Part shown: one piece after another, positions 1-64,000 of the stretch
How the letters are laid out: the number at the start of each line of letters is the position of its first letter
How positions within the stretch are numbered: the stretch's first letter is position 1
Source of the DNA: Pantoea rwandensis
Lineage (GTDB): Bacteria; Pseudomonadota; Gammaproteobacteria; Enterobacterales; Enterobacteriaceae
Direction of reading: 5' to 3'
Length of the DNA: 64,000 nt
Assembly: GCF_000759475.1 (NCBI RefSeq)
Contig: NZ_CP009454.1
Location: forward strand, 2,480,001 to 2,544,000
Notes under the pieces: model-generated
The model's database searches: none
What the model was told of the DNA's origin: nothing
Seen by the model: only the letters and a program-made list of their open reading frames with translations
Program-made: the position numbers and the translations under genes

Positions 1-50
1 TCTTGCTGTGCCAGGATTAGCCCACGCTTTTTATTCACGGGAGAATAATG

Positions 51-602
51 ATGGATGCACTGGATTTATTAATTAACCGCCGTTCGGCATCGCGTCTGGC
101 AGAACCGGCACCCGCGGGCGAAGTCTTGCAGAACATTTTGCACGCAGGCTTACGTGCACCGGATCATGGTACGTTGCAGCCGTGGCGCTTTATCATTGTA
201 GAGAATGAAGGGCGTGAGCGTTTTGGTAAATTGCTTGAACAAGCAGCGCGTGACAGCGACCTCGATGAAAAGGCGATTGAAAAATCGGCCACTGCACCGT
301 TTCGAGCGCCGATGATTATCACTGTGGTGGCGCACTGTGAAAAGCATGCCAAAGTCCCGCATTGGGAACAGCTGGTTTCAGCAGGTTGTGCCGTGATGGC
401 GATGCAAATGGCCGCGGTGGCACAAGGCTTTAACGGTATCTGGCGCAGCGGCCCATGGACTGACCATCCTTCGGTACGCGAAGCCTTTGGTTGCCGCGAG
501 CAGGATGCGATTGTTGGATTCCTCTATCTCGGTACGCCGCAGCTTAAAGCCAATACCACGGTGGTTGCACCGGACACCGCGCAATTTGTCAGTTATTTCT
601 GA
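51..602 (+). CDS. ydjA: Nitroreductase family protein YdjA
   Basis: Small FMN-dependent oxidoreductase of the nitroreductase superfamily, 183 residues, the same length as E. coli YdjA and collinear with it by recall. The N-terminal segment NRRSASRL is the usual flavin-phosphate-binding start of this family, and the C-terminal half carries the conserved run [20 protein letters not shown]. Two ATGs are adjacent (48 and 51). A GGGAG ribosome-binding site at 39-43 is better spaced for the one at 51, which also matches the E. coli start. The physiological substrate is not known. It is the first gene of a same-strand set with selD and topB, about 150 bases upstream of selD. Confidence 0.9.
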
Positions 603-755
603 CAGACATCGGCGGGTTTCTTCGGCAGGGTGAGCCGTGTTGCAAAGATTGCACACCGCGTGTGCGAAACATCGAGCTTAAACCGCGCAACACTTACCAC
701 CAGCTGATAGCCAGGCTAACATACAGCCTTCTGTTCAGCGCATAAGGAACCCGCC

Positions 756-1799
756 ATGAGTGAACCGCTTCGTCTGACGCAATACAGCCATGGAGCTGGC
801 TGCGGCTGCAAAATTTCGCCGCAGGTACTGGAAACCATTCTTCATAGTGAGCTGACCCCTTTTCATGACCCCCAGCTGCTGGTGGGCAACGAAACACGTG
901 ACGATGCTGCCGTTTATGATCTCGGCAACGGTACGGCGGTGGTCAGCACCACTGACTTTTTTATGCCGATTGTCGATGATCCCCATACCTTTGGCCGTAT
1001 CGCCGCCACCAATGCCATCAGTGATATTTATGCTATGGGCGGCAAACCGATCATGGCGATTGCCATCCTGGGTTGGCCAGTCAACGTGCTGAGCCCGGAA
1101 GTGGCTCAGCAGGTCATTGAAGGCGGGCGTGCGGCGTGCCAGGCTGCTGGCATTGCTCTGGCGGGTGGGCATTCGATCGATGCGCCGGAGCCGATTTTTG
1201 GCCTGGCCGTCACGGGAATTGTTGATGTGGCGCGGGTGAAAAAGAACAGCGCCGCGCAGGTGGGGAGCCAGCTGTTTCTCACCAAGCCCCTGGGGATCGG
1301 CATCCTGACCACCGCCGAGAAAAAAGGCCTTCTGCTGCCAGAACACCAATCCTTAGCGGCGGAGGTGATGTGTCAGTTGAATAAAGCCGGTGCCGAATTC
1401 GCCAAACTGGATGGCGTCAGCGCCATGACCGATGTCACCGGTTTTGGCTTGCTCGGACATTTGAGTGAGATTTGCCAGGGGTCAGGTTTGCGTGCGGAAG
1501 TCCACGCCACGCAGGTTCCGCGCTTACCGGGTGTCGATGAGTATATTGCTAAAGGTGCCGTGCCCGGGGGTACTCAGCGCAATTTTGCCAGCTATGGCGC
1601 CCTGATTTCCGCGATGGACGATGCGACTCGCGCGTTACTGTGCGATCCGCAAACCTCGGGTGGTTTACTGGTGGCGGTGCAACCCAGCGAGGTCGAAGCC
1701 TTCCAGCGCTGCGCTACATTGGCCGGCGTGCAGGCGGCAGCGATAGGTGAACTCTTCGCTGCCGATCCTTCCTGCCCATTAATTACCGTCGTGAATTGA
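756..1799 (+). CDS. selD: Selenide, water dikinase
   Basis: Makes selenophosphate from selenide and ATP, the selenium donor for selenocysteine tRNA and for selenouridine in tRNA. It has 347 residues, as in E. coli. The N-terminal glycine-rich segment HGAGCGCK holds the catalytic Cys16 and Lys19 (Cys17 and Lys20 in E. coli). The metal and ATP-binding segments DDAAVY and [10 protein letters not shown] and the late motif DPQTSGGLL are intact. AAGGA at 744-748 sets the ATG at 756. The active-site Cys is encoded as ordinary Cys (TGC), not Sec. It lies 22 bases upstream of topB and is probably co-transcribed with it. Confidence 0.96.
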
Positions 1800-1821
1800 C
1801 GTAGAAGGAACGACGCCATAC

Positions 1822-3744
1822 ATGCGTTTGTTTATTGCTGAAAAACCCAGCCTGGCGCGTGCCATTGCTGATGTACTGCCGAAACCGCATCGACGCGGTG
1901 ACGGTTTTATTGCCTGTGGCAACGATCAGATGGTCACCTGGTGTGTTGGGCATTTGTTGGAACAGGCGCAGCCGGACAGCTATGACAGCCGCTATGCGCG
2001 CTGGAATCTTGCCGACCTGCCGATCATTCCGGAAAAGTGGCGTTTACAGCCACGCCCGTCGGTGGCGAAGCAACTCAAAGTGATTGAGGGTTTGCTGCAA
2101 CAGGCGAGTGAAGTGGTGCACGCCGGTGACCCGGATCGTGAAGGTCAGCTGTTGGTGGATGAAGTGCTGGACTACCTGCAACTCGCGCCGGAAAAGCGGC
2201 AGAAAGTGCAGCGCTGTCTGATCAACGATCTCAACCCCTCCGCCGTGGAGCGAGCAGTAAGCCGTTTACGTGAGAATCGCGAGTTTATCCCGCTCTGCGT
2301 CTCCGCATTGGCCCGCGCCCGCGCAGATTGGCTCTACGGCATCAATATGACCCGTGCCTGGACGCTGTTAGGCCGCAATGCCGGTTATGATGGCGTGTTG
2401 TCGGTCGGTCGCGTACAAACGCCGGTGCTCGGCCTGGTGGTGCGTCGCGATGAAGAGATCGAAAACTTCATCCCGAAAGATTACTTCGAAGTGAAAGCGC
2501 ACATCGTGACGCCGAAGGATGAGCGTTTTGTTGCCAGTTGGATACCCAGCGACGCCTGCGAACCCTGGCAGGATGAGGAAGGTCGCCTGTTACATCGATC
2601 GCTTGCCGATCACGTCTTAGAGCGCATCAACGGCAAGCCGGCGATAGTGACGGGCTATAACGACAAACGGGAATCTGACACCGCGCCATTGCCGTTTTCG
2701 CTCTCCAGCCTGCAGATCGAGGCGGCAAAGCGTTTCGGCCTGAGTGCGCAAAACGTACTGGACTGCTGCCAGCGTCTGTACGAAACCCATAAGTTGATTA
2801 CCTATCCGCGTTCTGACAGCCGTTATTTGCCGGATGAACATTTTGCCGGACGGCATGCGGTGCTGAATGCGATTCAGGCACATCAGCCCAATTTGACACC
2901 GCCCACGGATTTTAATCCTGATCAGAAGAACCGCTGCTGGGATGATAAGAAGGTGGATGCTCACCACGCCATTATCCCTACCGCCCGCGCCAGCAAAGTG
3001 AACCTGACGGAAAATGAAGCCAATATTTACGGCCTGGTGGCGCGTCAGTATCTGATGCAATTCTGCCCTGATGCGGTGTTCCGTAAATGCGTTATCGATC
3101 TCGAGATTGGCGGCGGCAAGTTTGTTGCCAAAGCGCGCTTTCTGGCAGAAGCGGGGTGGCGTGCCTTACTGGGGAGCAAAGAGCGCGATGAAGAGAACGA
3201 TGGCACGCCTTTACCGGTGGTCGCGAAAGGGGATGAGCTGCTGTGCGAGCGCGGTGAAGTGCTTGCCAAGCAGACACAGCCGCCGCGCCCGTTCACCGAT
3301 GCTACGCTGTTATCCGCCATGACCGGCATCGCGCGTTTTGTTCAGGATAAAGAATTAAAGAAAGTGCTGCGTGCGACCGATGGTTTAGGAACGGAAGCGA
3401 CGCGAGCCGGCATTATTGAATTATTGTTCCGCCGGACATTCCTCTTAAAGAAAGGCCGCTATATTCATTCTACGGACGCGGGCAGGGCGCTGATCCATGC
3501 GTTACCTGAAATGGCGGCCCGGCCAGATATGACGGCTCAATGGGAATCGACATTAACACGCATCAGTGAAAAGGCCTGCCGCTACGATGAGTTTATGCAG
3601 CCGCTGGTTGCCACGCTGATCGGGTTAATTGGCGAAGCGCGTCAGCGACCCTCGTTGCAATCATTTAGAGGCATTGCCGCACCGGCCGCTAAACGTAAAG
3701 CAAAACCGAAATCGACCCGGCGTAAAACCAAGGAGACAGAGTGA
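1822..3744 (+). CDS. topB: DNA topoisomerase III
   Basis: Type IA topoisomerase that decatenates replication intermediates, 640 residues (E. coli 653). The Toprim domain opens with the acidic/basic start [15 protein letters not shown] and contains [12 protein letters not shown]. The active-site tyrosine in [12 protein letters not shown] is residue 328, the same number as in E. coli. The C-terminus is short, Lys/Arg-rich and lacks zinc fingers, which separates it from TopA at 47245. The AAGGA site at 1805-1809 is 12 bases from the ATG, a little long. The stop codon overlaps the ATG of ynjH by one base, so translational coupling is likely. Confidence 0.96.
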
Positions 3745-4040
3745 TGCGTTATATTCTATTAGCGCTTAGCGGGCTGCTGTTGTGCATGAATTCGGCGCTG
3801 GCGAACCGCCAGCCGGAAAACAGTCGCATGGGCAATACGGATGTGGTGGTTGATATGCCACCGGAAGTCTGGACACAGGGACAGAATAATCAGCAGAGCA
3901 ACTGTCTGCAGTGCTGCACTTATGAGAATCGCAGTTATTCTGAAGGAGCGGTCGTGAAAGCGGAGGGCGTGCTGCTGCAGTGCGGACGTGATGAGAAAGT
4001 GATGGGCACTAACCCGCTTATCTGGAAAATCATCAAGTAA
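3744..4040 (+). CDS. ynjH: Periplasmic DUF1496 protein YnjH
   Basis: Small exported protein of unknown function, 98 residues. A signal peptide of about 20 residues ends at SALA/NR. The mature part holds a Cys-rich block, CLQCCTYENRSYSEGA, and one more Cys in LLQCGRD, consistent with disulfides or metal binding in the periplasm. The block matches E. coli YnjH by recall. A GTG three bases earlier is in frame, but AGGAG at 3730-3734 is better spaced for the ATG, which overlaps the topB stop (TGATG). It is convergent with xthA. Confidence 0.85.
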   Translation: MRYILLALSGLLLCMNSALANRQPENSRMGNTDVVVDMPPEVWTQGQNNQQSNCLQCCTYENRSYSEGAVVKAEGVLLQCGRDEKVMGTNPLIWKIIK

Positions 4041-4043
4041 AGG

Positions 4044-4067
4044 TGCGTGGCGTTCTCACGCCACGCA
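4044..4067. terminator. Hairpin between convergent ynjH and xthA
   Basis: A 9-bp perfect stem (TGCGTGGCG with CGCCACGCA, 6-base loop) fills the 33-base gap between two convergent genes. There is no long T-run on either side, so it may act as a weak bidirectional terminator or an RNA 3' end stabiliser. Confidence 0.5.
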
Positions 4068-4073
4068 GTTGAC

Positions 4074-4886
4074 TTATTTTTCCAGATTGAACGTTGACCA
4101 GACCGGTGCATGATCAGAGGGTTTTTCCATGCTGCGGATCTCGTAGTCGATGCCGCTCTCGATGCAACGTGCCGCCAGCGGTTGGCTGGCCAGCAACAGG
4201 TCGATACGCAGACCACGGTTATCGTCAAAACCTTTTGAACGGTAGTCGAACCAGGAGAAACGGTCAGCCGTTTCCGGGTATTTCGCGCGCCAGGTATCGA
4301 CCAGACCCCAATGCAACAGGCGATCCATCCACTCACGCTCTTCTGGCAGGAATGAGCATTTACCGGTGCGCAGCCAGCGCTTACGGTTATCTTCGCCAAT
4401 GCCGATATCAAGATCGGTACTGCTGATATTCATGTCACCCATGATCAGCACCGGCTTATCAACCGCCAACTGCTGTTCCAGATAATCCTGTAAATCACGG
4501 TAGAACTTCTCTTTCGCCGGGAATTTGGTTGGATGGTCACGGCTTTCACCCTGCGGGAAGTAACCGTTAATCACGGTGATGTCGCCAATCGGGCTAGGGA
4601 TTTCCGCCATGATCAGGCGGCGTTGTGAATCTTCATCATCACCGGGAAAACCACGACGTACCGAAACGGGCTGAGCCTTGGTCAGCAGCGCGACGCCGTA
4701 GTGGCCTTTTTGGCCATGATAAAACACGTTGTAACCCAGTTTGCTGACGTCTTCGAGCGGGAACATGTCATCGTGAACTTTGGTTTCCTGCAGGCCAATC
4801 ACATCCGGCTGATGCTGCTCGACGAGGGCTTCAAGTTGATGAGGGCGTGCGCGCAAGCCGTTGATGTTGAAAGAGATGAATTTCAT
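4074..4886 (-). CDS. xthA: Exonuclease III
   Basis: Major AP endonuclease and 3'-5' exonuclease of base-excision repair, 270 residues (E. coli 268). Exonuclease-endonuclease-phosphatase fold with the canonical motifs in order: [14 protein letters not shown] (metal-binding Glu34), [22 protein letters not shown] (Asp and Asn of the active site), RIDLLLAS and SDHAPVW near the C-terminus (catalytic His). Transcribed alone towards ynjH. Confidence 0.97.
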
Positions 4887-4996
4887 TTAGCTGCCATTTT
4901 TATCCGCAAAAGTATGTCTGGATGGTAGCGAGATTTCGTTAAAAAGTCATGGATTGAATCGGGAAGAAACGACGATGAAAGCAAGAGGGAAAGCGA

Positions 4997-5081
<85 letters not shown>

Positions 5082-5126
5082 AGGGATATAAAGCTCTTAA
5101 CGATTCAGGCGAGGAGGTTATTCAGA

Positions 5127-5211
<85 letters not shown>

Positions 5212-5236
5212 ACTGGCCTGAATAATGTGCCTGAAA

Positions 5237-5273
5237 GCGGGGCGCATCATACCAAATGCGCTCTGACTGTAAA
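5237..5273 (-). promoter_or_regulatory. Stringent-type promoter of the tRNA-Tyr operon
   Basis: On the minus strand there is a -35 TTTACA (5273-5268), a 16-base spacer and a -10 TATGAT (5251-5246), directly followed by the GC-rich discriminator GCGCCCCGC (5245-5237). A 16-base spacer plus GC-rich discriminator is the known design of growth-rate and ppGpp-controlled stable RNA promoters, and E. coli tyrT has nearly the same sequence. Confidence 0.85.
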
Positions 5274-5318
5274 GCGCTGAAAACAAAAATATGAATCGTT
5301 TGTCCACTTTTCATCCGT

Positions 5319-5347
5319 GGCGCTGAAGAGTTGCACAATTCAGCGCC
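5319..5347. terminator. Hairpin downstream of purU
   Basis: A perfect 9-bp stem (GGCGCTGAA with TTCAGCGCC, 11-base loop) starts 8 bases after the purU stop. No T-run follows, so if it ends purU transcription it is not a textbook intrinsic terminator. It also separates purU from the tRNA promoter. Confidence 0.5.
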
Positions 5348-5354
5348 AGGAAGC

Positions 5355-6203
5355 TTACAGAATGATGGTGCGGTTACCGTAAACGAACACGCGCTGGCCA
5401 AGCACTTTATACAGCGCACGGCTCAGGACATTCTTCTCGACATCACGCCCGGCACGCATCATCTCTTCTGCGGTGTAGCTATGGTCGACGTTGATCACGT
5501 CCTGCATGATGATTGGACCTTCATCCAGGTTGTCATTCACGTAGTGCGCGGTGGCACCGATAATTTTAACGCCACGCTCGTAAGCCTGATGGTAAGGGCG
5601 CGCGCCGATAAAGGCAGGCAGGAACGAGTGGTGAATGTTGATGATTTGATTAGGGTAACGCTGCACGAAGGCCGGTGTCAGCACGCGCATGTATTTTGCC
5701 AGAACCACGTAATCCGGCTGGTAACGATCGATTTCGTCGCCCATGCGATTGTCATGCTCTTCGCGCGTCAGGCCTTCATGGCTGACCAGCACAAACGGAA
5801 TATCGAAACGTTCAACAAGCGAGCGCAGTGTTTCATGGTTACCGATGACGGCAGCAATCTCCATATCGAGACCACCAAACGCGCATTTCATCAGTAAATC
5901 GCCCAGGCAGTGCGCCTCTTTAGTCACCAAAATCACCACGCGACGACGGCCGGCACTCTGTAATTCACGGACCGAACCTACTGGCAATGCGCTGTCGAGA
6001 TCGGCCAGCAGGGTATTGTCGTTGAAAATCCCCTCCAGCTCTGTGCGCATGAAAAAGCGCCCGGTGCGGTGATCGACAAACTCGTTGTTTTGCACAATGT
6101 TGAGTTCATGCTTGTAGCAAATGTTGGTGATCTTGGCGATCAGGCCTTTCGCATCTGGGCAAATGGTCCGTAAAACTTTTCGTTGCGTGTTTTGCGCTTG
6201 CAT
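5355..6203 (-). CDS. purU: Formyltetrahydrofolate deformylase
   Basis: Hydrolyses 10-formyl-THF to formate and THF, supplying formate for PurT in purine synthesis and balancing one-carbon pools. It has 282 residues. The N-terminal ACT domain (TICPDAKGLIAKIT) covers about residues 1-85 and the C-terminal formyltransferase domain has the hallmark IHHSFLPAFIGARPYHQAY and a late DEGPII. In-frame ATGs exist further upstream (to 6251), but the E. coli protein begins at the equivalent of 6203, where an AGGA lies about 11 bases upstream. Confidence 0.94.
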   Translation of the reverse strand: MQAQNTQRKVLRTICPDAKGLIAKITNICYKHELNIVQNNEFVDHRTGRFFMRTELEGIFNDNTLLADLDSALPVGSVRELQSAGRRRVVILVTKEAHCLGDLLMKCAFGGLDMEIAAVIGNHETLRSLVERFDIPFVLVSHEGLTREEHDNRMGDEIDRYQPDYVVLAKYMRVLTPAFVQRYPNQIINIHHSFLPAFIGARPYHQAYERGVKIIGATAHYVNDNLDEGPIIMQDVINVDHSYTAEEMMRAGRDVEKNVLSRALYKVLGQRVFVYGNRTIIL

Positions 6204-6260
6204 CTCGATCAGAGTCCTGTCAAAGCGATGAATGGTAAAGCCGTTGTGCATCTGTCCAGA

Positions 6261-6716
6261 TTAACCACAACATTTTTTGTATTTTTTATCGGAGCCACAA
6301 GGACAGCGATTGTTGCGCCCCAGCTCGGGCACCGTTCCGTCGATATAGTACCAGCGTTGATCCTCACGAAGAAAGCGTGAACATTCATAGATGGCCGAAG
6401 TGCGCTCTTTTTCGCGGTAACGCGCAAAAAAGGTCACAAAGGCTTCATTCTCGTGGCTTCCATGATTACAACGGGTTACATTCAAGCCCAGCCATTCAGT
6501 GCCGGAAAAACTTTCAGATAATAACGTCTCAAGGTCGGCCACACGCTTACTGGAGTGCCAGGTCGCAGCCAGATAGCCCGCGTTCTTTTCAACATAGGCG
6601 GTATAGCGTGAACGCATTAATTGTTCAGCGCTGGCAGGGAATGCCTGACCGCTCAGAAAGGGCTGGCAACATAAGCTATACTGCTTTCCGCTGCAGCAGG
6701 GGCACTTTTCAGACAC
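6261..6716 (-). CDS. ychJ: UPF0225 SEC-C motif protein YchJ
   Basis: Conserved protein of unknown function, 151 residues. It is framed by two zinc-binding SEC-C type clusters: CPCCSGKQYSLCC at the N-terminus and CPCGSDKKYKKCC at the C-terminus. The middle is the UPF0225 (NTF2-like) domain. It is divergent from rssA, as in E. coli. The C-terminal cluster resembles the one at the end of SecA, but no secretion role is shown. Confidence 0.92.
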   Translation of the reverse strand: MSEKCPCCSGKQYSLCCQPFLSGQAFPASAEQLMRSRYTAYVEKNAGYLAATWHSSKRVADLETLLSESFSGTEWLGLNVTRCNHGSHENEAFVTFFARYREKERTSAIYECSRFLREDQRWYYIDGTVPELGRNNRCPCGSDKKYKKCCG

Positions 6717-6812
6717 GTCATCTCCTGTGAGTGATTAAAGTTAATTAAAGTGTGCGCTATGGTAGCCGACTGCTGAGCGGGATGCTACGTACCAGACTAA
6801 TCACGAGGTGCG

Positions 6813-7718
6813 ATGAGAAAGGTGAGGATCGGGCTGGCCCTGGGTTCAGGTGCCGCCAAAGGTTGGGCGCACATTGGTGTGATTAATGGGCTGGAGCGTG
6901 CCGGCATTGAAATTGATGTGGTTGCAGGCTGCTCAGTCGGCGCGCTGGTGGGATCGGCATACGTCAATGGGCGGCTGGGCGTAATGGAAAAGTGGGTGAG
7001 CGCATTTCGCTATTGGGATGTGATCCGCCTCATGGATCTGTCGTGGCAGCGTGGTGGTTTGCTTCGCGGTGACCGCGTGTTCAGCCACATCCGTCAGTTG
7101 ATCCCCAATGAATTTATTGAGGGGTGCAATAAACCTTTTGGCGTGGTGGCCTCGAATTTAAGTACCGGCCGTGAGTTGTGGTTAACCGAAGGTGATTTGC
7201 ATCAGGCAGTACGCGCGTCCTGTAGTATGCCAGGCTTATTACCACCTGTTGGCTACAATGGTTACTGGCTGGTGGATGGTGCCGTGGTCAATCCGGTGCC
7301 GATATCTCTGACACGAGCCCTCGGCGCCGACATTGTCATCGCGGTGGACTTACAGCATGACGCGCATCTAATGCAGCAGGATTTATTGTCGGTGACGCCA
7401 CAGAGCGGCGAAGAAGAGGCCGCGGCTGAAGCATTAAGCTGGGGCAAAAAATTGCGCCAGCGCATACTGGGTCTGACGCACCGCCGGGCGAATCAAACGC
7501 CGGGCGCCATGGAGATCATGTCCACATCCATCCAGATTCTGGAAAACCGCCTTAAACGTAATCGTATGGCGGGCGATCCACCGGATGTGCTGATTCAACC
7601 GTTTTGTCCGCAGATATCCACACTGGATTTTCATCGTGCAGAAGAAGCCATTGCGGCAGGTAAAGCCGCCGTCGAGAAAAAAATGGATGAACTATTACCG
7701 CTGGTCCGTGGCAGATAA
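6813..7718 (+). CDS. rssA: Patatin-like phospholipase family protein RssA
   Basis: Predicted serine hydrolase of the patatin family, 301 residues. The oxyanion-hole segment LGSGAAKGWAHIG lies near residue 10, the nucleophile elbow GCSVG gives Ser41, and LVDGAVVNP carries the catalytic Asp, so the Ser-Asp dyad is intact. GAGGT precedes the ATG. It is followed after about 100 bases by rssB, the arrangement seen in E. coli, although its substrate and any link to RpoS control are unproven. Confidence 0.93.
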   Translation: MRKVRIGLALGSGAAKGWAHIGVINGLERAGIEIDVVAGCSVGALVGSAYVNGRLGVMEKWVSAFRYWDVIRLMDLSWQRGGLLRGDRVFSHIRQLIPNEFIEGCNKPFGVVASNLSTGRELWLTEGDLHQAVRASCSMPGLLPPVGYNGYWLVDGAVVNPVPISLTRALGADIVIAVDLQHDAHLMQQDLLSVTPQSGEEEAAAEALSWGKKLRQRILGLTHRRANQTPGAMEIMSTSIQILENRLKRNRMAGDPPDVLIQPFCPQISTLDFHRAEEAIAAGKAAVEKKMDELLPLVRGR

Positions 7719-7820
7719 TCAGGTTGTTCATTCACAGGCAGTGCGACTTCAGTCAATTCTGAAAGGCGCAACTGCGTTTTATGAACCACTATTGAAATAT
7801 CTGGTACGCAGGGGGAGAGA

Positions 7821-8837
7821 ATGGAAAAACCACTAATCGGCAAAAAGATACTCATTGTCGAAGATGAGGTCGTTTTCCGTTCGATGTTAGACACTATGTT
7901 GGTGGGGCTGGGAGCCAGCACGCTGGAAGCGGGAGATGGCCTCGATGGCTTAACCTTACTGTCGGCTCAAGCCGTGGATCTGGTGATTTGCGATCTGGAG
8001 ATGCCGCGCATGGGGGGGCTTCAGTTCGTCGAACGTATTCGCAGTCGCGGCAATAGCGTGCCAATTTTGATCATCTCCGCCACGCAGAACATGGCAGATA
8101 TTGCGCATGTCCTGCGCCTTGGGGTTCAGGATGTTCTGCTTAAGCCGCTCAGAAACCTCGAACGTTTTCGTGAAGCTGTATATGAGTGTCTTTACCCTTC
8201 GATGTTCACTTCTAAAGTTGAGGAAGATGAACAACTGTTTCAGGACTGGGATGCACTGGTTCGCGATCCTTTAGCTGCGTCTAAGCTACTGAAGCAGTTG
8301 CAACCGCCGGTTCAGCAAACCATCGCTAATTGCCGCATTAACTATCGCCAACTGACCATGGCTGAACAGCCGGGGCTGGTGCTGGATATCGCCGCGTTGT
8401 CCGACAAGGATTTGGCCTTCTACTGTCTTGATGTGACCCGAGCAGGCGATAATGGCGTGTTGGCCGCCTTACTGTTGCGCGCGCTGTTCAACGGCCTGTT
8501 ACAGGAACAACTTTTCGGACAGAAACAGCGCCTGCCGGAGTTAAACGGCCTGCTGCGCCAGGTCAATATGCTGTTACGCCAGGCCAATCTCAGTGGCCAG
8601 TTCCCCTTGCTGGTGGGGTACTACCATCGTCAGTTGAAAAACCTGATTCTGGTCTCCGCTGGCCTCAACGCCACATTGCACATTAACACCCATCAGATTC
8701 AACTCAGTAATGGCGTGCCGCTTGGTACTATGGGCAGTACGCACCTCAATCAGATCAGTCAACGCGCGGATGCCTGGCAGTGCCATGTGTGGGGCGCGGG
8801 TGGCAGGCTACGGCTGATGTTATCGGCTGAAGAATAA
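7821..8837 (+). CDS. rssB: Regulator of RpoS, ClpXP adaptor
   Basis: Response-regulator-type adaptor that delivers the stationary-phase sigma factor RpoS to ClpXP for degradation. It has 338 residues. The receiver domain (about 1-125) has the acidic pocket VEDE, the phospho-acceptor Asp58 in ICDLEMPRMGG and the Lys in VLLKPL. The C-terminal half is a degenerate PP2C-like domain. A strong AGGGGGAGAG site precedes the ATG. Confidence 0.94.
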   Translation: MEKPLIGKKILIVEDEVVFRSMLDTMLVGLGASTLEAGDGLDGLTLLSAQAVDLVICDLEMPRMGGLQFVERIRSRGNSVPILIISATQNMADIAHVLRLGVQDVLLKPLRNLERFREAVYECLYPSMFTSKVEEDEQLFQDWDALVRDPLAASKLLKQLQPPVQQTIANCRINYRQLTMAEQPGLVLDIAALSDKDLAFYCLDVTRAGDNGVLAALLLRALFNGLLQEQLFGQKQRLPELNGLLRQVNMLLRQANLSGQFPLLVGYYHRQLKNLILVSAGLNATLHINTHQIQLSNGVPLGTMGSTHLNQISQRADAWQCHVWGAGGRLRLMLSAEE

Positions 8838-9030
8838 GCGATCGGATTTATATTTTTTGCGGGCTGGAGACAGGGCCAGGGGTAAGCTTTACACTTGGGT
8901 AATAGTCTTAAATTCCGCGGATTAGCTCCATCCAGGATAAATCCGTCTGATAGTAACTGATATACTCATTTCGTTTTTAAACCGACATATCAAGTATTAA
9001 CTTGAACGGCCTATTAAGAGAGGTATTTAG

Positions 9031-9939
9031 ATGTCTGCCTATAAGTCTAAAGTAAAAAAAGCGGTAATCCCGGTTGCAGGTCTGGGTACGCGTATGCTGC
9101 CTGCTACTAAAGCTATTCCAAAAGAGATGTTACCGCTGGTCGATAAGCCGCTGATCCAATATGTCGTGAATGAGTGTATCGCTGCGGGCATTAACGAAAT
9201 CGTGTTGGTTACACACTCTTCCAAAAACGCCATCGAAAACCATTTTGATACCAGTTTTGAACTGGAATCCATGCTGGAAAAACGCGTTAAGCGTCAGCTG
9301 TTGGACGAAATCCAGTCTATCTGTCCTCCACACGTGACCATCATGCAGGTGCGTCAGGGTATTGCGAAAGGCCTTGGCCACGCAGTGATGTGTGCACACC
9401 CACTGGTCGGTGATGAGCCGGTTGCCGTGATTCTGCCGGATGTGATCATCGACGAGTACGAATCTGATCCGACCAAAGACAACCTGGCAGAAATGCTGGC
9501 GCGTTACGAAGAGAGCGGCCGCAGCCAGATCATGGTAGAGCCGGTTGCTGATGTGACCGCTTACGGTGTCGTTGACTGCAAAGGTGCTGACCTGGCGCCA
9601 GGCCAGAGCGCGCCGATGGTGGGTGTGGTTGAGAAGCCTAAAGCTTCTGAAGCGCCATCTAACCTCGCGGTTGTGGGTCGTTACGTGCTGTCTGCTGACA
9701 TCTGGCCTCTGCTGGCGAAAACCCCTCCGGGTGCTGGCGGCGAAGTTCAGCTGACCGACTCCATCGCCATGCTGATGGAAAAAGAGACCGTTGAAGCCTA
9801 TCACCTGACCGGTGTAAGCCATGACTGCGGTAACAAACTGGGTTATATGCAGGCTTTCGTTGAGTATGGCGTTCGTCATCCAGTACTGGGTAAAGACTTT
9901 ACTCAATGGCTGGAAGGCGCTGTAGGCAACAAAAAGTAA
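9031..9939 (+). CDS. galU: UTP-glucose-1-phosphate uridylyltransferase
   Basis: Makes UDP-glucose from glucose-1-phosphate and UTP for LPS, exopolysaccharide, trehalose and glycogen-linked pathways. It has 302 residues (family norm about 300). The nucleotidyltransferase signature is at the N-terminus: [21 protein letters not shown], followed by the sugar-binding VEKP segment and [17 protein letters not shown] lies upstream of the ATG. It starts a tight three-gene set with ugd (23-base gap) and the epimerase (14-base gap), so it feeds the next two enzymes directly. Confidence 0.97.
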
Positions 9940-9962
9940 TTCATTAAACACAGGATAATTCA

Positions 9963-11303
9963 ATGAAAGTCACTGTATTTGGTATCGGCTATGTCGGTCT
10001 GGTTCAGGCTGCGGTGTTAGCCGAAGTCGGACATGACGTTCTCTGTATTGATGTCGATGAAAAGAAAGTCGAAAACCTGAAAAAAGGCCATATTCCGATT
10101 TTCGAACCGGGTTTGACGCCGCTGGTGATGTCTAACTATGAAGCGGGTCGCCTGAAGTTCAGCACCAATGCAGAAGAGGGTGTTAACCACGGTGTGATGC
10201 AGTTTATTGCTGTGGGTACGCCGCCGGATGAAGACGGTTCTGCCGATCTGAAATATGTGACTGCGGTTGCGCGGACAATTGCAGCGCACATGAACGATCA
10301 TAAAGTGGTGATCGATAAATCTACCGTCCCTGTTGGAACGGCTGATCGTGTGCGTGCAGTAATGGCCGAGACGCTGCAAAAACGTGATGCAAACATCCCG
10401 TTTGATGTGGTTTCTAACCCTGAATTCCTCAAGGAAGGGGCTGCAGTAAACGACTGCATGCGTCCTGAGCGCATCGTAGTGGGTACCGATAACGACGAAG
10501 TGGTTGAATTGCTGCGTGAGCTTTATGAGCCATTCAATCGCAATCACGATCGTATGATTCTGATGGATATTCGCAGTGCAGAGCTGACCAAGTACGCAGC
10601 GAACTGCATGCTGGCGACCAAAATCAGCTTCATGAACGAAATCTCTAACCTGGCAGAACGTTTGGGAGCCGACGTTGAGAAAGTACGCCAGGGGATTGGT
10701 TCAGATTCACGTATTGGTTATCACTTCATCTACCCTGGCTGCGGCTACGGTGGTTCGTGCTTCCCGAAAGACGTGCAGGCGCTGATTCGCACTGCTGAGT
10801 CGATTGGTTACACGCCGCGTCTGTTGCAGGCGGTAGAAGATGTGAATGATTCACAGAAGAACAAACTGCCGAGCTTCATCAAACGTCATTTTGGCGACGA
10901 TCTGCGTGGCAAAACCTTCGCTCTCTGGGGCCTGGCGTTCAAACCTAATACCGACGATATGCGTGAAGCCTCCAGCCGTGTGCTGATGGAAACGCTGTGG
11001 GAAGCGGGTGCGACCATTCAGGCATTTGACCCGGAAGCAATGGAAGAAGCGCAGCGTATTTATGGCCACCGCGACGATCTGAAGCTGACCGGTACCAAAG
11101 AAGCGGCGTTGCAGGGTGCTGATGGCCTGGTCATTTGTACTGAATGGCAGAACTTCCGTGCGCCAGATTTCGACGTTATCAAAACCGCGTTAAAACAACC
11201 CGTGATTTTTGATGGTCGTAACCTGTATGATCCGGAACGTATCAGCAAACGCGGCTTTACGTATTACGCTATCGGCCGCGGAGCATCAATTCAAATTGTG
11301 TAA
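9963..11303 (+). CDS. ugd: UDP-glucose 6-dehydrogenase
   Basis: Oxidises UDP-glucose to UDP-glucuronate with two NAD+. It has 446 residues, the long family form, against 388 for the E. coli K-12 enzyme. The N-terminal Rossmann motif is GIGYVGL, the central helical domain starts near residue 210, the catalytic cysteine is in [11 protein letters not shown], and the C-terminal UDP-binding domain includes [14 protein letters not shown]. In E. coli this gene lies in the O-antigen/colanic acid region; here it sits between galU and an epimerase, which points to a dedicated uronate supply. Confidence 0.95.
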
Positions 11304-11317
11304 TAAATGAGGGATGT

Positions 11318-12325
11318 ATGAAGTTTTTGGTTACCGGTGCGGCAGGTTTTATTGGATTTCACGTGAGTCAGCGTTTGCTGGCCGCCGGTCACCAGGTCGT
11401 CGGTATCGATAACCTGAATGACTATTACGATGTCAGCCTGAAACAAGCGCGCTTAGACCAAATCCTTCAGCATCCCGAGTTTATTTTCCTGAAAATGGAC
11501 CTGGCAGATCGCCAGGCCATTTCTTCATTATTCGATGATCATGCATTTGATCGCGTGATCCATCTGGGTGCACAAGCGGGCGTTCGTTATTCAATTGATA
11601 ACCCACACGCTTACGCCGATGCCAATCTCATTGGCCACCTCAATATTCTCGAAGGGTGCCGCCATCATAAAGTTGGCCACCTGCTGTATGCGTCATCCAG
11701 CTCAGTTTATGGGCTTAACCGCAAAATGCCTTTCTCAACGGATGATTCTGTTGACCATCCTATTTCTCTGTATGCGGCCACCAAAAAAGCCAACGAATTG
11801 ATGTCGCATACTTATTCCCATTTGTACCAGTTGCCCACCACCGGTCTGCGCTTTTTTACTGTTTACGGTCCGTGGGGACGTCCGGATATGGCATTGTTCA
11901 AATTCACCCGCGCAATGCTGGCCGGTGAGCAAATTGACGTCTATAACCGTGGGCAAATGACCCGAGATTTCACTTACATTGATGATATTGCTGAAGCTAT
12001 CGTGCGCATTCAGGATGTGATTCCGCAGGCTGATGAAAACTGGACCGTGGAAGCGGGATCGCCGGCCACCAGTTCTGCGCCATATCGTGTTTACAATATC
12101 GGCAACAGCCAGCCGACCAGCCTGATGACCTATATCGAGTCACTGGAAAAAGCGTTGGGCATTGAAGCGAAGAAAAATATGCTGCCGATGCAGCCGGGAG
12201 ATGTGCTCAATACCAGTGCGGATACCCAGCCGTTATATGATGCGATTCAGTTCCGTCCGCAAACCAGGGTTGAGCAGGGCGTGCAGAACTTTGTTGATTG
12301 GTATCGTCGCTTCTATCAGCAATAA
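11318..12325 (+). CDS. NAD-dependent epimerase, probable UDP-glucuronate 4-epimerase
   Basis: Extended short-chain dehydrogenase/reductase, 335 residues. It has the NAD-binding TGAAGFIGFHV at the N-terminus, catalytic SSSSVYG and the YAATK (YxxxK) pair, and a C-terminal sugar-binding half with QMTRDFTYIDDIAEA. The length and the DNLNDYYD segment are typical of UDP-glucuronate 4-epimerases, which make UDP-galacturonate. The position directly after ugd supports that reading. The alternative is a UDP-glucose or UDP-GlcNAc 4-epimerase. GAGG precedes the ATG by 5 bases. Confidence 0.85.
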   Translation: MKFLVTGAAGFIGFHVSQRLLAAGHQVVGIDNLNDYYDVSLKQARLDQILQHPEFIFLKMDLADRQAISSLFDDHAFDRVIHLGAQAGVRYSIDNPHAYADANLIGHLNILEGCRHHKVGHLLYASSSSVYGLNRKMPFSTDDSVDHPISLYAATKKANELMSHTYSHLYQLPTTGLRFFTVYGPWGRPDMALFKFTRAMLAGEQIDVYNRGQMTRDFTYIDDIAEAIVRIQDVIPQADENWTVEAGSPATSSAPYRVYNIGNSQPTSLMTYIESLEKALGIEAKKNMLPMQPGDVLNTSADTQPLYDAIQFRPQTRVEQGVQNFVDWYRRFYQQ

Positions 12326-12334
12326 CGACGCATT

Positions 12335-12363
12335 AAAAAAGGAAGCCAGCGGCTTCCTTTTTC
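12335..12363 (+). terminator. Intrinsic terminator of galU-ugd-epimerase
   Basis: The stem GGAAGCC/GGCTTCC with a 3-base loop, flanked by an A-run and followed by TTTTTC, begins about 10 bases after the stop codon. The A/T flanks make it usable on both strands, although hns, which is convergent, ends about 60 bases further on. Confidence 0.9.
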
Positions 12364-12421
12364 TTACCCGGTGTAAAGTGAACTCACGTAAGCGTTATTC
12401 ACAATTCGAAGCACTGGAAAA

Positions 12422-12829
12422 TTACAGCAGGAAATCGTCCAGTTGTTTACCTTGTTCTTCAATCGCTTTTTTAATCACGGCTGGTGTACGACCCTGGCCA
12501 GTCCAGGTACGGTTTTCACCATTTTCATCAACGTAAGAATACTTGGCAGGACGTGCAGCACGCTTGGTTTTACCCGGTGCTTTGGTTTCAGAAAGTGCCT
12601 GTAACAGTTCGTTTGGATCGATACCATCCGCAATCAGCATTTCACGGTATTGTTCCAGTTTGCGGTTACGTTCAGCATTTTCAGCCTGCGCGTGAGTTTC
12701 TTCTTCACGACGCTCATTGACGACAACCTCGAGTTTTTCCAGCATCTCTTCCAGTGTTTCCAGAGTGCATTCCCGAGCTTGCGCGCGCAATGTACGGATA
12801 TTATTAAGAATTTTAAGTGCTTCGCTCAT
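12422..12829 (-). CDS. hns: Nucleoid-associated silencer H-NS
   Basis: Abundant DNA-bridging protein that silences AT-rich and horizontally acquired genes. It has 135 residues (E. coli 137). The N-terminal coiled-coil dimerisation region begins [15 protein letters not shown], a charged linker follows, and the C-terminal DNA-binding core [12 protein letters not shown] is intact. The frame extends upstream to 12904, but the start at 12829 has AGGA 5 bases upstream and gives the conserved N-terminus. Confidence 0.97.
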
Positions 12830-12875
12830 TGTCCTAATCTCAAAATATAATAAATGGGAGTTGTTCTGCCGACTC

Positions 12876-12904
12876 ATAATAGTGGGGCTAAAAAATAACT
12901 GCAA
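12876..12904 (-). promoter_or_regulatory. Predicted hns promoter
   Basis: On the minus strand there is a -35 TTGCAG (12904-12899), exactly 17 bases, then a -10 TATTAT (12881-12876). This gives a leader of about 40 bases before the ATG at 12829. It is a near-consensus sigma-70 promoter. Confidence 0.7.
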
Positions 12905-13246
12905 TAGTCAGATTAAAAAGTAAAACGTAAAGTAAAAACCAGAAATCACATTGTATAACGGTTTACAAATATATTTACCATTAGCGCTTAGATCCGAAGC
13001 CTTGATTATCCGCGTTTGCCACCGTGACGTTGTGCTAATCCTTACACTTTGGCGGTAATAATGCTGAATAAATTCTCAGCATAGATTGTTCTTTGCCAAA
13101 AAGTGCTGTTTTAACTTCGATGATGAATCACGTAACTGCCATTGCCGTTAATTTGAGCAAATGATAAAAATAATGCATCGCTACAGGTTTACTTGTTTAT
13201 GGTAAACTGCGCGCCATCAGATTTGTGCTGCGATGAGATTCTGCAT
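12905..13246. other. hns-tdk divergent intergenic region
   Basis: About 340 bases of AT-rich DNA lie upstream of both divergent genes. No credible ORF was found; the short in-frame extension of tdk is dismissed. In E. coli the hns upstream region binds H-NS, Fis and CspA-linked factors, but no specific site was identified here. Confidence 0.6.
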
Positions 13247-13867
13247 ATGGCCCAACTTTATTTTTATTACTCCGCGATGAACGCGGGTAAATCCACTGCT
13301 TTGCTTCAGTCCTCCTATAACTATCAGGAGCGCGGCATGCGCACGCTGGTGTATACCGCCGAGATTGATGACCGCTTTGGTGCGGGCAAGGTAAGCTCGC
13401 GGATTGGTCTTTCGTCTCCTGCTTTTTTATATAACGCTGCGACACAATTAAATCAGGAAATAGCCAGGGAGCATGCGAAGCAACCGGTTCATTGTGTGCT
13501 GGTGGATGAGAGTCAGTTCCTGACACGTGAGCAGGTCAGAGCGTTATCGGATGTGGTCGACAATATGGATATTCCCGTATTGTGTTATGGATTACGCACT
13601 GATTTTCGCGGCGAGCTCTTTACCGGCAGTCAATATTTACTGGCATGGGCAGATAAACTGGTTGAGCTTAAAACCATCTGCCATTGCGGCCGTAAAGCCA
13701 GCATGGTATTGCGCCTTGATGCCAACGGTAAACCGTTCAGCGAAGGAGAGCAGGTGGTGATTGGCGGTAATGAGCGATATATTTCTGTCTGCCGTAAACA
13801 CTATAAACAGGCGATTGATGAAGGATCGTTAAAAGCTATCTATGGTGCGCAATCTCCGCAAGCTTGA
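13247..13867 (+). CDS. tdk: Thymidine kinase
   Basis: Phosphorylates thymidine in the salvage pathway. It has 206 residues (E. coli 205). The P-loop is SAMNAGKST, the catalytic Glu lies in LVDESQF, and the zinc site is built from CHCGRKA and a late CRKHY. The frame is open to 13193, but the conserved N-terminus [16 protein letters not shown] starts at 13247. The ribosome-binding site is weak (GATGAGA). Confidence 0.96.
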
Positions 13868-13880
13868 TTATTTAGTGATA

Positions 13881-13906
13881 AAAAAACCCGCCGCAGCGGG
13901 TTTTTT
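13881..13906. terminator. Bidirectional terminator between tdk and adhE
   Basis: The stem CCCGC/GCGGG with a 4-base loop is flanked by six A and six T. It lies between the convergent tdk and adhE stop codons, so it can serve both. Confidence 0.92.
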
Positions 13907-13919
13907 GTTTTTTAGCCGG

Positions 13920-16598
13920 TTAGGCTTTTTTGGTCTTTTTCTCGATTTTCACCGTTTTATCATCGACGGCGTCAGCAACTGGGCCTTCAGCTTCAGAGAA
14001 TTCGCGGCCATAGAAGGTATCCAGCATGATTTGCTTCAATTCAGCAATCAGCGGATAACGTGGGTTCGCACCGGTACACTGGTCATCAAACGCGTCGTCT
14101 GCCAGCTTATCGACTTTCGCCAGGAAATCGGCTTCCTGCACGCCTGCTTCACGGATAGAGGTTGGGATGCCCAGCTGAGTTTTCATCTCTTCCAGCCATG
14201 CCAGCAATTTTTCAATTTTCTGGGCAGTGCGGTCACCCTGTGCACTCAATCCAAGATGGTCGGCAATTTCAGCGTAGCGACGACGTGCCTGTGGGCGATC
14301 GTACTGGCTGAAAGCCGTCTGCTTGGTTGGGTTGTCATTCGCGTTGTAACGGATGACGTTGCAAATCAGCAGGGCGTTGGCCAAACCGTGCGGAATGTGG
14401 AACTCCGAGCCCAGCTTATGCGCCATGGAGTGACACACACCGAGGAAGGCGTTGGCGAAGGCGATACCGGCGATGGTTGCCGCATTATGCACACGCTCAC
14501 GCGCCACGGGATTCTTCGCACCCTCACGATAGCTGGCAGGCAGGTTCTCTTTCAGCAGCTTCAGCGCCTGCAGCGCCTGGCCATCAGAGTACTCATTTGC
14601 AAGGACAGAGACATAGGCTTCCAGCGAGTGAGTCACCGCATCCAGACCACCAAATGCACAGAGCGAGCGTGGCATATCCATCACCAGATTGGCATCCACA
14701 ATCGCCATATCAGGCGTCAGTGCATAGTCCGCTAACGGATATTTCTGGCCGGTCGCATCGTCAGTGACCACCGCAAACGGCGTGACTTCAGAACCGGTAC
14801 CGGAAGTGGTGGTGATAGCCACCATGCGTGCTTTCACGCCCATTTTCGGGAACTTGTAGATACGTTTACGGATATCCATGAAACGCAGCGCCAGCTCTTC
14901 GAAGTGGGTTTCAGGATGTTCGTACATTACCCACATGATTTTCGCGGCATCCATTGGCGAACCGCCACCCAGGGCGATAATCACATCAGGTTTGAAGCTA
15001 TTCATCTGCTCAGCACCTTTACGTACGATGCTCAGCGTTGGGTCCGCTTCAACTTCAAAGAACACTTCGGTTTCAATGCCGTGGGCTTTCAGCACGCGAG
15101 TGACTTGATCGGCGTAGCCATTGTTAAACAGGAAACGGTCGGTGACGATAAAGGCGCGTTTAGCGCCGTCGGTGGCAACTTCCTCCAGGGCAATCGGCAG
15201 TGAACCACGACGGAAGTAGATAGACTTCGGAAGTTTATGCCACAACATATTTTCAGCTCGCTTGGCCACGGTTTTCTTGTTGATCAGGTGTTTAGGTCCG
15301 ACGTTCTCAGAAATTGAGTTACCGCCCCAGGAACCACAACCCAGCGTCAACGATGGCGCAAGTTTGAAGTTATACAGGTCGCCAATACCGCCTTGCGAAG
15401 CGGGTGTGTTAATCAGAATTCGGGCGGTCTTCATTTTGTCGCCAAAGAAGTGCACGCGCTCGTGTTGGTTATCCTGGTCAGTGTAGAGACAAGAGGTATG
15501 GCCGATACCGCCCATAGCCACCAGTTTTTCTGCCTTATCTACCGCGTCGTAATAATCTTTTGCACGATACATCGCCAGGGTTGGCGACAGTTTTTCGTGG
15601 GCAAACGGTTCAGACTCATCCACCAGCTTCACTTCACCGATGAGAATTTTAGTGGTCGCAGGGACGCTGATACCGGCCAGTTCAGCAATTTTTGCCGCAG
15701 GCTGACCGACGATAGCGGCATTCAGTGCGCCATTTTTCAGGATGATATCCTGAATGGCTTTCAACTCTTTGCCCTGCAGCAGATAGCCGCCGTGGCTGGC
15801 GAAACGCTCGCGAACCGCATCGTACACCGAGTCCACCACGATGACTGACTGCTCTGACGCACAAATGACGCCGTTATCGAAGGTTTTGGACATCAGGATA
15901 GAAGCGACTGCGCGTTTGATATCGGCGGTTTCATCGATCACCACAGGCGTATTACCGGCACCGACACCAATCGCTGGTTTACCGGAACTGTATGCGGCTT
16001 TTACCATGCCTGGGCCACCGGTGGCCAGAATCAGGTTGATATCAGGGTGATGCATTAACTGGTTAGACAGTTCTACTGAAGGAACATCGATCCAGCCAAT
16101 AATGTCTTTTGGTGCACCGGCGGCAATGGCGGCTTGCAACACAATGTCGGCTGCTTTGTTGGTGGCATCTTTGGCGCGTGGATGGGGTGAGAAGATGATG
16201 CCGTTACGGGTTTTAAGGCTGATCAATGCTTTAAAGATGGCGGTTGAGGTCGGGTTGGTGGTCGGGACGATACCGCAAATCAGGCCAATCGGCTCAGCGA
16301 TGGTGATAGTACCAAAGGTGTCATCCGTATCCAGCACACCGCAGGTTTTCTCATCTTTATAGGCGTTGTAGATATATTCAGAAGCGAAGTGGTTTTTGAT
16401 CACTTTATCTTCAACGATACCCATGCCTGATTCGGCGACGGCCATTTTGGCGAGGGGGATACGGGCATCAGCAGCGGCGAGTGCAGCAGCGCGGAAAATG
16501 GTATCAACTTGTTCCTGACTAAAGTTGGCGTATTCACGCTGTGCCTTTTTAACACGCTCTACCAGTGCATTAAGTTCGGCAACATTTGTAACGGCCAT
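13920..16598 (-). CDS. adhE: Bifunctional acetaldehyde-CoA/alcohol dehydrogenase
   Basis: Reduces acetyl-CoA to ethanol during fermentation, 892 residues (E. coli 891). The N-terminal half is an aldehyde dehydrogenase with the catalytic Cys in GVICASEQS. The C-terminal half is an iron-dependent alcohol dehydrogenase with GGGSPMDAAK and the metal-binding histidines around CHSMAHKLGSEFHIPHG. The protein is known to assemble into helical filaments (spirosomes). The Lys-rich tail ends KKTKKA. Anaerobic control is suggested by the FNR-like and NarL-like sites about 175-210 bases upstream of the start codon. Confidence 0.97.
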   Translation of the reverse strand: MAVTNVAELNALVERVKKAQREYANFSQEQVDTIFRAAALAAADARIPLAKMAVAESGMGIVEDKVIKNHFASEYIYNAYKDEKTCGVLDTDDTFGTITIAEPIGLICGIVPTTNPTSTAIFKALISLKTRNGIIFSPHPRAKDATNKAADIVLQAAIAAGAPKDIIGWIDVPSVELSNQLMHHPDINLILATGGPGMVKAAYSSGKPAIGVGAGNTPVVIDETADIKRAVASILMSKTFDNGVICASEQSVIVVDSVYDAVRERFASHGGYLLQGKELKAIQDIILKNGALNAAIVGQPAAKIAELAGISVPATTKILIGEVKLVDESEPFAHEKLSPTLAMYRAKDYYDAVDKAEKLVAMGGIGHTSCLYTDQDNQHERVHFFGDKMKTARILINTPASQGGIGDLYNFKLAPSLTLGCGSWGGNSISENVGPKHLINKKTVAKRAENMLWHKLPKSIYFRRGSLPIALEEVATDGAKRAFIVTDRFLFNNGYADQVTRVLKAHGIETEVFFEVEADPTLSIVRKGAEQMNSFKPDVIIALGGGSPMDAAKIMWVMYEHPETHFEELALRFMDIRKRIYKFPKMGVKARMVAITTTSGTGSEVTPFAVVTDDATGQKYPLADYALTPDMAIVDANLVMDMPRSLCAFGGLDAVTHSLEAYVSVLANEYSDGQALQALKLLKENLPASYREGAKNPVARERVHNAATIAGIAFANAFLGVCHSMAHKLGSEFHIPHGLANALLICNVIRYNANDNPTKQTAFSQYDRPQARRRYAEIADHLGLSAQGDRTAQKIEKLLAWLEEMKTQLGIPTSIREAGVQEADFLAKVDKLADDAFDDQCTGANPRYPLIAELKQIMLDTFYGREFSEAEGPVADAVDDKTVKIEKKTKKA

Positions 16599-16771
16599 AG
16601 TGCTCTCCTGAAGGAAGTTAAACTCTTTTAGTAAGCAAGCCTGAGTCCGAAAGTATAGTCGCGCTATGCTTATACGTTGTTCAGAGTGGCGAGTAGATTG
16701 CCGTTGCTTACTAAAAGGGTTTCCAGGATAAGATGCTTACGCCTATTTCAATAGTTTCGATGGGGTAAGAT

Positions 16772-16787
16772 TACCCCTGATGAGGTA
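16772..16787. promoter_or_regulatory. Candidate NarL/NarP 7-2-7 site
   Basis: TACCCCT-GA-TGAGGTA fits the inverted heptamer arrangement TACYYMT-N2-AKRRGTA at 13 of 14 positions. Nitrate-activated NarL is known to repress adhE in E. coli. It lies 174 bases or more upstream of the adhE start. Confidence 0.6.
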
Positions 16788-16795
16788 GGCAAATT

Positions 16796-16809
16796 TTGAT
16801 GTGGATCAA
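16796..16809. promoter_or_regulatory. Candidate FNR box upstream of adhE and ychE
   Basis: TTGATGTGGATCAA matches the FNR consensus TTGAT-N4-ATCAA at every fixed position. It is nine bases from the NarL-like site, the usual pairing for genes tuned to oxygen and nitrate. It could act on adhE or ychE; adhE is the likelier target. Confidence 0.65.
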
Positions 16810-17042
16810 TCTGGCGCCATGCTGACACCTTTCAGCACCGACTTTAGCAACTAAAGTAACGCATTAAGCGGTTTTGGCTGGTTGAGAGGACGTGAGGTGG
16901 GTGACGACCCCTTGTTCGCAGAGGAATAAACTGGAAGTAAGTGGAAATAGCAGCATATATTTCCGCTTAACCCACTGGTTTTCCGTCCGGCTTATGCACT
17001 ACATTAAGCGCGATTTGAAACACTACCTTCGTGGAGCTCACC

Positions 17043-17690
17043 GTGAACCCCGTGCTACTTGATTTTTCCGGCTACGTTAAGTTTTTTGTCGGTTTATTTG
17101 CCCTGGTTAATCCCGTAGGGATCATCCCCGTGTTTATCAGCATGACCAGCTACCAGGCGGTCGCTGAGCGGAATAAAACCAATTTTACGGCAAATCTTGC
17201 TGTGGCGATTATTCTCTGGACCTCACTGTTCCTGGGGGATGCCATTCTCCATTTGTTTGGCATTTCCATTGACTCATTCCGTATCGCCGGGGGCATTCTG
17301 GTGGTCACAATCGCGATGTCGATGATCAGCGGCAAACTGGGCGAGGATAAGCAAAACAAGCAAGAAAAGTCAGAAACCGCGATTCGTGAAAGTATTGGTG
17401 TGGTGCCACTGGCCTTGCCCTTAATGGCCGGCCCGGGTGCGATCAGTTCGACCATCGTCTGGAGCACGCGTTACCACAGCTGGATAAACCTGATCGGTTT
17501 CACTATCGCCATTGCGATATTCGCTTGCTGCTGTTGGTTACTGTTTCGGGCTGCCCCTTTAATGGTGCGCGTTCTAGGGCAAACAGGCATTAACGTGATT
17601 ACCCGAATCATGGGATTGCTATTAATGGCACTGGGGATTGAGTTTGTTGTCACCGGAATGAAAGCGATATTTCCGGGGTTGCTGAATTAA
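17043..17690 (+). CDS. ychE: MarC family inner membrane protein YchE
   Basis: Integral membrane protein of the MarC/UPF0056 family, 215 residues with about six transmembrane segments. FALVNPVGIIPVF and PLMAGPGAISS are the conserved repeats. Function is unproven; despite the family name no drug export is established. Two in-frame GTG codons compete: 17031 and 17043. GTGGAG at 17031-17036 is well placed as the ribosome-binding site for the second, which also gives the E. coli length, so that start was chosen. Confidence 0.92.
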   Translation: MNPVLLDFSGYVKFFVGLFALVNPVGIIPVFISMTSYQAVAERNKTNFTANLAVAIILWTSLFLGDAILHLFGISIDSFRIAGGILVVTIAMSMISGKLGEDKQNKQEKSETAIRESIGVVPLALPLMAGPGAISSTIVWSTRYHSWINLIGFTIAIAIFACCCWLLFRAAPLMVRVLGQTGINVITRIMGLLLMALGIEFVVTGMKAIFPGLLN

Positions 17691-18265
17691 ATTGTCGGTG
17701 TTTTCAGTTAAAAAATAACTTTCGTGATCCATGTTGGTGCAATTGGCCATTATTTTGCACCAATAGGGTGAAATTATTCGCCTGGCTTAATATGATTTGC
17801 CTGTCATCACTTTTGCTACTACTTTTCCTTCCTGCGCCAGTTCATCAATAAATATATGTGATAATTATCACAGTATATTTCACTGCTATATTCATTTTAA
17901 TTAGTCACTATTCGGATGTTTTCTCGCCTCAAATAACGTTTCATATTGTTGGTCGAGGGTTTGGCAGCGTTAACAGTAAAATGGCGGGTTGCAGAGCTTT
18001 ATTGGCGAGAAAATCGACTGAATATTGACTTATTGCTTGTAAAACATATGCTTGAATAATATTTCAGGGTGAAAATTAACACTTCTCCTGTCGCGGACTC
18101 CATGATAAAAGAGAATTAGCTAACATTTTTGCTGTTTAGCTTTGGCGTGCGGGCATCGGTTCTGATAATTTTCGGCTCATCACAAATTTTTTCCCTGTTC
18201 GCGACAAATGTGTACGCTTCTTGCTTACTCGCTATCAGGTTTTTATTTAAGGTTGATATTTGTTG
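17691..18265. other. AT-rich leader region upstream of the opp locus
   Basis: There are 575 bases without a credible ORF on either strand. An inverted repeat TTGGTGCAA (17734-17742) with TTGCACCAA (17755-17763) stands out. Within it TTGGC-N7-TTTGCA keeps the GG-N10-GC spacing (45-46 to 57-58 in 17700s) of a sigma-54 promoter. The rest is AT-rich and may carry the oppA promoter and Lrp-type control, but no specific site was identified. Confidence 0.45.
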
Positions 18266-19906
18266 ATGAAAAACATGGTAGCGAAAAAGGTTGCGCGCAC
18301 GTCTTTGGCACTTTGTCTGGCAGGTGCAGGTTTTGTCTCTCACAGTCAGGCAGCTGACATCCCGGCTGGGACGCAATTATCAGCAACACAGCGCATCGTC
18401 ATCAACAACGGCAGTGAAGTGTCTTCTCTCGATCCGCAAAAAACGGAAGGGGTGCCTGAATCCAACGTTATCCGCAATTTGCTCGAAGGGCTGGTTGAGA
18501 CCGACAACAACGGTCAGATTGTGCCCGGGGTTGCAACGCAGTGGAGCAACCAGCAAGGGCGTATCTGGACCTTCACCCTGCGTGAAGATGCGCGCTGGAG
18601 CAACGGTGAACCCGTCACCGCGCAAGATTTCGTCTACAGCTGGCAGCGTCTGGCCGATCCGAAAACAGCTTCACCCTATGCCAGTTATTTGCAAGCCGCT
18701 CATATCGCCAACATTGACCCCATTTTGGCGGGCAAAGCCACGCCGGATTCACTGGGCGTGAAAGCGATTGATGCGCATCACCTCGAAGTGACACTCACTG
18801 AGCCTGTTCCCTATTTTGTCGATATGCTGGCCCACACCGCGATGAAGCCGGTGTATCGTGCGGCGATTGAAAAATTCGGCGAGCAGTGGACCCAACCGCA
18901 GAACTATGTGGGAAATGGTGCCTACACGCTGGCTGACTGGGTGGTGAATGAAAAGATTGTCCTGAAGCGTAATCCGCAATATTGGGATAACGCGCACAGC
19001 GTGATTGATGAGGGCGTTTTTCTGCCGCTCTCTTCCGAAAACAGTGACATTAACCGCTATCGCAGCGGCGGCACGGACATGACCAATAGCGTGGTGCCTC
19101 CTGATTTGTTCAAGAAGTTGCAGCAGGATTTGGGCGATCAAGTCAAAGTCAGCCCTGTGCTCTGCACCTTCTACTATGAGATGAATAACAAAAAAGCCCC
19201 GTTCGATGATGCCAGGGTACGAACAGCGCTGAAGCTGACGCTCGATCGTGACATCATCGCCGACAAGATCATGGGGCAAGGTCAGATTCCCGCCTATGCG
19301 CTGACGCCGCCATTTACGCACGGCATCTCGCCTGAAGCCCCGGCATGGTCGAAGCAAACTCAGGCCGAGCGCAACGCCAGTGCGAAGCAACTGCTGACAG
19401 AAGCGGGTTTCAATGCTCAGCATCCGTTGCGTTTCACGCTGCTTTATAACACCTCTGAACAGAACAAACGGCAGGCCATCGCCGCCGCCTCAATGTGGCA
19501 AAAGAATCTCGGTGCCGAGGTGACGCTACAAAATCAGGAGTGGAAAACGCTGCTGGAGACACGTCGTCAGGCACAATACGATGTAGTGCGTGCGACATGG
19601 TGCTCGGATTATAACGAGCCCTCAACCTTCCTTAACATGCTGTTGAGCGGATCGTCCATTAACACTGCGTTCTATCACAGCGATGCTTTCGATAAATTGA
19701 TGGCGCAAACCCTGACGGTTGCCGATAACACTCAACGGGCATCTTTGTATCAGCAGGCCGAAGCGCAGCTGGATAAGGACTCGCCCATCGTGCCGGTTTA
19801 CTATCGCGTCAGCGTTCGTCTGGTGAAACCCTGGGTAGGCGGTTTCACCGGCAAGGATCCGCAAGATATGCTGGCATTGAAATACTATTACATAAAGAAA
19901 CATTGA
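18266..19906 (+). CDS. Oligopeptide ABC transporter substrate-binding protein, first copy
   Basis: Periplasmic family 5 solute-binding protein, 546 residues. A signal peptide ends near SQA/ADIPAG. The family features are all present: SSLDPQKTEG, WTFTLREDARWSNGEPVTAQDFVYSWQ split across the N-terminal lobe, and the C-terminal VRLVKPWVGGFTGKDP. It is clearly homologous to the oppA that follows 159 bases later but diverged, and its C-terminal half looks more like OppA than MppA. The frame also opens at a TTG (18260); the ATG at 18266 fits better with AAGG upstream. It probably delivers peptides of different preference to the same OppBCDF. Confidence 0.85.
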   Translation: MKNMVAKKVARTSLALCLAGAGFVSHSQAADIPAGTQLSATQRIVINNGSEVSSLDPQKTEGVPESNVIRNLLEGLVETDNNGQIVPGVATQWSNQQGRIWTFTLREDARWSNGEPVTAQDFVYSWQRLADPKTASPYASYLQAAHIANIDPILAGKATPDSLGVKAIDAHHLEVTLTEPVPYFVDMLAHTAMKPVYRAAIEKFGEQWTQPQNYVGNGAYTLADWVVNEKIVLKRNPQYWDNAHSVIDEGVFLPLSSENSDINRYRSGGTDMTNSVVPPDLFKKLQQDLGDQVKVSPVLCTFYYEMNNKKAPFDDARVRTALKLTLDRDIIADKIMGQGQIPAYALTPPFTHGISPEAPAWSKQTQAERNASAKQLLTEAGFNAQHPLRFTLLYNTSEQNKRQAIAAASMWQKNLGAEVTLQNQEWKTLLETRRQAQYDVVRATWCSDYNEPSTFLNMLLSGSSINTAFYHSDAFDKLMAQTLTVADNTQRASLYQQAEAQLDKDSPIVPVYYRVSVRLVKPWVGGFTGKDPQDMLALKYYYIKKH

Positions 19907-20065
19907 GTAATGTGGGGAACCGGCGCTACAGTCGGACGGCACATTAACGTGGTAAACCCTGAAGGGTGATAGTGGTCTCTGTTCAGACAGGCAGAGATCT
20001 CCCGGAAACGGGGTACGCCGGGCAGTTCACTGACCCGGTGACGATAATAAAACTGGAGCTAAGTA

Positions 20066-21703
20066 ATGAACAACATCACGAAAAAAAGCCTTATTGCCGC
20101 AGGCGTTCTTGCAGCAATCGGCGCACTGGCAGGGAATGCCGCTTTGGCAGCAGTGCCAGCAGGGGTTGAATTGGCAGCAAAACAGGAGCTGGTACGTGGT
20201 AACGGTGATGAAGTGCAATCACTCGACCCACATAAAATTGAAGGCGTGCCAGAAGATAACATCGCACGCGATCTGTACGAAGGTCTGATCATCAGCGACA
20301 GCGATGGCAAACCGATTCCGGGCGTAGCGGAAAGCTGGGAAAACAAAGATTTTAAAGTCTGGACTTTCCATCTGCGTAAAAATGCCAAATGGTCCAATGG
20401 CGAGCCGGTAACGGCACAAGATTTCGTGTACAGCTGGGAGCGTTTAGTCGATCCTAAAACTGCATCTCCTTACGCCAGCTATCCACAGTACGGCCACATC
20501 CTGAATGTCGATGACATCATTGCCGGTAAAAAACCGATCACCGATCTCGGTGTGAAAGCCATTGACGATCATACGCTGGAAGTGACCCTCAGCGAGCCGG
20601 TTCCTTACTTCTACAAGCTGCTGATCAACTCCGTGATGTCTCCGGTGTATAAACCAGCCATCGATAAGTTTGGCGATCAGTGGACACAGCCGCAAAACTG
20701 GGTCGGCAACGGTGCCTTCAAACTGGAATCACACGTCATCAACGAACGTGTCACCATCGTACGTAACCCAGAATACTGGGATAACGCGCATACCGTGCTG
20801 AACAAGGTGACCTTCCTGCCAATTAACTCAGAAGTCAGTGACGTGAACCGTTACTTCTCTGAAAACGGCAGCGACATCACTTATAACAACATGCCGATCG
20901 AGCTGTTCAAAAAACTGCAGCGTGATAACGGTAAAGAGTTGATGGTGAAGCCGTATCTCTGCACCTATTACTATGAAATCAACAACCAGAAAGCGCCATT
21001 CACCGATCCGCGCGTGCGTACTGCGCTGAAACTGGGTCTGGATCGCGACATCATGGTGAACAAGGTGCTGGCGCAGGGTCAGTTACCCGCCTACAGCTTC
21101 ACCCCACCAGCCACCGATGGTATGGAATTGCTGCCGCCAGACTGGTTCAAGTGGGATCAGAACAAGCGTAACGAAGAAGCGAAAAAACTGCTGGCTGAAG
21201 CCGGTTATACCGCTGATAAGCCACTGACCTTTAACCTGCTGTATAACACCTCGGATCTGCATAAGAAACTGGCTATCGCCGCTTCTTCGATCTGGAAAAA
21301 GAACATCGGCGTGAACATCAAGCTGGAAAACCAGGAGTGGAAAACCTTCCTGGATACCCGCCATCAGGGCAACTTCGATGTTTCCCGTGCGGCCTGGTGC
21401 GCAGACTATAACGAGCCAACCTCGTTCCTGAACATCATGCTGTCTGACAGCAGCAGTAACACCTCGCACTATAAGAGCGCGGACTTCGATAAAGTGATCC
21501 ACGATGCGGTGAAAGCGGTTGACGATAAAGCCCGTGTCGCGGATTACCAGAAAGCTGAGCAGATTCTGGATAAAGACAGCACCATCGTGCCGGTTTACTA
21601 CTACGTGAATGCGCGTCTGGTGAAACCGTACGTTGGCGGTTACACCGGCAATGACCCGCTGGACAAAACCCTCGATAAAAACCTGTATATCATTAAACAT
21701 TAA
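20066..21703 (+). CDS. oppA: Oligopeptide-binding protein OppA
   Basis: Periplasmic receptor of the oligopeptide ABC importer, 545 residues (E. coli 543). The signal peptide is MNNITKK plus a hydrophobic core ending at ALA/AVPAG. The mature protein starts AGVELAAKQELVRGNG and ends with VNARLVKPYVGGYTGNDP, as in E. coli OppA. TGGAGC is upstream of the ATG. It is the copy adjacent to oppB and separated from it by a terminator hairpin, as expected for a binding protein made in excess over the membrane parts. Confidence 0.95.
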   Translation: MNNITKKSLIAAGVLAAIGALAGNAALAAVPAGVELAAKQELVRGNGDEVQSLDPHKIEGVPEDNIARDLYEGLIISDSDGKPIPGVAESWENKDFKVWTFHLRKNAKWSNGEPVTAQDFVYSWERLVDPKTASPYASYPQYGHILNVDDIIAGKKPITDLGVKAIDDHTLEVTLSEPVPYFYKLLINSVMSPVYKPAIDKFGDQWTQPQNWVGNGAFKLESHVINERVTIVRNPEYWDNAHTVLNKVTFLPINSEVSDVNRYFSENGSDITYNNMPIELFKKLQRDNGKELMVKPYLCTYYYEINNQKAPFTDPRVRTALKLGLDRDIMVNKVLAQGQLPAYSFTPPATDGMELLPPDWFKWDQNKRNEEAKKLLAEAGYTADKPLTFNLLYNTSDLHKKLAIAASSIWKKNIGVNIKLENQEWKTFLDTRHQGNFDVSRAAWCADYNEPTSFLNIMLSDSSSNTSHYKSADFDKVIHDAVKAVDDKARVADYQKAEQILDKDSTIVPVYYYVNARLVKPYVGGYTGNDPLDKTLDKNLYIIKH

Positions 21704-21725
21704 TAGCACTCAGGCTATCGACAGT

Positions 21726-21750
21726 GGCGGCGCTGTAGCGCCGCCTTTTT
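21726..21750 (+). terminator. Partial terminator between oppA and oppB
   Basis: The stem GGCGGCGC/GCGCCGCC with loop TGTA is followed by TTTTT. It lies inside the operon, 23 bases after oppA, so it should let only part of transcription run on into oppBCDF and protect the oppA 3' end. Confidence 0.85.
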
Positions 21751-21784
21751 GACTTTGTGAAGCAACAGCCTGGTAGGTACGGCA

Positions 21785-22705
21785 ATGTTAAAATTCATCC
21801 TGCGTCGGCTTCTGGAAGCGATCCCGACGCTCTTCATCCTGATCACCATCTCCTTCTTTATGATGCGACTGGCACCCGGCAGTCCGTTTACCGGCGAACG
21901 TACGCTCTCGCCTGAAGTGATGGCGAACATCGAAGCCAAATATCACCTGAACGATCCGATCGGCAAACAGTACGTCAGTTATTTAGTGCAACTGGCGCAC
22001 GGCGACTTTGGTCCATCGTTTAAGTACAAAGATTACTCCGTAAACTATCTGGTCGGCCACGCCTTCCCGGTATCGGCCAAACTCGGCCTCGCCGCCTTCT
22101 TCCTTGCTGTCATCCTCGGCGTGACGGCCGGCGTTATTGCCGCGCTTAAGCAAAACAGTTTGTGGGATTATGCGGTAATGGGGGTCGCCATGACGGGCGT
22201 CGTGATACCCAGCTTTGTCGTTGCACCGCTGCTGGTGCTGGTCTTCGCCATCACCTTGCGCTGGTTGCCGGGCGGTGGCTGGAACGGCGGGCAGTGGAAT
22301 TACATGCTGCTGCCCATGGTGGCGCTGTCTCTGGCCTATATCGCCAGCATCGCGCGTATCACCCGTGGCTCGATGATTGAAGTGATGCACTCCAACTTTA
22401 TCCGCACTGCGCGCGCCAAAGGGTTGCCGCTGCGCCGTATCGTACTGCGCCATGCATTGAAACCTGCCATGCTACCCGTGCTCTCGTATATGGGGCCGGC
22501 ATTCGTCGGCATCATTACCGGTTCAATGGTGATCGAATCGATTTACGGTCTGCCGGGTATTGGTCAGCTGTTTGTCAACGGCGCCCTGAACCGTGACTAT
22601 TCTTTGGTGATGAGTCTGACCATTTTGGTCGGCGTGTTGACCATTCTGTTTAACGCGATTGTTGATGTGCTGTATGCCGTCATCGATCCGAAAATTCGTT
22701 ACTGA
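21785..22705 (+). CDS. oppB: Oligopeptide ABC transporter permease OppB
   Basis: Inner membrane permease, 306 residues, equal to E. coli. It has about six transmembrane helices, and the cytoplasmic EAA-type coupling loop lies around FIRTARAKGLPLRRIVLRHAL. It pairs with OppC to form the channel for peptides handed over by OppA. It begins 35 bases after the intra-operon hairpin, and its stop is 15 bases before oppC. Confidence 0.96.
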   Translation: MLKFILRRLLEAIPTLFILITISFFMMRLAPGSPFTGERTLSPEVMANIEAKYHLNDPIGKQYVSYLVQLAHGDFGPSFKYKDYSVNYLVGHAFPVSAKLGLAAFFLAVILGVTAGVIAALKQNSLWDYAVMGVAMTGVVIPSFVVAPLLVLVFAITLRWLPGGGWNGGQWNYMLLPMVALSLAYIASIARITRGSMIEVMHSNFIRTARAKGLPLRRIVLRHALKPAMLPVLSYMGPAFVGIITGSMVIESIYGLPGIGQLFVNGALNRDYSLVMSLTILVGVLTILFNAIVDVLYAVIDPKIRY

Positions 22706-22720
22706 TTCTGGAGTTCGCCC

Positions 22721-23629
22721 ATGATGTTAAGTAAGAAAAACAGCGAAGCTCTGGATGCCTTCAGTGAAAAACTGGAAGTCGAAGGGCGCAGCCTGTGGCA
22801 GGATGCGCGTCGCCGCTTCATCCATAACCGCGCTGCGCTGATCAGTTTGCTGGTGTTGTTAGCGATTACTCTGTTCGTGATCTTTGCGCCGGTATTGTCG
22901 CAGTTTAAATATGATGATACCGACTGGGGCATGATGTCTGCGGCACCGGATACGGTATCAGGCCACTGGTTTGGTACCGACTCCTCAGGACGTGACTTGC
23001 TCGTGCGCGTGGCGATTGGCGGTCGTATCTCATTAATGGTCGGCATTGCCTCCGCGTTGATCGCGGTGCTGGTGGGCACGCTGTATGGTTCGCTGGCGGG
23101 CTATCTCGGCGGCAAAATCGACTCCGTGATGATGCGTATTCTGGAAATCCTCAACTCCTTCCCGTTCATGTTCTTCGTGATCCTGCTGGTGACCTTCTTC
23201 GGCCGTAACATTCTGCTGATCTTTGTGGCAATCGGCATGGTGTCGTGGCTGGATATGGCGCGTATCGTGCGTGGCCAGACGCTGGGCCTGAAGCGCAAAG
23301 AGTTTATTGAAGCGGCTCAGGTGGGTGGGGTGTCGACCTTCAACATCGTGCTGCGTCACATCGTGCCAAACGTGCTGGGTGTGGTCGTGGTCTATGCCTC
23401 ATTGCTGGTACCCAGCATGATTCTGTTTGAATCCTTCCTCAGTTTCCTCGGGTTGGGTACGCAAGAGCCGCTGAGCAGTTGGGGCGCACTCCTGAGTGAC
23501 GGCGCCAACTCCATGGAAGTCTCGCCCTGGTTGCTGATGTTCCCGGCGGGTTTCCTCGTGGTTACGCTGTTCTGTTTCAACTTTATCGGCGATGGCCTGC
23601 GTGATGCCCTCGACCCGAAAGATCGTTAA
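22721..23629 (+). CDS. oppC: Oligopeptide ABC transporter permease OppC
   Basis: The second permease subunit, 302 residues, with an N-terminal cytoplasmic stretch (EGRSLWQDARRRF) and about six helices. The EAA loop is KEFIEAAQVGGVSTFNIVLRH. GGAG precedes the double ATG; the first is kept because the E. coli protein also begins MMLSKKN. It lies 11 bases upstream of oppD. Confidence 0.96.
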   Translation: MMLSKKNSEALDAFSEKLEVEGRSLWQDARRRFIHNRAALISLLVLLAITLFVIFAPVLSQFKYDDTDWGMMSAAPDTVSGHWFGTDSSGRDLLVRVAIGGRISLMVGIASALIAVLVGTLYGSLAGYLGGKIDSVMMRILEILNSFPFMFFVILLVTFFGRNILLIFVAIGMVSWLDMARIVRGQTLGLKRKEFIEAAQVGGVSTFNIVLRHIVPNVLGVVVVYASLLVPSMILFESFLSFLGLGTQEPLSSWGALLSDGANSMEVSPWLLMFPAGFLVVTLFCFNFIGDGLRDALDPKDR

Positions 23630-23640
23630 GGAGTTTCCCG

Positions 23641-24660
23641 ATGACCATACATGAATTTCAGCCAGCAATGGCTGCACGTGCGGGAAACAGTAACCTGCTG
23701 CTGGACGTTAAAGACCTGCGCGTGACCTTTGGCACCCACGATGGTGATGTCACCGCAGTCAACGACCTGAACTTTTCACTGCGTGCCGGCGAAACCCTGG
23801 GTATCGTCGGCGAATCGGGATCGGGCAAGTCGCAAACCGCTTTCGCCCTGATGGGCCTGTTGGCAAAAAACGGACGCATTGGCGGTTCGGCAAAATTCAA
23901 TGGCGATGAGATTCTCAATCTGCCGGAGAACAAACTGAACAAGCTGCGCGCCGAGCAGATTGCGATGATTTTCCAGGACCCGATGACCTCGCTTAATCCG
24001 TACATGCGCGTCGGCGAGCAGCTGATGGAAGTGCTGAAACTGCATAAAGGGATGAGCAGCGCGCAGGCGTTTGAAGAGTCCGTACGCATGCTGGATGCGG
24101 TGAAAATGCCTGAAGCACGCAAGCGCATGAAGATGTTCCCGCATGAGTTCTCTGGCGGCATGCGTCAGCGTGTGATGATCGCCATGGCACTGCTGTGCCG
24201 TCCTAAATTGCTGATTGCCGATGAACCGACCACGGCACTGGATGTGACGGTGCAGGCACAAATCATGACGCTGCTGAACGAGCTGAAACGCGAATTCAAC
24301 ACCGCGATCATCATGATCACGCACGATCTCGGGGTGGTTGCCGGTATCTGTGACAAAGTGCTGGTGATGTACGCCGGTCGTACCATGGAGTATGGCCGCG
24401 CACGCGATGTGTTTTATCAGCCTGCACATCCTTACTCCATTGGCCTGCTAAGTGCGGTGCCGCGCCTGGATGCGGAAGAGGGGGATTCACTCACCACGAT
24501 TCCCGGCAACCCGCCTAACCTGTTGCGCTTGCCGCAGGGCTGCCCGTTCCAGCCACGTTGCGCCTTTGCGATGGACGTCTGTGCCAAGTCACCGCCGCTG
24601 GAGCCTTTCGCGGAAGGGCGTTTGCGTGCCTGCTTCAAACCGGTGGAGGAATTAGCATGA
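23641..24660 (+). CDS. oppD: Oligopeptide ABC transporter ATPase OppD
   Basis: ATP-binding subunit, 339 residues. Walker A is GESGSGKSQ, the signature SGGMRQRV and Walker B LLIADEPTTALD, and the C-terminal oligopeptide/dipeptide domain carries the cysteine cluster CPFQPRCAFAMDVC seen in this subfamily (a probable Fe-S or zinc site). Its stop codon overlaps the oppF start in ATGA. Confidence 0.96.
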   Translation: MTIHEFQPAMAARAGNSNLLLDVKDLRVTFGTHDGDVTAVNDLNFSLRAGETLGIVGESGSGKSQTAFALMGLLAKNGRIGGSAKFNGDEILNLPENKLNKLRAEQIAMIFQDPMTSLNPYMRVGEQLMEVLKLHKGMSSAQAFEESVRMLDAVKMPEARKRMKMFPHEFSGGMRQRVMIAMALLCRPKLLIADEPTTALDVTVQAQIMTLLNELKREFNTAIIMITHDLGVVAGICDKVLVMYAGRTMEYGRARDVFYQPAHPYSIGLLSAVPRLDAEEGDSLTTIPGNPPNLLRLPQGCPFQPRCAFAMDVCAKSPPLEPFAEGRLRACFKPVEELA

Positions 24661-25661
24661 GCACCGTCATCGAAGAGAAGAAAGTCTTACTGGAAATCGC
24701 CGATCTTAAGGTGCATTTCGATATTAAAGACGGCAAACAGTGGTTCTGGCAGCCGCCAAAAACATTGAAAGCAGTGGATGGCGTTAGCCTGCGCTTGTAT
24801 GAGGGGGAAACCCTCGGCGTAGTGGGCGAATCGGGCTGTGGTAAATCAACCCTGGCACGCGCCATCATCGGCCTGGTGAAAGCCACCGACGGTCGTGTGG
24901 CCTGGCTGGGACGTGATTTATTGGGACAGAGTCAGGATGAGTGGCGCCAGGCGCGCAGCGATATCCAGATGATATTCCAGGATCCGCTGGCCTCGCTGAA
25001 CCCGCGCATGACCATTGGCGACATCATTGCCGAGCCGCTGCGCACCTACTATCCGAAGATGCCAAAGCAGGAAGTGAAGGATAAGGTGAAGAACATGATG
25101 ATGAAGGTTGGGCTGCTGCCAAACCTCATCAACCGTTATCCACACGAGTTTTCCGGTGGTCAGTGTCAGCGTATCGGTATTGCGCGTGCGCTTATCCTCG
25201 AACCCAAGCTGATTATTTGCGATGAACCGGTTTCGGCGCTGGATGTGTCGATTCAGGCGCAGGTAGTGAATTTGCTGCAGCAGCTGCAACGTGAAATGGG
25301 ATTATCGCTCATCTTTATTGCGCACGATCTGGCGGTGGTGAAGCATATCTCTGACCGTGTGCTGGTGATGTATCTTGGTCATGCTGTTGAGTTGGGCACT
25401 TATGACTCGGTGTACAACAATCCGCAGCATCCTTACACCCGTGCACTGATGTCTGCGGTACCGATCCCGGATCCGGATCTGGAAAAAAACAAACAGATCC
25501 AGCTGCTGGAGGGTGAACTGCCTTCACCGATCAATCCGCCATCGGGCTGCGTATTCCGCACCCGTTGTCCGATTGCCGGACCTGAGTGTGCGAAAACGCG
25601 TCCTTTGCTGGAGGGGAGTTTCCGCCACGCAGTATCCTGTTTGAAGGTCGATCCTTTATAA
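24657..25661 (+). CDS. oppF: Oligopeptide ABC transporter ATPase OppF
   Basis: The second ATPase, 334 residues, as in E. coli. Walker A is GESGCGKST, the signature SGGQCQRIGIARAL, Walker B LIICDEPVSALD, and the C-terminal cluster CVFRTRCPIAGPEC. The frame is open from 24558, but the start at 24657 overlaps the oppD stop (ATGA), has GGAGG 8 bases upstream and gives the conserved N-terminus. It is the last gene of the operon. Confidence 0.96.
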   Translation: MSTVIEEKKVLLEIADLKVHFDIKDGKQWFWQPPKTLKAVDGVSLRLYEGETLGVVGESGCGKSTLARAIIGLVKATDGRVAWLGRDLLGQSQDEWRQARSDIQMIFQDPLASLNPRMTIGDIIAEPLRTYYPKMPKQEVKDKVKNMMMKVGLLPNLINRYPHEFSGGQCQRIGIARALILEPKLIICDEPVSALDVSIQAQVVNLLQQLQREMGLSLIFIAHDLAVVKHISDRVLVMYLGHAVELGTYDSVYNNPQHPYTRALMSAVPIPDPDLEKNKQIQLLEGELPSPINPPSGCVFRTRCPIAGPECAKTRPLLEGSFRHAVSCLKVDPL

Positions 25662-25673
25662 GGTCGAAAAGAA

Positions 25674-25703
25674 AACGCCGGGCAATTGCCCGGCGTTCTT
25701 TTA
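25674..25703. terminator. Terminator between oppF and yciU
   Basis: The palindromic stem AACGCCGGGC/GCCCGGCGTT with loop AATT is followed by CTTTTAT on the plus strand and an AAAAG-type flank on the other. It lies between convergent genes and probably serves both. Confidence 0.88.
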
Positions 25704-25714
25704 TGCGTCAGCGA

Positions 25715-26044
25715 TTATTCACGCCAGAGAATGTGGCACAGCTTATGGTCTTTCTCGCGGCACAGCAGCACGCGGGCAAACACATCGGTAATCGGCTCGC
25801 CGTCCGCTTCACCCAAACCAATCACCACTTCCGCAAAGAAGTCCGGGTTGAGATCGAAATCGACGTGCTCCTGCCAGTCTTCCGACGGGTCAAACAACTC
25901 TGCACCGCCGCGCTCTTCAAACTGCAGATTGAACAGAATGATGTCAGCCGGATCGAGGTTATCACCTGCCAGTTCTAGAAAAATGTCGTAGGCCTGTTCC
26001 AGCGTTTCATCTTCGGTAAGGCGATTATTTAAATCCATGGTCAT
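25715..26044 (-). CDS. yciU: UPF0263 acidic protein YciU
   Basis: Small acidic protein, 109 residues, nearly identical in layout to E. coli YciU and belonging to the family of Haemophilus HI1450, proposed from structure to mimic DNA. Asp and Glu are abundant throughout. The function is not established. It is transcribed away from clsA's 3' end on the same strand, with a 37-base gap, so the two may share a transcript. Confidence 0.92.
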
Positions 26045-26081
26045 TCCTGCTTACTCTGAGGCGGTAATCTTGTCGCTCGTT

Positions 26082-27542
26082 TTACAGTAAAGGGCTAAAG
26101 AAGTAAAACAGTCGTTCAACGATGCGCTGCCACCACGCACGTTTAGCCCAGCGCGCACCATCCAGTAAGCGTGAGCGGGCGATATAGTCATCCTGCACCG
26201 TGGCTAAATCGCTGCCGAATCCATCATCATCCACCACCAGGGTGATTTCAAAATTAAGCCACAGGCTGCGCATATCAAGGTTTACGGTACCGACCAGACT
26301 CAGCTGTCCATCGACCAGCACGCTTTTGGTATGCAGCAAACCGTCTTCAAACTGATAAATTTTTACGCCGGCTTCCAGCAACTCGGTGAAGAACGCGCGG
26401 CTGGCCCAGCCCACCAACAGCGAATCATTGTGGCGTGGCACCACAATACTGACTTCCACACCGCGTTGCGCAGCGGTGCAGATGGCGTGCAGCAGGTCGT
26501 CACTGGGGACGAAATAGGGCGTCGTCATGATCAGCTGTTCACGTGCGGAATAGACCGCCGTCAACAGCGCCTGGTGAATCATATCTTCCGGGAAGCCCGG
26601 CCCCGAAGCGATCACCTGGATGATATGACCGCTTTCCTGCTCAAAGGGCATGATGTTGGCATCCGGCGCGGGCGGCAGAATGCGTTTGCCGGTTTCGATC
26701 TCCCAGTCACAGGCGTAAACGATGCCCATCGTGGTCGCGACCGGGCCTTCCATTCGCGCCATCAAATCGATCCATTGGCCCACGCCTGCATCCTGCTTGA
26801 AGTAGCGAGGATCGACCAGGTTCATGCTGCCGGTGTAGGCAATATAGTTATCGATGAGCACCACTTTACGATGCTGTCGCAAATCCATCCGGCGCAGGAA
26901 CACACGCAGCAGGCTCACTTGTAACGCCTCAACCACGTCGATACCGGCATTGCGCATCATATTCGCCCAGGGGCTGCGGAAAAATGCCACGCTGCCCGCG
27001 GAGTCCAGCATCAGGCGGCAATGCACACCCCGGCGTGAAGCCGCCATCAGCGACTCCGCGACCTCATCCGCCAGGCCGCCCGGATGCCAGATGTAAAACA
27101 CCATCTCGATGTTGTGACGAGCCAGTTGGATATCACGGATCAACGCATGCATCACATCATCAGAGTTAGTGAGCAGCTGCAGCTGATTGCCTTTTACACC
27201 CGCAATGCCCTGACGATGGTGACAGAGTTCAAATAATGAACGTGCCACGTCACTGTGCTCGGTGGCAAAGATATGGCGGCACTGTTTGAGGTCGTTAAGC
27301 CACTTGGCGGTGGAGGGCCACATGGTGCGTGCGCGCTCCGCCCGGCGTTTGCCCAGATGAAGTTCACCAAACGACAGATACGCGATAATACCCACCAGCG
27401 GCAGAATATAGATGATCAGCAACCAGGCCATGGCGGACGTCACTGCGCGGCGTTTCATCAGGATACGCAGCGTGACACCCGCAATCAGCAACCAGTAGCC
27501 GAACAACAGCAACCAACTGATTAGGGTATAAAATGTAGTCAT
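26082..27542 (-). CDS. clsA: Cardiolipin synthase A
   Basis: Condenses two phosphatidylglycerol molecules into cardiolipin at the inner membrane. It has 486 residues, as in E. coli. Two N-terminal transmembrane helices are followed by two phospholipase-D domains, each with an HKD motif: HRKVVLIDN in the first and HTKSVLVDG in the second. Both are complete, so the enzyme should be active. Confidence 0.96.
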
Positions 27543-27705
27543 TAAGTGGACATCCTGTTCGCGCTTTGATGAGGAAAGTTTACGTGCTGAATAGCACTAG
27601 TGAAACCTTTAATCGTGAATGACAGTTCAATGAAGCTTTCGATTTGGCATTTTCAATCAGATCTTTATAATGCCTGGCGAGTTTAGCCTGTCTGATGAGG
27701 ATGTG

Positions 27706-27879
27706 ATGAGACGAAGCAGAAATGAAGTGGCGCGCTGGAGAATGTTACGTCAGGTACACCGCCGTCGTGCACGTTGGCTGGAAGGGCAGTCACGTCGCTA
27801 TAAACGTATCCATGCCATTCGTCATCAGGTGGCGCAGCAGCATCGCCGATCCATCCTGTTCATCACGCAGAATATGTAA
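27706..27879 (+). CDS. yciY: Small basic protein YciY
   Basis: Very basic 57-residue protein of unknown function, the same length as E. coli YciY with which it shares RWLEGQSRR and the RxRxEVxRWRM start. Arg, Lys and His make up about a third of it. The frame extends to 27670, but GAGG just upstream of the ATG at 27706 and the matching length favour this start. It is divergent from clsA. Confidence 0.8.
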   Translation: MRRSRNEVARWRMLRQVHRRRARWLEGQSRRYKRIHAIRHQVAQQHRRSILFITQNM

Positions 27880-27895
27880 ATGGCTTACGCGGCCG

Positions 27896-28066
27896 TTAAG
27901 CGCCGCGTAACACCAGAGAGACATTGACGATCTGTAATGCGGCCGCCAGCACGACTAACATCACAATGTGCTGCCGGGCCTGGCGCCAGCCTTGCTGACG
28001 CCAAATCCAGAGTGCTCTGCCAATCAGCGTTAACACCGCTACCAGCAGTAAAACAGACTGCCACAT
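27896..28066 (-). CDS. Small two-helix membrane protein downstream of yciI
   Basis: A 56-residue ORF that is easily missed. It starts MWQSVLLLVAVLTLIG, has a basic middle (WRQQGWRQARQH) and a second hydrophobic stretch (IVMLVVLAAALQIVNVSLVL), so two transmembrane helices with a cytoplasmic basic loop are likely. Its ATG lies three bases after the yciI stop codon with no clear ribosome-binding site, which suggests translation coupled to yciI. It occupies the place of the potassium channel gene kch in E. coli but shows no clear likeness to Kch. No homologue was recognised. Confidence 0.6.
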   Translation of the reverse strand: MWQSVLLLVAVLTLIGRALWIWRQQGWRQARQHIVMLVVLAAALQIVNVSLVLRGA

Positions 28067-28069
28067 CGG

Positions 28070-28366
28070 TTAGAATACGCGTTTAAACGGTTTGACCGCC
28101 ACTTTCTCATACACGCCAGCGGCAATGTACGGATCGTCATTAGCCCAGGATTGTGCGGTTTCCAGCGAGGAAAACTCGGCAATGATCACTGAACCGGTAA
28201 AGCCTGCGGGACCCGGATCGTTGCTATCGACAGCGGGCATTGGGCCAGCGGCGATCAGTCGACCTTCATCCTGCAGTAACTGCAAGCGCGCGAGATGCGC
28301 AGGGCGTACGGAATTGCGTTTTTCCAGTGAATCTGCGGTATCTTCCGCATAAATGACGTAAAGCAC
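28070..28366 (-). CDS. yciI: YCII-domain protein YciI
   Basis: Small cytoplasmic protein of the YCII family, 98 residues. The family has a ferredoxin-like fold with a conserved His-Asp pair and is thought to be enzymatic or stress-related; no substrate is known. Here the conserved segments are [20 protein letters not shown], with the likely catalytic His, and [16 protein letters not shown]. It is divergent from tonB and is followed directly by the small membrane ORF. Confidence 0.93.
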
Positions 28367-28512
28367 GATGGGGTACTCCCGTTAGACTTGCCGAAATTGC
28401 GAGACACGTTAAGTGATCGTTAATCAGAGTGCAAATGAAAGATAAATCCACCGTCATATAGCGCAATCCCCGCTAAAAAACGCCTTTCTGCGAGTGGCTT
28501 ACACATCGCTTA

Positions 28513-28542
28513 TTGAAACTGATTGCTATTTGCATTTAAAAT
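28513..28542 (+). promoter_or_regulatory. tonB promoter with Fur-like overlap
   Basis: A -35 TTGAAA (28513-28518), an 18-base spacer and a -10 TAAAAT (28537-28542) are present. The spacer TGATTGCTATTTGCA (28520-28534) matches the Fur consensus TGATAAT-N-ATTATCA at 9 of 14 positions and is almost the sequence at the iron-regulated E. coli tonB promoter. The promoter lies inside the longest open frame of tonB, which rules out upstream starts. Confidence 0.75.
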
Positions 28543-28571
28543 CTGCGCTTCACTCAATGAATATGACTGAT

Positions 28572-29294
28572 ATGACGACGTTGACTACGCCTCTTCCTAC
28601 ACGTACCCCCGTAGCTATGATCTTGTCCGTGGTACTCCACGGCTCGCTGATTGCGGGCATTCTCTATGCATCGTTTCATCAGACCATTGAGGTTCCGAAA
28701 GCATCCCAGCCAATCAGCGTGACCATGGTGGCGCCTGAAGTGCAGCCTGAACCGGCTCCCGCCGTGGTGACTCCGCCGCCGCCAGAGCCCGAAACTGAGC
28801 CGGAAGTCGCACCAGAGCCGCCTAAAGTCGAGCCCGTGCCGATTCCGAAACCTGAACCTAAGCCCAAGCCAAAACCGAAGCCCAAGGTAGAGAAAAAGGT
28901 CGAGCCGAAGCCGCGTAAAGAAGTGAAGCCGCAGGAGAATCCGTTTAAGCAGGATATCCCGACCACCCAGACGCGCCCGACCACGGCACCGAAGAGCAAT
29001 CCAGCACCAACGCAGACCGTCTCGGACGGGCCGAAAGCGATGAACGTGAGCAAACCTGCCTACCCAGCGCGCGCGTTTGCGTTACGCGTGGAAGGGCGTG
29101 TACGCGTACAGTTTGATGTGGATAGCGACGGTCGTGTCGATAACGTGGAAATTCTCTCTGCCGAACCGCGCAATATGTTTGAGCGTGAAGTGAAGCAGGC
29201 CATGAAGAAGTGGCGTTATCAGCCAGGTCGTCCTGGCAAAGGCCTGACCATGAACATTGTGTTCCGCATTAACGGCGGCGCTAACATCGAGTAA
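28572..29294 (+). CDS. tonB: Energy transducer TonB
   Basis: Couples the proton-motive force of ExbBD to outer-membrane receptors for siderophores and cobalamin. It has 240 residues (E. coli 239). The N-terminal signal-anchor has the conserved SVVLHG (Ser-His face). A long proline-rich spacer of Glu-Pro then Lys-Pro repeats covers about residues 50-125, and the C-terminal TonB domain (YPARAFALRVEGRVRVQFDV) follows. ATGs at 28557, 28563 and 28572 are in frame, in the same pattern as E. coli. The third was chosen by analogy with E. coli; none has a strong ribosome-binding site. Confidence 0.93.
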   Translation: MTTLTTPLPTRTPVAMILSVVLHGSLIAGILYASFHQTIEVPKASQPISVTMVAPEVQPEPAPAVVTPPPPEPETEPEVAPEPPKVEPVPIPKPEPKPKPKPKPKVEKKVEPKPRKEVKPQENPFKQDIPTTQTRPTTAPKSNPAPTQTVSDGPKAMNVSKPAYPARAFALRVEGRVRVQFDVDSDGRVDNVEILSAEPRNMFEREVKQAMKKWRYQPGRPGKGLTMNIVFRINGGANIE

Positions 29295-29314
29295 GCCTGG
29301 GTTGAAGGCAAAGA

Positions 29315-29339
29315 AAAAGCGGTCATTGACCGCTTTTTT
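29315..29339. terminator. Bidirectional terminator between tonB and yciA
   Basis: The stem AGCGGTC/GACCGCT with loop ATT is flanked by AAAA on one side and TTTTTT on the other. It lies between convergent genes and is well formed on both strands. Confidence 0.92.
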
Positions 29340-29347
29340 AATCGCTG

Positions 29348-29764
29348 TTAATCGGCAAGATTGGCTTTGCCAGGAGGCAGCGGACGGGATTTCCCGGTGT
29401 TATCCACGGCAACGTAAACAAATACCGCTTCAGTGGCGCAATACGTTTGACCGATTGGCTCAGACGAAACCTTCTTGATCCACACTTCTACATTGATGGT
29501 CATCGAACTGTTGCCGGTACGTATGCAACGCGCATAGCAGCTCACGACATCGCCCACGGCTACCGGTTTCAGGAACGACATGCCATCAACACGTACGGTG
29601 ACCACACGACCTTCGGCGATCTCCTTGGCCATGATGGCACCGCCCATATCCATCTGTGACATCAACCAGCCGCCAAAAATATCACCATTGGCATTGGTAT
29701 CCGCTGGCATCGCCAGGGTGCGCGACACCATTTCGCCTTGCGGCAATTTATGTTTTTCGTCCAT
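29348..29764 (-). CDS. yciA: Acyl-CoA thioesterase YciA
   Basis: Hotdog-fold thioesterase of broad acyl-CoA range, 138 residues (E. coli 132). The catalytic helix region DTNANGDIFGGWLMSQMDMGG is complete, including the Asn and Asp of the active site. It is the last gene of the yciC-yciB-yciA set, 53 bases after yciB. Confidence 0.94.
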   Translation of the reverse strand: MDEKHKLPQGEMVSRTLAMPADTNANGDIFGGWLMSQMDMGGAIMAKEIAEGRVVTVRVDGMSFLKPVAVGDVVSCYARCIRTGNSSMTINVEVWIKKVSSEPIGQTYCATEAVFVYVAVDNTGKSRPLPPGKANLAD

Positions 29765-29817
29765 TGCTCAGTTCTTCTGCAGGTGAAGAGAAGCCCGACA
29801 GTGCCGGGCGGAGTGGC

Positions 29818-30357
29818 TTATTTTTGTTCTTGTTGCGGCATCTGTCGCCAGATGTACACGCCGCTAAACAGAGTAAACAGTAGGGTCAGGCCGGTCAGAC
29901 CAAACACTTTAAAGTTAACCCAAAACTCTTGTGATAACCAAAACGCAACATAGATATTTACCAGGCCGCAGACGAAGAAGAAGATGGCCCAGGCAATGTT
30001 CAATCGACGCCACACAACGCCAGGCAGCTGCAGTTCTTTGCCGAGCATGCGTTGAATCAGCGGCTGTTCCATAAAGAACTGGCTATAAAGCAGGGCCAAT
30101 GCGAACAGGGAATAGATCACGGTGACTTTCCATTTGATGAACTCATCGTTATGGAACACCAGCGTCAATGTGCCAAACACCGTCACCAGTGCGAAGGTGA
30201 ATAGCGTCATCTTTTCCAGTTTACGATACAGCACCCAACTGACGACCAGCGCCAGGCCCGTAGCAACAATCAGGGCGCCTGAGGCGACAAAGATGTCGTA
30301 CAGCTTGTAGAAGATGAAGAAAACTACCAGGGGAAGAAAATCAAGTAACTGCTTCAT
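29818..30357 (-). CDS. yciB: Inner membrane protein YciB (septation protein A family)
   Basis: Integral membrane protein with about five to six helices, 179 residues, as in E. coli. The family is linked genetically to cell envelope synthesis and to septation in Shigella. The N-terminus [23 protein letters not shown] is characteristic. An in-frame ATG at 30387 would add ten residues, but 30357 gives the family length. Confidence 0.92.
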
Positions 30358-30391
30358 AGTGTTTCCAGTTAGGGCAGGAGCATTCAATTAA

Positions 30392-30409
30392 GGCGCTCCG
30401 CAGAGCGCC
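30392..30409 (-). terminator. Hairpin between yciC and yciB
   Basis: A perfect 7-bp stem, GGCGCTC/GAGCGCC with a 4-base loop, is followed on the minus strand by TTAATT. It may attenuate transcription between two genes of one operon. The T-run is poor. Confidence 0.45.
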
Positions 30410-30416
30410 ACTGCTG

Positions 30417-31151
30417 TTAACGTAACAGCATATACAGTCGGTACAAATAGATAATCAGAATCGCGGAGACCAGATTACCCAGCGCATTCATCACCACCGA
30501 CGCAATGTTCACCGGTAGCACCGTGAGTGATGAAATAAGGAACATCAGCACAATCTTCGCCAGTAACCACAACACGATGGCGGGGGCGATGACTTTCATG
30601 TTCTTCCATGCCAGTTTCATACTGGCGCGCATCGCGCCAATCACGCCCATTTTCTCGCTGACCAGCATCACCGGTGCCAGTGACAGCAGAATCGCCAGAA
30701 TCACGCCAGGCACCATCAATACCATAAAGCCGATTTGCACCAGCAGGGTAATCAGGAAGGTCTGCAGCAGCAGTTTTGGCAGCAGTGGCGCGGAGGCTCC
30801 GATCGCTCGCAGCGCACTCACGCGTTGGCCATTCGAAACCAGCGGGATCAGGCACAGCATACCGCCCAGCAGCAGCGTGTTGCCGATCAGGGCAGCGAAG
30901 GTGCCGGCAGCCGAAGCGCGCAGCAAGATGCGTTGCTGATCCGGTGACATATTCTGTACCAGTTCAAACAGTGAGGTTGCACTGTCGTCAGCCTGACTAA
31001 GAAGCGATAACTGGTCTTCGCCTGGGGTTAATGCATGACCGACAATCACCGTAATGAACGACGTCAGCAACGCCATCAGCACAATAGTAACCAGCTGATG
31101 ACGCAGAAAATTTCCTGTGTCACGGTATAACGAGCTTGCCGTGATAGACAT
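30417..31151 (-). CDS. yciC: UPF0259 membrane protein YciC
   Basis: Inner membrane protein of unknown function, 244 residues (E. coli 247), with about six transmembrane helices. [17 protein letters not shown] and [20 protein letters not shown] are the conserved soluble and helical segments. It is first in the yciC-yciB-yciA set and divergent from ompW. Confidence 0.92.
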
Positions 31152-31491
31152 GTACTCTCCTTGATGGAACCGGGTTAATTAACCCGGCGATTGTACATGT
31201 TCTGTGGGCTGGCGGGCACCCGGAAGACCATAACTTTGTGTCATCTCTGGTAAAGAATAGGAAATTGTCACTCGCAACCAGTTCATAAAATGTGCAAACC
31301 CACTTGATCTGCGTTCAAGCCCTCCTCAGCGGTTTTTCTTCATGACGTGCAATGCCGGAAATTGATCTGAATCAATCCATTGTTTTTTAAGTGATTAATT
31401 TGAATTGATGCAGATGATCTTTTACCAAAAAAGGGTTAGATCTTGTGCCGCAAACCCGATTAAGACCTTACTTTTCTGCAAAGGAGTGATT
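31152..31491. other. yciC-ompW divergent intergenic region
   Basis: The 340 bases contain no credible ORF; an open frame that runs into ompW from 31405 lacks a ribosome-binding site. The region holds the FNR box described below and, about 20 bases after it, TAATTT (31396-31401), a possible -10 element. Confidence 0.6.
31362..31375 (+). promoter_or_regulatory. FNR box upstream of ompW
   Basis: TTGATCTGAATCAA is a perfect TTGAT-N4-ATCAA palindrome. With the possible -10 at 31396-31401, the box centre falls near -41, the class II activator position. FNR activation of ompW is known in E. coli and Salmonella. Confidence 0.8.
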
Positions 31492-32124
31492 ATGAAACTG
31501 GCAAAATGCGCATTGCTCATGGCTCTGGCTATTCCTCAACTGGCACTGGCCCATCAGGCGGGTGATTTCTTCATGCGTGCCGGCAGCGCGACTGTTCGTC
31601 CAACCGAAGGCTCTGACAATGTGCTGGGTATGGGCGGCTTTAGCGTGAGCAACGACACCCAGCTTGGCTTGACCTTCACCTACATGGCGACGGACAACAT
31701 CGGTGTTGAGCTGCTGGCGGCGACACCGTTCCGTCACAAAGTTGGCCTTGGTGCCACCGGAAATCTCGCTACCGTGCGCCAGCTACCGCCTACGCTAATG
31801 GCACAGTACTATTTCTTCGATAGCAGAAGCCCGGTGCGTCCGTATGTTGGGGTGGGTATCAACTACACCACGTTCTACGATGCCAAATTTAATCAAACCG
31901 GCCAGGACGCAGGCTTAAGCGATCTCAGCGTCAAAGACTCATGGGGTGTGGCGGGTCAGGTGGGGATGGATTATCAAATCAACCGCGACTGGATGCTAAA
32001 TGCATCCCTGTGGTACATGGACATTGATACTACCGTGAAATTTAAAGCCAACGGTGAGCAGCAGAACATTAACACGCGCATCGATCCGTGGGTGTTCTTC
32101 TTTGGTGTGGGCTACCGTTTCTGA
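31492..32124 (+). CDS. ompW: Outer membrane protein W
   Basis: Eight-stranded beta-barrel with a hydrophobic lateral channel, linked to stress and redox responses and used by some colicins and phages. It has 210 residues. The signal peptide MKLAKCALLMALAIPQLALA is cleaved before HQAGDFF. The protein ends in aromatic GVGYRF, the expected BAM signal. AAGGAG lies 6 bases upstream of the ATG. The FNR box upstream suggests induction when oxygen falls. Confidence 0.96.
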   Translation: MKLAKCALLMALAIPQLALAHQAGDFFMRAGSATVRPTEGSDNVLGMGGFSVSNDTQLGLTFTYMATDNIGVELLAATPFRHKVGLGATGNLATVRQLPPTLMAQYYFFDSRSPVRPYVGVGINYTTFYDAKFNQTGQDAGLSDLSVKDSWGVAGQVGMDYQINRDWMLNASLWYMDIDTTVKFKANGEQQNINTRIDPWVFFFGVGYRF

Positions 32125-32143
32125 GGCAACAACCGAAACACAA

Positions 32144-32165
32144 CGGGCGACCCGAAGGTCGCCCG
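32144..32165. terminator. Hairpin between ompW and the BON lipoprotein gene
   Basis: A perfect 9-bp stem (CGGGCGACC/GGTCGCCCG) with a CGAA tetraloop lies between convergent genes. There is no T-run, so it may act mainly as a 3' end stabiliser. Confidence 0.5.
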
Positions 32166-32184
32166 CTGCATGATGGGTACGCTG

Positions 32185-32499
32185 TTACTTAATCTGCATA
32201 TTGTTAACCACAGATTTGACGCCTGCCACACTGCGGGTCACCGTCACTGCACGGTTCGCCATCTGCGGAGAACTGACAAAGCCACTTAACTGCACTTTTC
32301 CTTTAAAGGTTTCGACGTTGATCTCGGTGGATTTCAGCGAGTCGTCATTCAACAACTGTGCCTTAACCTTAGTAGTGATCACCGTATCATCGATATAGCC
32401 CCCGGTCCCTTCCTTTGTTGCTGTTGGTGCACAGGCGCTCAGTGTGATCGCCATTACTGCAGCCATTAATAATCCTGCAACGACTTTGAAAAAATTCAT
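32185..32499 (-). CDS. BON-domain lipoprotein
   Basis: A 104-residue predicted lipoprotein. A signal peptide ends in the lipobox LSAC with lipidated Cys23, a short linker follows, and one BON domain (VITTKVKAQLLNDDSLKSTEI, then VQLSGFVSSPQMANRAV) fills the rest. BON domains bind phospholipid and occur in OsmY and DolP (YraP). This one has a single domain. Its role is probably outer-membrane or periplasmic stress, by family. It occupies part of the position of yciEFG in E. coli. Confidence 0.85.
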   Translation of the reverse strand: MNFFKVVAGLLMAAVMAITLSACAPTATKEGTGGYIDDTVITTKVKAQLLNDDSLKSTEINVETFKGKVQLSGFVSSPQMANRAVTVTRSVAGVKSVVNNMQIK

Positions 32500-32748
32500 T
32501 GGTTATCTCCCTGTCTTAGATGGTGTTTCACCGCAACGAGACGGTGCGATTAATTGTGGTATGCGCTTTTCAAATCGGCAAATCGCCTGGGGTGAAAAAG
32601 ATGGAAATACGCGATTTTTACCACTTATTGATCCAATGAAGGCAGCAAGGCAAACGGTAAGCTGGAAGAGCAGGGCAAAACTCATAATAAAACAACAAGA
32701 CGATAAGCCGACAGGTGCAAATTGAAGCATCAGGCAGGGAAAACAATA

Positions 32749-33186
32749 ATGAAAAAGCGCGCCATTCTGGCGATAGCGACGATTAGCTATCTGTCCTACC
32801 TCCAGCTATTTGCTTCACAAATTTTGCCGGTGCCCAGCGCACAGGCAGAACCGTTGATCAATCCACACCTTGGTACCCTGTGCAAGGCGGCTACCGCGCT
32901 GAGCTTTGGCCGCAACTTCAAAATTATGCAGCTGGACAAGGTGGATGAACAGGGCGTGGCGTGGGTGCACTATATCCGGCCGTCCGACCAATCACGCTGG
33001 GCCGTGCGCTGCCGGATCCAGGGCGAGAGAGTTATCTTGATGTCAGATAATCCAGATAGCAGCGGACGCTGGCGTGAGGGGCCAGAAGACGAGAGGCTGA
33101 CGTGGCAAATCAGAAACGACATGCTGACGATGAAGCTGAGATATCCTGATGGTTCGGGAGATGAGCAAACGTTCAGGCTGGAATAA
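32749..33186 (+). CDS. Exported protein of unknown function
   Basis: A 145-residue protein with a long N-terminal signal (MKKRAIL, a hydrophobic core, and a cleavage site around AQA/EPL). The mature part of about 110 residues has two cysteines (LGTLCKAA and AVRCRIQ) that could form a disulfide. No family was recognised. AGGGA precedes the ATG at 32749; a TTG further upstream is less likely. It is convergent with trpA and divergent from the BON lipoprotein gene. Confidence 0.7.
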   Translation: MKKRAILAIATISYLSYLQLFASQILPVPSAQAEPLINPHLGTLCKAATALSFGRNFKIMQLDKVDEQGVAWVHYIRPSDQSRWAVRCRIQGERVILMSDNPDSSGRWREGPEDERLTWQIRNDMLTMKLRYPDGSGDEQTFRLE

Positions 33187-33193
33187 TCAAGGG

Positions 33194-33225
33194 AAGACCT
33201 TATTCGCGGTTGCGAATAAGGTCTT
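33194..33225. terminator. Long hairpin downstream of trpA
   Basis: A perfect 14-bp stem (AAGACCTTATTCGC with its complement) and loop GGTT lie between trpA and the convergent unknown gene. No T-run follows on either side. The stem is long enough to block 3' exonucleases. Confidence 0.6.
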
Positions 33226-33231
33226 AAAGAT

Positions 33232-34038
33232 TTAGCGCGTACCGGCTTTCAGATCACTGACAAACGCTTTGAGTTCAGCTAACAGCGTGTCGGGATCGTT
33301 CTGGTTACGTTCGATGATCTTCACAATCGCTGATCCCGAAATAGCACCCGCCGCGCCCGCCGCGATGGCTTCTCTCACCTGGCTTGCTTCTGAGATACCA
33401 AATCCCTGCAACGGGGGTGCAGCGTGATATTCGCTCAGCTTCTCAATCAAATGATTCAGCGGTTGGCTGGCGCGATTTTCTGCACCCGTCACGCCCGCGC
33501 GCGACAACAGATAGGTATAACCGCGACCGTGTGAGGCGATCTCCCGCAGCAAATCATCATCCGCATTCGGTGGGCAGATAAAGATCGGCGCAACGTTATG
33601 ACGCATTGCAGCCTGACGGAACGGCGCAGACTCTTCAACCGGTACATCCGCCACCAGCACGGAATCAACGCCGACGGCTTCACACTGCGCGTAGAAGTTG
33701 TCGATACCTTTGCTGAATACCAGATTAGCGTACATCAACAGCCCAATCGGCAGTTCAGGATACTTCTGGCGCACGGTGGCAAGGATCTCGAAACACTGCG
33801 CGACAGTGGAACCCGCGGCAAAGGCACGTAAGGTTGCCCCCTGAATTGTTGGGCCGTCCGCCAGTGGATCGGAAAATGGAATGCCCAGCTCTAACGCATC
33901 GGCGCCACCTGCTACCAGGGTATCGATGATCTTCAGTGACAGTTCAGGGGTCGGATCGCCAAGGGTGACGAAAGGAACAAAGGCGCCTTCTTTCTTCGCC
34001 GACAGACGTTGAAACAGCTGATTATAACGTTCCATCAA
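33232..34038 (-). CDS. trpA: Tryptophan synthase alpha subunit
   Basis: Cleaves indole-3-glycerol phosphate to indole and glyceraldehyde-3-phosphate, 268 residues, as in E. coli. TIM barrel with the catalytic Glu in [15 protein letters not shown], a catalytic Asp further on, and the phosphate-binding [10 protein letters not shown] and ISGSAIV. The start overlaps the trpB stop in ATGA. Last gene of the operon. Confidence 0.97.
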
Positions 34039-35228
34039 ATCTCTCCCTTAGCTTTCAAAATATCGTGAACGGTGAAGATGTCTTTGTCGCCGCGACCGGA
34101 CAAGTTAACCACCAGCAACTGCTCTTTCTCTGGGTTCTCGCGGATCATTTTCAGCGCGTGCGCCAGAGCATGAGAGGATTCCAGAGCCGGAATAATGCCT
34201 TCTGCACGACACAACTCTTTGAACGCTGACAGCGCTTCATCATCGGTAATCGACACATACTCGGCGCGACCAATGCTGTTGAGATGGGCGTGCTGTGGGC
34301 CGACAGAAGGGAAGTCGAGGCCAGCAGAAATGGAATAGGACTCCTCTATCTGGCCTTCCTCGGTCTGCATCATTGGCGCTTTCATGCCGAAGTAGATACC
34401 GACGCGACCGTGCTTAAGTGGCGCGCCGTGTTCGCCGGTTTCGATGCCGTGACCCGCGGGCTCAACGCCGATCAGACCGACGTTGGTGTCATCAATAAAG
34501 TCAGCGAACATGCCGATGGCATTTGAACCGCCACCCACACAGGCCAGCACCGCATCCGGCAGACGGCCTTCACGTTCCAGAATCTGCGCTTTGGTCTCTT
34601 CGCCAATCATGCGCTGGAATTCACGCACAATGGTCGGGAAGGGATGCGGACCGGCTGCTGTACCGAGCATGTAGTGCGCGGTTTCATAGCTACCAGACCA
34701 GTCGCGCAGCGCTTCATTACAGGCATCTTTCAACGTAGCCGAACCACTGTGCACCGGAATCACTTCCGCGCCCATTAAACGCATACGGAACACGTTGGGT
34801 GACTGGCGCTCAACATCTTTTGCGCCCATGTAAATTCGACACTTCATGCCCAGCAGCGCGCAAGCCAGCGCTGAAGCCACGCCATGCTGCCCGGCGCCGG
34901 TCTCAGCGATGATTTCATTTTTGCCCATGCGCTTAGCGAGCAGCGCCTGGCCCAACACCTGGTTGGTTTTGTGTGCACCGCCGTGCAGCAGATCTTCACG
35001 CTTCAGATACAGGCGGGTTTTCGTGCCTTTGGTCAGATTGCTGCAAAGCGTTAATGCGGTGGGACGGCCAGCATAGTTTTTTAACAGATCGGTAAATTCA
35101 GCCTGAAATTCGGTATCGCGCTGCGCCTCAACAAAGGCGCTTTCTAACTGGCGCAGAGCGGGCATTAAAATCTGTGGAACATATTGACCGCCAAACTCGC
35201 CAAAGTAGGGATTCAATAACGTAGTCAT
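34035..35228 (-). CDS. trpB: Tryptophan synthase beta subunit
   Basis: PLP enzyme that joins indole and serine to make tryptophan, 397 residues. The PLP lysine is in [12 protein letters not shown], and the phosphate-binding loop [10 protein letters not shown] and the Na+/serine segments are complete. The last bases overlap trpA by four, so subunits should be made in equal amounts for the alpha2-beta2 complex. Confidence 0.97.
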
Positions 35229-35273
35229 CTTTCATCTTCCTTATGCGGCCCGCACATCGGCGGGCGAGCGAAA

Positions 35274-36641
35274 TTAATAGGCGCGCAGCGTGCGGAATAC
35301 CGCCGCGACTTTACTGGCATCTTTGATGCCGGGCGCGGATTCAACGCCAGAGTTAAAGTCCAGTCCGGCGCAGCCCAGTTGTGCAGCCTCTACGCAGTTG
35401 TCGGCGCTTAATCCGCCGGCCAGCAGCACGTTGCTCAGGTCTTCACCCTGCAGCAGTGACCAGTCAAATCGCTGTCCGCTGCCGCCCTGGCCGTTATCGA
35501 ACACGTAACGATCCACATGCGGCCAATCGCGGGCTGGAAGGCTGCCGCTAATACTCAGCGCCTTCCAAATTTTCACCTCTTCTGGCAGGGCGCTGCGCAG
35601 TTCTGCGACGAACGCCTGATCTTCATCGCCATGCAATTGCACAGCAGAAAGTTTGAGTGACGTGGCGTGCGTGACAACGTCACTTGCAGTGTTATTGCGG
35701 AATACGCCGACATACTTCAGTGGTGCAGCCGCTATCACATTTTGCGCTTGTTCGGCGCTGACTTTACGCGGTGAACCCTCAGCAAAGATCACCCCGCCAT
35801 AAATCGCTCCTGCTTCGTGCGCAATACGCGCATCTTCAGGTCGGGTCAGGCCGCAGACTTTGTTGTCACCGAGCAATACGCGACGCACGCCAGCATTTAG
35901 ATCGGCTTCTTCCATCAGCGCGGAACCAATCAGGAAACCGTTGGCGAAGTGGCTCAGCTCACGCACTTGTGCGTAGTTATGAATGCCCGATTCGCTGATG
36001 ACCGTGACACCGTGGCTTAAACGTGGTGCCAGTTGGCGGGTGCGATTCAAATCGATGGACAGATCGCGCAAGTCGCGGTTGTTGATGCCCACGACCTTCG
36101 CTTCCAGCGCAATGGCACGCTCCAGTTCTTCTTCATTGCTGACTTCAGTCAGTACGCCCATTTTCAGGCTATGCGCCACGGCGGCGAGCTGACGATATTG
36201 CTCATCATCCAGCACGGACAGCATCAGCAGGATGGCATCGGCCTGATAGTGGCGCGCCAGATAGATTTGATAGGGGTCGATAATGAAGTCTTTGCACAGC
36301 ACCGGTTGAGTAATCGCGGCGCTGACGATGGGCAGAAAGTCAAAATCACCCTGGAAATACTTCTCGTCAGTTAAGACGGAAACAGCCGAGGCGTGATGAC
36401 GATAAACCCCGGCAATGGTCACAGGATCAAAATCTTCACGGATCAAACCCTTCGACGGTGACGCTTTTTTGCATTCCAGGATGAACACCGTGCGCGTGCC
36501 GCGCAGCGCATCGTAAAAGTGGCGTCCTGCAGGCTGCAAGCTGTTCTGGAAGGTCGCCAGCGGCTGCTGTACCTTGCGCGCTTCAACCCAGACGGCTTTA
36601 TCCTGAACAATTTTCTCTAAAACGGTGCCCTTGATACTCAT
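35274..36641 (-). CDS. trpC: Fused indole-3-glycerol phosphate synthase/phosphoribosylanthranilate isomerase
   Basis: Catalyses two successive steps of the pathway. It has 455 residues in two TIM barrels: IGPS about 1-255 (FILECKKASPSKG, ISESGI) and PRAI about 256-455 (VCGLTRPEDA, QLHGDEDQ, DNGQGGSGQRFDWSLL). This TrpC-TrpF fusion is the enterobacterial form. The open frame runs 32 codons further upstream into trpD; the start at 36641, one base after the trpD stop, gives the family N-terminus. Confidence 0.95.
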   Translation of the reverse strand: MSIKGTVLEKIVQDKAVWVEARKVQQPLATFQNSLQPAGRHFYDALRGTRTVFILECKKASPSKGLIREDFDPVTIAGVYRHHASAVSVLTDEKYFQGDFDFLPIVSAAITQPVLCKDFIIDPYQIYLARHYQADAILLMLSVLDDEQYRQLAAVAHSLKMGVLTEVSNEEELERAIALEAKVVGINNRDLRDLSIDLNRTRQLAPRLSHGVTVISESGIHNYAQVRELSHFANGFLIGSALMEEADLNAGVRRVLLGDNKVCGLTRPEDARIAHEAGAIYGGVIFAEGSPRKVSAEQAQNVIAAAPLKYVGVFRNNTASDVVTHATSLKLSAVQLHGDEDQAFVAELRSALPEEVKIWKALSISGSLPARDWPHVDRYVFDNGQGGSGQRFDWSLLQGEDLSNVLLAGGLSADNCVEAAQLGCAGLDFNSGVESAPGIKDASKVAAVFRTLRAY

Positions 36642-36642
36642 C

Positions 36643-37641
36643 TCATCCTCTCGCTGCCAGAGCAACAACGCGCTCGTAAGCCTGACCACTGCGAATTGCA
36701 GTGATGGCGCGCTGAGCGTTGTCGCGCAAATCTTCATTTCCGAATACTTTCAGCAACATTGCGACGTTCACCGCAACGGCCTGCTCATGGGCCGGCTGGC
36801 CTTTACCCTGGAGTAAACGCGCCAGAATGTCACGGTTTTCTTCCGGCGTGCCGCCCGCCAGTGCTTCTTTATCATGGAAGCCAAAGCCGAAGTCTTCTGG
36901 CGTTAGCTGATAACCGGTGATTTCACCGTCACGCAGCTCAGCAACCTGGGTCGGACTGTGCAGCGCCACTTCATCCATCCCGCCGCCATGCACCACCGCC
37001 GCACGCTGATAACCGAGCACTTTCAAAGTTTGAGCAATCGGCAGCACCAGTTCCGGGCTGTAAACGCCGATGACCGCGAGAGGAGGCCGTGCCGGGTTAA
37101 TTAAAGGGCCCAGCACGTTAAATAAGGTGCGGGTTTTTAACTGTTGACGCACCGGCATCGCATGGCGGAATCCGCTGTGATATTGCGGGGCGAACAGGAA
37201 GCAGACGTTCAGATCGTCCAGTGCCTTACGCGCTTTTTCCGCCGGCATATCCAGATCGATCCCAAAAGCGGCCAGCAGATCGGAAGAGCCGGATTTGCTC
37301 GAGACGCTGCGATTGCCGTGTTTTGCCACTTTCAACCCGCAAGTTGCCGCGACAAAGGCGCTGGCGGTGGAGATGTTAATGCTGTTGCTGCCGTCACCGC
37401 CGGTGCCAACGATATCGGCAAAGGTGTAATTCGGACGCGGGAATGGTTTCGCGTCTTCCAGCAGTGCCGTAGCGGCACCCGCAATCTCTTCCGGGCGTTC
37501 GCCACGGACTTTCATGGCAATCAGCGCGGCGGCTAATTGGGTTGGCTCCAGCTGCCCTTTAATAATGGCGCTAAAAAGCTGGTGGCTTTCCGCCTGGCTC
37601 AGGGTTTGTGCCTGATAGAGTTTTTCCAGAATAGTTTGCAT
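36643..37641 (-). CDS. trpD: Anthranilate phosphoribosyltransferase, unfused
   Basis: Transfers phosphoribosyl to anthranilate, 332 residues. The PRPP-binding [14 protein letters not shown] and the [15 protein letters not shown] segment are intact. In E. coli this domain is fused behind TrpG; here it is a separate gene 13 bases after trpG. Two ATGs are adjacent (37644, 37641); GGGAG is better spaced for the second, which also matches the E. coli domain start [12 protein letters not shown]. Confidence 0.95.
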
Positions 37642-37654
37642 CATAATCTCCCTA

Positions 37655-38236
37655 TTATTTCGCCAGCGCCCAGGCCAGCGTTTGCTCTAACAAACGTGCA
37701 CCCTGGGTGGTGAGAATCGATTCGGGGTGGAACTGGAAGCCACACACACGGTCGGCATCATGGCGAACGGCCATGACCATGCCGTTGTAGCTGGCGTTAA
37801 CGGTCAATTCGGCAGGCGTATTGCTGCCCACCAGCGAGTGATAACGGGCCACCGGCAGCGGATTGCTCAGGCCGCTAAACATCGCTTCACCATCATGATT
37901 AATCGAAGAGGCTTTGCCGTGCAGAATCTCACCGGCCTGGCCTACATGACCACCATAAGCCTCAACAATCGCCTGATGACCGAGGCAAATACCAATAATC
38001 GGCAGGCGACCTCGCAGGGCTTGCAGCAGCGCAGGCATGCAGCCGGCATCTTTTGGTGCACCGGGGCCAGGGGACAGCATCAGCACCGGATTCTCCATCT
38101 GCTGCAGGCGTTCAATCAGTACATCAGCAGGGACGTTATTGCGGTAAATCACCACGTTGTGGCCAAAGGTACGCAGCTGATCAACGAGGTTATAGGTAAA
38201 GGAGTCGATATTATCGAGCAACAGGATATCGGCCAT
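37655..38236 (-). CDS. trpG: Anthranilate synthase glutamine amidotransferase component
   Basis: Supplies ammonia from glutamine to TrpE, 193 residues. Class I amidotransferase with the triad Cys84 in GICLGHQAI and His-Glu in FHPES; the oxyanion SPGPG is present. It stands alone rather than fused to TrpD. The ATG shares its A with the trpE stop codon (TGATG), the classical coupling that keeps the two subunits equal. Confidence 0.95.
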
Positions 38237-39798
38237 CAGAAAATCTCCTTGCAATGATGGGCTGTGGCGATGGCACGTAATACCGCGCGCGCTTTATTGC
38301 GGCTTTCATCCGCTTCAGCCTGAGGCTGAGAGTCCAGTACCACACCGGCACCGGCTTGCACGGTGGCAACACCGTCTTCCACCCACGCGGAGCGAATCAC
38401 GATGCAGGTATCCAAATCGCCGTGTGCGGTGAAATAGCCGACCGCACCGCCATAGCTGCCACGACGCGTACCTTCTTTCTCAGCGATTAACTGCATAGCA
38501 CGCACTTTGGGTGCGCCGCTTAAGGTGCCCATGTTCATACAGGCGCGATAGGCGTGCAGGACGTCAAGATCGTTACGCAGCGTGCCGACCACGCGAGAGA
38601 CCAGATGCATCACGAAAGAGTAACGGTCGACTTTAGTCAGGTCTGCCACATAGCGGCTACCGGGAACGCAGATGCGAGCCAGATCATTACGCGCCAGATC
38701 CACCAGCATGAGATGTTCTGCCAGCTCTTTATGGTCGGTGCGCATTTCCAGTTCGATACGGCTGTCGAGATCGCGATCCAGTGAACCATCGGCATGACGG
38801 CCACGTGGACGCGTACCGGCAATCGGGTAGATCTCAATCTGACGTGAAGTGGCGTCATACTTGAGTGAGCTTTCTGGTGAAGCGCCAAACAGCGCAAAGT
38901 CCTGATCCTGCATAAAGAACATATATGGGCTGGGATTGCTGTGCTTCAGCGTGTCATAAGCGGCCAGTGGAGAAGGGCACGGCAGCGAGAAGCGGCGCGA
39001 TGGCACCACCTGGAAGATTTCGCCGATGCGAATTGCTTCCTGCATTTCACGCACCACGGTGCAATACTCTTCATCGCTCTGGTTGGTGCTCAGTGCCATT
39101 TGCTCAAAGCGCTGAACTGGCAAGGCCGGGGCAGGCTGCGTCATTTGACCGCGCAGTTGCTCAACACGGCTCTGCAAGCGCTGGAATTCGCTGGTGGACG
39201 GGCTGAACAAGCTCGCCTGCAGACGAGCGCTGCGCGTCTGGTGATCAATCACCAGCAGGGTTTCAGCCAGGTAGAAGCAGTAATCCGGGCAGCTTTGCTC
39301 GTTACGCAGTTCAGGTAAATCTTCGAATCCGGCCACCAGGTCATAAGCAAACAGGCCGCCGAGGAACATCGCTTCACGCTCTTCCGCCGGGCTGTTCACC
39401 AACTGCGGAATCAGGCGCAGTGCGTCGAAAACAGATAATGCTTTCAGACGTGAATCTTCATCGTGCAGGCCCTGAGGCAGCGGGAAATGCAGCACGCGGC
39501 CATCCGGACGTGCTTCAATTCTGACATCCTGCGGCAGTGCTTCATCCAGCAGCGGCAGAATGGTGCGGCCGTTTTCTGACAGCGCCTGCAATGTCACCAC
39601 GTTGCCCAGTGCGCTGATGCGCAGGGCGCTATCCACAATCAGTAAGCTTTTCAGATTCTTTTTGCTGTCGATATCGGCCGATTCAAGCAGCAGAGTTGCC
39701 GGACGTGCGCCGCAAATTTGATGGAACACTGCGGCCGGATCTTCGCGGTAGGGCGCGGTACCGGTAATCAACTTCAATGTAGGTTTCGCATTAGCCAT
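38236..39798 (-). CDS. trpE: Anthranilate synthase component I
   Basis: Converts chorismate to anthranilate, 520 residues, exactly the E. coli length. The feedback site LLES with Ser40 near the N-terminus indicates tryptophan inhibition. The chorismate-binding C-terminal domain has [23 protein letters not shown] and [13 protein letters not shown]. An in-frame ATG at 39807 exists, but AGAG is correctly spaced for 39798, as in E. coli. Confidence 0.96.
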
Positions 39799-39822
39799 TA
39801 TTGTCATCTCTGAATTTCGCTC

Positions 39823-39849
39823 AAAAAAAAGCCCGCTCGGTGGCGGGCT
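39823..39849 (-). terminator. trp attenuator terminator
   Basis: On the minus strand the stem GCCCGC/GCGGGC with a 6-base loop is followed by eight T. It lies between the leader peptide and trpE and is the 3:4 hairpin of the classical attenuator. Confidence 0.92.
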
Positions 39850-39867
39850 CAGGTATCTGCACAGTGG

Positions 39868-39951
39868 TTACGCATGTTGTGCACGACGACGTCGCCCGTT
39901 TAAAGGATTATCGCGCCACCAACCTTTTGCATGCGTACCAAAATTAGCCAT
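39868..39951 (-). CDS. trpL: trp operon leader peptide
   Basis: A 27-residue leader with two adjacent Trp codons at positions 11-12 (AKGWWRD), the stall signal for attenuation. The tail after the Trp pair is longer than in E. coli (which stops at 14 residues) and includes a run of four Arg codons (GRRRRAQHA). It lies 70 bases upstream of trpE and just before the attenuator hairpin. Confidence 0.9.
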   Translation of the reverse strand: MANFGTHAKGWWRDNPLNGRRRRAQHA

Positions 39952-39980
39952 GATGAGATACCCGTTACGTGTGAACTTGT

Positions 39981-40014
39981 GTACTAGTTAACTGGTTCAG
40001 GTGAAAAAAGTCAA
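39981..40014 (-). promoter_or_regulatory. trp promoter and TrpR operator
   Basis: There is a -35 TTGACT (40014-40009), a 17-base spacer and a -10 TTAACT (39991-39986). The -10 is embedded in GAACCAGTTAACTAGTAC (39998-39981), which fits the TrpR operator GNACTAGTTAACTAGTNC except for one base. Transcription starts about 25 bases before trpL. Confidence 0.92.
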
Positions 40015-40081
40015 TACCCTTTTTCAGTCAGGGTCAAAATCGTTATCATGCCAGCCGAGTTAAGTTGCTGCTGGAGTTACC

Positions 40082-40966
40082 TTGTCGGATATTGCCCGTT
40101 TTCCCCTTTACGATTTACACAGCCATACCCAGGCGTCTGACGGTTTGCTGACCCCAACCGAGTTGGTACAACGTGCCGTCGCAATGAAAGTAGGGGTACT
40201 GGCGATTACCGATCACGACACCATTGCTGGCGTGGCAGAAGCGCAAGCCGTCGTGCTGCAACAGAATCTACCGATTCGTATTCTGGCCGGATTAGAAGCC
40301 TCTACTTTGTGGGAAAACCACGAAATTCATATCGTAGGTTTGAATGTGGATTGCCAGCACCCGGCGCTGACCTCGTTTCTTGAGCAACAGCATCAATGCC
40401 GTGTTGAACGGGCGCAGCTGATCGCTGAACGCCTCGAACGTGCCCGCATTCCTGACGCGTGGGTTGGCGCCCAACGCCTGGCGCAGGGCGGTGTCATCAC
40501 CCGCGGTCATTTCGCCCGTTATCTGGTCGAGGTCGGTAAAGCCGATAACATGGCGCAAGTGTTCAAGAACTATCTTGCCCGTGGGAAAACCGGCTATGTG
40601 CCGCCGCAATGGTGTACAATTAAACAAGCTATTGATGCCATTCATCATTCTGGCGGCGTTGCGGTACTCGCACATCCGGGTCGCTATGGATTGTCTGCAA
40701 AGTGGCTTAAACGACTGATTGCCCATTTCGCTGAGGTCGGTGGTGATGCAATGGAAGTGGCGCAGTGTCAGCAGGCACCCAACGAGCGCACGCAGCTCGC
40801 GACATATGCGCGCGACAATAAGCTGGCGGGATCGCAGGGATCAGATTTTCACCAACCCTGTCCGTGGATAGAACTGGGGCGCAAATTATGGTTGCCAGGC
40901 GGCGTTGAACCCATCTGGGAGCGCTTTCCTGCGCTAGCGCCCGCCGTAACTCTTGCAGACAGGTGA
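40082..40966 (+). CDS. rnm: 5'-3' RNase AM, PHP-domain protein (YciV/TrpH)
   Basis: PHP phosphoesterase that trims 5' ends of rRNA and degrades short oligonucleotides in E. coli, 294 residues. The metal-binding motifs are complete: YDLHSHTQASDG at the N-terminus, ITDHDT, HPGRY and SDFHQP near the end. The start codon is TTG at 40082, with GGAG six bases upstream; E. coli also uses TTG. Divergent from the trp operon and followed by yciO after 12 bases. Confidence 0.92.
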   Translation: MSDIARFPLYDLHSHTQASDGLLTPTELVQRAVAMKVGVLAITDHDTIAGVAEAQAVVLQQNLPIRILAGLEASTLWENHEIHIVGLNVDCQHPALTSFLEQQHQCRVERAQLIAERLERARIPDAWVGAQRLAQGGVITRGHFARYLVEVGKADNMAQVFKNYLARGKTGYVPPQWCTIKQAIDAIHHSGGVAVLAHPGRYGLSAKWLKRLIAHFAEVGGDAMEVAQCQQAPNERTQLATYARDNKLAGSQGSDFHQPCPWIELGRKLWLPGGVEPIWERFPALAPAVTLADR

Positions 40967-40978
40967 CATGAGGTTTTT

Positions 40979-41599
40979 ATGAGTCAATTTTTTCACATTC
41001 ATCCAGATAACCCGCAACCGCGCCTCGTCAATCAGGCGGTCGATTATCTCAATAAAGGTGGCGTGATTGTCTATCCCACTGATTCGGGTTATGCGCTGGG
41101 CTGCCGACTGGAAGAGAAGAACGCCATGGAGCGTATCTGCCGTATCCGGCAGTTAGATGGCAACCACAACTTTACTTTGATGTGTCGCGATCTGTCTGAG
41201 CTCTCGACGTATTCGCAGGTGGACAATACCTCGTTTCGTATTCTGAAAAATAATACGCCGGGCAGTTACACCTTCATTCTTAAAGCGACCAAAGAAGTGC
41301 CGCGTCGTTTGATGAATGACAAACGTAAAACCATTGGTTTGCGCGTACCTTCCAACCCGGTGGCGCTGGCGTTACTGGAGAGATTGAATGAGCCGATGAT
41401 GTCTACTTCGCTGATGTTGCCCGGTAATGACTTCACGGAATCGGATCCGGAAGAGATTCAGCACAGCATCGGTAAGCTGGTGGATCTGATCATTGATGGC
41501 GGCACGTTAGGGCAGCAGCCGACGACGGTGATCGATCTCACCAGCGATGTCCCGGTTGTGGTTCGTGAAGGGGTCGGCGACACGCGCCCGTTCCTCTAA
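40979..41599 (+). CDS. yciO: Sua5/YciO/YrdC family protein YciO
   Basis: Single-domain member of the Sua5/YrdC family, 206 residues. YPTDSGYALGC and KNNTPGSYTFILKAT are the dsRNA/nucleotide-binding family segments. Its relative TsaC makes threonylcarbamoyl-AMP for tRNA t6A; YciO cannot replace it well in E. coli and its own role is uncertain. Probably co-transcribed with rnm. The stop codon directly abuts the stop of the convergent next gene. Confidence 0.92.
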   Translation: MSQFFHIHPDNPQPRLVNQAVDYLNKGGVIVYPTDSGYALGCRLEEKNAMERICRIRQLDGNHNFTLMCRDLSELSTYSQVDNTSFRILKNNTPGSYTFILKATKEVPRRLMNDKRKTIGLRVPSNPVALALLERLNEPMMSTSLMLPGNDFTESDPEEIQHSIGKLVDLIIDGGTLGQQPTTVIDLTSDVPVVVREGVGDTRPFL

Positions 41600-42256
41600 T
41601 CACGCGTGGTCAGGCGGCGTTAACGTCGTCTGGCCAATATTTTTTTCTAACCAATGTTTAAAATCACCGTACGGAATATACAGTGAAACATCTTTGAGGA
41701 TGACTTGTTTGCTGCGCACATTGGAAATTTCATGGCTGTAGCCCACAATCACTCCGCCAATTGTCTGGTCAGCATTATATACCGCGCCCCCCGACATTCC
41801 CTGCACAACGCCAGCATTTGATGCCATTGCCATGCACGGTTTTTTATTCCATTTATTGGTAATCGCTGTGCGCGCTAAATTAACGCCACTTGATTCCACG
41901 GGCATAGCAGAAATAAAGCTGTAACCGTACATCTTAATGGGCTCACCCACTTTACTGGTGCGGAATTTTGCCAGCGTTTCCGGGCTATTCTTATGATAAA
42001 TAATCGCGACGTCGCAATAAGGATGATAAGCCTTAACACGCTGCACGGCAGTGGTGGCGACGTGCGCAGCTGTCAGGCTGTACTCTGGCGTTAAGGGGAT
42101 GGTTGTACCAAGGATACCCAGACCCAGTACCGTCGGGATGCCTGTCACGCTCATATCCACGTGTTCAAGCGCCGCGCGACTATACTCAGTATGGCCCACG
42201 GAACAGCCGCTCAGTGCCAGCGCCGCGAGCGCAGGCCAAAGCAGAGAGGTTTTCAT
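41600..42256 (-). CDS. Predicted trypsin-like serine protease, lipoprotein
   Basis: A 218-residue protein with a lipoprotein signal peptide (lipobox LSGC, Cys18). The order of chymotrypsin-fold catalytic motifs is present: LTAAHVA (His65), CDVAIIYH (Asp82) and GMSGGAVY (Ser155), with a following GVIVGYSHE strand. The triad looks complete, so it may be an active protease. Two further cysteines (81 and 141) could pair. Start at 42256 (ATGAAAAC) is preferred to 42265. It sits where E. coli has yciQ; no named homologue was recognised. Confidence 0.7.
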   Translation of the reverse strand: MKTSLLWPALAALALSGCSVGHTEYSRAALEHVDMSVTGIPTVLGLGILGTTIPLTPEYSLTAAHVATTAVQRVKAYHPYCDVAIIYHKNSPETLAKFRTSKVGEPIKMYGYSFISAMPVESSGVNLARTAITNKWNKKPCMAMASNAGVVQGMSGGAVYNADQTIGGVIVGYSHEISNVRSKQVILKDVSLYIPYGDFKHWLEKNIGQTTLTPPDHA

Positions 42257-43075
42257 GATAGTCATCTTCTTTTAAGCATGTCAGGAAAATCCCTGGTGAA
42301 GACTTTCGACATGCAAATTAAATTCATTCCGTGAATGAATAAACGCGTCAATTCCTGCGTGCGCCGGTTTATATTATCAACAATGCCACAGTGATTTCGT
42401 TAAAGGCTTGTTAGAGAAACGAGTGTAAATAGTAAAGGTTACGCTTTTATAAATACGGCACACTCTGTTTCAGACTTAAATTTTACACAATTTTTAAATC
42501 AGAACAATTCATCAAATTTAATCTGAATCAAATAATGCGAAAATACAGACTTAATCCAACCTGCAGTGCCAATTAACTGGTAATTTAAATTTACTGGATT
42601 AATGAGCCTAATTTATCCCGGTTAATTAGTGGTTTATCCTGTTTTGCAGTTTGGGTTTAGATTTTATGTTTGGGATTATCCTTAAGCGTGGTGCGCAATG
42701 CTAGCAGACCAGTCTTGAAAAGCGCTAATGTATCACGGGTCTAAAGTGGGGGTAATAACCAGGCTTATATTGCCAGCAGCAAATGATAAAAATTCAGTCA
42801 CTTGGCGCATGAAGAAGAGAAGTGCGGTTGGTGTATCTATCAGCAGCGTAAATGTATAGGCATAGGGCACTAAACGAGTGACGCAGCCTTTGGCCTTTAT
42901 TATCGGCAGCAAAGGAAAAGGTGTTAACGAAACTTGCGTTAGTGTAAAATCGCGGGCCGCCTGAGATGGCATGCGCTATGCTCAGCGGTAACAGATTCTG
43001 ATATGGGAACTGGTAATCCCCGTATCGTACCTCTTCTTACCACGACGCCTGGGAAGGCGACAACGAGGCATCTCC
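42257..43075. other. AT-rich intergenic region before rluB
   Basis: This is the longest gene-free stretch of the window (819 bases). Its first 450 bases are strikingly AT-rich and hold a 19-bp palindrome (42322-42340). Open frames here (for example 42733-42972 on the minus strand) have no ribosome-binding site or domain. The last 150 bases form the rluB leader, ending in GAGG seven bases before its ATG. Confidence 0.5.
42322..42340. promoter_or_regulatory. 19-bp palindrome upstream of the protease-like lipoprotein gene
   Basis: ATTCATTCCGTGAATGAAT has perfect 8-base arms and a CGT spacer. It lies 66-84 bases upstream of the gene's ATG. TTGACG (42351-42346, minus strand) sits just upstream like a -35 element, which would put the palindrome over the spacer and -10, as for a repressor operator. 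The regulator is unknown. Confidence 0.45.
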
Positions 43076-43993
43076 ATGAGTGAGAAACTACAAAAAGTAT
43101 TAGCGCGCGCCGGTCACGGTTCACGCCGCGAAATCGAAACGATGATTTCAGCCGGACGCGTCAGCGTCGATGGCAAACTGGCGACGCTGGGCGATCGCAT
43201 TGAAAATGATAAATCCCTGAAAATTCGTATTGATGGCCATCTGGTTTCAATTGCTGAATCCGCAACCGAAGTCTGCCGGGTGCTGGCGTATTACAAACCA
43301 GAAGGCGAACTCTGTACCCGTAACGATCCTGAAGGGCGCCCGACGGTATTCGACCGTCTGCCACGTCTGCGCGGTTCACGCTGGATCGCTGTGGGTCGTC
43401 TGGACGTTAACACCTGTGGTCTGATGTTATTCACCACCGATGGTGAACTGGCGAACCGTCTGATGCACCCAAGCCGTGAAGTTGAGCGTGAATATGCGGT
43501 GCGTGTATTCGGCGAAGTGGATGACGATAAAATTCGTCAGCTCAGTAAAGGTGTGCAGTTAGAAGATGGCCCGGCATCGTTCAAAACCATTAAGTTTGCT
43601 GGCGGTGAAGGCATCAACCAGTGGTATAACGTCACCCTGACCGAAGGACGTAACCGTGAAGTCCGCCGCTTGTGGGAAGCCGTAGGTGTGCAGGTTAGCC
43701 GTCTGATGCGCGTCCGTTATGGCGATATTCAGCTGCCAAAAGGCTTACCACGCGGTGGCTGGATGGAGATGGAATTACCGGCGGTTAACTACCTGCGTAC
43801 GCTGGTGGATATGCCGGAAGAGACGGTGACGAAAGTCGCGGTTGAAAAAGATCGTCGTCGTACTAAAGCCAATCAGATTCGTCGTGCGGTAAAACGTCAT
43901 AGCAATGTGAGCGGCAGCCCACGTCGCGGTGGCAGCAGTAGCAGCCGCAACAGCAGCACGCGTACCAGCGGAACCAACAAGCGCGGTTCCTGA
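43076..43993 (+). CDS. rluB: 23S rRNA pseudouridine(2605) synthase
   Basis: Isomerises U2605 of 23S rRNA, 305 residues (E. coli 291). N-terminal S4 RNA-binding domain ([21 protein letters not shown]), then the catalytic domain with the Asp in [14 protein letters not shown]. The last 45 residues are low-complexity, rich in Ser and Arg and basic, longer than in E. coli. GAGG precedes the ATG. Convergent with btuR. Confidence 0.95.
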
Positions 43994-44000
43994 TATGCCC

Positions 44001-44031
44001 GTGACGCCGCATGCAGCGGCGTCACTGTTTT
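44001..44031. terminator. Terminator between rluB and btuR
   Basis: A perfect 10-bp stem GTGACGCCGC/GCGGCGTCAC with a 5-base loop is followed by TGTTTT on the plus strand. It serves rluB and may serve btuR in the other direction. Confidence 0.82.
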
Positions 44032-44617
44032 ACCAATCTATTCCCTGCTGAGCCTGAATGCCTGCATCAAACGCATGCTTAACCGGGCGCATCTCGGTCA
44101 CGGTATCCGCCATCTCCAGCAAGGTTCGATGGCAGCCTCGACCGGTGATAATCACACTTTGCTGAACCGGACGTTGTCCCAGCACGCGCACCAGTTCATC
44201 CAGATCCAGATAATCCATGCTGACCATGTAGGTGATTTCATCGAGGATCACTAAATCCACATGCTCATCGGCAAGCATACGTTTTGCCTGTTGCCAAACC
44301 TGTTGGCAGGCGGCGGTATCGGTCTCCCGATTCTGGGTATCCCAGGTAAAGCCGGTGGCCATCACCTGAAATTCCACGCCATGCTGCTCCAGCAAATTGC
44401 GCTCACCATTTGGCCATTCACCTTTAATAAACTGCACGGCGGCAACGTTTTTACCGTGTCCGCAAGCGCGTACAGCCGTACCAAAGGCGGCGGTGGTTTT
44501 GCCTTTGCCATTGCCGGTGAACACCATCAAAATGCCACGCGCTTCTGTCGCGGCAGCAATGCGCGCATCAACCTGTTCTTTTAAACGCTGCTGTCGCTGC
44601 TGATGACGGTCACTCAT
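44030..44617 (-). CDS. btuR: Cob(I)alamin adenosyltransferase
   Basis: Adds the adenosyl group to corrinoids to make the coenzyme B12 form, 195 residues (E. coli 196). CobA/BtuR type with a P-loop GNGKGKTTAAFG at residues about 35-46 and VILDEITYMVS further on. Its ATG overlaps the yciK stop in ATGA, so the two are co-translated. Confidence 0.95.
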   Translation of the reverse strand: MSDRHQQRQQRLKEQVDARIAAATEARGILMVFTGNGKGKTTAAFGTAVRACGHGKNVAAVQFIKGEWPNGERNLLEQHGVEFQVMATGFTWDTQNRETDTAACQQVWQQAKRMLADEHVDLVILDEITYMVSMDYLDLDELVRVLGQRPVQQSVIITGRGCHRTLLEMADTVTEMRPVKHAFDAGIQAQQGIDW

Positions 44618-45378
44618 GCGCTGGCAGGCCCCGGTTTGCGTCCCGGTTGCGCATCAAAACTGATGCCGGTTTTGCGGCGGCTGTCATCGCCCATTAAGTA
44701 AAGATAAAGCGGCATCAAATCGGCAGGCGTTTTCAGTAAACTGGCATTTTCATCCGGGAAGGCACTGGCACGCATTTTAGTGCGGGTGCCACCAGGATTG
44801 ATGCAATTTACCCGAAGATGGCGATTTTTATACTCATCGGCCAGCACCTGCATCATGCCTTCGGTGGCGAACTTCGACACCGCATAGGCTCCCCATCCCG
44901 CACGGCCGGTACGACCCACGCTGGACGTGGTAAACACCAGTGAACCGGCGTCTGATTTTAGCAGTAGCGGCAGCAATGCCTGAGTTAAGTAGAAGGTGGC
45001 GTCAAGATTGATCTGCATCACCTGGCGCCAGACCTGAGGATCGAGTTCCGCCAGCGGGACGATTTCACCCAGAATCCCGGCATTGTGCAGCACACCATCG
45101 AGCCGTGGCACCAAAGCGGCAATATGATCGGCCACCTCGGCACAGTTTTCTGGTGTGGCATGCGACAAGTCCAGCAGCAAATGTGATGCGGGCTGCTTAT
45201 TCAGTTGATCGATGGCATGTTCCGTTTGTTGCAGCGTCTCGGCATTGCGGCCCAGCAAAATGACGCGTGCGCCGTAGCGCGCATAAGTCAGTGCCGCTTC
45301 ACGGCCAATGCCGTCTGAAGCGCCGGTCACGAGGATAATGCGATTTTCCAGCAGATCGCTTTTCGGTTGATAATGCAC
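44614..45378 (-). CDS. yciK: Short-chain dehydrogenase/reductase YciK
   Basis: Classical NAD(P)-dependent oxidoreductase, 254 residues (E. coli 252). NAD(P) motif TGASDGIGREAAL, NNAG-equivalent HNAG, and the catalytic Tyr-Lys in YAVSKFA are intact. The substrate is unknown. Expressed with btuR. Confidence 0.92.
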   Translation of the reverse strand: MHYQPKSDLLENRIILVTGASDGIGREAALTYARYGARVILLGRNAETLQQTEHAIDQLNKQPASHLLLDLSHATPENCAEVADHIAALVPRLDGVLHNAGILGEIVPLAELDPQVWRQVMQINLDATFYLTQALLPLLLKSDAGSLVFTTSSVGRTGRAGWGAYAVSKFATEGMMQVLADEYKNRHLRVNCINPGGTRTKMRASAFPDENASLLKTPADLMPLYLYLMGDDSRRKTGISFDAQPGRKPGPASA

Positions 45379-45552
45379 AGCGATGTCCTTTGGCAGGTCA
45401 GAGGGTTTTTGGCTTTATGCCTCAATTTGGCGTCAGGTGCAATCATCGCGCCTCGCAATCTGTGCCGCCTACGGGCATTTCAGGCGACGAAAGTCGCTAA
45501 AGCGGTTAAACTCAGCCTTTGTTTGTAATTCACTGTTTAATAAGGCGGCAGA

Positions 45553-46599
45553 ATGGATTTACTCACCAGTTATGGATTATTTCTGGCCAAGGCCGTCACC
45601 GTGGTGGTGGCGTTCGCAGCTATTGTTCTGATTGTGCTCAATGCTGCGATGCGTAAACGCCACAGCGGTGGTCAACTGCGCTTGACTCATCTCGACGATG
45701 ATTATCGTGAAATGAAGGAAGACCTGCAGTTGGCGAAGATGAAGCCACAGGCGCAAAAAGTGTGGCTGAAGCAGCATAAAAAAGAAGAGAAGCAAAAAGC
45801 CAAAATCGAGAAGCGCAATGCCAAAGCCGGGGTGAGCGAAGCCAGTAAACCCACTCTCTACGTGCTGGAGTTTAAAGGCAGCATGGATGCGGGTGAAGTC
45901 AGCTCTTTGCGTGAGGAAATTTCCGCTGTGCTGGCGGTGGCAGTGCCGGGAGATGAAGTCTTGCTGCGTCTGGAAAGTCCGGGTGGCGTGGTGCACGGTT
46001 ATGGCCTGGCCGCATCTCAGTTGCAGCGCCTGCGTGACGCGGGCCTGCAGTTGACCGCAGTCGTCGATAAAGTGGCGGCGAGCGGTGGCTATATGATGGC
46101 TTGTGTTGCGGACCGTATTGTTGCGGCGCCTTTCTCCATTATTGGCTCAATTGGTGTGGTCGCGCAGATCCCCAACTTTAATCGCCTGCTGAAACGCAAT
46201 GATATCGACGTTGAACTGCACACTGCGGGTCAATATAAGCGCACGCTGACCTTGTTTGGTGAAAACACCGACGAAGGCCGTGAGAAGTTCCAGGAAGATC
46301 TCAACGAAACTCATCTGCTGTTCAAAGAGTTCGTTCAGCAGATGCGCCCAACACTGGATTTGGAAAAAGTGGCCACTGGTGAACACTGGTATGGACGCCA
46401 GGCGCTGGACTTGGGCCTGATTGATGAAATCGGCACCAGCGATGCGTTAATCATCAAACAGATGGACCGATTCAATGTGTTGGGTGTGCATTATGCACGG
46501 AAGAAGAAAATGATGGACCGTTTCACCAACAGCGCCAGTCTGGCGGCCGAGCGGTTAATTCTGAAAATATGGCAGCGCGGTGATAAGCCGCTGTTGTAA
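45553..46599 (+). CDS. sohB: Inner membrane S49-family protease SohB
   Basis: Membrane-anchored peptidase, 348 residues (E. coli 349), first found as a multicopy suppressor of htrA. One N-terminal transmembrane segment is followed by a coiled, Lys-rich linker (about 55-95) and the signal-peptide-peptidase-A-like domain. The likely catalytic pair is Ser177 in AASGGYMMA and Lys229 in QYKRTLT. AAGG precedes the ATG. Confidence 0.94.
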   Translation: MDLLTSYGLFLAKAVTVVVAFAAIVLIVLNAAMRKRHSGGQLRLTHLDDDYREMKEDLQLAKMKPQAQKVWLKQHKKEEKQKAKIEKRNAKAGVSEASKPTLYVLEFKGSMDAGEVSSLREEISAVLAVAVPGDEVLLRLESPGGVVHGYGLAASQLQRLRDAGLQLTAVVDKVAASGGYMMACVADRIVAAPFSIIGSIGVVAQIPNFNRLLKRNDIDVELHTAGQYKRTLTLFGENTDEGREKFQEDLNETHLLFKEFVQQMRPTLDLEKVATGEHWYGRQALDLGLIDEIGTSDALIIKQMDRFNVLGVHYARKKKMMDRFTNSASLAAERLILKIWQRGDKPLL

Positions 46600-46602
46600 G
46601 CG

Positions 46603-46627
46603 AGCCCGGCAAATGCCGGGCTTTTTT
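46603..46627. terminator. Terminator after sohB
   Basis: The stem AGCCCGGC/GCCGGGCT with loop AAAT is followed by TTTTTT. The T-run overlaps the stop codon of the convergent yciN. Confidence 0.92.
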
Positions 46628-46874
46628 ATGCCAAGTGATAGCGTGAGGAGAGTTCAACGGCAAGGGATTTAAACACGTTAAACACGGCGGTAGTTTTCGC
46701 GCTCGGCAGGCCTTCATCATCCAGGAACCAGGGGCCACGAAACACCAAAACGTTGCCCTGCTGTATCACGTCATTGGCTTCCATCCCGGCTAAATAACCG
46801 TCGTGCTGCTTGATCATTTGATTGGCTATTTCCAGTAACGCCTGGCGTGAAATGGATTCCGTTTCTACTGACAT
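46626..46874 (-). CDS. yciN: DUF2498 protein YciN
   Basis: Small conserved protein of unknown function, 82 residues (E. coli 83). The conserved core is GNVLVFRGPWFLDDEGLPSAKTTAVFNVFK. It is divergent from topA. Confidence 0.92.
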   Translation of the reverse strand: MSVETESISRQALLEIANQMIKQHDGYLAGMEANDVIQQGNVLVFRGPWFLDDEGLPSAKTTAVFNVFKSLAVELSSRYHLA

Positions 46875-47244
46875 TGTTCACCTCTTTTTTGACAGCAATC
46901 GTTCTCCTTCTATATTACTAGCGAGTTGGGCTGTTCATCAAATCAACGTCCGTCAGCAAAACTGGCGCAAAATTAATCAGAATGCTAATTAAGTTGCGTA
47001 ACGGATTTTATCAGGTAGAGTGTGGGCGATTCAGCTTTCAGGGAGATCACACCCGGATGTGTGGTGCTGTCAGATGGAAAACCCGCTTCTAATCATAAAG
47101 TTGCATAAGTCGATGCAATCTGACCTGAGATTATCCCCGCTGCCTTGAAATGTGAAAAGTTGGCAGCAATATTGAACCCGTTGGGTTTTGGGGCACCGAA
47201 TCCTCTCCCGTTTATCAGGACGTTTCAATTAGGTAAAGGTACAT
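46875..47244. other. yciN-topA divergent intergenic region
   Basis: The 370 bases contain no credible ORF. In E. coli the topA upstream region carries several promoters sensitive to supercoiling and heat shock; a short inverted repeat CACAC/GTGTG near 47050 was seen, but no promoter could be assigned with confidence. Confidence 0.5.
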
Positions 47245-49842
47245 ATGGGTAAAGCACTCGTAATCGTTGAGTCCCCGGCAAAGGCCAAAACAATCAATAA
47301 ATACCTCGGTAATGACTACGTGGTGAAATCCAGCGTCGGTCATATCCGTGATTTGCCGACCAGCGGTTCAACTGCCCGTAAAACTACCGACGGGGAAAAG
47401 GCGAAAACAGGAAAAAAGGTTAAGAAGGATGAGAAGGCCGCATTGGTCAGTCGCATGGGTGTCGATCCCTGGCATGGCTGGGAAGCGGACTATCAGATTC
47501 TGCCGGGTAAAGAAAAAGTCGTAGCCGAACTGAAAAGCCTCGCCGCCGATGCTGACCACATCTACCTCGCAACGGACCTTGACCGCGAAGGGGAGGCCAT
47601 TGCCTGGCACCTGCGGGAAGTGATCGGTGGCGATGACAAGCGGTTTAGCCGCGTGGTGTTCAACGAAATCACCAAAAATGCGATTCGCCAGGCGTTTGAA
47701 AAACCGGGCGAACTGAATATTGAGCGTGTTAATGCACAGCAGGCGCGTCGCTTTATGGACCGCGTGGTGGGCTACATGGTTTCCCCGCTGCTGTGGAAGA
47801 AAATTGCCCGTGGTTTGTCTGCGGGTCGTGTACAGTCTGTGGCTGTGCGACTGGTGGTTGAGCGCGAGCACGAAATTAAAGCGTTCGTGCCGGAAGAGTA
47901 TTGGGAGATCGATGCGGATTTCTCTACGCCGAAAGGCGACGCGCTGGGGATGCAAGTCACGCATCAGGGCGACAAAGCGTTCCGTCCGGTTAATCGCGAG
48001 CAAACTTATGCTGCGGTATCCGTGCTGGAAAACGCGCGTTACGAAGTGCTGGATCGTGAAGACAAACCGACCAGCAGTAAACCGTCTGCGCCTTTTATTA
48101 CCTCGACATTGCAACAAGCGGCGAGTACACGTCTCGGTTTTGGCGTGAAGAAAACCATGATGATGGCGCAACGTCTCTACGAAGCGGGTCACATCACCTA
48201 TATGCGTACTGACTCCACCAACCTGAGTCAGGATGCGGTGGCGATGGCGCGCGGCTTTGTCGAGAAGAGTTTTGGTAAAAAGTATCTGCCAGAATCACCG
48301 ATCACCTACGCCAGTAAAGAGAATTCGCAGGAAGCACACGAAGCGATCCGTCCTTCGGATGTCAATATTCAGGCAGAACAGCTGAAAGATATGGAAGCTG
48401 ATGCGCAGAAACTGTACCAGCTGATCTGGCGTCAGTTTGTGGCCTGCCAGATGGTGCCTGCGCAGTATGACTCCACCACCCTGACGGTGGGTGCAGCAGA
48501 CTTTAAACTGAGAGCGAAAGGCCGCACCTTGCGTTTCGATGGCTGGACAAAAGTGATGCCAGCCCTGCGTAAAAACGATGAAGACTTGACGCTGCCACCG
48601 GTCAATGTCGGCGATATGCTTGACCTGAAGGAGCTGATGCCAAGCCAGCACTTCACCAAGCCGCCAGCCCGCTTCAGCGAAGCTTCCTTAGTCCGTGAGT
48701 TGGAAAAACGGGGTATCGGCCGTCCATCGACCTATGCCTCAATTATTTCCACCATTCAGGATCGCGGTTACGTGCGGGTAGAAAACCGCCGCTTCTATGC
48801 TGAAAAGATGGGTGAAATCGTCACCGATCGTCTGGAACAGAATTTCCGTGAGCTGATGAACTATGACTTCACCGCGCGCATGGAAGACAGCCTTGACCAG
48901 GTCGCCAATAACGAAGCGCAGTGGAAAGCGGTGCTGGATTCCTTCTTCAGCGATTTCAGCCAGCAGTTAGGTCAGGCCGAGAAAGAGCCAGAAGAGGGCG
49001 GCATGCAGCCGAACCAGATGGTGCTGACCTCGATCGACTGCCCGACCTGTAGCCGCCAAATGGGTATCCGTACCGCCAGTACCGGTGTGTTCCTCGGCTG
49101 CTCCGGTTATGCGCTGCCACCCAAAGAACGCTGCAAACAGACCATCAATCTGATTCCGGAAAACGAAGTTCTTAACGTACTGGAAGGCGATGATGCTGAA
49201 ACCAATGCGTTACGTGCCCGTCGTCGTTGCCAGAAGTGTGGCACCGCGATGGATAGCTACCTGATCGACAATCAGCGTAAGCTGCACGTCTGTGGTAACA
49301 ACCCGGAATGTGACGGCTACGAAATCGAACAGGGCGAATTCCGCATCAAAGGTTATGACGGCCCGATCGTAGAGTGTGAAAAGTGTGGTTCTGAAATGCA
49401 CCTGAAAATGGGGCGCTTCGGTAAATACATGGCCTGCACCAACGACGAGTGTAAAAACACTCGCAAGATTCTGCGCAATGGTGAAGTTGCACCACCGAAG
49501 GAAGATCCGGTGCCGTTGCCTGAGCTGGCGTGTGAAAAGTCAGATGCCTACTTTGTATTGCGTGACGGTGCGGCAGGGGTATTCCTGGCGGCCAACACCT
49601 TCCCGAAATCGCGTGAAACGCGTGCGCCGCTGGTGGAAGAGCTGCAACGTTTTGCTGACCGTCTGCCTGAGAAGCTGAAATACCTGGCGGAAGCGCCAGC
49701 AGCGGATCCGGAAGGCAATAAAACGTTAGTGCGTTTTAGCCGTAAAACTAAGCAGCAGTATGTTTCCTCCGAGAAGGAGGGCAAAGCGACTGGCTGGTCG
49801 ATGTTCTATATCGACGGTAAGTGGCAGGAAGCGAAGAAGTAA
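47245..49842 (+). CDS. topA: DNA topoisomerase I
   Basis: Type IA topoisomerase that relaxes negative supercoils, 865 residues, as in E. coli. Toprim domain at the N-terminus ([20 protein letters not shown], later [13 protein letters not shown]), active-site Tyr319 in [11 protein letters not shown], and a C-terminal set of zinc fingers whose cysteines are visible as CPTC, CQKC...CDGY and CEKC...C, followed by zinc-ribbon-like domains to the end. All catalytic and zinc residues are present. Confidence 0.98.
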
Positions 49843-49850
49843 TTCTCCTC

Positions 49851-49875
49851 AAGGCCAGCTTCTGCTGGCCTTTTC
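49851..49875 (+). terminator. Terminator after topA
   Basis: The stem AAGGCCAGC/GCTGGCCTT with loop TTCT is followed by TTCC. It starts nine bases after the stop codon. Confidence 0.85.
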
Positions 49876-49950
49876 CTCATCCTTATAGCTAATCGTTCTA
49901 CATTCTTACGTTAACTGATATAGTGGTTATAGCTTTTTTCGTTTCGCTGA

Positions 49951-51009
<1,059 letters not shown>

Positions 51010-51501
51010 TCCCCTAACTCATTATTTTCACAAGGTGTCCAGTGGGCATCTTGTGAATACCCCCTCGTTAGCGCCACAAGAATCTCAAAAAATTTCATTA
51101 TTTTTTTGTAAATGAAACATCGATCACATGTTTTTTCATTGTTATTTCTTAAATGAGAAACAGTACACAAAATTTACGCTGCCGCTTTGCGTACCGCCAG
51201 GAATATTCCCATACTCCAGTTATCAACTGATGAGAAAGGGCTTTTAGTCTGGTCCTTAAAATTAAACTCAAATTTAGAATGGTACTAAATTTGTTTTAAC
51301 CCAAATTTACAAAGTAGTTATTTGATGAATAGTTTGATCAGTAATTAAATTTATCTCATCAATATTTTGGGTTTTGATAAATAGCGTTAATCGTTGTACT
51401 CAATAAAAATAACTGGATTTTCGGACTTAACAAGTTTAGGATTCGTCCTAAATCTTAATCGTTATCAACAATCGTTTTATTGAGAGTGATTATCAAAAAC
51501 T
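51010..51501. other. AT-rich region between cysB and ymiA
   Basis: The 492 bases have no ORF of note. Features seen are an imperfect hairpin after cysB (about 51027-51057, TTCACAAG/CTTGTGAA), a short inverted repeat TTTAGGA-TTCG-TCCTAAA (51435-51452), and a Fur-like box at 51481-51495. The AT content suggests an H-NS-bound or highly regulated region. Confidence 0.5.
51481..51495. promoter_or_regulatory. Candidate Fur box in front of ymiA
   Basis: TGAGAGTGATTATCA matches the 7-1-7 Fur consensus TGATAAT-N-ATTATCA at 12 of 14 fixed positions. It ends six bases before the ATG of ymiA, so it may block the start region rather than the promoter. Regulation by iron is an inference. Confidence 0.5.
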
Positions 51502-51660
51502 ATGAATACTAGACTGACTGTACAACAAGATTTTCGTACTAAAACCGCCAAGGTTGAGCGCTCTGGTAATGTGCGTCGCAAGGCTTGGTTGACCGTCTTC
51601 GCTGCTTCAGCACTGTTCTGGGTAGTGGTGGCATTGATGATTTGGCGTATGTGGGGTTAA
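51502..51660 (+). CDS. ymiA: Small membrane protein, YmiA type
   Basis: A 52-residue protein with a soluble, basic N-terminal half and one C-terminal transmembrane helix (RRKAWLTVFAASALFWVVVALMIWRMWG). The KAWLxVFxxSALFWVVVAL core matches E. coli YmiA, and it lies at the same place after cysB. Its function is unknown. The nearest purine-rich segment (TGAGAG) is too far upstream for good initiation. Confidence 0.75.
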   Translation: MNTRLTVQQDFRTKTAKVERSGNVRRKAWLTVFAASALFWVVVALMIWRMWG

Positions 51661-51663
51661 GCC

Positions 51664-51843
51664 ATGTGGGCAAATACACTCAGCCGTAAGTCTCCGGTTT
51701 CTGCGCGTCAGCCGAACACGTCAGCGTGCAAAGCGAAAGAAGTAAAGAGCGTTGAACAGCCTGTGGCGATTCCTGCGTCGTGGGAACTGAGTGAAAACCA
51801 GCGTAACTTTATCGAATCGTTCATGGATCCGAAGTCGAAATAA
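51664..51843 (+). CDS. yciX: Small protein, YciX position
   Basis: A 59-residue soluble, basic protein starting three bases after the ymiA stop. The C-terminal half IPASWELSENQRNFIESFMDPK is the most structured part; no signal or membrane segment. The symbol is by position between ymiA and the ymiC-like gene, as in E. coli; the sequence likeness could not be verified. GGGG lies 8 bases before the ATG. Confidence 0.6.
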   Translation: MWANTLSRKSPVSARQPNTSACKAKEVKSVEQPVAIPASWELSENQRNFIESFMDPKSK

Positions 51844-52016
51844 CGCAGTCTGCGTTCTGTTCTATATATAGACATCCATACCTCTCTTTACCGGATTATC
51901 CGGTGGGCATTTTAAAAGCCCGTCCTTTAACACTCAGCATTCAAAAAACGGTGTCATCAGTACAACGCTGAAGACGGTGGACTTTTTTTGCCCGGAATCC
52001 GGGAGGGAGTGACTCG

Positions 52017-52100
52017 ATGAATACAACGACTTTTTCATGGTTCGGCGTTTATGCCTTTTCCTTTGCATTTTGGGCCGCGGCCGTGTGGGCAATGATCTAA
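52017..52100 (+). CDS. ymiC: 27-residue membrane peptide, YmiC type
   Basis: A tiny ORF, MNTTTFSWFGVYAFSFAFWAAAVWAMI, given here as its core SWFGVYAFSFAFWAAAVW, a single aromatic-rich transmembrane helix. A strong GGGAGGGAG site lies upstream of the ATG, much stronger than for most neighbours. It matches E. coli YmiC (31 residues) in position upstream of acnA and in composition. Function unknown. Confidence 0.65.
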   Translation: MNTTTFSWFGVYAFSFAFWAAAVWAMI

Positions 52101-52132
52101 TCCAATAACTCAAATTGTACTGACTTCTATTA

Positions 52133-52160
52133 ATGCCCTGACAAACGTCGGGGCATTTTT
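52133..52160 (+). terminator. Terminator after the ymiC-like gene
   Basis: The 10-bp stem ATGCCCTGAC/GTCGGGGCAT with loop AAAC (one G-T pair) is followed by TTTT and CTTT. It ends the small-gene transcript before acnA. Confidence 0.9.
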
Positions 52161-52281
52161 CTTTGTGCCTTTATGTGTCATTTCGTGTTGTTATCAAATC
52201 GTTAACGAAATTGTGGTCTATCTTTAAGCTAAACCTTGCGGTTATTGAGGTTTAAAAGAGAGGCCCATAAAAGGAGGAGCT

Positions 52282-54963
52282 ATGTCGTTAACGTTACGGG
52301 AGCACAGTCAGGATACGCTGGACGTTCGGGCAAAAAAATATCATTACTACAGCCTGCCAAAAGCTGCCCAGCAATTGGGTAATATCGATCGCTTACCCAA
52401 ATCAATGAAGGTGTTGCTGGAAAACCTCCTGCGCTGGCAGGATGAGGATTCCGTAACCGCTGAAGATATTCAGGCTCTGGTTAGCTGGCAGAAAGATGCT
52501 CATGCTGACCGGGAAATTGCCTATCGCCCCGCGCGCGTGTTGATGCAAGATTTTACTGGCGTGCCAGCGGTAGTCGATTTAGCGGCGATGCGTGAAGCGG
52601 TAAAACGCCTCGGCGGCGATGTGGCCAAAGTTAACCCCTTATCGCCGGTCGATTTAGTTATTGACCACTCGGTGACTGTTGACCATTTTGGGGATGAAGA
52701 CGCCTTCGAAGAAAACGTGCGTCTGGAGATGGAGCGCAACCACGAACGCTACGTTTTCCTGCGCTGGGGGCAAAAAGCGTTTAACCGCTTCCGCGTAGTG
52801 CCGCCCGGCACCGGTATCTGCCATCAGGTTAACCTGGAATATCTGGGGAAATCCGTCTGGCATGAAACGCTAGAGGGTAAAGAGGTCGCTTATCCTGATA
52901 CCTTAGTCGGCACAGACTCCCATACCACGATGATCAACGCGCTGGGCGTATTAGGCTGGGGTGTCGGCGGTATTGAAGCCGAAGCCGCCATGTTAGGGCA
53001 GCCCGTGTCTATGTTGATCCCCGACGTTGTCGGTTTCAAACTCACCGGCAAACTGCGTCCTGGCATCACCGCGACCGACCTGGTTTTAACCGTGACGCAA
53101 ATGCTGCGCAAGCATGGTGTGGTGGGCAAATTCGTTGAATTTTATGGTGATGGCCTGGCCGATTTGCCGCTGGCCGATCGCGCAACTATCGCCAATATGG
53201 CACCGGAATATGGTGCCACCTGCGGTTTCTTCCCCATTGATGAAATCACCCTGAGCTACATGACCCTGACCGGGCGTGATGCTGAAAAAGTCGAGTTAGT
53301 CGAAGCTTATGCTAAGCAACAAGGGATGTGGCGAAATCCGGGCGACGAACCACGGTTTACCAGCTCACTGGCGCTGGACATGGCAAACGTTGAATCCAGC
53401 CTTGCGGGTCCAAAACGTCCGCAGGATCGTGTCTCCTTAGGCGATGTGCCCGCAGCTTTTGATGCCAGCAACGAACTCGAAGTCAATCATGCGCAGAAAG
53501 CCCACAAGACCGTAACCTATAGTGACAGCGAGACCGGCGATAACTATCAGCTGGAAGACGGCGCGGTGGTTATTTCGGCCATCACCTCTTGTACCAACAC
53601 ATCCAACCCCAGCGTCTTAATGGCGGCGGGTCTGCTGGCGAAAAATGCGGTTGAGCGCGGATTGATGCGCAAACCTTGGGTGAAAGCGTCGCTGGCACCG
53701 GGATCAAAAGTGGTGTCGGATTACCTCGCGGTGGCCCAGCTGACGCCATATCTGGATGAATTAGGCTTCAATCTGGTGGGGTATGGTTGCACCACCTGCA
53801 TTGGTAATTCGGGCCCATTGCCAGATGAAATCGAGAGTGCCATCAAAGAAGGCGATCTGACCGTGGGTGCCGTGCTATCAGGTAACCGTAACTTCGAAGG
53901 GCGCATCCATCCTCTGGTGAAAACTAACTGGCTTGCATCGCCGCCGCTGGTGGTGGCTTATGCGTTGGCCGGTAACATGAAGCTCAACCTGCAGAACGAT
54001 CCCATCGGGCAGGATAGACAAGGCAACGATGTCTATCTGCAGGATATCTGGCCATCACCTGAAGAGATTGCCGCCGCAGTGCAGAAAGTGACCAGCGATA
54101 TGTTCCATAAAGAGTATGCGGAGGTCTTTGACGGTACGCCGGAATGGCAGCAAATCAAAGTGAGTGAAGCCGCAACCTATGACTGGGATGAGGGATCGAC
54201 TTACATCCGCCTGTCGCCGTTCTTTGACGATATGGGCAAAACGCCGGAACCGGTCAAGGATATTAAGGGCGCACGCATTCTGGCAATGTTGGGTGATTCT
54301 GTCACCACTGACCACATCTCTCCGGCGGGCAGTATTAAAGCGGAAAGTCCTGCTGGACGCTATTTGCTGTCGCATGGTGTTGAGCGTACCGATTTCAACT
54401 CATACGGTTCGCGTCGTGGTAACCACGAAGTGATGATGCGCGGGACCTTTGCAAATATTCGTATTCGAAATGAAATGGTGCCGGGCGTGGAAGGGGGATA
54501 CACCAAACACTTCCCCAGCAATGAACAGCTGGCGATTTACGATGCGGCCATGAAATATCAGGCAGAAGGTGTGCCACTGGCAGTGATCGCCGGGAAGGAG
54601 TATGGCTCAGGTTCCAGCCGCGACTGGGCTGCTAAAGGCCCACGTTTGCAAGGTGTGCGCGTGGTCATTTCTGAGTCGTTCGAGCGTATCCACCGCTCTA
54701 ACCTGATCGGCATGGGGATCCTGCCGCTGGAATTCCCCGCTGGCGTCACGCGCAAAACATTGGGATTAACCGGAGAAGAGTTTATTGATGTCGAAAACCT
54801 TTCACAGTTGAAACCCGGTTGTACGGTGAATGTCACCCTGACGCGCGTCGATGGTAAAAAAGAGACGCTGGAAACCCGGTGTCGTATCGATACCGGCAAT
54901 GAGCTGACCTATTACCAGAACGACGGCATATTGCACTATGTGATACGTAATATGCTGAACTAA
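52282..54963 (+). CDS. acnA: Aconitate hydratase A
   Basis: Stress-resistant aconitase of the TCA and glyoxylate cycles, 893 residues (E. coli 891). The [4Fe-4S] ligands are in [12 protein letters not shown] and [14 protein letters not shown]. The C-terminal swivel domain has [13 protein letters not shown]. The apo form binds mRNA in relatives. AAAGGAGGAGCT gives a near-perfect ribosome-binding site. Its own promoter must lie between the terminator at 52160 and 52282. Confidence 0.97.
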
Positions 54964-54965
54964 AG

Positions 54966-54994
54966 AAAAAAGCCGGGAGATTTCCCGGCTTTTT
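54966..54994. terminator. Bidirectional terminator between acnA and ribA
   Basis: The stem AGCCGGGA/TCCCGGCT with loop GATT is flanked by AAAAA and TTTT. It lies between convergent genes. Confidence 0.92.
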
Positions 54995-55004
54995 ACTTTC
55001 TGCA

Positions 55005-55598
55005 TTATGCTTTTGGCAACAGATGGCCCATTTTTTCTGCCTTGGTATCAAGGTAGTGAGCATTTTTGGGGTTGCGCCCAACCACTAACGGCACGCGTTC
55101 TACAATATTAATTCCCGCTTCGCTCAGGATCTCGACTTTGCGCGGATTGTTCGTCAGCAGGCGGACTTCATTGACGCCCAACAGTTTGAACATATCTGCA
55201 CACAGGGTGAAATCGCGCTCATCGGCGGCAAAGCCCAACTGATGATTCGCTTCAACGGTGTCGTAACCTTTGTCTTGCAAAGCGTAGGCGCGGATCTTGT
55301 TCAACAGACCGATATTACGGCCTTCCTGGCGGTGATATAACAGCACGCCACGGCCTTCTTCAGCGATAGCGGTGAGCGCCGCTTCCAGCTGAAAACCACA
55401 GTCGCAGCGCAGGCTGAACAGCGCATCACCGGTTAGACACTCAGAGTGAACGCGCGCCAGCACTGGATTGTGGTCGCTAACATCACCGTAAACCAGCGCG
55501 ACATGATCCTGGCCAGTTGCCAGTTCTTCAAAACCAACCATCAGGAAATCTCCCCATGGCGTGGGCAGTTTGGCTTCTGCTACCCGTTTAAGCTGCAT
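55005..55598 (-). CDS. ribA: GTP cyclohydrolase II
   Basis: First committed step of riboflavin synthesis, 197 residues (E. coli 196). Zinc-binding cysteines in [18 protein letters not shown], then [10 protein letters not shown] and the [11 protein letters not shown] segment. The frame is open to 55676, but [16 protein letters not shown] at 55598 is the conserved start. No FMN riboswitch was seen upstream; in enterobacteria that lies at ribB. Confidence 0.96.
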
Positions 55599-55827
55599 GT
55601 GACTCTCCAGAACCTTCAGAGGATGCGCTATCATCATGATAACGCACGGGCCCGACTGGCCCGACAAAACTGACAATATTGTGCCACAACCTGTACCCGG
55701 GCCGTTAATCAGTCAGAGTTATTGTAGTGATAAAGCACAATTATCTAAGCCGCAACGGGTATGTTATTCTTTTTTCAGCTAAAGTTATGCCACCCACGCG
55801 ATTACCCACGGACCTAAAAGGAAACGG

Positions 55828-56592
55828 ATGTTAAAAATTGCTCAGCGCACTACCCTGGGAATGCTTTTGTTATTAGTCATGCCCGTTGCGGTCTGGCTCT
55901 CTGGCTGGCAATGGCAGCCAGGTGAGAGTAGCGCGTTTTTGCGGGTGCTTTTCTGGATGACAGAAACCGTCACCAGCCCCTGGGGTATATTGACCAGTAT
56001 TATCCTCAGCACCTGGGTTTTATGGTGCTTACGCTTCAGGCTTAAACCCGCCATATTACTGATTATCTTCATGAATGGCGCTATTCTTGTCGGTCAGTAC
56101 ACCAAATCTTTCATTAAAGAGCAGGTACAGGAACCGCGTCCTTATGTCGTTTGGCTGGAGAAGAGCCACGGTATTGATGAAGCGGCGTTTTATCAGCAGA
56201 ACCGTCAGGGGCGCAGTCAGTTAGTGTCGACATTATTGGCTAACGATACTCAACTGCCGCAATGGCTGAAAAACCACTGGGCGTTTGAAACCGGTTTTGC
56301 CTTTCCTTCCGGACATACCATGTTTGCCGCCAGTTGGGCGCTGCTGGTGATTGGCTTACTCTGGCCACGGCGGCACATAGTGACCGTGGTCGTGCTGTTT
56401 GCCTGGGCTACCATGGTCATGGGCAGTCGTTTGCTGCTGGGCATGCATTGGCCGCGCGATTTGGTGGTGGCCACCCTGATTTCCTGGCTGCTGGTTACGG
56501 TTGCCACATGGCTGGCGCAGCGTTTTTGTGGTCCGCTTACGGTGCCGCGCGAAGAGCAGCAGGAGATCGCACAGCGTGATGACGCATTGTAA
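55828..56592 (+). CDS. pgpB: Phosphatidylglycerophosphatase B
   Basis: Membrane PAP2-type phosphatase acting on phosphatidylglycerophosphate and undecaprenyl pyrophosphate, 254 residues, as in E. coli. About six helices; the three catalytic motifs are KEQVQEPRP, PSGH and SRLLLGMHWPRD. Divergent from ribA. Confidence 0.95.
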   Translation: MLKIAQRTTLGMLLLLVMPVAVWLSGWQWQPGESSAFLRVLFWMTETVTSPWGILTSIILSTWVLWCLRFRLKPAILLIIFMNGAILVGQYTKSFIKEQVQEPRPYVVWLEKSHGIDEAAFYQQNRQGRSQLVSTLLANDTQLPQWLKNHWAFETGFAFPSGHTMFAASWALLVIGLLWPRRHIVTVVVLFAWATMVMGSRLLLGMHWPRDLVVATLISWLLVTVATWLAQRFCGPLTVPREEQQEIAQRDDAL

Positions 56593-56719
56593 TTTTCGCG
56601 CGCGACCCCATATGATTGATTGCGCTTACGGAAAATGCGCTAAGTGATGTGCTGATAAGCAGCATCGACGGCACTTTTTTGGCATACTTCTACTGGATAA
56701 CCTCACGACAGGACGCATT

Positions 56720-57025
56720 GTGAAATATTTGCTGATTTTTCTCGTGGTTTTGGTCATTTTTATCATCTCCGTCACGCTTGGAGCGCATAACGACCAAATC
56801 GTCACTTTTAACTATCTGCTGGCGCAGGGTGAATTCCGCATCTCCACATTGCTGGCGAGCCTGTTTGGTGCCGGATTCCTGCTCGGATGGGCAATTTGCG
56901 GTCTTTTCTGGTTGCGGATACGTGTTTCTCTCGCTCACGCGCAGCGCAAGCTGAAACGCATGCAGGCGCAGAATGAACAATCAACGGCTGTGACAAATTC
57001 TTCCACTGCTGGTCGTCGGGATTAA
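56720..57025 (+). CDS. lapA: Lipopolysaccharide assembly protein A
   Basis: Small inner membrane protein (formerly YciS), 101 residues. Two transmembrane helices (about 1-20 and 43-67) and a C-terminal basic helix HAQRKLKRMQAQN. The start is GTG at 56720 with AGGA upstream. Six bases separate it from lapB, and the two act together in control of LPS synthesis. Confidence 0.93.
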   Translation: MKYLLIFLVVLVIFIISVTLGAHNDQIVTFNYLLAQGEFRISTLLASLFGAGFLLGWAICGLFWLRIRVSLAHAQRKLKRMQAQNEQSTAVTNSSTAGRRD

Positions 57026-57031
57026 GTTTCG

Positions 57032-58201
57032 ATGCTTGAATTGCTGTTTTTGCTTCTTCCTGTTGCTGCGGCATATGGCTGGTACATGGGCCGCCGAAGT
57101 GCACATCAGGATAAGCAACAGGAAGCGAATCGCCTGTCACGTGAATACGTTGCCGGTGTAAACTTTCTGCTTTCCAATCAACAGGACAAAGCTGTCGATC
57201 TCTTTCTGGATATGTTGAAGGAGGACAGCGGCACAGTCGAAGCTCATCTGACGCTCGGCAATCTGTTCCGTTCACGCGGCGAAGTTGACCGCGCCATTCG
57301 TATCCACCAATCGCTGATGGAAAGCGCTTCCCTGAGCTATGAACAACGCCTGCTGGCGATTCAGCAGTTGGGACGCGATTACATGGCCGCAGGGTTGTAC
57401 GACCGCGCTGAAGACATGTTTAGCCAGCTGATTGATGAAACCGACTTCCGCATCGGTGCATTACAGCAACTTCTACTGATACATCAGGCAACCAGTGACT
57501 GGCAGAAAGCTATCGAAGTGGCGGAAAGATTGGTCAAGCTGGGCAAAGACAAGCAGAAGGGTGAAATTGCCCATTTTTACTGTGAGCTTGCGCTACAGGC
57601 ATTGAGCAGTGACGATCTGGATCGCGCCATGACGTTGCTGAAGAAAGGTGAATCGGCCGATCACCAGAGTGCACGCGTTTCCATCATGATGGGACGCATT
57701 TTTATGGAGCAGGGGGAATACGCCAAAGCAACGGCTCGCCTGCAGCGCGTACTGGATCAAGATAAAGAGCTGGTGAGCGAAACCTTATCGATGCTCGAAA
57801 CCTGCTATCAGCGACTGAATCAGCCTGAAGATTGGGCTCAGTTTTTACAACGCTGCGTCGAAGAGAATACCGGCGCGGCCGCTGAACTGTACCTTTCTGA
57901 TATCCTTGAACAGCAGCAGGGCCCGGAAGCGGCGCAGCTGTATATCAACCGCCAGTTGCAGCGCCATCCGACCATGCGCGTGTTCCATCGCTTGATGGAT
58001 TTCCACCTGCACGAAGCAGAAGACGGTCGTGCCAAAGAGAGCCTGATGGTGCTGCGTGATATGGTAGGCGAACAGATTCGCACTAAACCGCGCTATCGCT
58101 GCCAGAAGTGTGGATTTACCGCACATGCGCTTTATTGGCATTGCCCATCCTGTCGCGCATGGTCTTCGGTGAAACCGATTCGCGGACTCGACGGCCAGTA
58201 A
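57032..58201 (+). CDS. lapB: Lipopolysaccharide assembly protein B
   Basis: Membrane-anchored adaptor that directs LpxC to FtsH and so limits LPS synthesis, 389 residues, as in E. coli. One N-terminal helix (LLFLLLPVAAAYGWYMG), nine or so TPR repeats in the middle, and a C-terminal rubredoxin-like metal site with CQKC and CPSC. All four cysteines are present. Confidence 0.96.
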   Translation: MLELLFLLLPVAAAYGWYMGRRSAHQDKQQEANRLSREYVAGVNFLLSNQQDKAVDLFLDMLKEDSGTVEAHLTLGNLFRSRGEVDRAIRIHQSLMESASLSYEQRLLAIQQLGRDYMAAGLYDRAEDMFSQLIDETDFRIGALQQLLLIHQATSDWQKAIEVAERLVKLGKDKQKGEIAHFYCELALQALSSDDLDRAMTLLKKGESADHQSARVSIMMGRIFMEQGEYAKATARLQRVLDQDKELVSETLSMLETCYQRLNQPEDWAQFLQRCVEENTGAAAELYLSDILEQQQGPEAAQLYINRQLQRHPTMRVFHRLMDFHLHEAEDGRAKESLMVLRDMVGEQIRTKPRYRCQKCGFTAHALYWHCPSCRAWSSVKPIRGLDGQ

Positions 58202-58215
58202 CGGCCGTTTTTTTT
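58191..58215 (+). terminator. Terminator overlapping the lapB stop codon
   Basis: The stem ACGGCC/GGCCGT with loop AGTAAC contains the lapB stop codon (58199-58201) and is followed by seven T or more. Translating ribosomes reaching the stop would cover the stem, which may link termination to translation. Confidence 0.75.
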
Positions 58216-58402
58216 ATTTATTCTGCTATATAGTTACAACATACTATTTGGCTGATTCATCAACCGAAACTGCAGCATTGTGCAGCGTTCAGTCTATCAT
58301 CGGTATTAACCGCGCTGTGAGATTGTCGGGAAGGGCACGCACGGGTAGAATGCTTGCCGTTTGTCCATTGCGCCTGCGGGTGCCTGCCTTTGAGGAAACG
58401 TT

Positions 58403-59101
58403 ATGCCTGTAACCACTTCACCGATTCTGGTAGCACTCGACTATCATAATCTCGACAGCGCACTGCAGTTTGTGGACCGCATTGACCCGAGCCAGTGCCG
58501 CCTGAAAGTCGGCAAAGAGATGTTTACGCTATTTGGCCCGTCGCTGGTGAAAACACTGCAGTCGCGTGGTTTTGACGTTTTTCTCGATCTGAAGTTTCAT
58601 GATATTCCCAATACTACCGCGCACGCGGTAGCCGCTGCTGCCGATCTCGGTGTGTGGATGGTCAACGTTCACGCCAGTGGCGGGGCGCGGATGATGAATG
58701 CGGCTCGTGAAGCGCTGCTGCCTTTTGGTAGCGATGCGCCGTTGCTGATTGCGGTAACTGTGCTGACCAGCATGGATGAAGACGATCTCAGGGGTCTCGG
58801 CATTACGCTTTCTCCCTCAGAGCAGGCAGAACGTCTCGCTCGCCTGACGCGTGAGTGTGGCCTCGATGGCGTAGTCTGTTCAGCTCAGGAAGCTGCGCAC
58901 TTTAAACAGGTGTTGGGTCAGGATTTCGCGCTGGTGACACCAGGTATTCGTCCGGCAGGCAGTGATGCGGGCGATCAACGCCGTATCATGACGCCGCAGC
59001 AGGCAAAACTGGCTGGCGTGGATTACATGGTGATTGGGCGTCCGATCACCCAATCAAATGATCCGGCTGCAACGCTGCACACTATCCTGCAAAGTTTATA
59101 G
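58403..59101 (+). CDS. pyrF: Orotidine 5'-phosphate decarboxylase
   Basis: Last step of UMP synthesis, 232 residues; E. coli has 245 because of a longer N-terminus. TIM barrel with the catalytic Asp-Lys-Asp tetrad in [12 protein letters not shown] and the phosphate-binding [16 protein letters not shown] lies upstream of the ATG. Eight bases separate the stop from yciH. Confidence 0.96.
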
Positions 59102-59109
59102 GAGGCCTA

Positions 59110-59433
59110 ATGGCTCAGGACAACCGACTGGTTTACTCCACTGAAACTGGCCGTATTGCACAGGAAGAAGAAAAAGCGCCGCGCCCACAAGGGGATGGCA
59201 TAGTGCGTATTCAACGCCAGACCAGCGGCCGTAAAGGTAAAGGCGTCTGCCTGATTACGGGGATTGATCTGGATGATGATGCGCTCACTAAACTGGCGGC
59301 AGAACTGAAGAAGAATTGTGGCTGCGGTGGGTCACTCAAAGATGGCGTCATCGAGATTCAAGGCGATAAACGCGATCTCTTGAAAGCGCTACTTGAAGCC
59401 AAAGGCATGAAGGTTAAATTAGCCGGCGGTTAA
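59110..59433 (+). CDS. yciH: SUI1/eIF1-like translation factor YciH
   Basis: A 107-residue member of the SUI1 family, with a basic N-terminal arm and the core GKGVCLITGIDLDDDALTKLAAELKK. E. coli YciH can discriminate against non-canonical initiation in vitro. It is translated directly after pyrF from GGAGG, eight bases from its ATG. Confidence 0.94.
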   Translation: MAQDNRLVYSTETGRIAQEEEKAPRPQGDGIVRIQRQTSGRKGKGVCLITGIDLDDDALTKLAAELKKNCGCGGSLKDGVIEIQGDKRDLLKALLEAKGMKVKLAGG

Positions 59434-59463
59434 TAAAAACGGGCCGCACACTGTGCGGCCCGT
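59434..59463 (-). terminator. Terminator of osmB, abutting yciH
   Basis: A 12-bp perfect stem ACGGGCCGCACA/TGTGCGGCCCGT (59439-59463) is followed on the minus strand by TTTTTATT. It starts about 38 bases after the osmB stop. On the plus strand it lacks a T-run, so it is mainly for osmB, but it follows the yciH stop codon by a few bases. Confidence 0.82.
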
Positions 59464-59501
59464 GATGCTGTAGATGTGCTGCGTAGCCTGAATCTTTATC
59501 G

Positions 59502-59720
59502 TTATTTAGAAACCTGATGGCCGATAATACCGCCAACGGCTGCACCACCCACGGTACCGAGTGCACTTCCGTTAGTCAGAACAGAACCACCGATTGCACC
59601 CGCACCCGCGCCAATGGCGGTATTGCGGTCGCGTTTTGACCAGTTCGAACAACCACTCGAGGCAACAACCAGGGTGGCAGCTAATACCGCAACGGTCATA
59701 CGTTTCATTGTTGTCGTCAT
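59502..59720 (-). CDS. osmB: Osmotically inducible lipoprotein OsmB
   Basis: Outer membrane lipoprotein, 72 residues, as in E. coli. Signal ends in a lipobox-like ASSGC; the mature part has SNWSKRDRNTAIGAGAGA and a glycine-zipper domain GGSVLTNGSALGTVGGAAVGGIIG. The frame is open to 59777, but the start at 59720 gives the E. coli length and has AAGGAGAAAG upstream. A sigma-S-type promoter precedes it. Confidence 0.93.
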   Translation of the reverse strand: MTTTMKRMTVAVLAATLVVASSGCSNWSKRDRNTAIGAGAGAIGGSVLTNGSALGTVGGAAVGGIIGHQVSK

Positions 59721-60048
59721 CTCTTTCTCCTTGATTGTATGTACAGAGGCAACCTTGTAAGTATAGATGTTGCGCAACGAAGTACGTCATCCCAGCGTGT
59801 CATTCATTGTTCACTTTGATGCCTGTATACAGCGCTTTAATGGGCGAATTAACCGCTGGAAACCGTACCGCTCCTGACTTTAGCCACCTAAAGCAAAGCT
59901 AAATGCCATGAAGATAGAAAATTCTGAATTCACGCCACACTTCTCCGGTCTCAGCGACTTTCCGCTGCTTTTACAGCGATTCGCTCCATAACGTTTTCTC
60001 TGCTCGTTCAGCACAATTCAGCTATCACAGTTCGCAGGAGAAAAAATT
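59721..60048. other. osmB-araD divergent intergenic region
   Basis: The 328 bases between osmB and araD hold the osmB promoter element. No second ORF was found. No AraC-type half-sites were recognised in front of araD. Confidence 0.5.
59756..59767 (-). promoter_or_regulatory. Sigma-S-type -10 element of osmB
   Basis: TCTATACTTAC on the minus strand fits the RpoS extended -10 consensus KCTAYRCTTAA at 10 of 11 positions. It would place the transcript start about 33 bases before the osmB ATG. E. coli osmB is induced through RpoS and Rcs. Confidence 0.75.
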
Positions 60049-60747
60049 ATGCTGGAATTGCTCAAGCAGCAGGTGCTGGAAGCCAACCTTGACTTACCGC
60101 GCTATAACCTGGTCACTTTTACCTGGGGTAACGTCAGCGCCATTGACCGCGACCATGGCCTGCTGGTGATCAAACCTTCGGGCGTGAAATACGAGAATAT
60201 GCAGCGCGACGATATGGTGGTTGTGGAGTTAGCGAGCGGCAAGGTGGTGGAAGGGGCGCTTCGCCCATCATCCGATACGGCCACCCATCGCGCGCTGTAT
60301 CTCGCCTGGCCGGAGATTGGTGGCATCGTACATACCCATTCACGCCACGCCACAATTTGGGCGCAGGCCGGGCGCGACATTATGGCGCTGGGGACAACAC
60401 ACGCGGATGATTTCTACGGCACCATTCCCTGTACGCGTGCGATGAAGCGTGAAGAGATACAGCAAGAGTATGAATGGAACACCGGGCAGGTGATTATTGA
60501 AAGCTTTGCTCAACGCCGCATTAAGCCAGCCGACATCCCTGCTGCGCTGGTCAACTCGCACGGCCCCTTTGCCTGGGGTAAAGATGCAGCTGCAGCTGTG
60601 CACAGTGCGGTGGTGTTGGAAGAAGTGGCTTATATGGCGCTTCACACGGAACAACTGCGCAGCGAACTGCCTCCGATTTCGCAGAATCTACTCGATCTAC
60701 ATTATCTGCGTAAGCATGGCAAGAATGCCTGGTACGGGCAGAATTGA
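60049..60747 (+). CDS. araD: L-ribulose-5-phosphate 4-epimerase
   Basis: Class II aldolase-fold enzyme that makes D-xylulose-5-phosphate from L-ribulose-5-phosphate, 232 residues. The zinc ligands are in HTHSRHAT and the later NSHGPFAWG, with PSSDTATH and [12 protein letters not shown] between; Tyr229, the catalytic acid in the E. coli enzyme, is at the same number in AWYGQ. It stands alone, without araA or araB in the window. SgbE/UlaF (L-ascorbate or other pentulose pathways) are the main alternatives. AGGAG precedes the ATG. Confidence 0.85.
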
Positions 60748-60764
60748 ACATTGAAACTTTATTG

Positions 60765-60790
60765 AGGCGCCTGAGGGCGCCTTAATTTTT
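60765..60790 (+). terminator. Terminator after araD
   Basis: The stem AGGCGCC/GGCGCCT with loop TGAG is followed by TAATTTTTT. It separates araD from kdgT, which therefore needs its own promoter. Confidence 0.85.
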
Positions 60791-60849
60791 TGCCATTTAG
60801 CGCTGGTATGGCGATGCACATCATAAAAAAGAAATGCCCACCCTATAAA

Positions 60850-60868
60850 AATAAAACACTGTTTCATT
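60850..60868 (+). promoter_or_regulatory. KdgR box upstream of kdgT
   Basis: AATAAAACACTGTTTCATT fits the published KdgR consensus AATRAAAYRNYRTTTYATT at every position. It lies about 110 bases upstream of kdgT, so KDG-responsive repression of the permease is very likely. Confidence 0.8.
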
Positions 60869-60977
60869 AATATCGATGCGATCACTTTTTTCCAGACTGT
60901 CAGTGGTTATCTTGCCTGCCATGCCATCCGGCGAACGATAACGCATCTCCTTCTGGCTCAGTAAAGGTGACACAACT

Positions 60978-61961
60978 ATGCATATCAAACGTGCAATCGA
61001 TAAGATTCCAGGCGGTATGATGTTAATCCCGCTGTTTTTGGGCGCGCTCTGCCACACATTTTCACCCGGCGCAGGAAAATACTTTGGCTCTTTTACTAAC
61101 GGCCTGATGACGGGCACTGTGCCGATTCTGGCGGTATGGTTCTTCTGTATGGGTGCATCGATCAAACTCAGCGCAACCGGAACCGTGCTGCGTAAATCCG
61201 GCACCCTGGTATTAACCAAAATCGCCGTTGCCTGGGTCGTGGCTGCCGTGGCATCCCGCATGATGCCGGAAAATGGCGTAGAAGTCGGTATGTTCGCCGG
61301 TTTATCCACGCTGGCATTGGTTGCTGCCATGGACATGACCAATGGCGGCCTTTATGCCTCCATCATGCAGCAATACGGTTCAAAAGAAGAAGCCGGCGCG
61401 TTTGTGCTGATGTCGCTGGAATCGGGTCCGCTGATGACCATGGTGATCCTGGGGACTGCAGGCATTGCTTCGTTTGAGCCCCACGTGTTTGTTGGCGCGG
61501 TGTTACCCTTTATTGTCGGTTTCGCGCTTGGCAATCTTGACCCGGAATTACGCGAGTTCTTCGGCAAAGCCGTTCATACCTTGATTCCGTTCTTTGCCTT
61601 CGCTTTGGGTAACACCATCGATTTGGCCGTGATTGCACAAACCGGTTTGTTGGGCGTATTGCTCGGTGTAGCAGTCATCATCATCACCGGTATTCCACTG
61701 ATTATTGCCGACCGCTTGATAGGTGGTGGTGATGGCACGGCGGGGATCGCAGCCTCCAGCACCGCAGGCGCGGCAGTGGCCACGCCGGTACTGATTGCAG
61801 AGATGTTGCCTCAGTTTAAACCGGTCGCTCCTGCAGCGACTGCACTGGTAGCGACATCCGTTATTGTGACTTCTGTATTAGTGCCGATTATTACCGCCGT
61901 CTATTCGAAACGCGTTAAGCGTTCTCATGTGGCGGTGGGACAGCGCGCTGCCATCAAGTAA
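60978..61961 (+). CDS. kdgT: 2-keto-3-deoxygluconate permease
   Basis: Imports the pectin-breakdown intermediate 2-keto-3-deoxygluconate by proton symport, 327 residues. It belongs to the KdgT family with about ten transmembrane helices; the start [33 protein letters not shown] (residues 6-38, split here as [12 protein letters not shown] and [12 protein letters not shown]) and [17 protein letters not shown] are typical. AAGGTGA is upstream of the ATG. The KdgR box in front fits. It suggests growth on plant-derived uronides. Confidence 0.92.
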
Positions 61962-62101
61962 GCCTGCTTATCTTTCCCCGGCCCTATGGTCGGGGATATC
62001 TCTGGATTTTACTTTATAAATCAATCTCTCATTTGGTCTGGCCTCACTCTGGATTACGCTGATGTTGCGTTTAACGCATCACATAACTAGAGGATGAGAC
62101 A

Positions 62102-62968
62102 ATGACAGTAATTAACCAACCAACTTGCAGATTGTTTACCGAAGTCGGACAAACTACCCAGCTGGCGGCCTATTATGAGGAGGGCCGACACACCATGTGG
62201 ATGATGCTGCGTGCGCAGCCACGGCCCAGTTTCAACCACGAATTAATCGAGGAAATCATGAATCTGAGCTATGCCGCTCAGCGTTCGGGTTTGCCAATTG
62301 ATTTTTGGGTGACGGGTTCGCTGGTGCCGCAGATGTTCAACGCCGGTGGCGATTTGCGTTTCTTTGTGGAGTGCATTCGTAACAACCGTCGTGAAGCGCT
62401 GCGAGCCTATGCGCGTGCCTGCGTGGATTGCATCCATTCGGCAGCGCGGGGGTTTGATACCGGAGCGGTGACGCTGGCGATGATTGAAGGTAGTGCATTG
62501 GGTGGTGGCTTTGAAGCCGCGCTGGCCCATCACTTCATTCTTGCGCAGAACTCTGCACGGATGGGGTTCCCGGAGATCGCGTTTAACCTGTTCCCTGGCA
62601 TGGGCGGCTATTCACTGGTGGCACGTCGTTCTGGCATGAAGCTGGCCGAAGAGCTGATCTGTGAAGGGGAGTCGCATAGCGCGGAATGGTATGAGACGCG
62701 CGGTCTGGTGGATAAAGTCTTCCAGCCAGGCGATGCCTACCGCACCACGCGTACCTTTATCGATACCTTGCGTCCGAAGCTGAATGGTGTGAGAGCCATG
62801 CTGAAAGCGCGCCAGCGCGTGCTGCAACTCTCACGAGCCGAGTTGATGGATATCACGGAAGATTGGGTGGATTACGCCTTCACACTGGAGCCTAAAGACA
62901 TTGCTTACATGGAACGACTGGTGCAACTACAGAACCGTCATAGCGCATCCCTGCGCAAAGCCGGATAA
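62102..62968 (+). CDS. rpfF: DSF-family signal synthase RpfF
   Basis: Crotonase-fold enzyme of 288 residues. RpfF enzymes use acyl-ACP dehydratase and thioesterase activity to make cis-2-unsaturated fatty acid signals (DSF, BDSF). The two catalytic glutamates expected from Xanthomonas RpfF (Glu141, Glu161) are present as Glu138 in GGGFEAALA and Glu158 in GFPEIAFNLFPGMGG. The substrate-pocket start DFWVTGSLVPQMFNAGGDLRFF is also typical of RpfF rather than of ordinary enoyl-CoA hydratases. It ends 12 bases from the convergent GGDEF-EAL gene. GAGGATGAG precedes the ATG. Confidence 0.9.
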   Translation: MTVINQPTCRLFTEVGQTTQLAAYYEEGRHTMWMMLRAQPRPSFNHELIEEIMNLSYAAQRSGLPIDFWVTGSLVPQMFNAGGDLRFFVECIRNNRREALRAYARACVDCIHSAARGFDTGAVTLAMIEGSALGGGFEAALAHHFILAQNSARMGFPEIAFNLFPGMGGYSLVARRSGMKLAEELICEGESHSAEWYETRGLVDKVFQPGDAYRTTRTFIDTLRPKLNGVRAMLKARQRVLQLSRAELMDITEDWVDYAFTLEPKDIAYMERLVQLQNRHSASLRKAG

Positions 62969-62980
62969 TCGAGAGCAGCG

Positions 62981-64000
62981 TTAAACGCGGGCAGGATGCT
63001 TAGCCAGCCAATGCCCGAGCTGTTCTGCGGGCATTGGTTTTGCATAATAATAACCCTGACGCCCATCGACACCGTTGGTCATAACAAACTTCTCTTCGGC
63101 TTTGGTTTCAATGCCTTCCGCAATCACCTGCAGATCGAGGGTTTTGGCCACGGCGACAATGGCACGGACCAACGATTGCGCCACGGGTTGTTTGTTGATG
63201 TTACGCACGAAGCTTTGATCCAGTTTGATTGCATCAATGGGCACGCGAGCCAACTGGGAAAGCGAGGAATAACCGGTACCAAAGTCATCAAGATGAACCT
63301 GAGCACCCAGTTCCTGGAACTGCTTCATTAGCGTAAGTGCACCGGCTTCGTTCTCAATCAGGCAGCTTTCAGTCAGCTCGATATCAATGGGACAATCAGT
63401 GAGACCGGCTTCATTTAATGCCTGCTTCAAATCGGTATAAATGCTTTGATTGAGCAACTGCTTAGCGGAAACGTTCACCGCAACGCGCAGGTAGATGCCT
63501 TCATTGCGCCACTGAACAATTTGCTGTAACACATTGAGCATCACCCAACGCCCGAGCGGAACAATAAGACCAGACTCTTCAGCGTAAGAGATAAAATCTC
63601 CCGGTGGCACCAGACCACGTTCCGGAGAGTTCCAGCGCACCAACGCTTCTGCGCTGCGCACTTCGCCGTCACGGTCTAATTTGGGCTGGTAATACACCAC
63701 CAGCTGCTCCAGCTCCAGTGCTTTGCGCAGGTTAGTATCAAGCCAGAGATATTCGAAAACACGCTGATTCATCTCATTGGCGAACACGCAGAATTTACCG
63801 CGCCCATTCTCTTTGGCGTGATACATCGCGGTATCGGCGTTGCGGATCAGACTTTCCCGATCCTCGCCATGCAGCGGGGCCAGGGCAATACCAATCGAGC
63901 AACCACTGTAGACTTCGATCAAACCAACGCGGAAGGGTTGACGCAGGCGCTCAAGAATACGTGATGCCATGGCTTCCAGCGCAGCCTGACTGGTATGCTC
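62981..64000 (-). CDS. pdeR: Cyclic di-GMP enzyme, C-terminal part (PdeR/RpfR type), cut by window end
   Basis: The 339 C-terminal residues are in the window; the start and the PAS and most of the GGDEF domain lie beyond base 64000. Seen here is the end of a GGDEF domain (RNADTAMYHAKENGRGKF) and a full EAL domain with the catalytic motifs SAEALVRW, ELTESCL, DDFGTGYSSLSQL, KLDQSF, AEGIET and QGYYYAKP. All metal ligands look intact, so it should be an active phosphodiesterase. Place and sequence agree with E. coli PdeR (YciR/Gmr); adjacent to rpfF it corresponds to the DSF receptor RpfR of Cronobacter and Burkholderia. Confidence 0.9.
   Translation of the reverse strand, partial: EHTSQAALEAMASRILERLRQPFRVGLIEVYSGCSIGIALAPLHGEDRESLIRNADTAMYHAKENGRGKFCVFANEMNQRVFEYLWLDTNLRKALELEQLVVYYQPKLDRDGEVRSAEALVRWNSPERGLVPPGDFISYAEESGLIVPLGRWVMLNVLQQIVQWRNEGIYLRVAVNVSAKQLLNQSIYTDLKQALNEAGLTDCPIDIELTESCLIENEAGALTLMKQFQELGAQVHLDDFGTGYSSLSQLARVPIDAIKLDQSFVRNINKQPVAQSLVRAIVAVAKTLDLQVIAEGIETKAEEKFVMTNGVDGRQGYYYAKPMPAEQLGHWLAKHPARV

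Follow-up and report, generated by a model that had tools for sequence, protein, structure and literature searches.

The window, a stretch of 64,000 nucleotides of the Pantoea rwandensis genome (C1:2480001-2544000, in a genome of one contig and 4.33 Mb), ends in a synthase gene, rpfF, and a receptor gene, rpfR (pdeR), that together form an ordinary member of the known RpfF/RpfR system. Very probably the pair is a vertically inherited diffusible-signal-factor (DSF) system, with the chemistry, ligand binding and effect on cyclic di-GMP (c-di-GMP) proposed below. It adds to this signalling system a plant-associated genus for which one paper only hints at DSF activity (PMC4958263). The more useful result comes from comparing paired receptors with 'orphan' receptors whose genomes lack rpfF, a repeated natural experiment on the residues that serve the synthase and the signal. 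The comparison suggests that the much-studied PdeR of E. coli descends from a DSF receptor, and yields point predictions that can be checked with purified proteins. Gene content, domains, motifs, conserved geometry, co-inheritance, the nested absence of rpfF and the faster change of the FI and PAS domains were all computed here.

The rpfF/rpfR locus and its proposed function

The synthase gene is an intact open reading frame of 288 amino acids (62102..62968, forward strand), and the sequence-only reading of it as a crotonase-fold gene with both RpfF catalytic glutamates holds: Glu138 (codon 62513..62515, +; aligned with Xanthomonas RpfF 3m6m) and Glu158 (62573..62575, +), together with Phe44 and Phe88, are invariant in 117/117 aligned RpfF rows, including nine from distantly related members of a different family in the order. 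The glutamates of Xylella fastidiosa RpfF are E141 and E161 (PMC4958263). Among solved structures the best match is the RpfF of the 6dgn complex (433.7 bits, E 2.2e-129), that of Burkholderia cenocepacia (PMC6361424), followed by 5fus (431.9 bits); Xanthomonas-type RpfF structures score 150.8 (3m6m) and 148.3 bits (7zq7), and other members of the crotonase family about 54 bits downward, the best ordinary enoyl-CoA hydratase reaching an E value of about 1e-13. The nearest characterised synthase is thus of the Burkholderia type, and the clustering with ordinary hydratases that would have spoken against a DSF synthase was not seen. The protein exceeds the cut-off of NF006452 (410.8 bits against 177), whereas it scores 176.6 bits against the 550 required by NCBIfam SgnlFctrSynRpfF (NF053515), a model taken to be built on Xanthomonas-type RpfF. 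Its best named matches are 98-100% identical and mostly from Pantoea, with three such records titled Enterobacter or Erwinia; two records titled Enterobacter cancerogenus and Enterobacter ludwigii (L003, L011), whose RpfF is 99-100% identical to this Pantoea-type protein, are probably misnamed.

Convergent with rpfF lies the GGDEF-EAL gene, its stop at 62981 and 12 nucleotides (62969..62980) separating the two stop codons tail to tail, as had been read from the letters. Within the window it runs on the reverse strand from 62981 to 64000, covering the C-terminal 339 residues (the rear part of GGDEF and the whole of EAL), with the EAL motif of the phosphodiesterase domain intact in alignment and DNA (residues 440-442; 63641..63649, -). 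The gene continues for 966 bases beyond the window, to an ATG at window-equivalent position 64966 (C1:2544966) giving 661 amino acids; a longer TTG start upstream would give 682. This outlying part contains the GGDEF motif and the PAS and FI domains, and the proposal that extension past base 64000 would find the latter two was borne out: the PAS domain matches the Cronobacter turicensis crystal construct 6dgg (E 8e-60) and the FI domain the construct 6dga from the same species (E 3e-26). Pfam detects EAL, GGDEF and PAS, and the protein scores 1208.6 bits against the PdeR model NF007474 (cut-off 782). The GGDEF and EAL motifs are intact, and the alignment shows the GGDEF domain to lack the RxxD inhibition site. 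All five PAS residues named as BDSF contacts, S169, N172, Y183, R187 and N202 (PMC6361424), are present.

Upstream of rpfF stand kdgT and an araD-like gene (60049-61961). They occupy the interval from osmB to rpfF, a position taken in E. coli by yciT and yciZ; a cstA-like gene lies upstream of rpfR. A hairpin followed by TTTT at about 63003-63043, in the direction of rpfF and inside the 3' end of rpfR, may mark the end of the rpfF transcript within rpfR, and the fold of this region is not unusual (20/200 shuffles fold equally well).

Work on C. turicensis (PMC4698668) and B. cenocepacia (PMC6361424) has described how such a pair functions, and by analogy with these relatives we propose its chemistry, its ligand binding and its influence on c-di-GMP and cellulose in the window strain. 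RpfF would dehydrate 3-hydroxyacyl-ACP and hydrolyse the product, releasing a cis-2 fatty acid that is probably BDSF-like; the FI domain of RpfR would bind RpfF and restrain its activity; and the fatty acid would bind the PAS domain, raising c-di-GMP breakdown by the EAL domain, with less cellulose and attachment as the outcome. We infer that the window strain signals in this manner. Its genome holds two cellulose synthase genes, one over the NCBI cut-off and a second over the cut-off of the domain model, and a homologue of MlrA (55%). An output of the E. coli type through DgcM, MlrA and CsgD was considered and set aside, as of these only MlrA has a good match in the genome: DgcM is matched in its GGDEF part alone, and CsgD at best over residues 97-209 (38%). 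Cellulose under c-di-GMP control, rather than curli, is therefore the likely target.

Co-occurrence of synthase and receptor, and the origin of orphan receptors

Of 317 confirmed named loci the best 80 were fetched, and in 80/80 of these rpfF and rpfR converge, at stop-to-stop distances of -4 to 85 nt; for L008 and L029 the N-terminal part is missing from the receptor match, which begins at residue 139 or 108. Of 392 genomes scanned across the family, 139 have the receptor and 99 have rpfF. In 99/99 of the latter the receptor gene shares a contig with rpfF and converges on it, with the match ends no more than 150 nt apart in 91 and 324 to 6295 nt apart in eight. Such recurrence across the named loci and the scan argues that the arrangement is not due to chance. 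An earlier scan with one genome per genus had found rpfF in 24/119 and the receptor in 34/119 (33 above cut-off).

Variations on this layout were also seen. Many Enterobacteriaceae loci (L061, L063, L067 and others) have genes that overlap by 4 nt, with both stop codons in one tetranucleotide. The spacing reaches 1.5-6.3 kb in L093 (G112), L178 (G306) and L094 (G445), with genes named by eye as a LysR-like gene plus a small gene (L093) and a fimbria-like operon (L178) lying between the pair. One genome has a second rpfF copy (G629:C7:1005876-1006721) about 280 kb from the paired one, and two Escherichia plasmid records occur among 16 plasmid-collection records with RpfF-like matches, though absent from the rows listed.

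The sequence-only reading had remarked that E. coli has pdeR without rpfF, and had suggested that the receptor may pre-date the synthase. The remark stands as far as sensitive blastn shows: with short words, 5,426 E. coli genomes gave no rpfF match, and the identical search found pdeR in 5,372 (the match is missing in 54). The suggestion does not. In favour of an ancestral receptor, with rpfF a later addition in Pantoea-like lineages, receptors occur without a synthase (40 of the 139 receptor genomes in the family scan), and no case of rpfF without a receptor was seen among the 99 rpfF genomes. Their position in the trees, however, argues the other way. On a quickly built RpfR tree the receptors without rpfF fall within paired clades. 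On a tree of the GGDEF and EAL columns (179 rows, 141 paired and 38 orphan, after dropping five fragments and 14 duplicates) the orphans fall into 12 clades of their own, nested among paired receptors, and the label changes 11 times, where 200 shuffles averaged 34.8 changes and never gave fewer than 29; three other column sets gave 11 or 12 orphan clades and 8 to 11 label changes. E. coli sits within a clade of 19 orphan rows, and the outgroup, Burkholderia, has paired receptors. Erwiniaceae, Enterobacteriaceae and Yersiniaceae are major clades common to the trees of RpfF and of RpfR, while the deep order of Yersiniaceae and two other groups differs, with low support at many inner forks of both trees.

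Remnants of the synthase gene also tell against late gain. In one orphan (L139, G188) the sole RpfF matches, to residues 18-39 and 271-289, lie close together beside the receptor, so that both ends of rpfF are still represented there. Two genomes counted as paired have rpfF in two pieces (G687, L162) or with a shortened match (G749, L161), at the same place as intact rpfF. The stretches searched for remnants extend 2.5 kb past rpfR, and those of the other orphans gave no remnant at E 0.01, bar a weak match in L085 (43.75% over 32 residues, E 0.004). As a candidate relic in E. coli K-12 we considered the small gene ymiD, which overlaps the 3' end of pdeR, and rejected it: only 11-base blastn matches at E 7.2 were found, and the protein is unlike RpfF by eye. 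Taken together, late gain of rpfF is very improbable; rpfF has probably been lost repeatedly, and the nesting of orphans in paired lineages, with the major clades common to both trees, makes loss by E. coli the most likely course. The receptors of G687, G749 and L139 are intact at the FI motif and signal contacts described below, and these three cases of a broken or recently lost rpfF suggest that loss of the synthase precedes change in the receptor.

Receptor change on branches without rpfF

Rates were compared between 156 paired rows (73 of the 99 scan genomes, the window strain included, 80 named loci and three Burkholderia, some strains possibly occurring twice) and 42 orphan rows (E. coli K-12, all 40 found by the scan, and a fragment whose source genome is 49% complete). 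Events were counted by parsimony on approximate trees, and orphan rows within a clade are not independent. Per paired change, orphan-tied changes number 0.50 in FI, 0.52 in PAS, 0.29 in GGDEF and 0.20 in EAL. Against 500 size-matched draws of paired clades, the observed FI/EAL value is 1.64 (maximum of the draws 1.44) and the PAS/EAL value 0.64 (maximum 0.40), while the GGDEF/EAL value was reached in 23/500. Branch lengths on a fixed tree, as orphan over paired relative to EAL, are 3.58 for FI, 3.21 for PAS and 1.65 for GGDEF. The effect is uneven: clades g180, g238, g172 and g157 have FI/EAL values of 0.86-1.04, near the control mean of 0.69, and clades g11, g172 and g157 have PAS/EAL values of 0.25-0.28, near the control mean of 0.22. 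The catalytic motifs are retained, that of EAL in 42/42 orphans and 152/153 paired Enterobacterales rows and that of GGDEF in 41/42 and 153/153. Acceleration of FI and PAS would be expected of a receptor whose FI domain is there for RpfF and whose PAS domain is there for the signal. A literature search by title and abstract start, covering few subscription papers, returned no report of receptor change after rpfF loss, and as far as these searches show the acceleration is new.

The changes concentrate at few residues. In 190 alignment columns no paired row varies; of these, the ones most often changed in orphans are A29 (16 orphan events, 36/40 orphan rows), D26 (11 events, 17/40 rows) and S27 (10 events, 22/40 rows), which together make up a short motif in FI; that 16/16 events at A29 should fall on orphans has a probability of about 2e-8 at FI's own rate. 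The D-S-x-A motif (D26, S27 and A29 all present) is complete in 154/154 paired rows with data and in 2/40 orphans. In a structural model of FI and PAS (mean pLDDT 66.5 overall, 78-92 in blocks of residues 11-50, the PAS part poor), D26-S27 forms part of the turn that joins strand 1 to strand 2, and the second of these strands begins at A29. Published contact with RpfF is ascribed in the text of the paper to the strand 2-3 and 4-5 loops of FI (PMC6361424). The motif was considered as that contact, which the model does not support, placing it outside both loops, and its role may accordingly be indirect, as far as a model of moderate quality can tell.

In PAS, the five BDSF contacts are unaltered in 154/156 paired receptors, the two exceptions being Y183F in Burkholderia, and in 17/40 orphans with data, leaving 23/40 altered; the contact columns show 12 orphan events against one paired event (Fisher p 2e-5 compared with the remainder of PAS). 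Compared with other PAS columns invariant in paired Enterobacterales the excess is modest, random sets of five matching it in 4.5% of draws. Other much-changed PAS columns, V123 (also changed once among paired rows), V185 and N121, may by strand alternation line the BDSF pocket too. In B. cenocepacia, engineered S168A, N171A and R186A raised c-di-GMP (PMC6361424); S169A in orphans is equivalent to S168A, and N172 and R187 occupy the N171A and R186A positions. Five genera were compared in which both kinds of receptor occur: motif and contacts are intact in 15/15 of the paired rows examined, and A29 or a contact is lost in four of the five orphans, the remaining one being L139. One orphan (L090) keeps the motif although a contact has changed, and the order of change is therefore not fixed.

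These patterns suggest that in lineages such as E. coli the synthase was lost and the receptor then changed at its signal-binding, and perhaps its synthase-binding, sites. A fuller account, to which we would give an even chance, is that about a dozen losses of rpfF freed the receptor, usually at D-S-x-A first, an unnamed site serving RpfF by docking or by passing on the docked state, and then in the BDSF pocket; E. coli PdeR would once have served as a DSF receptor, deafened since by R187L and kept as a phosphodiesterase, and orphans that keep the pocket (such as g19 and g193) would eavesdrop on the signal of neighbours. The same changes could instead reflect receptors that adapted to a different partner or ligand and did not simply lose their former ones, a reading we consider possible and rather less probable: E. 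coli YciR/PdeR inhibits the diguanylate cyclase YdaM through direct contact (PMC9684580), the FI core (W21, L46, T61, G81, W89, G91) is retained in 40/40 orphans, and the 17 orphans with all five contacts include every row of g19 (five) and g193 (three). The substitutes are varied, however (V, I, T or D at A29; Y, K, H or D at N172), more as one would expect of released constraint than of one new function.

The paired receptors bear on a further doubt, that RpfF might act mainly within the cell, as an acyl-ACP thioesterase or dehydratase restrained by RpfR, and contribute little to genuine signalling between cells. Low signal levels have indeed been reported: the wild-type signal of C. turicensis was assumed to be under the detection limit of the bioassay (PMC4698668), and a DSF biosensor responded weakly to extracts of P. 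agglomerans 299R, which has an RpfF-like gene 37% identical to X. fastidiosa RpfF (PMC4958263). This explanation nevertheless appears unlikely, as BDSF contacts kept in paired receptors and often altered in orphans point to a ligand tied to RpfF that is probably sensed; the pattern is silent on whether that ligand comes from outside the cell. A DSF system in which RpfR senses the product of RpfF remains the preferred reading of the pair.

Relation to known systems

Xanthomonas RpfF has the fold and both glutamates of the window protein, within an RpfF/RpfC/RpfG system whose receptor is a hybrid kinase with an HD-GYP partner (PMC4698668), where the window has RpfR. The window RpfF scores about 151 bits against Xanthomonas-type 3m6m as opposed to 434 bits against the Burkholderia type, and RpfC and RpfG of the Xanthomonas type are absent from the locus, where the neighbours of rpfF are kdgT and rpfR. 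Elsewhere in this order, L116-L124 (family f12, genus g32) carry homologues of RpfF that share about 33-37% identity with the window protein; in L117, the one locus examined gene by gene, rpfF is convergent with genes named by eye as hybrid-kinase-like (7231-9780) and REC-HD-GYP-like (9807-10859), a Xanthomonas-type rpf cluster.

E. coli K-12 PdeR (YciR) belongs to the same family as the window receptor, with 68.6% identity over 653 residues and an intact EAL domain, and its neighbourhood is partly that of the window (pyrF-yciH-osmB on one side, rnb on the other). It differs in the absence of rpfF, in FI residues 26-30, which read SSDVL as against DSxAL, and in a Leu at the R187 position. The closest counterparts are the RpfF/RpfR pairs of C. 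turicensis and B. cenocepacia. No structural difference from these was found for the window pair, known here from its sequence; its flanks, with kdgT and the araD-like gene before rpfF and the cstA-like gene before rpfR, set it apart from the Cronobacter and Burkholderia systems, whereas the two genes, their convergent layout, the four receptor domains, the BDSF contacts and the synthase glutamates are common to all three.
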